From a virus: a stretch of 25,398 nucleotides of DNA. Where the stretch lies: positions 1-25,398 of IMG/VR virus record IMGVR_UViG_3300036884_000260; one strand, written 5' to 3'. Under the pieces are notes generated by a model. That model did not search any database. It had not been told where the DNA came from and was given only the letters and a program-made list of their open reading frames with translations. Each line of letters opens with the position of its first letter. The stretch's first letter is position 1. The translations under genes were made by a program, and so were the position numbers. Shown here one piece after another: positions 1-25,398 of this stretch.

Positions 1-1
1 A

Positions 2-115
2 AAGGAAAGAGATTTAGTGAGACAAAACAAAATAGTAGAAATCCTGAATCCGAAAAGATTTTGGCGATACGATGTTGTAAATAAACAATGGACTAATGTT
101 GTGGGAGGAAAATAA
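2..115 (+). CDS. C-terminal end of an upstream virion gene (partial)
   Basis: Frame 2 is open from the window edge to a TAA at 113-115. It encodes 37 residues ending in RFWRYDVVNKQWTNVVGGK. The stop overlaps the next start as TAATG, the tight coupling typical of phage operons. The short basic and aromatic tail would suit a small baseplate wedge protein such as a gp53- or gp25-like protein, which often precede gp6 in T4-like phages. That is inference from position only, as too little is visible to recognise a family. The start lies outside the window. Confidence 0.6.
   Translation, partial: KERDLVRQNKIVEILNPKRFWRYDVVNKQWTNVVGGK
103..108 (+). promoter_or_regulatory. Shine-Dalgarno site of the gp6-like gene
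   Basis: GGGAGG lies 6 nt before the ATG at 115. It fixes the start and shows that this phage uses ordinary ribosome binding at least for some genes, in contrast with the SD-less starts that follow the TATTTATA-like elements. Confidence 0.75.
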
Positions 116-2094
116 TGAGTTCAACTACACAGAAAAGTTTTCAGCCGAATTCCAAGGATATTCGCTACATCAACAGAGATTTCTCTTCGTTGAGGGATGC
201 CCTCATTAACTTTGCCAAGGTCTATTACCCAAACACCTACAAGGACTTTTCCCCCGCCGCCCCCGGCATGATGTTCATTGAACAAGCAGCCTATGTCGGA
301 GATGTTCTGAGCTATTACACGGATTACATCTTCAAAGAGACGACTCTCCAAAGTGCCACGGAGCGTAAGAACATTATCAGTCTAGCACGGTATTTGGGAT
401 ACAAAATCAAGCCAGTGACGGCAGCAGCGGGTGTAGTGAGCCTACAGCAGCTTTGCCCATCGGTAGGCGATGGTTCGGGCAATTTTCAACCCGACCAGAA
501 TTACATGCTTACGGTCAAGGAAAATTCCCAATTCTCCAATACCAACGGGTCATATTACATTCTGACTTCGGCAGTTGATTTCTCGGTAAGTTCGTCTTTG
601 TCCCCACGGATTGATCAAGTTTATTCGAGGAATGAGGATGGCACCCCGATGTTCTTCTTGCTGACCAAGCAAGGTCCGGTGAGTTCGGGGCAGATAATCT
701 CTCGGGACGTTGTAGTCGGAAATCCACTGCCTTACTACACAATTCCACTTACGGAGACCAACGTCGTCCAAGTCCTTGACATCGTGGACTCCGATAACAA
801 TACATGGTATGAAGTGGACTATTTGGCTCAAGGCATGGTTCCTGTGGCCATTCCCAATGATGCCCAATACGAAGGTTCTCTGTCACAGTACAAGGATTCC
901 GTCCCGTACATCTTGAAATATCTCAAGACCTCTCGCAAGTTCATTACTACGGTGGATGAAAACAACCTTACGACCATTCAGTTTGGTGCGGGCATCAATG
1001 GTGTTGACGACGAACTCGTCACGTTTGATTCCGACCTGATTGGAAATGGAATGAGAAACATAAACGAGGTCAACATTCCGCTAGACCCAAGTAGTTTCTT
1101 GAAGAATGAGAATTTCGGTATTGCTCCACAGAACACTACGCTTACAGTTCGGTATCTGATTGGTGGTGGACTCAATTCCAATTGTCAAGCCGGTGAAATT
1201 CGGGATGTCGTAACCGCCGTGTTCGATAATCCCTCGGAGGGTTTGTTGCCCGAGCAAATCTCTTTGCTCCAAACGGTGGAGAATTCCCTCGCCGTTGAAA
1301 ATCCTTCCCCATGCACGGGAGGAAAAGATGCGGATACAGACGAAGAGATTCGACTGAATGCAATGGCGAACTTTGCCGCCCAAAGCAGAACCGTCACTCA
1401 GGGAGACTATTTGGTGAGAATCTATTCTCTTCCCGCTCAGTTTGGAGCCATAGCAAAAGCCCAAGTCATTTCGGACACAAGCCTACAGGTGGGAGTCAAC
1501 AAGATTCTCGTAGGAATAGTTGACCAGAATAACATTGCTCAAGTCGTTGACAACAGTGACAACAATTTCTTCCGCCGTATCGCTTACGACAATACGAACC
1601 CATTTGCCATCAACGTGTACATTTTGAGCTACAATGCCAACAAGCAGTTAACACGGTCGAATCCGGCTCTCATAACGAATTTGATTACGTATCTCAAACA
1701 ATTCCGAATGATTACCGATGGCGTGAACGTCATTGATGGTTACGTCATTAACATTGGAGTGAACTTCACCATCACGGTTTACAAAGGGTTCAACAAGAAG
1801 GACGTGTTGAGCAACTGTATCTCGACTGTGCAGGACTTCTTCAACATTGACAATTGGAGTTTCTCGCAACCAATCAATTTGAGTCAGTTGCAACTTGAGA
1901 TTGCTAAAATTGACGGTGTGCAATCGGTAGTGAATGTTGATATTTATAACAAGACCGCTTTGGACGGAGATTACTCGCCGGTGCAATATGACATAGCGGC
2001 AGCAACTAAAAATAATATAGTGTACCCAAGCGTTGATCCTTCAATCTGGGAATGCAGATTCCCCGATAGTGACATCCGTGGTTCGGTTCTTTGA
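115..2094 (+). CDS. Baseplate wedge protein, T4 gp6-like
   Basis: This 659-aa protein is nearly the length of T4 gp6 (660 aa). In T4, gp6 forms the inner ring of the baseplate wedge, joining neighbouring wedges around the hub. The N-terminus (NSKDIRYINRDFSSLRDALI, then SPAAPGMMFIEQAAYVGDVL and residues through the SATERKNIISLARYLGYK stretch) is the characteristic opening of gp6 and related baseplate J-like proteins. The C-terminal third (QGDYLVRIYSLPAQFG, then INLSQLQLEIAKIDGVQSVV) fits the conserved baseplate J-like core. The ATG follows a GGGAGG Shine-Dalgarno site and overlaps the upstream stop. The gene is the anchor for calling the window a contractile-tail phage. The family call is firm; wedge position in this phage is inferred from T4. 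Confidence 0.9.
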   Translation: MSSTTQKSFQPNSKDIRYINRDFSSLRDALINFAKVYYPNTYKDFSPAAPGMMFIEQAAYVGDVLSYYTDYIFKETTLQSATERKNIISLARYLGYKIKPVTAAAGVVSLQQLCPSVGDGSGNFQPDQNYMLTVKENSQFSNTNGSYYILTSAVDFSVSSSLSPRIDQVYSRNEDGTPMFFLLTKQGPVSSGQIISRDVVVGNPLPYYTIPLTETNVVQVLDIVDSDNNTWYEVDYLAQGMVPVAIPNDAQYEGSLSQYKDSVPYILKYLKTSRKFITTVDENNLTTIQFGAGINGVDDELVTFDSDLIGNGMRNINEVNIPLDPSSFLKNENFGIAPQNTTLTVRYLIGGGLNSNCQAGEIRDVVTAVFDNPSEGLLPEQISLLQTVENSLAVENPSPCTGGKDADTDEEIRLNAMANFAAQSRTVTQGDYLVRIYSLPAQFGAIAKAQVISDTSLQVGVNKILVGIVDQNNIAQVVDNSDNNFFRRIAYDNTNPFAINVYILSYNANKQLTRSNPALITNLITYLKQFRMITDGVNVIDGYVINIGVNFTITVYKGFNKKDVLSNCISTVQDFFNIDNWSFSQPINLSQLQLEIAKIDGVQSVVNVDIYNKTALDGDYSPVQYDIAAATKNNIVYPSVDPSIWECRFPDSDIRGSVL

Positions 2095-2120
2095 AACAAT
2101 GGAGATTACAAAAAGTTGGA

Positions 2121-2128
2121 TATTTATA
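2121..2128 (+). promoter_or_regulatory. TATTTATA element before the 2H phosphoesterase gene
   Basis: TATTTATATCTGA lies in the 40-nt gap after the gp6-like stop and ends shortly before the ATG at 2135. The 8-mer sits in a small dyad (GATA-TTTA-TATC). It is one of seven similar elements placed just before gene starts in this window. A late-promoter or RNA-structure role is inferred. Confidence 0.4.
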
Positions 2129-2134
2129 TCTGAT

Positions 2135-2680
2135 ATGATTAAGTTGAGAGATTTGATACTGGAAAACAAACCCCGAGAATATGGGTGTGTTATGGCATGT
2201 ATTGATGGAAATCAAAAATCTAAAATATTAGAGTTCAACAAATCTATTATCGGGGACGAAGTTATCTATGATAATAAAGATAAAGAATTTGGAAGAGAAA
2301 CCGACCCACACGTTACTATTAAATTTGGATTGACTAAGCATTATACACGAGAAGAAATGAAAGAGTTTCTGGAAAATGTATCTCCATTTATTATCAATGC
2401 CGAAGGGGTAAGCGTATTTGAAAATGATGATTTTGACGTTGTTAAAATGGATATAAACGGAGAAGAATTGAAACGACTAAACGAGAAATTTAGTAAATTG
2501 CCCAACGAAGACGAGCACCCCGATTATCATCCTCATTGTACTTTGGCATATGTAAACCCCGGGGAAGGAAAACAGTTTATTGACAAATCAAAGAAATTTT
2601 TAGATATAGAAGTCAGCCGGATCGTATATTCGGATTGTGGGAAGAAAAGTTATTATGATCTAAAAAATTCCAAAGACTGA
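2135..2680 (+). CDS. 2H phosphoesterase (2'-5' RNA ligase / Acb1-like fold)
   Basis: The 181-aa product has the two HxT signatures of the 2H phosphoesterase superfamily: PHVTIKFGL (H59, T61) and HPHCTLAYV (H134, T136). They are about 75 residues apart, as the bilobed fold requires, so the active site looks intact. The superfamily includes RNA cyclic phosphodiesterases, 2'-5' oligoadenylate phosphodiesterases and phage anti-CBASS proteins of the Acb1 type, which cleave cyclic nucleotide signals. The sequence does not choose between them. The gene is more AT-rich than its neighbours and sits alone between two baseplate genes, like a mobile accessory cassette. The start is uncertain: 2135 follows the TATTTATA element, while an in-frame ATG at 2099 would give 193 aa. 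Neither has a Shine-Dalgarno site. Confidence 0.8.
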   Translation: MIKLRDLILENKPREYGCVMACIDGNQKSKILEFNKSIIGDEVIYDNKDKEFGRETDPHVTIKFGLTKHYTREEMKEFLENVSPFIINAEGVSVFENDDFDVVKMDINGEELKRLNEKFSKLPNEDEHPDYHPHCTLAYVNPGEGKQFIDKSKKFLDIEVSRIVYSDCGKKSYYDLKNSKD

Positions 2681-2688
2681 GAGGCTGA

Positions 2689-5253
2689 ATGCATCACTAT
2701 ATTTTTCCACAACAAGACACGTATATCACCAACCGACCCGTAGGGTTGGACGTGAAGAACTTTGGCGTTGACGAAATCCTTCAAGTGGGAACCGACAACT
2801 CTATTGTCGGGTACATAAGCCCTACCAGAGACTATACCTATGTCAATCAAGTATTCAATCACATTGGAGTGCAGGATTTCACGGGGCAGTTCACAGGGTC
2901 TATAATTGGAACTTCGGAAAGTTCAAGTGCAACTCTTTCGGGAAGCGCCAACGGATTCTTCACCAGTTCATTTGATGTGGAAGATTTCACGGGGAGCATA
3001 ACGAATGGACAAACCATATGCCTCTACGGCACTGGCTCGGGCGTGGATACTCGGTTTGAACGAAACCGTCAGTTCACGACTGCCGCCTACAAAGACCGTG
3101 CCCTGTTGCAGTTTGATTTAACGGCAATTGCCCAAGCTATTGCAACGGGAAGCATTGTCAGTGCATCTTTCCATTTGAAGGTAAAGATTTGCAATGAGTA
3201 CCAACTCCCCGTTGAGTACACAATTTACGCTGCACCAATCGGTGAGAGTTGGGTCATGGGGAAGGGATACGCTTCTGACGGGGGTGCGGACGAAGGTGCA
3301 AGTTGGGTCTATCGTGATTATTCGGGTGGTTCTGAGTGGGCAGTAACGGGGTCATCGTTCATTCCATCCTATTGCACGCAGAGTTTCCGATACAAGTCCG
3401 CAGACCTCAACATGGACGTAACGCCAATTGTCAACCAATGGCTTGCGGGTCTTCCGAACTATGGGTTCCTTATCATCTCTTCGGATGAATTTCATCCAAC
3501 AGGGTCGGGATTCTTGCTCAAGTATTTCAGCGAAGATACCAACACCATTTACTCCCCAGTCCTAGATGTGGCATGGGGGAATGATTGGCAGTTTGTTACG
3601 GGAAGTATTTTCACTTCGAGTATTCAAACCTCCACAGTATCAGCTTCATCCATGACGGTGACGGATAGTGGCTCGTGGCTCAATGCAATAGGTGGAGTTC
3701 ACGGAAACTTTACGGCTTCCACCGTTTTGACCCTTGGGACTCATTACATCACTCAGAGTGGTGATATGACTCCTTTCTGCAATGAGTTAGTACAACAATT
3801 CACGGGAAGCTTGACTGGCTCATTCTACGGAATTGCCGATGTCATTTATGGAACGTTCTCGGGAAGCGGCAACTTCGTTGCGGACTATTTCTCGGGGTCT
3901 ATTGATGGAGTTCCAACTGAGTCCACGGGAAGTGTAGCTGGAACTTTGATTGATGTATTCATAAGTGGAACCGTAATCATGCCTACGGAGTCAATCTTCC
4001 TATTCACGGGATACTTGCTGTCTCCTGCCATCTCTTTGATGGGAACTGGGTCGGGACAGTATTACGATTCGGCGTCCTATTCGTTTGATGGATTCATTTT
4101 CGGGGCGGGAATTTCAGGAAACATAACAGGAGTTCCGATCATCGGTCCTGCGTTTGGAGTAATCGGGGCGACAACTATGGTAGTTACGCTGCCAACCGAA
4201 TGGCATTATTCATACCCAACGTCTCCAAATGAATCGCCATACGGAAACATGGTACGACAAATCTTCAACTGTTCTCCGTGGTGTGGGGCGACACCTTGCG
4301 GGGGAGGTTGGGGAGGAAATTGGTGGGACAGACCTCCACAGGCAAACAACAAGTTTTGTAACCCTACCCCGTATGCGTTTGACAGTTTGTACTACATATG
4401 GGGCGGTGATGACGTGGGGTGGAGGACAAGCCTTCCAATTCCTTCCACGGCTGTCATAACCTCGTCATGCGGTAAGTTTCATACCGTTCAGTTAATGAGC
4501 GGAACGTTCAGCGGTGGGATTTTCAGCGGGAGTTCGTTCTTCGCATACTATGAAAACTACCGAATAATCTTCGGGTCACTGACAGGTTCATGGAATGCGT
4601 CGGCATTACAGGGAGAAACCTTTGTAGTCAATTTCCCTGCATTGTATGGAAACTACTACACAGCGTATCTTTACGGACCATATGTTTATGGACCTCTCTT
4701 GGGGGTTTATAATACCAGTGGCTCGTACAGCGCAAGCTACTATGGGCAATTTGTTGATGGTCCAATGTTGGGTGGAACGGTAAACCTTCAATTGACGGGG
4801 AGTGTTTACACTTCGAGTTTTTCTTACACCAGCAGTGTAACTATATCATCAAGTTCGCTTTACCCACTCGATGTAGAGAGACCGTTCAGCATCAATATTA
4901 GCAATCTGCAACCCGAATACAAAGCGGGGGACATCATCAAAATCGGAGTATTTGGACGGAAGAAATTTCCGTTGAAATATTTCGGAATATCTACTCAGCA
5001 AGAGCAGTATCTTGTTCCTGAGTTTTTGCCAGTAACGTCCTATTGGGCGTTGAAAGACAATCAAACAGACGAAATTGTGGTCAATTTCGACTCGTTCACA
5101 CAAATATCGTGTGCATATCCCGAGGGAAATTATTTCTTCGTGGATACCACAAGTCTTCCTCAAGAACGATATTACAGAGTTCTTATTCGGGTTGAAGATG
5201 GTAATCAAATTGATACGATTGATACGGGTAAAACATTCAAGATTACAAGGTAA
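2689..5253 (+). CDS. Virion protein with N-terminal DNRLRE-like domain
   Basis: This 854-aa protein lies in the baseplate block. Residues ~3-305 have the marks of a DNRLRE/CBM96-type beta-sandwich: an opening FPQQDTYIT, then RALLQFDL, SASFHLKV, IGESWVMG, and LNMDVTPIVNQWLAGLPNYGFLI. These domains are known from surface and carbohydrate-binding proteins. The middle (~310-720) is Gly/Ser/Thr-rich with many SGS and TGS steps. It holds an unusual Cys/Gly/Trp patch at ~530-550 (CSPWCGATPCGGGWGGNWW). The C-terminus (~725-854, LDVERPFSINISNLQPEYKA onward) is a non-repetitive domain that could dock the protein to the tail. GAGG lies 5 bases before the ATG. No T4 counterpart is recognised; a baseplate-attached, surface-exposed role is inferred. 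Confidence 0.75.
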   Translation: MHHYIFPQQDTYITNRPVGLDVKNFGVDEILQVGTDNSIVGYISPTRDYTYVNQVFNHIGVQDFTGQFTGSIIGTSESSSATLSGSANGFFTSSFDVEDFTGSITNGQTICLYGTGSGVDTRFERNRQFTTAAYKDRALLQFDLTAIAQAIATGSIVSASFHLKVKICNEYQLPVEYTIYAAPIGESWVMGKGYASDGGADEGASWVYRDYSGGSEWAVTGSSFIPSYCTQSFRYKSADLNMDVTPIVNQWLAGLPNYGFLIISSDEFHPTGSGFLLKYFSEDTNTIYSPVLDVAWGNDWQFVTGSIFTSSIQTSTVSASSMTVTDSGSWLNAIGGVHGNFTASTVLTLGTHYITQSGDMTPFCNELVQQFTGSLTGSFYGIADVIYGTFSGSGNFVADYFSGSIDGVPTESTGSVAGTLIDVFISGTVIMPTESIFLFTGYLLSPAISLMGTGSGQYYDSASYSFDGFIFGAGISGNITGVPIIGPAFGVIGATTMVVTLPTEWHYSYPTSPNESPYGNMVRQIFNCSPWCGATPCGGGWGGNWWDRPPQANNKFCNPTPYAFDSLYYIWGGDDVGWRTSLPIPSTAVITSSCGKFHTVQLMSGTFSGGIFSGSSFFAYYENYRIIFGSLTGSWNASALQGETFVVNFPALYGNYYTAYLYGPYVYGPLLGVYNTSGSYSASYYGQFVDGPMLGGTVNLQLTGSVYTSSFSYTSSVTISSSSLYPLDVERPFSINISNLQPEYKAGDIIKIGVFGRKKFPLKYFGISTQQEQYLVPEFLPVTSYWALKDNQTDEIVVNFDSFTQISCAYPEGNYFFVDTTSLPQERYYRVLIRVEDGNQIDTIDTGKTFKITR

Positions 5254-5256
5254 ATT

Positions 5257-5730
5257 ATGGCTGACTTCTCTACCGACATTCAGCAATTTCAGCAGGCTGG
5301 AACCTACGAATACAAATTCGATGCCGTGGGTAATTTGTATTTCAACAGTTCCTCGGCTGACTTCTCACAGGTTTATCTGGCGTTGCCGCTTACAACCGTG
5401 GCTTATAATAATGCCAAAATCAAGAAGTTTTACGACCCCACTTTTGTAGAGTTTGTACCAGATACGGGGTCAGCCGAACCTACGTCCAGTATAGATGCGC
5501 TGACGGAGCAGTTGAACATCATTCAACAGGAGAACACCGGGTTAAAGAGTCAGTTGGATAACGTTATTGCTCAGAACAACACTGTAAGCAATGCCTCGGA
5601 TTCGCAGGTGGTAAAACAAGTCATCTTGGAACTCCGAAAAGCCCTCGGTCAAGGCAGAATAGATGCCAACTTTTCGGATACGTTCCCATACGCCCCGCTA
5701 ACACGACAGCAGCCAAACCAGAAGATATAA
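5257..5730 (+). CDS. Small coiled-coil structural protein
   Basis: The 157-aa product is not recognised. Residues 1-75 look like a small beta-rich domain (YEYKFDAVGNLYFN, VYLALPLTTVAYNNAKIKKF). Residues ~80-110 form a likely coiled coil (LTEQLNIIQQENTGLKSQLD), followed by a helical segment (VVKQVILELRKALG) and a disordered tail ending QQPNQKI. It starts 3 nt after the previous stop and ends 1 nt before the next ATG, so it is surely translated in the same operon. Between two very large virion proteins, a small oligomerising linker or wedge component is plausible, but nothing in the sequence proves this. Confidence 0.75.
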   Translation: MADFSTDIQQFQQAGTYEYKFDAVGNLYFNSSSADFSQVYLALPLTTVAYNNAKIKKFYDPTFVEFVPDTGSAEPTSSIDALTEQLNIIQQENTGLKSQLDNVIAQNNTVSNASDSQVVKQVILELRKALGQGRIDANFSDTFPYAPLTRQQPNQKI

Positions 5731-5731
5731 C

Positions 5732-8700
5732 ATGGACTACACGTCATACCAGATAGTCTCCGACAGTTCAAGCAGTTTGAACACGGGTTCTTACCTGAAC
5801 CCAACGGAGTACGTTATGTTCGTGGATGGGTTCAAACCAGACATGTGGTTTGGACTCTCGGAATTGGACGTGGTAGAAATGGGGCTTTGGGATAGAAGCC
5901 AAACTCAAATAGGTTGGGATACCATTTACATGTCGAAAGATTACGACAACATAACGTCGTCATATTTCAACACTCAAAACACGGTTGTTACCTATTCCTT
6001 TCAGGAGCTAAAACCTGACTTCATTCTCCACAAGACCGATAAATTGCTGGTCAATCCTCCCGCCCAAGTATCTGCCTCCTTTGGTATCCCAAGTGGAAGC
6101 TACTTCATCACGTACAACACCAGCCGGGAAATGGCAGGGTCTCCCGCAAATCCTCTGGTCATCAAGGATATTGCTTCGTCAAGAAAAGAGTTGAAGCTCT
6201 ATCCGCTTTCTTCTTCCAATGACTCATACACGGCGTTCTGCCAGCATAAGTTCCTGATGAATGACGTGCTGTCATTGTATATTCAATCCTTGACTGGATG
6301 TCCGTACGGTCAGATTTTCAACCAAGTTGCTCCACTTTATCCATCCGAAATAAACACCATCAAGGCATTGTTCTTCATTCCATCCGATGGGTTGATTCTG
6401 ACGTTCTTTAGGAACATATACGAAGACTTATTGATGTATTCTCGGACACTGGGGGTTCCCGGGTCGGGACAGGATACCGTAACGCAAAACTTCATTCGCA
6501 TACAAGGAATCCGAACTTATTTCAACAATTACATGTTGGGGAATTCGAGAGCTATTGTTAACTTCGATGTCCTTGACAATCAGTTCCAAAGCTTCGTTTC
6601 AGCATCAGTAGAACGAAAGTTTTCTACGGCAGGACCGAATCCGTCCCAAGAATACGTGGATGCGAAAGCGTTCGTCTATGATTACTTCACCAAGTATTTC
6701 TATATTCCAATTTCCACGGCTATTCGAACATCTTACAATGACAAGTACTTTGGGTACTTCAAAAACGCACTGAACGTTGGGGACAACCGACTACTCCCAA
6801 TTCTTAGTTTCGGAATGATAGATGAGCGAACTGATCCCTCTGACCCGCTTACCCTGCTGGTCAAACTCAAGGATGAGTTGCCCATTGATCTCCCGGCTCA
6901 AAGTCGTTGCTGGGTATCCAACATTTCATTGACCCCATATGTGGTCAGTGCAATCATCAAGAGCGATATATCTCAGACTGTCCATCCAATTGGACCTCCC
7001 AATTTCTCCATACCAATCCCAAACGCCAGCCTTACGAATACAAACGTATCCTATACGGCTAACGATTTGCGGGAGGATGACCAAACCGAGCGTGACCTAA
7101 CGGTTAGTAAGAACATCGGGGAGTTGTCGGTGGATTACTCGGAGTTCAGTAATTTCGTGGTGTTCTCGTCCATAGAAATGCGATTGAAGATTTTCAAGAA
7201 CAAGACCATAACTCTGTATGGTTTGAGTTCTTCGCTCGATGTACTGAATGGCCGTGCCTCCATGTTTCTTGCAGCTAGTGGGAGTGTTTATTCCTACTAC
7301 CAGCAAGAATCCGATACTATTCAGGGGAAAATGGATGAAATCGTTAATACTTTCGATGGCTATGAATCTTATCTGTACAACGGTGGGAAATATGTTTACC
7401 AAGATGGTGGGTTCGTCAGTGCAAGTTATGTTGTGGATCAAGATGCGGCTGCAATAGTGTATGACAAGGGCAATCGTGATAGCCTAATCAATACCTGCCC
7501 CGAGCATGTGCTATCCAACCCCGACAATGATGATTACATCATTTTCTTGTCAATGGTGGGTCACTTCTTTGATACGATTTACGTTTACATTGCCAATATG
7601 CCTTCGGAAAAACGACTTGGCAATGACCCGACCAGCGAGTTTACCCGCCGAGTAGTTGACTACATGCTTGAAACCTTCGGGTGGAAGACTGATGATTCCC
7701 TCGAACAAGCCAACTTGCTCAATAACTACCTCACCAATGACCAGATGGCTGGTCTCAATAGTATGTCCGCAGAGGATAGGTTGAAGACGGTTCGTAACCG
7801 TATCCTTACCACTCTGCCTCAGATTTTCAAAACTAAGGGAACAGAAGAAGCAGTTAACCTCATCTTAGCATGTTATGGCATACCCAACGTCCTTCTCAGC
7901 GTCCGAGAATACGGTGGAGTAACCTATGATGACCCGAAGGCTTCCTATACCCTCTACGAGCGTGTCTATATGAGACAATGGGATACGTCTTCCAGATACG
8001 ACTCGTACGATTTACAACTCCCGACTGGCTCTCACACTTATCTCTTCAAAATAAGCATAGACGGGGCAGGACCATATACCTATGGCAAAGAGCAAGTCCT
8101 CTTTGGTCGGGTGGAGGATATAAGCCGAACCTCACAAAGCGGTTCGGGTGAATGGGCAGTGGGATTCATTCGCATCCCGAAGAAAGATACGGGCAAGCTG
8201 TTCTTCCGAATCGGATATAGTGGAGCCGAGGCATTCAAAATGTACAGTCAAGAGTTCCCTATCTTTGATGGAAATATCTATAGCGTAATGCTTCGTCGGA
8301 ATTTCCCAGACGCCGGGTTTGAGTTTGACCCCAACTATGATGCCGTTCCAGCCAAATATGATTTCGTTATCAAGCGCAATGAGTCTGGAAACCAAATCAT
8401 CAGCTTAAGTTCAAGTGCTATTTGCTACGATGTAAATACGAACATTCGATTTGGACAAGGTGGTCATCTTAAAATTGGTGGATGGTTCGCCGACTACAAC
8501 GGGCAAGGTTACACGGGATGCTTCGATAAGTTCCAAGTGTGGAGAGACCCAGTTCCCGATTCCAACGTAGAAGATTACACCAATAATTTCAGCGCCTACA
8601 GTTTTCGTGGTACAGGTTCCATTCCATACGAGAATCTCTACTTTCGTATGCATACGGACTATCCGGTCAATCAGCTTGAAACGGGTAGGTGGGTCAATGG

Positions 8701-10936
8701 AAACCCTTACTTCGCCATATCTTCATCCACCAAGTTGAACACTTTGTACGCCGAACCTAACGCCAATGTGGACTACATCGTGAGTTCAATGGCTTGGTCA
8801 GGTTCAACGGAAATTGTCGGGGGGCCGTGTGGTCCAGTATCTCAATCGGTATATCCATTCCAATTCAAAGCCCTTGATTATCCAAGTACTTGGGGTATTT
8901 CCAAATATGGTCCAAACAGGTTCCGAAATGAGAAGACTCGTTTCATATCACAATCCGTAGAGACCCGCTTCGACAATCTGGACCGTTCCACCTATGTTGA
9001 CCCAAGCGCCACGGCACCCGACTCAAACCAAGTGGGATTCTTCGTTGACCCACAAGATTTCAAGAACCGTGACATCGTTCGTTACTTCGGTAACTTTGAT
9101 TTCATGGATGCTATCGGAGACCCCGGATATGAGTTTTCGGAAAGCTACGACTCCCTGAGACTCTTCCGAAAAGAGTATGCCGAGGACCGCAATCAATACA
9201 GCGGTAGCCGAACTCTGTTCAATGAAATACTGACGACCTACAAGCTGTATTTCAACCGCTCAGTATTTGATGCCATCAAGAATGTCATCCCCGCTCGCAC
9301 GAATGCTTTGTTTGGAGTTGTGATTGAACCAACAATTTTGGAACGCCCGAAGTATCAGATGAAGTCTATAGCAACCGAGATGAGTTTTGCTCAGACTGCT
9401 TCAGTAGGTCATTATTCTTTCGACAGCGCATCATTGGTGAAGATAAGTTCAGAGATTGTCTCATCACAATCAATGGACTTAAATTTGGGATATGTCACAC
9501 TTCCGATTCGAGATTATCCCGTTAACTATGGTGGAAACTATATCCAAGACCTATCAGACCCATTCGAGCATGGGCATTTTGCGGGTGGAGTTCCTACTCG
9601 CATAATAGATTTTGTGTCAGACGTAACGTATGGATATGCACCACTTCATGTCACCTTCTCCAATCTCTCGTTTGGTGCAAGCACATATCAATGGGATTTT
9701 GGGGACGGAGGAACTAGCACCGACGTTGACCCAAGACATACTTACGACGAGGGCGGTGTTTACACTGTGGCACTGACAGGTTACTATGGAAAATATGGTC
9801 TCCACAAGACCCGCCTCTATTACATTACTGCGGTTTCCTATATCATGTCGGCTGATTTCGATGCCACTCCAAAGAGTGGACTAGCTCCGTTGACTGTTGA
9901 CTTTACTAATCTCAGTACCAACGCCGACACTTACCTTTGGGATTTGGGTTCGGGTTCTATAACAAGCACAACAGTTAACCCATCTATAACGTACATTGAC
10001 CCCGGCTATTACACCGTGAAATTGGAATCTTCCGCACATCCTGTGGGAACGACTAACGTTTATTTGGATACGCATATTAGTTATAGTTACATCAATGTTA
10101 TCGCCCCAATAATTCCAGATACTTGTGTTGGGCCTTACTCACAATCTTTTGCGGGTGGAAACTTTGGCCAGAAGCTATTCTCACAGCAGTACGTTTACTC
10201 TCTTGGAAATATTCAATCGCCAGTGACGTTCAGTTATAACGTATCAGTGAGTGCATCTCGCTACATAATTACGGTTGATAACGTTCCTCATTTAGACACT
10301 TTATGGCTAAGTCAGCCTCTCGTTGACCAAACGATGATTGACACGATTAATAATGCATTGATTCCTTACGGCGTGCCTCCTCCTGCGTTATTGTCGGCAT
10401 CTTTCAGCAATGTCGTCCAAGCGGATACGAACGGAACGGGAACCATTTACTTTAATAAGACAGTTCCCGGTAATATCACCAAAGTCAATGTGTACAACCT
10501 ATTCGATACGACTTGCAGTTTCACGATGAGTTGCCCAACTCCGTTGCCACCTGTAATTCCAACACTTCCTTGCGGGGGAGCTATCAGTCCTTCTGGAAAC
10601 CAAGTTCTAGCCCCATATTACAGGGATTATCCAGTTCAGCTTGGTTCTGGAACGGGAACTGTCGTGTTGACTTTCAACGCTTATACTATCCCCGACCGAT
10701 TCCAAGTTATTTATGATGGTGCTGTTGTAATAAATCCCGAAGGATACTGGAGAGGAGCTAACACCACTACTTATAGAAACGCATTGAACGCTCTTGGGTT
10801 CTTTGAGACGATTGTATCTCCGGGTAGTGGAACAGCGCAGTTCACCAAGACAACGGCAACTCCATACGCAATTCTCCGTGTATGGTCTCCACTGTCAGGA
10901 ACGGCATGGATAGCCAAATTGGCTTGCCCAGTATAA
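5732..10936 (+). CDS. Giant baseplate protein in the gp7 position, with PKD domains
   Basis: At 1734 aa this is the largest gene. Residues ~1-600 are a beta-rich region without clear homology. Around 620-735 a helical stretch (FTRRVVDYMLETFGW ... TLPQIFKTKGTEEAVNLILACYGIP) resembles Tail_P2_I/gp7-type wedge proteins. Residues ~745-960 look like a LamG/concanavalin fold (GGHLKIGGWF, GCFDKFQVWRDP). Two PKD domains follow (~1290-1370 with QWDFGDGG, W1321; ~1371-1455 with YLWDLGSG, W1403). The last ~240 residues contain two copies of one beta domain ending in MSCP and LACPV. T4 gp7 is 1032 aa and follows gp6, so a gp7 analogue enlarged by adhesion domains is my reading. Membership in the virion is likely; the gp7 equivalence is inferred. 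Confidence 0.75.
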   Translation: MDYTSYQIVSDSSSSLNTGSYLNPTEYVMFVDGFKPDMWFGLSELDVVEMGLWDRSQTQIGWDTIYMSKDYDNITSSYFNTQNTVVTYSFQELKPDFILHKTDKLLVNPPAQVSASFGIPSGSYFITYNTSREMAGSPANPLVIKDIASSRKELKLYPLSSSNDSYTAFCQHKFLMNDVLSLYIQSLTGCPYGQIFNQVAPLYPSEINTIKALFFIPSDGLILTFFRNIYEDLLMYSRTLGVPGSGQDTVTQNFIRIQGIRTYFNNYMLGNSRAIVNFDVLDNQFQSFVSASVERKFSTAGPNPSQEYVDAKAFVYDYFTKYFYIPISTAIRTSYNDKYFGYFKNALNVGDNRLLPILSFGMIDERTDPSDPLTLLVKLKDELPIDLPAQSRCWVSNISLTPYVVSAIIKSDISQTVHPIGPPNFSIPIPNASLTNTNVSYTANDLREDDQTERDLTVSKNIGELSVDYSEFSNFVVFSSIEMRLKIFKNKTITLYGLSSSLDVLNGRASMFLAASGSVYSYYQQESDTIQGKMDEIVNTFDGYESYLYNGGKYVYQDGGFVSASYVVDQDAAAIVYDKGNRDSLINTCPEHVLSNPDNDDYIIFLSMVGHFFDTIYVYIANMPSEKRLGNDPTSEFTRRVVDYMLETFGWKTDDSLEQANLLNNYLTNDQMAGLNSMSAEDRLKTVRNRILTTLPQIFKTKGTEEAVNLILACYGIPNVLLSVREYGGVTYDDPKASYTLYERVYMRQWDTSSRYDSYDLQLPTGSHTYLFKISIDGAGPYTYGKEQVLFGRVEDISRTSQSGSGEWAVGFIRIPKKDTGKLFFRIGYSGAEAFKMYSQEFPIFDGNIYSVMLRRNFPDAGFEFDPNYDAVPAKYDFVIKRNESGNQIISLSSSAICYDVNTNIRFGQGGHLKIGGWFADYNGQGYTGCFDKFQVWRDPVPDSNVEDYTNNFSAYSFRGTGSIPYENLYFRMHTDYPVNQLETGRWVNGNPYFAISSSTKLNTLYAEPNANVDYIVSSMAWSGSTEIVGGPCGPVSQSVYPFQFKALDYPSTWGISKYGPNRFRNEKTRFISQSVETRFDNLDRSTYVDPSATAPDSNQVGFFVDPQDFKNRDIVRYFGNFDFMDAIGDPGYEFSESYDSLRLFRKEYAEDRNQYSGSRTLFNEILTTYKLYFNRSVFDAIKNVIPARTNALFGVVIEPTILERPKYQMKSIATEMSFAQTASVGHYSFDSASLVKISSEIVSSQSMDLNLGYVTLPIRDYPVNYGGNYIQDLSDPFEHGHFAGGVPTRIIDFVSDVTYGYAPLHVTFSNLSFGASTYQWDFGDGGTSTDVDPRHTYDEGGVYTVALTGYYGKYGLHKTRLYYITAVSYIMSADFDATPKSGLAPLTVDFTNLSTNADTYLWDLGSGSITSTTVNPSITYIDPGYYTVKLESSAHPVGTTNVYLDTHISYSYINVIAPIIPDTCVGPYSQSFAGGNFGQKLFSQQYVYSLGNIQSPVTFSYNVSVSASRYIITVDNVPHLDTLWLSQPLVDQTMIDTINNALIPYGVPPPALLSASFSNVVQADTNGTGTIYFNKTVPGNITKVNVYNLFDTTCSFTMSCPTPLPPVIPTLPCGGAISPSGNQVLAPYYRDYPVQLGSGTGTVVLTFNAYTIPDRFQVIYDGAVVINPEGYWRGANTTTYRNALNALGFFETIVSPGSGTAQFTKTTATPYAILRVWSPLSGTAWIAKLACPV

Positions 10937-10947
10937 GGAATTGATTT

Positions 10948-11772
10948 ATGAATGGAGAAATTTTCTTCAACATGTTCAAGGAACCACACCCAATTTATGG
11001 GCGATCTGAGTTCCTTCTCAAGCGATGGAAAAAGTACACGATATATTCCAAATCGGGGTCATATGTTCGCTCTGACAATCCGTCTCAATTTTCAATCTTG
11101 AGCAGTTCCGTTCGACAATTGACGGCCACGATCAATTACACCGTTCCCGACAGCCCGAAGGCAAACGTCTATTCTACCAACTCCATCTATTTGTATGACT
11201 ACGTGATAGTAAATGATACATTCTTTTTGAATAGCGTCTATACAGCTTCCACGACAGATGCTACGCCATCTCCGATTGACTTTCACGACGTTCAGACAAA
11301 TCAATGGAGCCACAGTATAAACACTTGGAAAGATAGCCCGAACACGATATACAACAATTACGTGTTGCGATACAATCCCCTCGCTTCTACTTTTGAGGGA
11401 TTCCCGGTTTACGGGGGAGACCCGTCATTTCATCCATTTGTTATCCCGTCTCCATTTTTCCCGATGACCCCCGAGCAATATGCTGAGTTGATGAATACAC
11501 CAATTTATCGGGACGATGGAACGTACTTTGAAATCGTTCGGGGATACCCGAGAAACCACTATACTCACAAGAGAGGGTATTTTGCTTTGGAAAGGTTCAC
11601 GACTTATGGTCTCGTGGCAAACACCGTGACCTCTGCTTCCTATCGAAAGGGGATGCAAACTGCTGCCACGACCATCGGTCTAACGGGAATTAGCGACGGA
11701 AGCGACCCTGTACAGACAACTCAGGTCACGAACATTGACCTTATCAAGTCGGACAACGTAATTTACCACTAA
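10948..11772 (+). CDS. Virion structural protein of unknown function
   Basis: The 274-aa product starts with an ATG 8 nt after AAGGA (10935-10939), which overlaps the stop of the previous gene. It is rich in Tyr, Asn, Pro and Ser and looks beta-structured, with no signal peptide or membrane segment. Segments such as PHPIYGRSEFLLKRWKKYTI and DVQTNQWSHSINTWKDSP are distinctive, but I cannot place them in a named family. Its position after the gp7-like gene is that of T4 gp8 (334 aa). I see no gp8 motif to support that, so the call stays at a probable baseplate or tail component. Confidence 0.7.
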   Translation: MNGEIFFNMFKEPHPIYGRSEFLLKRWKKYTIYSKSGSYVRSDNPSQFSILSSSVRQLTATINYTVPDSPKANVYSTNSIYLYDYVIVNDTFFLNSVYTASTTDATPSPIDFHDVQTNQWSHSINTWKDSPNTIYNNYVLRYNPLASTFEGFPVYGGDPSFHPFVIPSPFFPMTPEQYAELMNTPIYRDDGTYFEIVRGYPRNHYTHKRGYFALERFTTYGLVANTVTSASYRKGMQTAATTIGLTGISDGSDPVQTTQVTNIDLIKSDNVIYH

Positions 11773-11790
11773 AAACCAGCTACTCGCTAA

Positions 11791-11798
11791 TACTTATA
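11791..11798 (+). promoter_or_regulatory. TACTTATA element upstream of the 215-aa structural gene
   Basis: TACTTATAGATGAG lies 25 nt before the ATG at 11824 and is flanked by a short inverted repeat (TACTC 11781-11785 and GAGTA 11802-11806). It shares TTATAGATGA with the element at 24008. The gap is 51 nt, whereas the previous three structural genes are nearly abutting. A new transcription start here is inferred. Confidence 0.4.
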
Positions 11799-11823
11799 GA
11801 TGAGTAACATTTTATAAAAACAT

Positions 11824-12471
11824 ATGGCATATATTGATTCGGAAACTATCACGGTTGATGCAATTCTCACCCAAAAGGGTCGTCAGCTTTTGGCGCAGAA
11901 CGGCAACCTGAACATTACGTCATTCGCCTTGGCCGATGACGAAATTGACTACACGCTGTATCAGCCGAACCACCCCAATGGTAGCGCCTTCTACGATATT
12001 GCCTTGCGTAATACCCCAGTTTTTGAGCCGTTGACTGACGAAACACAAGTGATGAAGTACAAACTCGTCACGCTCAACCAAGGTGTCACGTCTATTCCAG
12101 TCATCACGATTTCTCAAGACAAGATTCTCGTGACGAAAGATTATACGGGAGACATTATCATCAATCCCTCGACTAACCCCGCCTACAACTTGCAAGCGGG
12201 ATACACGGCTATCCTCGGAAATAAGAACGTCGGTATTCTCATAGTTCAGCAGACGAATGCAATAAACTCTGTGGCCAACACCGTGCCGACATTTGCCGGT
12301 GACATCAATATCGCAAGCGCCCAAGTCGTTGTAGGAAACAGTTTCCGTTTTGTTCCAAATAGTGGATTGAACAAGACAACGACAACCAACTTAACAATCA
12401 TCGGAAATGAATCGGGGGGCAGCACTTCGATTGAAGTCACCGTGACGGTTCCTCCACCAACATCTCAGTAA
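11824..12471 (+). CDS. Tail/virion structural protein
   Basis: This 215-aa protein opens with ITVDAILTQKGRQLLAQNG and then ITSFALADDEIDYTLYQPNH. I recognise this opening as a recurring virion-protein type in environmental T4-like phages, without an assigned function. Residues ~75-215 are beta-rich and Thr/Val/Asn-rich and end in a Pro-rich tail (TVPPPTSQ). The conserved N-terminal ~90 residues probably carry the shared function and the C-terminus looks variable. The upstream gap holds a TACTTATA element, and the next gene starts 4 nt downstream. No enzyme motif, signal peptide or membrane segment is visible. Confidence 0.75.
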   Translation: MAYIDSETITVDAILTQKGRQLLAQNGNLNITSFALADDEIDYTLYQPNHPNGSAFYDIALRNTPVFEPLTDETQVMKYKLVTLNQGVTSIPVITISQDKILVTKDYTGDIIINPSTNPAYNLQAGYTAILGNKNVGILIVQQTNAINSVANTVPTFAGDINIASAQVVVGNSFRFVPNSGLNKTTTTNLTIIGNESGGSTSIEVTVTVPPPTSQ

Positions 12472-12475
12472 ATAT

Positions 12476-13630
12476 ATGATATTCAATCAATTCGACCCAA
12501 ATAAGGACGTTGTAGCTGGGCGTGTGACCCGTATTGCAAGTGGGTTTTGGCCCGATGGTTCGCCAGACTGGGATCAAGGAAATTTCAACGATGACTTTTG
12601 GCGCATCACCGGCTCGTCGGGCACGCCATCATATGGAACGTCATTCTATGACATTCGATATACGATGTATTATCTGAATGTGTTTCCAGACCAATCGTCC
12701 TACGTCAACTACGACCCTTATTTCTCCATCGCATACGGAAACTTCTATGGAGATTTGGGAAGCGGGTCATTCCCGGTTGAATCGGCGAGTATTGAAACCT
12801 CTCCTACCAAGGCGATTTACACCCAGTACAAAAACATTCTCTTGTCCAATTCGGATGTGAATGCCACGTCCAATGGAATGTTTTCCATGACCAGTGCTAG
12901 TACCACAGTTACAGCCCAAGACATATGGGTAATCAATTTCTCAGCTTACAAGATGAAGGACAGAATTGACGAGGGTTTGCTGCAACTTAATTTCAGCGGT
13001 TCGGCTGGACTTGTCACTCTGATTGACGACTCCATTTATTCGACTCAGAACCAGTACGTCTATCAGCTTGTGACTGGAAGCTTGAATGCTCCATTCGGAA
13101 GTCCCACATATGAAGGTATTGGACTATTCTATCCACAGGTTGGAATCGTAGTCCTCAACGCCGCCCTCTTGGCTAACAAGCTTGGAATTACCAGCGGTTC
13201 GGGAGTAGGTGCAGGGACGAATGGTCCGTGTGATGATGGTTCATGGCCATATATCTCGGGTTCAATTCCGGGCAATATTAACTATACTTACAACCACAAG
13301 ACTCTGTTCGAGTCCATGAACATTTGTCAGGGCCAATTGATGAATGTCCGCAAGTCGGAATACGTTCCCGCTCGTCATTACTTCGTCCGTGTAATGAACC
13401 GTGACTTCAATTACAGTAACAACCCGACCTATGTTTACGATGGGACTGACCATGTGCATCCAAAAGGTCAAATATACAATGCGGACTTCATTACCGATCC
13501 AAGAACGTACGTTACGACTGTCGGACTGTACAACGATAGCAATGAACTTGTTGCTGTGGCAAAACTAAGCAGACCAGCGGTTAAGTCTTTTGATCAGGAA
13601 TTACTTATAAAAGTACGGTTGGATTTTTGA
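12476..13630 (+). CDS. Virion structural protein with a tail-type C-terminal domain
   Basis: The 384-aa product begins 4 nt after the previous stop and has no clear Shine-Dalgarno site, so it is probably translationally coupled. It is a beta-rich Ser/Gly/Tyr-rich protein with a large N-terminal region (SGFWPDGSPDW, FSAYKMKDRIDEGLLQL) and a C-terminal part (YVPARHYFVRVMNRDFNYSN ... TTVGLYNDSNELVAVAKL ... LLIKVRLDF). The last ~40 residues match the end of the FG-GAP protein at 21516-23960 (TTIGLYSGLELVALAKL ... FVVKMDF), so the two probably share an attachment module. No T4 homologue is recognised. A homing endonuclease gene follows directly. Confidence 0.75.
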   Translation: MIFNQFDPNKDVVAGRVTRIASGFWPDGSPDWDQGNFNDDFWRITGSSGTPSYGTSFYDIRYTMYYLNVFPDQSSYVNYDPYFSIAYGNFYGDLGSGSFPVESASIETSPTKAIYTQYKNILLSNSDVNATSNGMFSMTSASTTVTAQDIWVINFSAYKMKDRIDEGLLQLNFSGSAGLVTLIDDSIYSTQNQYVYQLVTGSLNAPFGSPTYEGIGLFYPQVGIVVLNAALLANKLGITSGSGVGAGTNGPCDDGSWPYISGSIPGNINYTYNHKTLFESMNICQGQLMNVRKSEYVPARHYFVRVMNRDFNYSNNPTYVYDGTDHVHPKGQIYNADFITDPRTYVTTVGLYNDSNELVAVAKLSRPAVKSFDQELLIKVRLDF

Positions 13631-13662
13631 TGTAAAAGTGTAAATAAAAGTGAGTTTTGGAT

Positions 13663-13696
13663 ATGTCGCTCGATACTTATGGTATATGAGCGACAT
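13663..13696 (+). promoter_or_regulatory. Stem-loop over the homing endonuclease 1 start codon
   Basis: A perfect 9-bp inverted repeat, ATGTCGCTC (13663-13671) and GAGCGACAT (13688-13696), encloses an inner ATAC/GTAT stem with a 5-nt loop. The ATG at 13686 sits at the base of the 3' arm, so in a read-through mRNA the start would be buried. The TACTTATG element lies inside the hairpin. This resembles the known T4 I-TevI arrangement, in which a hairpin blocks translation from long transcripts. Structure is seen; function is inferred. Confidence 0.55.
13674..13681 (+). promoter_or_regulatory. TACTTATG element inside the endonuclease hairpin
   Basis: TACTTATG is a variant of the recurring TATTTATA element, placed 4 nt before the ATG at 13686. 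If it acts as a -10 box, initiation would fall at or just after the start codon and remove the 5' arm of the hairpin. It is the weakest match of the seven elements. Confidence 0.3.
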
Positions 13697-14549
13697 TATT
13701 ATTTGTAGATTAGATGGGAAGGAAATGCTTGTAAAGCATTTGGCAAGACACTTAAAACTGTATCATCAGAAAGATTACAGAGAGTATATCGGGGAGCACA
13801 TCGAAGATTTTGAAACTCACGGATGGAACTTGTGCTCAGTATGCCACAAACCAGTCAAAGGAAAAGCCTGCCCCGGCGAATGTTTAAGACAACATTATTC
13901 TTCCTCTCGTATAGGGATAGTTAAAGGTCCAATGTCCGATGAAACCAAGAAAAAACTTTCAGACAATCGAAAAGAGAAATATGCCAATGGATGGGAGCCA
14001 CGAGTAGGAAAACTACATACCGAAGAATCAAAACAGAAAATGTCGGAGTTTCAAATAGAACGACTTGCCGATCCCAAGAATCATCCATTTTTTGGTAAAC
14101 ATCACACAAACGAGACCAAAGGCAAACTGTCTAAATCTCATATAGGATTGCTAGTCGGGGAGAAAAATGGAATGTATGGAAAAACGCATACGCCTGAAGC
14201 AATTCGAAAAATATTCTCTCACCGCAAAATGAATGGATTGGAAAAAATAGTTGCCGATAAGCTGGATGAAGCGGGAATCCCATATCATTTTCAATACTTC
14301 ATTGCAGAAAATGGAATATGTAAATCCTACGACTTTAAGATAAAGGGGAAACCTCTAATCATCGAAGTGGACGGAGATTTTTGGCATGGAAATCCTTGCC
14401 AATCAAATCATTATGAGAAAGTGAATTCTGTTCGGGAAAATGATAAGATTAAGGATGAAATTGCGAAAAATCGAGGCATTTCTGTGATTCGATTGTGGGA
14501 ATCTGACATTAGAAAAGACCCATCCATTGTCCTCAAATATATGGCGTGA
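13686..14549 (+). CDS. Homing endonuclease: NUMOD3 plus EDxHD/Vsr-like nuclease
   Basis: This free-standing 287-aa endonuclease lies between two structural genes. Residues 1-35 resemble a Ros/MucR-type zinc finger (CRLDGKEMLVKHLARHLKLY), but the second Cys is Asp. A CxxC...C...C cluster follows (CSVCHKPVKGKACPGEC). Residues ~88-175 hold NUMOD3-type DNA-binding repeats (HTEESKQKMSE, HTNETKGKLSKSHIG, HTPEAIRKIFS). Residues ~178-280 look like the nuclease core: LEKIVADKLDEAGIPYHFQY, YDFKIKGKPLIIEVDGDFWH with acidic and His residues, then VIRLWESDI. Such enzymes cut a phage allele lacking the gene and spread by repair. The gene is AT-rich relative to the flanking genes. An upstream in-frame start at 13650 exists, but 13686 has the better position. 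Confidence 0.85.
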   Translation: MSDIIICRLDGKEMLVKHLARHLKLYHQKDYREYIGEHIEDFETHGWNLCSVCHKPVKGKACPGECLRQHYSSSRIGIVKGPMSDETKKKLSDNRKEKYANGWEPRVGKLHTEESKQKMSEFQIERLADPKNHPFFGKHHTNETKGKLSKSHIGLLVGEKNGMYGKTHTPEAIRKIFSHRKMNGLEKIVADKLDEAGIPYHFQYFIAENGICKSYDFKIKGKPLIIEVDGDFWHGNPCQSNHYEKVNSVRENDKIKDEIAKNRGISVIRLWESDIRKDPSIVLKYMA

Positions 14550-14568
14550 GTCTATTTATAGTTAGACT
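14549..14568 (+). promoter_or_regulatory. Hairpin between the endonuclease stop and gene A
   Basis: AGTCTA (14549-14554) and TAGACT (14563-14568) form a 6-bp stem with an 8-nt loop. It runs from the last base of the endonuclease stop to the base before the next ATG at 14569. Its loop carries most of the TATTTATA element. There is no Shine-Dalgarno site. Confidence 0.45.
14553..14560 (+). promoter_or_regulatory. TATTTATA element before gene A
   Basis: TATTTATAG lies 8 nt before the ATG at 14569, the same spacing as the element at 19315 before its ATG. It occupies the loop side of the AGTCTA/TAGACT hairpin. A late-promoter role is inferred from recurrence, not shown. Confidence 0.45.
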
Positions 14569-15966
14569 ATGATCAAGCACATAAATCACCAGAACGTTTC
14601 GACGACGCCATTCGTTGCGGCTAAGTCTCGTGATTTATACAACACCCAGAACCCCGATTCTCTCATTACTGAGGCTGCTGTCTATCCGGATGGAACTCAT
14701 ATTGCGCTTGATTACGTTAACTACAATTCGGGGAATCCCATACTAAACCGAGATTGCGATATTGCTCTTGAACAGCAAGACGCAGACCTTATTCAATACG
14801 AAGAAGGCATAACAGGGTCAGGAACATTCAACTCAGCTTCCGACCCTCGAAATTCGGACGGCACCTACAAGACGCTTGTTCATCGTCAAATTGAGAATGC
14901 ATTCTACAACACCTACCGAAATCCCACGGAAATCTTTGGTGTAGAGCATATTGATTTTCCGTTAAGTAAAACCCTCCGGAATCTCTCCGATCACTTTCGG
15001 ATGTTTACCGTCCCGAGGTCTATATTCGGGGATAAAATACAGCCTAAAAGCGTCCAATTCTTCGATACCTTGTTTGATGACAATGTGGCGATTTTTGATG
15101 ACGGTTATCAGAATCTCATTGCGGGCTACAACTTGTTTTCTAAGGTTCAAGAAGTGCGGACATTCCCTTCTGGGGCGGGCTATCAAAATGCTATTTTCCC
15201 GGGAAGCTCAAGTAACGATTGCCCTACCATAGACAGTTTATGGGTAACTGATCCGAAGGATCAAATTGTTTATCAAGGATTTACGGCGTCGTTTTCGGTA
15301 ACTGCTAGTGGAGCCTTGCCGTTGACCTATCAATGGATTTCTGGGAGCACTTATTTGGTAGATGGTTCTCGTATTACAGGAAGTAACACCATAAACGGAA
15401 CTACGTCTTCATTGTTTATCAACAATGTTCAATTTTCAGATGCCGGGACATATAAGGTACATGTTACTAATGCATATGGAAGAAGTGTGGATAGTAACAC
15501 GGCTTTACTCACTGTGTTAGATACTATAATAGTAGCTTCAATGCATGATTCAGCATCTTCCGATCTTTCTTTGAGATTTGGAAATTATGGAGACACTTCA
15601 ACAATAGAACCAATTGTTTCCACGTTCGCATCTTTTTTGAGTGGATACATTTTCGACACTGTTATTCCGACGTATGGGGATGAGACAGCATCCGTTGATA
15701 ATGGGTTCGAAAGCGGATACATTTTCGACACTATTATTCCGATTTATGGAGGAAACGAGACAGCATCCGTTGATAGTGGGTTCGACAGCGGATACATTTT
15801 CGATGTTATCATACCGATTTATGGAGGAAACGAGACAGCATCCGTTGATAGTGGGTTCGACAGCGGATATACAACGCTTGTTGTGACGCCCGCATTTCAG
15901 GTTGAACCCGTTGCCACATTTACTGTAGGTTTTCTAACAGGAAGTATATCGGGAAGCTATCCGTAA
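14569..15966 (+). CDS. Tail-associated protein A with Ig-like domain and tandem repeats
   Basis: The 465-aa protein has a modular layout. Residues ~1-215 match the 236-aa product at 18579-19289 (ALDYVNYNSGNPILNRDCDI, NPTEIFGVEHIDFPLSKT, RMFTVPRSIFGDKIQPKSV, NLFSKVQEVR). Residues ~227-317 form an Ig-like domain (PLTYQWISGSTYLVDGSRI ... FSDAGTYKVHVTNAYG). Residues ~357-431 are three near-identical 24-25-residue repeats, followed by a short Gly/Ser tail. The N-terminal part is richer in GC than the Ig and repeat part, so the latter looks appended. Ig-like domains on phage virions are known as surface adhesion modules. A virion-exposed, tail-associated role is inferred. The start follows a hairpin with no Shine-Dalgarno site. 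Confidence 0.75.
   Translation: MIKHINHQNVSTTPFVAAKSRDLYNTQNPDSLITEAAVYPDGTHIALDYVNYNSGNPILNRDCDIALEQQDADLIQYEEGITGSGTFNSASDPRNSDGTYKTLVHRQIENAFYNTYRNPTEIFGVEHIDFPLSKTLRNLSDHFRMFTVPRSIFGDKIQPKSVQFFDTLFDDNVAIFDDGYQNLIAGYNLFSKVQEVRTFPSGAGYQNAIFPGSSSNDCPTIDSLWVTDPKDQIVYQGFTASFSVTASGALPLTYQWISGSTYLVDGSRITGSNTINGTTSSLFINNVQFSDAGTYKVHVTNAYGRSVDSNTALLTVLDTIIVASMHDSASSDLSLRFGNYGDTSTIEPIVSTFASFLSGYIFDTVIPTYGDETASVDNGFESGYIFDTIIPIYGGNETASVDSGFDSGYIFDVIIPIYGGNETASVDSGFDSGYTTLVVTPAFQVEPVATFTVGFLTGSISGSYP
15640..15861 (+). repeat. Three tandem in-frame repeats, 72/75/75 bp
   Basis: Units at 15640-15711, 15712-15786 and 15787-15861 each encode SGYIFDxxIPxYG, then ETASVDxGF. The first lacks one codon (GDET rather than GGNET). 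Units 2 and 3 are nearly identical in DNA, which points to recent expansion. A partial fourth unit (SGY) follows. Confidence 0.95.
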
Positions 15967-15989
15967 AATATGTACAGAAAAGGAAATAT

Positions 15990-17225
15990 ATGAACAGAGA
16001 TTTTCAAACAGGAATAAGACAGCAGTTTCAAGGCTATTACAAAGTGGGAGTTGTCAATGTCAAGACTGAAGAAATTGAGTGGAAGGCCGAGGGAAAAAAT
16101 TTGATTTTGAATCAAGGGATGGACCATTTGGCCGCATCATCCATTGCTGATCAGATGACGTACGGTATTAACGGAGTGGGAATACGTCCTAATAGCCAAG
16201 GAAGCGGTGTTTCTGAAATTTCTCAATCCGGAGCTACGGTTTATCTATCTAACGCGAGTGGAGATATAACAGATTTTACCATAGCATTTGATGCCTATCC
16301 ATCATTGGCTCAAGTTGGGGATATGATTGCGTATTCCAATGGAAGTCAATCTATAATTACCAGTGTAACGGATGCGACACATCTGGAAGTATCTCCTAGT
16401 TATACGTTTTCTCCCGGGAAAACATTTACTGTTTGGAAAACTTCTCAAGTAGGTCTCCAAGTCGAAATTTCACGTTCCAACAGTTATTTTGTAGGAGCGG
16501 GTAACTGTGGTTCGACGGTATCTGCCAATTCGGTAACGCACCGAAGGTCATATGATTTTCCGGTTCAGAATAGTCCATCATCGTATAACGAACTTGGAAT
16601 TGGATGGGCGAGTAGTGGAGCATCTACTGTGTTCAGCCGAATTTTGACAACCCCCATTCTTGTGTCTTCAGGGTTTAAGCTAAGACTAATATATGATTTG
16701 CAGGCAACGTGGCAACCAACATCTTCAATATATGCAACGGCATCTATTGGACTATGGTTTCCAAATTCAATTGGAACTCAATCTCTACAATCGTTTTTAA
16801 TCTCTACGGTAGATACTAATGGGAACTCTGTTAATTCTAATGCTGTCCTCGACCCATATTACATTACCAGTGGAGGCAATTGGTTTTCAATATGGGTTTC
16901 AAACAATTCAGAATCGCTCGCACCATTCGGAAGTGCTGTTAATCGTACTTCGGCCTTTACCTATAACGCCGCAGGACAGTCGAGCATAGCTAGTTATACT
17001 GCGGGAAGCTATTTGACCGACAGGACGGGTATTACTCCTACAAATTTTAGTTCCAATACTATACGAAGTATTGGATTTGGAATAGTTAATGTAGGAAGTG
17101 GAATATATCCGGCAAGCGCCATATATCAAGCATTTTGTTTTGTGTTTAACCAGCCACAGACTCTTTACAATACACAGCAACTTTCGCTAACATTTAGGCA
17201 AACGTGGGGAAGAACATTAGCATAA
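15990..17225 (+). CDS. Tail-fibre-like virion protein B
   Basis: The 411-aa protein starts 5 nt after AAGGA (15980-15984), which favours this ATG over earlier ones. Its opening (QGYYKVGVVNVKTEEIEWKA ... NLILNQGMDHLAA) is a common entry domain of phage tail and appendage proteins. It is paralogous along most of its length to the next gene. Shared blocks are NLILNxGMD, ISQSGA, KTFTxWKTSQ, MTHRR/VTHRR with YDF, and the C-terminal FVFNQPQTLYNTQQLSLTFR. The gene is AT-rich and has no enzyme motif or membrane segment. A receptor-contacting or appendage role is inferred from composition and location. Confidence 0.75.
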   Translation: MNRDFQTGIRQQFQGYYKVGVVNVKTEEIEWKAEGKNLILNQGMDHLAASSIADQMTYGINGVGIRPNSQGSGVSEISQSGATVYLSNASGDITDFTIAFDAYPSLAQVGDMIAYSNGSQSIITSVTDATHLEVSPSYTFSPGKTFTVWKTSQVGLQVEISRSNSYFVGAGNCGSTVSANSVTHRRSYDFPVQNSPSSYNELGIGWASSGASTVFSRILTTPILVSSGFKLRLIYDLQATWQPTSSIYATASIGLWFPNSIGTQSLQSFLISTVDTNGNSVNSNAVLDPYYITSGGNWFSIWVSNNSESLAPFGSAVNRTSAFTYNAAGQSSIASYTAGSYLTDRTGITPTNFSSNTIRSIGFGIVNVGSGIYPASAIYQAFCFVFNQPQTLYNTQQLSLTFRQTWGRTLA

Positions 17226-17232
17226 GAATAAT

Positions 17233-18573
17233 ATGAGTAAAAATAATGAATTGACATTAGGCGGTGGAATTGATCTTTCCTTGTGCGGACGCTACCGACT
17301 TCAAGTGATAGATGCCACGACAAAAGTAATCATTTCCGATTATGGATGGAACAAAAATCTCATTCTTAACAATGGAATGGATGCTATTGCTGGTAATCTT
17401 ATAGCAAGTTTAACACCCTATGGTATTTGCGGTAGTGGGTCAAGACCAAACCGTATTACCAGTAGTACATCACAAATTTCTCAGTCGGGAGCACAGATAT
17501 ATTTGATGGATACATCTGGGCTTACTGACTTTACCTCCTCCGTGTTTACGAATGGAACTATGTCCTATACATCACGAGCGCAAATCGGGGATGTAATCAT
17601 AGATTCGGATAATAGTCAATCCATGATATTATCTGTTCCCTCTGACGGACTCAATCTTTTTGTGAATGTAAGTCAATCATTTACGGGCGGGAAAACATTC
17701 ACAATTTGGAAAACTTCCCAGACACATTTGCAAGGAGAAGTACATAGAAGTAGTGCATATATTCTTGTCGGGTCAAGTAGTTTACTTGGATGGAATCAAG
17801 GAACATATGTAAGTGCAAGTGTTATGACTCATCGTAGAACTTATGATTTTGCAGTTGAATCGGCTACTCAATCATATAAAGAAGTAGGAATTGGATGGTC
17901 TCCAACGTTAAACGATACTGCGGTATTTAGCAGAGCAGTACTTCCAAATTCTGTCAGTGTTGTGCCAAATCAACAATTACGAATGACTTATGATTTACAA
18001 GTAACCTTCGGTCCAACGTCGGTAAGATACAAAACTCCCACGATTACTGGATGGCCAGTCCCTCCCTCCACAACAACAGAAATGTCAGAATCTATGCAAC
18101 TTTTCTATGGTGGGTTTAGCAATAATTGGATGGCCAGTGCCGTTAATACAGACGGGGGGAATACGGGATGGCCAGTTTTAGACCCTACTGGTCGTGTAGC
18201 GAGTTGGGACGGATACTCTTCCTATGGATGTTCTATGTTCGTTTCGTCTAACTCAGCTTCATTAGTACCTTTCGGGTCGTGCGTTGATAGAAGTACTAAT
18301 GGGTATTTGGCATTTCCTGTTCTTGATCCTTATATTCCCGGAAGTTATGTGATTTATAAACGTGCAACTTTCGATGTATCTTCTGCTAATGTGACAAACA
18401 TACGTAGTGTTGGGTTTGGACTTTATTATTATTTGGGGGGTGATATTTATTCCCGACCATACTGGGGAAATGCCCAAGCATTTTGTTGCGTTTTCACCCA
18501 ACCACAAACGAAAACAAATTTGCAAACTTTAACTCTCGGATGGAAATCTACATGGGCTAGAGTCATACAGTAA
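17233..18573 (+). CDS. Tail-fibre-like virion protein B' (paralogue of B)
   Basis: The 446-aa protein follows B after 7 nt with only a weak ribosome site. It aligns with B from NLILNNGMDAIAGNLIA through ISQSGAQIYLMDTSG, KTFTIWKTSQTHLQGEVHRS and MTHRRTYDFAVES to the end (FCCVFTQPQTKTNLQTLTL). It has extra residues mainly in the 190-310 region. The two genes are a tandem duplication that has diverged substantially. In phage tails such pairs may form hetero-oligomers or serve as alternative adhesins; which applies here cannot be told from sequence. The start and frame are well supported by homology to B. Confidence 0.75.
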   Translation: MSKNNELTLGGGIDLSLCGRYRLQVIDATTKVIISDYGWNKNLILNNGMDAIAGNLIASLTPYGICGSGSRPNRITSSTSQISQSGAQIYLMDTSGLTDFTSSVFTNGTMSYTSRAQIGDVIIDSDNSQSMILSVPSDGLNLFVNVSQSFTGGKTFTIWKTSQTHLQGEVHRSSAYILVGSSSLLGWNQGTYVSASVMTHRRTYDFAVESATQSYKEVGIGWSPTLNDTAVFSRAVLPNSVSVVPNQQLRMTYDLQVTFGPTSVRYKTPTITGWPVPPSTTTEMSESMQLFYGGFSNNWMASAVNTDGGNTGWPVLDPTGRVASWDGYSSYGCSMFVSSNSASLVPFGSCVDRSTNGYLAFPVLDPYIPGSYVIYKRATFDVSSANVTNIRSVGFGLYYYLGGDIYSRPYWGNAQAFCCVFTQPQTKTNLQTLTLGWKSTWARVIQ

Positions 18574-18578
18574 TCAGT

Positions 18579-19289
18579 ATGCTTAAGCAACTCAAAAAAA
18601 CGGATGTGATGACATCTCCGTTTCGTGCCACAAAGGCACGGGAGTTGTATAATGTACAGAACCCCGATACTTTGGTTTTGGAAGAGGACTCGGCAAGTGT
18701 AATCGTTCCCGATACGCAGATTGCTCTCGACTATGTTGATTACGTGACGGGCACGCCGCTTCTCAACCGTGAATGCGACATTGCACTTGAACAGCAAACG
18801 GAGGACTTGGCCGTTTATGAAGAGGGAACCACTGGAAGTTTGAAGACTTTCAATTCCGCTTCCGCCGAGAAAAACCTCAATACGGGGACGTATAAAGAAC
18901 TCCTTTACAATCAGATGTTTCGTGCATTCTATAATCAGTATCATAACCCAACTGAAATCTTTGGGATGGAGAACATTGATTTCCCGTTGAGTAAAACAAA
19001 CCGATATTTGGCGGATAGGTTTAGAATGTTTACCATACCCCGTTCCGTTATGGGAGACAAAATCTCCCCGGGGAGTGTTATTTTCGAGGACACTGCGTTT
19101 GATGATAATGTTGTTGTAGTGGACGATGCCAATGGAAATCTGATTGCTGGAAACAACCTATTCTCGAAGGTCCAAGAGGTTCGGGTGCTTGGGAATGATG
19201 TATTACAGGGAAAGTCGTCTTATACTTGCTCCGTTTTTTATGACGGTCCACCAGTGGGAAATACAGTTCTCACGGCAACCCTGATTTAA
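18579..19289 (+). CDS. Tail-associated protein A' (short paralogue of A)
   Basis: The 236-aa product matches the first ~215 residues of A: TSPFRATKARELYNVQNPD, ALDYVDYVTGTPLLNRECDI, NPTEIFGMENIDFPLSKT, RMFTIPRSVMGDKISPGSV, NLIAGNNLFSKVQEVR. It then ends with a short unrelated tail (SSYTCSVFYDGPPVGNTVL) in place of the Ig domain and repeats of A. This defines the ~215-residue unit as the conserved core. The core type is familiar from environmental T4-like phage tail regions but has no assigned function. It starts 5 nt after the B' stop. A 41-nt gap with a TATTTATA element follows. Confidence 0.75.
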   Translation: MLKQLKKTDVMTSPFRATKARELYNVQNPDTLVLEEDSASVIVPDTQIALDYVDYVTGTPLLNRECDIALEQQTEDLAVYEEGTTGSLKTFNSASAEKNLNTGTYKELLYNQMFRAFYNQYHNPTEIFGMENIDFPLSKTNRYLADRFRMFTIPRSVMGDKISPGSVIFEDTAFDDNVVVVDDANGNLIAGNNLFSKVQEVRVLGNDVLQGKSSYTCSVFYDGPPVGNTVLTATLI

Positions 19290-19314
19290 TTGGCATAAAT
19301 GGATGAGGATTTCA

Positions 19315-19322
19315 TATTTATA
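19315..19322 (+). promoter_or_regulatory. TATTTATA element before the fn3 gene
   Basis: TATTTATAACTGA lies 8 nt before the ATG at 19331, the same spacing as at 14553. CATA/TATG arms (19313-19316 and 19330-19333) could pair across it. There is no Shine-Dalgarno site. Confidence 0.45.
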
Positions 19323-19330
19323 ACTGACCT

Positions 19331-19633
19331 ATGTTAACTGCATCAATATCTTGGAACTACTCCCTCTCGGACAACACGGGGTTTCTGTTGCAACGATCAA
19401 CGGACTCGGCGTCAACGTGGACCATAAATTATCCAACCCCAGCTTCGCAAACGTCCTATTTGGACATGACCATTGAGCCGTATGTAACATACTCGTATCA
19501 CGTTGCCCCAACAAATAAATATGGAACGGGGTCTTGGAGCAATATAGGAATTGTTCCTGTCCGCTCCTGTGGGAGGATACAAAATTTGCGGGTGGGATAC
19601 GGTGCTAAGTCAGATGACAACTTCAAGTTGTAA
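19331..19633 (+). CDS. fn3-domain protein, 5' part of an apparently frameshifted gene
   Basis: The 100-aa frame encodes one fibronectin type III domain (ISWNYSLSDNTGFLLQRS ... VTYSYHVAPTNKYGTGSWSN), closely like the start of the gene at 20035. After GIVPV the reading turns into an Arg/Lys-rich stretch (RSCGRIQNLRVGYGAKSDDN) that ends at 19633. Meanwhile the +1 frame carries a folded-looking domain onward to 20030. The likeliest reading is one gene with a +1 shift between 19548 and 19630. This could be a mutation, an assembly error or programmed shifting. Alternatively these are two overlapping genes. Confidence 0.6.
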   Translation: MLTASISWNYSLSDNTGFLLQRSTDSASTWTINYPTPASQTSYLDMTIEPYVTYSYHVAPTNKYGTGSWSNIGIVPVRSCGRIQNLRVGYGAKSDDNFKL

Positions 19634-20030
19634 TCCTTCCGTATCTCCAGAATGGGATGGAGTATTTAATCAAATGTCAACAACTATGCCGGGTTTCAAT
19701 GGAAGTGATTCTTCGGTTATTCCTCTTCCGGTATGGTATTTTACTGGAAGGTCCATAGGTGGAAACAGCGTATCTGCTGATGAAGCTCCAGATTGGCCAG
19801 ACAACGATTGGCAAATGTTTGATAATATAACTAGGATTTTCTGGTCTTGGGATTCGAATTTATGGACTTTAGAAATTGCTTGTGCGGGTGGCAGCAACAT
19901 TTGGTGGTTCGGAAGAGGAGATAGTACAGATATAAATAATCCATCGGGAAATTATACCAATGACAATGTAACTGGTATAAGCACAATGCCCGAAACTATT
20001 GTGATAAAAGCGTTGTCAGATACTTGCTAA
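19551..20030 (+). CDS. 3' part of the frameshifted fn3 gene, or a separate small tail protein
   Basis: This frame is open from 19548 to the TAA at 20028. It has no good start of its own: 19551 is TTG, and the first ATG, at 19614, lacks a ribosome site. The product is a Trp- and Asp-rich domain (EWDGVFNQMSTTMPGF, FTGRSIGGNSVSADEAPDW, FWSWDSNLWTLEIACAGGSN, IWWFGRGDSTD, GNYTNDNVTGISTMPETIVI). Its pattern resembles small add-on domains of phage virion proteins. Joined to the fn3 frame it would give a protein of about 230 aa. The AT-rich composition differs from the fn3 part, so the shift lies at or near a recombination join. Function beyond a surface domain is unknown. Confidence 0.5.
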   Translation: MFLSAPVGGYKICGWDTVLSQMTTSSCNPSVSPEWDGVFNQMSTTMPGFNGSDSSVIPLPVWYFTGRSIGGNSVSADEAPDWPDNDWQMFDNITRIFWSWDSNLWTLEIACAGGSNIWWFGRGDSTDINNPSGNYTNDNVTGISTMPETIVIKALSDTC

Positions 20031-20034
20031 ATCT

Positions 20035-21483
20035 ATGACCCCTCAAATAATTGTAAATTGGACGTACGCACTCACAGATAACACTGGATTTTTGCTCCAG
20101 AGATGCTCAGACATTAGTGGGGAATGGAATGATTTAGTTTCACTTAGTTCGACTTCATTCGAATATACAGATGAGGATGTTATTTTGGGAGATACTAAAT
20201 CATATCAAGTTGCTGCGACCAATGAATTTGGAACCGGGGGGTTCAGTAATTCGGGAAGTGTGTATATCGCATCGTCGGGACCAACCACGATATATCTTAC
20301 AACCAATGCGTCTTCTGATATAAAGCCATATGACGGAAGTGTGAGTTCTTCCGCTTCTCCAACTGTTACACCAGACATAACAGTTTATGGTGATAGTCAT
20401 GATCTCACTCAATCTTTCGACGAGAAACTCGTGGGATACAGAACTCTTTCGGTAACCGGAGGCTCGATAGTTTCGGCATCCTCCGGAAACACTTATATCG
20501 TTGGAGCCGCAGAAACCAACACCGGGTCAATCACCGGACCACCCACTGGGTCTATTAATACTGGTAGTTACTTGGTTATACCTCCGGATACCGATTTATC
20601 ATACAGTCAATATTATATAAATATTCAGAATTTAGCAAGCGGAAGTAATGGGTTTTTACTTTTCAATAATCAAGAATTTTACTATGCTCTAACATCATCA
20701 AATTGTATTAGTTGGAGTGTTGTTTCTACTTCTTCCGTGAATCTTCCATATATTGTGGGATATGGTAATGGTCGTTATATTGGTCTTGGGTCAGCGAATA
20801 ACGCTCAATATTCAGATGATGGTGGTGTTACGTGGAATGCAGTGATTACTCCATCATCAGAGTTGATGTATGACGTTCTTTATACTGGAACCAAATTTGT
20901 AGCGTGTGGAGTTAATGGAACTATAATGACTTCTTCAAACGGTGCGGATTGGTGGGCTGGGTCTGTTGGAACAACTGACTTTCTGAATAGTATGGCCTAC
21001 GACGGAGTTGGACGTTATGTGGCAGCAAGTAGAACCAATCAGGGAAGCCCTGGTGGTACTGGAACTCTTTATACTTCAACCGATGCCATCAACTGGGTAG
21101 CGGTGTCATCTTCTGTTCCTACCACAAACGGTTATCTCGGAGTAACGTATAGTCCTTTATCTGGAGGTATGTTTTTAGCAGTTGGCGAGGGCGGATTGAT
21201 GGCTACCTCGTCCAATGGAGTGGATTGGATGGACAATAGCGGGGTTATTCCGATAGTAAATAGTGGATTACCAGCCGTGACTTGGAACAATGATGGATTG
21301 TATTTTTCTCTGGCTAATGGTGGTGGGTACATATTTTCATCAACCGATGGACTCAATTGGACTCTTAATGCAATAAATCCATACTACAATTATGGTGGAG
21401 CCAATTATAGTGGTGTACAACGTATAAACTATTATTCATCATTGAACAAACTGGTTATTTTTGGAACAACACCAGGCGTGTAA
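20035..21483 (+). CDS. fn3 plus BNR/Asp-box beta-propeller virion protein
   Basis: The 482-aa protein begins with an fn3 domain (residues ~3-85, VNWTYALTDNTGFLLQRC ... SYQVAATNEFGTGGFSN), paralogous to the preceding gene. A Ser/Thr/Gly-rich linker follows (~90-190). Residues ~205-482 form a propeller of sialidase/BNR type with Asp boxes at about 260 (SDDGGVTW), 300 (SSNGADWW), 348 (STDAINW), 392 (SSNGVDW) and 435 (SSTDGLNW). No sialidase Arg triad is evident, so catalysis should not be assumed. The gene starts 4 nt after the previous stop, without a strong ribosome site. A tail-fibre or adhesin role is inferred from the domain set and neighbours. Confidence 0.8.
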   Translation: MTPQIIVNWTYALTDNTGFLLQRCSDISGEWNDLVSLSSTSFEYTDEDVILGDTKSYQVAATNEFGTGGFSNSGSVYIASSGPTTIYLTTNASSDIKPYDGSVSSSASPTVTPDITVYGDSHDLTQSFDEKLVGYRTLSVTGGSIVSASSGNTYIVGAAETNTGSITGPPTGSINTGSYLVIPPDTDLSYSQYYINIQNLASGSNGFLLFNNQEFYYALTSSNCISWSVVSTSSVNLPYIVGYGNGRYIGLGSANNAQYSDDGGVTWNAVITPSSELMYDVLYTGTKFVACGVNGTIMTSSNGADWWAGSVGTTDFLNSMAYDGVGRYVAASRTNQGSPGGTGTLYTSTDAINWVAVSSSVPTTNGYLGVTYSPLSGGMFLAVGEGGLMATSSNGVDWMDNSGVIPIVNSGLPAVTWNNDGLYFSLANGGGYIFSSTDGLNWTLNAINPYYNYGGANYSGVQRINYYSSLNKLVIFGTTPGV

Positions 21484-21497
21484 TTTCATATTGCCGA

Positions 21498-21505
21498 TAT
21501 GTATA
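21498..21505 (+). promoter_or_regulatory. TATGTATA element before the FG-GAP gene
   Basis: TATGTATAGACGAG lies 10 nt before the ATG at 21516 and shares TATAGAYGAG with the 11791 element. A CATAT/ATATG dyad (21487-21491 and 21497-21501) overlaps its left edge. GAGAG before the ATG could serve as a weak ribosome site. Confidence 0.4.
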
Positions 21506-21515
21506 GACGAGAGTT

Positions 21516-23960
21516 ATGTTTGTAAACGTCAAAAACGAAAACTACGGCTACGCCGTGGCCACCTACGGCGATTATGTCGCTGTTGCTAATCCGGACTTTC
21601 TCCGTTGGGATCACCTGACTGCAAGTAATCAACACACGGGGTCTGTGGATGTATTCCTTTATAATAAGTCCACAGATGAACATGATTACGTTGGAACTCT
21701 TTACCAACTTTGGAGAGAAATGGATGTTATATTGACTACGGAACTAAATGGTTCTGTTTCTTCTTCTTTCAGAATAGGTGCTGAATCTTCCAGTCTTGAG
21801 CCTCAATATAGCGAATTTGATATTGCTATTGACAAAGACCTTTACACGTCATCTTTAGAAAATGGATTTGGGCATGACATTGACATGTACGAGAAGTACC
21901 TGTTAGTTGGATGCCCGTATATGACTGAGGCGGTCATTACATCGGGTAGTTTTTCTGGCACGGGGATTCCGAGAATTACAGCATCATGGGCAATGGCCGA
22001 GGTCTATGATTTGGCCAGAATAGTATGGACTGCCAATAGCGCAAGTGCTGCTGCATTTACCATTGATGACCCCGATTTGTATTCCTCTTTTGTAGAGACG
22101 GGTTCATTCGGAATGGCGGTTTCTATTAACCGAGACTGGATTGCGATTGGGTCTCCCTACTACAATGGGAACACTGGGGTTGTTTATTTGTACAAGAACC
22201 AGACCACAGGAAACAATTACTCATGGTCTCTGTATCAGAAGATTTACCCGACTAATGCCGTCCCCCAAGCCCAGTTTGGGTTTAGTTTGAAACTGAACAA
22301 GTACGATGGTCCAAACAGCTACAGTTTAGTGGTTGGCTGTGGGAATACTCAAAACTCCGTGGCGTATTACTTTGAGTATGTAAACAATGTATGGTCTCAA
22401 TCGTTTGTTTTCCGACCTGATTTAAGCATCCAGCCAATGACGTTTAATCCTGAGTATGTTCCTCAACCCGGGAACATTACCATGAATACTGCCAATGGAT
22501 TTGGTCAAGCAGTAGGAACCTATGGGGATGCCGTTATTGTCGGAGAGCCGTATGACCGCAATTTCTTCGAGTACAGTGGGTCCACGCTGTATCAACAAGG
22601 GTCGGTTTACATCTTTGAACGTTGTTCTGGGTCAACGGGATGGTATCAAGTTCTGAAAACTTATGGGACTCCAACGACTCTGTACAATAACCGAGCGGGA
22701 TGGTCGGTTGATTTGTTTGGCACCAATGCCGTGGCAGGAGTGCCTAAAATTGATGTTGATAGCATGACTTCTTGTTATATCGCAGGAACGTTGAACCAGT
22801 TGCACTATTGCAATGCTGACTTGCAAACTCTGTTGGATGGGCAGGCAATGTTTATACAAAAGAATACTGTCTCGGGTGTGTGGAGCATTACCAATGTCTA
22901 TCAGCGAAAGAAGAAGTATCTGAGTCCGTATCGTGATTATGGATATGATGTTGCTATTGCCGACGAGTCTATGGTTGTAGGCGCTCCTATGGTTTTGGCA
23001 GACAACAACCGAAGCATCAACATTGAAACGACTCAGAGTTCCGACACGAGATTGGACGACCTTACGGGAAAGGCGTACATTTACAATCTTCACAACCTTC
23101 GTGACCAGTTTCATGTAGGAAATGTTTTCTATCGGAACGGGAAAATCATTATCATGACCTCGGGGTCTGTGTTTGACGGGTTGTTCTACAATCCTGTCAA
23201 TACCTACACCTATGAGTATGATTTGGAGTTCAAGAGCCAGCATACTATTTTCGAGAAACAAATCATTTGCACGGTTGACCCCGGCGAGTTCAATGTCAGT
23301 ACCAATCCTTCGGCAGTGGTGCAAACACCCTCTGTTCTTGACATCAATCAAAACGGTGTATTCGATTTCCAAGATGCCGACGTGATTTTGCGATACATGC
23401 AATACAAAAACACGTCCATCCTCGGTCTTCCAATTTCCACTGATTGGAGTTCTTCTATCGTAAATACCGACGACGAAATAAGCTTATTGAACTACTATCA
23501 AGCCAATACCGATGACGCCACTACGCCGCAGTTAGTGAGTGAAAGTTTACTCCGATGGGAAACTGTTGATACCGAGATGCAAACTACTCTTGACCTCAAC
23601 CAAGATTTCCGCATTGATTATCGGGATATGAATATCATGTGGAAGTATTTCACTCACAGATTGACCCAAGAAAACTACGCCACGTTCATTACGCCTTCAT
23701 GCCATCGCCGTCTTTTCAGTGATGTTATGGACTATCTTAATGGGTTGAGTCAGAAGTTTTCCAAACCCGCCATCAAATCCGATTTCTTGGACTATGAGCG
23801 ATTGAGTGCTTTCGACAAGACAGGCTCGTTCTTGGCTCCAATGACCACAACCATTGGGCTTTATAGCGGACTGGAGCTAGTGGCTCTAGCCAAACTCGGA
23901 ACACCCATTAAGATTACGCCCGAATTGCCAATCAATTTTGTCGTTAAGATGGATTTTTAA
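21516..23960 (+). CDS. FG-GAP propeller virion protein with dockerin-like calcium loops
   Basis: This is an 814-aa protein. Residues ~1-540 carry FG-GAP/integrin-alpha-type repeats: YGYAVATYGDYVAVANPD, FGHDIDMYEKYLLVGCPY, FGMAVSINRDWIAIGSPYYN, FGQAVGTYGDAVIVGEPYD, AGWSVDLFGTNAVAGVPKID and YGYDVAIADESMVVGAPM. Residues ~600-720 form a dockerin-like pair of calcium loops: DINQNGVFDFQDADVILRY (D609, N611, N613, D617, D620) and DLNQDFRIDYRDMNIMWKYF (D693, N695, D697, D701, D704). Both have acidic or amide residues at loop positions 1, 3, 5, 9 and 12. The last ~40 residues match the end of the protein at 12476-13630. Propeller proteins of this kind are surface or adhesion components; a tail appendage role is inferred. 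Confidence 0.85.
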   Translation: MFVNVKNENYGYAVATYGDYVAVANPDFLRWDHLTASNQHTGSVDVFLYNKSTDEHDYVGTLYQLWREMDVILTTELNGSVSSSFRIGAESSSLEPQYSEFDIAIDKDLYTSSLENGFGHDIDMYEKYLLVGCPYMTEAVITSGSFSGTGIPRITASWAMAEVYDLARIVWTANSASAAAFTIDDPDLYSSFVETGSFGMAVSINRDWIAIGSPYYNGNTGVVYLYKNQTTGNNYSWSLYQKIYPTNAVPQAQFGFSLKLNKYDGPNSYSLVVGCGNTQNSVAYYFEYVNNVWSQSFVFRPDLSIQPMTFNPEYVPQPGNITMNTANGFGQAVGTYGDAVIVGEPYDRNFFEYSGSTLYQQGSVYIFERCSGSTGWYQVLKTYGTPTTLYNNRAGWSVDLFGTNAVAGVPKIDVDSMTSCYIAGTLNQLHYCNADLQTLLDGQAMFIQKNTVSGVWSITNVYQRKKKYLSPYRDYGYDVAIADESMVVGAPMVLADNNRSINIETTQSSDTRLDDLTGKAYIYNLHNLRDQFHVGNVFYRNGKIIIMTSGSVFDGLFYNPVNTYTYEYDLEFKSQHTIFEKQIICTVDPGEFNVSTNPSAVVQTPSVLDINQNGVFDFQDADVILRYMQYKNTSILGLPISTDWSSSIVNTDDEISLLNYYQANTDDATTPQLVSESLLRWETVDTEMQTTLDLNQDFRIDYRDMNIMWKYFTHRLTQENYATFITPSCHRRLFSDVMDYLNGLSQKFSKPAIKSDFLDYERLSAFDKTGSFLAPMTTTIGLYSGLELVALAKLGTPIKITPELPINFVVKMDF

Positions 23961-23962
23961 TA

Positions 23963-23991
23963 TTGACATGAAATCTGTTTTATGGTAGTAT
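23963..23991 (+). promoter_or_regulatory. Sigma70-type promoter for homing endonuclease 2
   Basis: TTGACA (23963-23968), a 17-nt spacer, and TAGTAT (23986-23991) preceded by TGG, an extended -10. Predicted transcription start is near 23998, about 20 nt before the ATG at 24017. It is the only near-consensus host-type promoter noticed in the window. Confidence 0.65.
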
Positions 23992-24007
23992 TTTGTCCGT
24001 TGGGTCA

Positions 24008-24015
24008 TATTTATA
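24008..24015 (+). promoter_or_regulatory. TATTTATA element before homing endonuclease 2
   Basis: TATTTATAGATGAT ends 1 nt before the first ATG at 24017. Pairing of TCAT (24005-24008) with ATGA (24017-24020) would place the ATG in a weak hairpin. With the sigma70 promoter just upstream, the gene may have both an early and a late start. Confidence 0.4.
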
Positions 24016-24016
24016 G

Positions 24017-24772
24017 ATGATGATTACATTGTATCAAAACGAACAAATGCAATGGTGCAGGAAATGCTCATGTGGCAGGGAGATTATCTATGCCAATAAG
24101 CGTGCTGCTGACTCGTCGGCGTGTTATTTGAGGCACAGTGAAAAAAATACATGTCATTCGTGCAGACAAATAGGAGAAAACAACGGACGATTTGGAAAAC
24201 CCATATCTGAAAAGAACAGGATTGCTATCAGCGTCAGAAACAAAGGGAACACATATTCCGTTGGTTACAAACATTCGGAAGATGCCAAAAAGAGAATGTC
24301 GTTGGGGTTGATTGGAAATAAACATACGCTTGGGGTTAGACCATCGGAGGAAACTCGAAAAAAACTTCGGAATAAAGTGATTGCAGAATCTACCCGAGAA
24401 AAATTAAGAGAACACAGATTACACCAGATAGAAAAACTTGGGTATAAAGGACCGGCATACAATAGAATTGCGTGTCAATTTATTGATAGGATAAATAATG
24501 CGTTTGGATTAAATCTACAACATGCTCTAAATGGCGGGGAAGTTCGAGCAGCCGGATATTCGATGGACGGATATGATAAAGACAAAAACATTGTTTTTGA
24601 GTATGATGAAAAAACGCATCAAACTCCGTGTTATAGACAAAAAGATTTTCAAAGACAGTCACGAATAATAAGAAAGATAAATCCGTGTTTGTTTTTGCGT
24701 TACGATGAAACAAACGAGCGTCTATATGACGCCGAGACAAATTCAACCATACAATTTTATGCCCACTCCTAA
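24017..24772 (+). CDS. Homing endonuclease: zinc ribbon, NUMOD3, EDxHD-like core
   Basis: The 251-aa product starts with a zinc-ribbon-like cluster (CRKCSCGREI ... CHSCRQIGENN). NUMOD3-type DNA-binding repeats follow (FGKPISEKNRIAIS, YKHSEDAKKRMSLGL, VRPSEETRKKLRNK, ESTREKLREH). A C-terminal core at ~165-245 (AGYSMDGYDKDKNIVFEYDE, KTH, DFQRQSRIIRK, LFLRYDE) has the Asp, Glu and His pattern of EDxHD/PD-(D/E)XK homing nucleases. It sits between two virion genes, is AT-rich and has its own sigma70-type promoter. ATGs at 24017, 24020 and 24047 are all possible; the last still keeps the Cys cluster. It ends inside the start region of the next gene, so insertion was nearly seamless. Nuclease class is well supported; target site unknown. 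Confidence 0.8.
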   Translation: MMITLYQNEQMQWCRKCSCGREIIYANKRAADSSACYLRHSEKNTCHSCRQIGENNGRFGKPISEKNRIAISVRNKGNTYSVGYKHSEDAKKRMSLGLIGNKHTLGVRPSEETRKKLRNKVIAESTREKLREHRLHQIEKLGYKGPAYNRIACQFIDRINNAFGLNLQHALNGGEVRAAGYSMDGYDKDKNIVFEYDEKTHQTPCYRQKDFQRQSRIIRKINPCLFLRYDETNERLYDAETNSTIQFYAHS

Positions 24773-25055
24773 TAGTCGTCCAAGCCTCACTACCACCTTA
24801 GACGTGCGCTATGCACAGCAACATGCTGGCGGGGCATTTGAAGTTAAGAAAATTCTAGGAGACCCGAATGGACCAGTTCCACCGGGAGTCATTGACGCCG
24901 CCAGCCAGCAAGGTGCTGCCAATCAAAATCCAAATGGATTTCAAGTGAAAGTGTTGCAACAGTTATCGCAACTCAAAGTGGTTCAAAACGGCGGATTGAG
25001 CAACGATTACTCGCTGTACATCAAAGGACTGGACACCCGCAGATACCGCCCGTAA
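24759..25055 (+). CDS. Small conserved phage protein, unknown function
   Basis: From the ATG at 24759 the product is 98 aa (MPTPNSRPSLTTTLDVRYAQ ... LSNDYSLYIKGLDTRRYRP), polar and Gln/Gly/Pro-rich, with no membrane or enzyme motif. An in-frame ATG at 24726 would add 11 residues (MTPRQIQPYNF), and another exists at 24705. None has a clear ribosome site, and the choice depends on how the upstream endonuclease was inserted. The gene overlaps the endonuclease end by 14 nt with the start given. It is the last gene before the terminator at 25090, so it closes the structural transcription unit. I do not recognise a family. Confidence 0.65.
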   Translation: MPTPNSRPSLTTTLDVRYAQQHAGGAFEVKKILGDPNGPVPPGVIDAASQQGAANQNPNGFQVKVLQQLSQLKVVQNGGLSNDYSLYIKGLDTRRYRP

Positions 25056-25089
25056 GCGAAACAGTAAATTACAACAAGTTATAAAAACT

Positions 25090-25112
25090 AACCCCGCTCT
25101 TTTTGCGGGGTT
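25090..25112 (+). terminator. Hairpin terminator closing the structural unit
   Basis: AACCCCGC (25090-25097) pairs with GCGGGGTT (25105-25112) over a 7-nt loop TCTTTTT. The following tract is short in U (TTATGTTG). An A-rich stretch before it gives only weak bidirectional character. It lies 34 nt after the last structural stop and before the RuvC-like gene. Confidence 0.85.
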
Positions 25113-25132
25113 TATGTTGTACGTATTGACAT

Positions 25133-25398
25133 ATGATTACACTTGGACTTGATGCCAGTACTCGAACGGTGGGTTACGCTTTTTATGACGGAACCAATAT
25201 TATAGATGCGGGATTTATAGACATATCCAAACTTGAAACGAATAAGGAAAAATGCCTATATGTCATCTCCGCGTTGGATACTAATGAGAATATGAAATCG
25301 GTGTCTAAAATAAATCTTGAGGCGGCTTTGTCGGGATTTATGGGAGGTAAGACCTCTCAACAAACTATTATTCTTTTGGCACGCTTTAATGCGATTTT
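25133..25398 (+). CDS. RuvC-like resolvase/nuclease (5' part, truncated by window)
   Basis: The 88 visible residues start MITLGLDASTRTVGYAFYDG, the first beta hairpin of an RNase H-fold nuclease with the catalytic Asp at residue 7. INLEAALSGFMGG with E63, then QQTIILLARFNAI, matches the second acidic strand and following helix of the phage RuvC-like Holliday junction resolvase family. The usual wording there is close to an EEPL motif. Here it is LEAAL, which keeps one of the two acids. Phage enzymes of this type resolve branched DNA before packaging or in recombination. The gene follows the terminator, so it probably begins a separate transcription unit. The C-terminal acidic residues lie outside the window. 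No clear ribosome site precedes the ATG. Confidence 0.75.
   Translation, partial: MITLGLDASTRTVGYAFYDGTNIIDAGFIDISKLETNKEKCLYVISALDTNENMKSVSKINLEAALSGFMGGKTSQQTIILLARFNAI

Follow-up and report, generated by a model that had tools for sequence, protein, structure and literature searches.

A homing endonuclease gene with its start in a conserved hairpin and a putative late promoter motif: a probable variant of phage T4 start control in T4-like phages

A homing endonuclease gene begins inside a hairpin that also holds a promoter-like motif in the window, by which we mean the whole 25,398-nt stretch of viral DNA analysed (IMG/VR record IMGVR_UViG_3300036884_000260). From the hairpin, its conservation, the enrichment of the motif and the gene layout we infer promoter activity within the hairpin, a transcription start at or near the ATG, translational repression of read-through RNA and, as the purpose, insulation of nuclease dosage. 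We hold it probable that the start is closed by the hairpin and served by an internal late-type promoter, which would limit translation of the nuclease to its own promoter. The arrangement appears to be a well-supported variant, here in a T4-like phage group, of the start control known from phage T4.

Results

The endonuclease gene and its neighbours

The features of the cassette are as follows (all on the + strand).

12476..13630, +, upstream tail-region structural gene, ending in ..ELLIKVRLDF and the stop, with homologues in all relatives
13663..13671, +, 5' arm of the hairpin (anti-start), ATGTCGCTC, non-coding, co-varying with the 3' arm in L013, L014 and L017
13673..13685, +, inner stem-loop ATAC..GTAT, stem 13673-13676 / 13682-13685
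13674..13681, +, TACTTATG, a variant of the promoter-like motif, within the inner stem and loop
13686..13688, +, start codon ATG at the inner edge of the 3' arm, with A bulged, U wobble-paired and G paired
13688..13696, +, 3' arm of the hairpin, GAGCGACAT, overlapping codons 1-4 (Met-Ser-Asp-Ile)
13686..14549, +, homing endonuclease ORF of 287 aa, with an N-terminal Cys/His finger-like region, NUMOD3 repeats and a C-terminal EVDGDFWHGNP..IRLWESDI nuclease domain (Vsr/EDxHD-like)
14549..14568, +, small hairpin AGTCTA/TAGACT immediately ahead of the next gene, holding a second promoter-like element, TATTTATA (14553-14560)
14569..15966, +, downstream gene for an Ig-domain tail or decoration protein (profile matches)

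The NUMOD3 repeats of the endonuclease correspond to PF07460 (E 1.5e-16), and its PHROG matches are homing endonucleases. The C-terminus gave a weak match to the Vsr-like PF18741 (E 2.9e-4, below the cut-off), and a PDB profile search with the protein returned no match. The pattern EVDGDFWHG..W.SDI, together with what we take to be characteristic of the family, suggests an EDxHD-type enzyme (cf. I-Bth0305I). The first methionine, ATG 13686, is invariant across 11 homologues. An upstream extension of the frame to GTG 13650 was rejected, as M1 in the family alignment is ATG 13686 and the codons upstream of it are not conserved.

Both flanking genes are structural tail genes with the late-type motif. 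We propose that the upstream gene is the source of read-through RNA into the cassette; the downstream gene is presumably driven by the element at 14553. A copy of TACTTATA lies at 13602-13609, inside the end of the upstream gene, and is not seen there in the aligned relatives; a transcript from this copy would include the entire hairpin.

The start hairpin

The outer arms, 13663-13671 and 13688-13696, are perfect 9-bp complements, and the minimum-energy fold of 13663-13696 includes the nested ATAC/GTAT stem (-17.3 kcal/mol; -17 to -18 overall). In the predicted fold of read-through RNA, the probabilities of being unpaired at the ATG are 1.00 for the bulged A, 0.21 for the U (a G-U wobble) and 0.00 for the G, which sits in the outer stem. 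The strong hairpin that a preliminary description had placed over the start is thus confirmed in its arms, inner stem and ATG position, and its claim that the start would be hidden in read-through RNA agrees with this fold.

By itself the window hairpin is only moderately unusual and barely exceeds chance. For the 70-nt start region z is -3.4, and 1 of 300 shuffles is equally stable; by length the hairpin is 25th of the window's 76 inverted repeats; and a single copy of TACTTATG is present, against 0.83 expected. It is more than a chance structure because it is conserved in relatives and because TACTTATG belongs to an enriched motif. Rfam and tRNA scans gave no matches, nor did a nucleotide search against phage records.

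Conservation of the start pairing in relatives

Ten viral contigs encode the upstream gene, and a protein search added further endonuclease homologues, nearly all of them in a cassette behind the same gene ending in ..LDF and the stop. In L003, L004, L005 and L007 the next structural gene comes straight after the upstream one, and hairpin and endonuclease are both absent; the idea that the hairpin is the upstream gene's own terminator was ruled out on this ground. The cassette is present in the other contigs examined, with the exception of L009, where a remnant of the endonuclease C-terminus (its last codons) and the downstream TATTTATA stand before another gene (2355-2460), resembling a promoter scar.

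A start hairpin was found in 12/12 homologues examined at this site (z -3.4 to -7.3), compared with z <= -3 in 3/120 sampled other genes and in 5/77 motif-bearing genes without an endonuclease label (Fisher 2.6e-11), counts that include related contigs, and so are not fully independent, and that rest on mechanical gene calling. Of these five, four are structural genes and the remaining one encodes a GIY-YIG endonuclease. The homologues fall into two classes. In class A (the window and L012-L017) the 3' arm includes the ATG. Most 3' arms of class B (L018-L022) carry a Shine-Dalgarno-like AGGAG, GAGGA, AGGAA or TAGGG, with a T-rich spacer and the ATG behind it; no Shine-Dalgarno (SD) sequence was recognised in the 3' arm of L021.

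The preliminary description had proposed compensatory changes in relatives as a check, and these are present. Among six close class A sequences, 54/54 cells of the outer stem are paired and two pairs are changed on both sides, as against 24-56% paired in a slid-partner control. The non-coding 5' arm tracks a codon change from Ser to Asn in L013 and L017 and a synonymous change from AGC to AGT in L014. The ATG or SD is still paired in L016 and L018-L022, which have different sequences, and the start of L016 pairs with an unrelated sequence. This pattern argues that the start pairing has been preserved by selection. A second promoter motif stands behind the endonuclease stop in the window, L012-L016, L018, L019 and L021, though not in L017, and is missing in the relatives that lack the endonuclease.

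The main rival explanation is that the hairpin acts as a terminator with an embedded promoter: it would stop transcription from the upstream tail gene, the internal promoter would restart it, the promoter behind the ORF would do the same for the next gene, and the start pairing would be a by-product. Such an arrangement has a precedent in T4 mobE, where a terminator lies within the gene and a promoter downstream of it serves nrdB (PMC2988022). Stems followed by T5-T7, as in intrinsic terminators, are found in L018-L022 and in the HNH gene G006:63520, the window hairpin has the tail TATTATTT, a similar-looking element precedes gene 11824, and the downstream promoter motif fits as well. The T tract is nevertheless not what the homologues have in common: L016 lacks one (GTATTATA), the tails in class A follow from Ile codons, and it is the pairing of ATG or SD that is conserved across both classes. 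A terminator scan of the window also did not flag the hairpin at 13663. We consider termination unlikely as the explanation of the hairpin; where T tracts occur it is plausible, and it may coexist with start closure, above all in class B.

A probable late promoter motif

The suggestion that the element inside the hairpin is promoter-like is borne out, as TACTTATG is one form of TA[T/C/G][T/G]TATA, a motif strongly enriched 5' of genes in these phages and oriented with the gene strand. In nine related contigs, gene-upstream occurrences numbered 29 for TATTTATA (1.3 expected), 10 for TACTTATA (0.4 expected) and 10 for TATGTATA (0.3 expected). The T4-type TATAAATA, unlike TATTTATA, showed little or no enrichment. 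In the cultured Flavobacterium phage immuto, TATTTATA precedes 13/53 annotated genes of the head/tail region, including those for terminase, portal (gp20-like), sheath, tube, hub and tape measure, and for this reason we read the motif as probably a late promoter. A different motif dominates the 60-110 kb region of immuto, where (L136, NC_055915 60001-110000) TAGGTATCAATAATT is repeated upstream of many small genes and is perhaps an early promoter.

Searches of the relatives, whose contigs are incomplete, gave no matches to sigma70 region 2 or to a T7-type RNA polymerase (for the latter the control was also silent), and a literature search for TATTTATA as a described phage late promoter found no relevant paper. 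Hairpin promoters of the N4 type were ruled out since most motif sites have no hairpin.

Many motif sites in the window's group are separated from the ATG by just 3-8 nt, so that the mRNAs may be nearly leaderless. Such spacing is unusually close for a promoter and would also suit a second rival, in which an RNase cuts the AU-rich loop of read-through RNA and so frees the start, the motif being a cleavage or translation element. RNase E processing has been reported for T4 segB and segG and for Aeh1 mobE (PMC2988022). The motif-ATG distances vary, from 3 to about 60 nt, and in immuto the motif stands 11-30 nt ahead of late genes, is mostly unpaired and is followed by A-rich leaders, as a promoter would be; we find processing improbable. 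Both processing and a DNA-level operator are less likely than termination. The operator, a palindrome bound by the endonuclease or a repressor for autoregulation, has a parallel in the established autorepression of I-TevI through an operator overlapping its late promoter (PMC2988022), and is very improbable given that the arm sequences differ wholly among homologues with pairing kept and that the hairpin has no similarity above shuffles to the empty insertion site.

Modelled transcripts and proposed mechanism

The motif is at -12 to -14 in class A (-11 in L016), and in class B it lies in or beside the loop. Short RNAs were modelled as starting 5 nt behind the motif. For most class A ATGs, the probability of being unpaired rose from 0.0-0.2 in read-through RNA to about 0.4-0.9 at U and G in the short RNA, and a window RNA starting at 13686 has its ATG unpaired at 0.92/0.77/0.74. 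The SD of L019, L020 and L022 goes from 0.00 in read-through RNA to 0.67-0.95 in the short RNA; in L022 the ATG remains paired. The earlier expectation that a short transcript would free the start therefore stands in most models and fails in L014, where the ATG stays hidden (0.15-0.19). The 5-nt spacing would land within the ATG of L016, which makes the position of its transcript start uncertain.

These models are consistent with the following mechanism. The 5' hairpin of the cassette would pair the start (the ATG in the window, the SD in class B) with bases that overlap a late-type promoter or lie immediately 5' of it. Read-through RNA from the upstream tail genes would hold both arms and be closed at the start, and RNA begun at the hairpin-internal promoter would lack the 5' arm and be open. 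The short RNA of the window would begin at the ATG or a few bases off, and thus be nearly leaderless. The nuclease would in this way be translated only from RNA of its own promoter, independently of the tail operon around it, and the second promoter behind the ORF would keep the downstream gene expressed.

Start hairpins at other endonucleases and other genes

More distant homologues, at about 30% identity, that follow a tail-tube gene (phrog_4542) share the class B layout, their 3' arms carrying GAGGG, AAGGAG or AGGGGGA (L031, L040, L065, L066 and L149); in L044 the hairpin is present and the ATG is further off. Comparable start hairpins with the motif occur at the GIY-YIG gene G004:25001 and at the HNH genes G006:63520 and G012:514. 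There are counter-examples: start hairpins are weak or absent in the homologues L142 and L145-L148 (z -0.1 to -2.1), immuto and Mel-JY01 have none at their annotated HNH or GIY-YIG genes, and the second endonuclease in the window (24017) has no strong one. It is a tentative and rather doubtful extension of our reading that unrelated nuclease types (NUMOD3/Vsr-like, GIY-YIG, HNH) share an insulating late promoter in a start-closing hairpin, with the mRNA of the ATG-burying class leaderless from the freed ATG.

The second NUMOD3 endonuclease gene of the window (24008-24772) lies behind a tail gene ending in ..VKMDF and the stop. Its TATTTATA ends 1 nt before the first ATG, and because of this proximity either its true start or its transcript start is uncertain.

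A start hairpin is not exclusive to endonucleases, because a few structural genes share the layout (G005:44381, G006:73123, G008:18270 and G013:10348). In three of these (G005:44381, G006:73123 and G008:18270) the gene encodes a structural protein of ~880 aa, and the transcribed TATGTATA together with its flank pairs with the start region to form leader hairpins of high stability (-25 to -34 kcal/mol). A hairpin with TACTTATA in its loop is also found at 11786-11823 of the window, 25 nt before the structural gene at 11824. This element is conserved among relatives, and a GIY-YIG endonuclease ORF starts directly after its equivalent in G007, G010 and G011.

Discussion

If our reading is correct, T4-style muzzling of homing endonucleases is not an oddity of T4 and extends to distant T4-like phages. 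Mobile endonuclease cassettes would have conserved this control or acquired it repeatedly, in combination with other nucleases and another promoter motif. The likely promoter motif occurs in the cultured relative immuto, so the promoter part is testable at the bench.

In phage T4, I-TevI, I-TevII, I-TevIII and segB are controlled by a hairpin combined with a late or middle promoter, and the endonuclease genes under hairpin control sit on early or middle transcripts (PMC2988022, PMC3014915). Recomputed as a control, the T4 I-TevI hairpin gave -19.7 kcal/mol and an SD with an unpaired probability of 0. The window cassette resembles I-TevI in that a stable hairpin closes the endonuclease start on read-through RNA and the promoter's own transcripts would lack the 5' arm. 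The preliminary description had invoked I-TevI logic in a different gene family and phage. The differences hold: I-TevI is a GIY-YIG enzyme borne by an intron, whereas the window gene is free-standing between late tail genes, with NUMOD3 repeats and a Vsr/EDxHD-like C-terminus, and its motif is TA[T/C/G][T/G]TATA in place of the TATAAATA-type late promoters of the T4 cases. Unlike I-TevI, class A buries the ATG itself, and the RNA is probably almost leaderless. The I-TevI logic itself carries over in the layout of hairpin plus internal promoter and not in the switch from early to late, as the window's neighbours are structural tail genes of late type rather than an early or middle transcription unit. 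With read-through probably late too, the hairpin would probably insulate the dosage of the endonuclease from read-through of a strong late operon, rather than set its timing.

Two other systems are close in design. The endonuclease mobE of Aeromonas phage Aeh1 is likewise free-standing and served by a late promoter, and a hairpin covers its ribosome binding site; it differs in being an HNH nuclease inside nrdA, in its RNase E processing and in belonging to another phage group (PMC2988022). The T4 genes e, soc and 49 also have starts that are hidden on long transcripts and free on short ones, with the promoter within the 5' strand of the structure (PMC3014915), but these are ordinary phage genes, whereas the gene in the window encodes an endonuclease.
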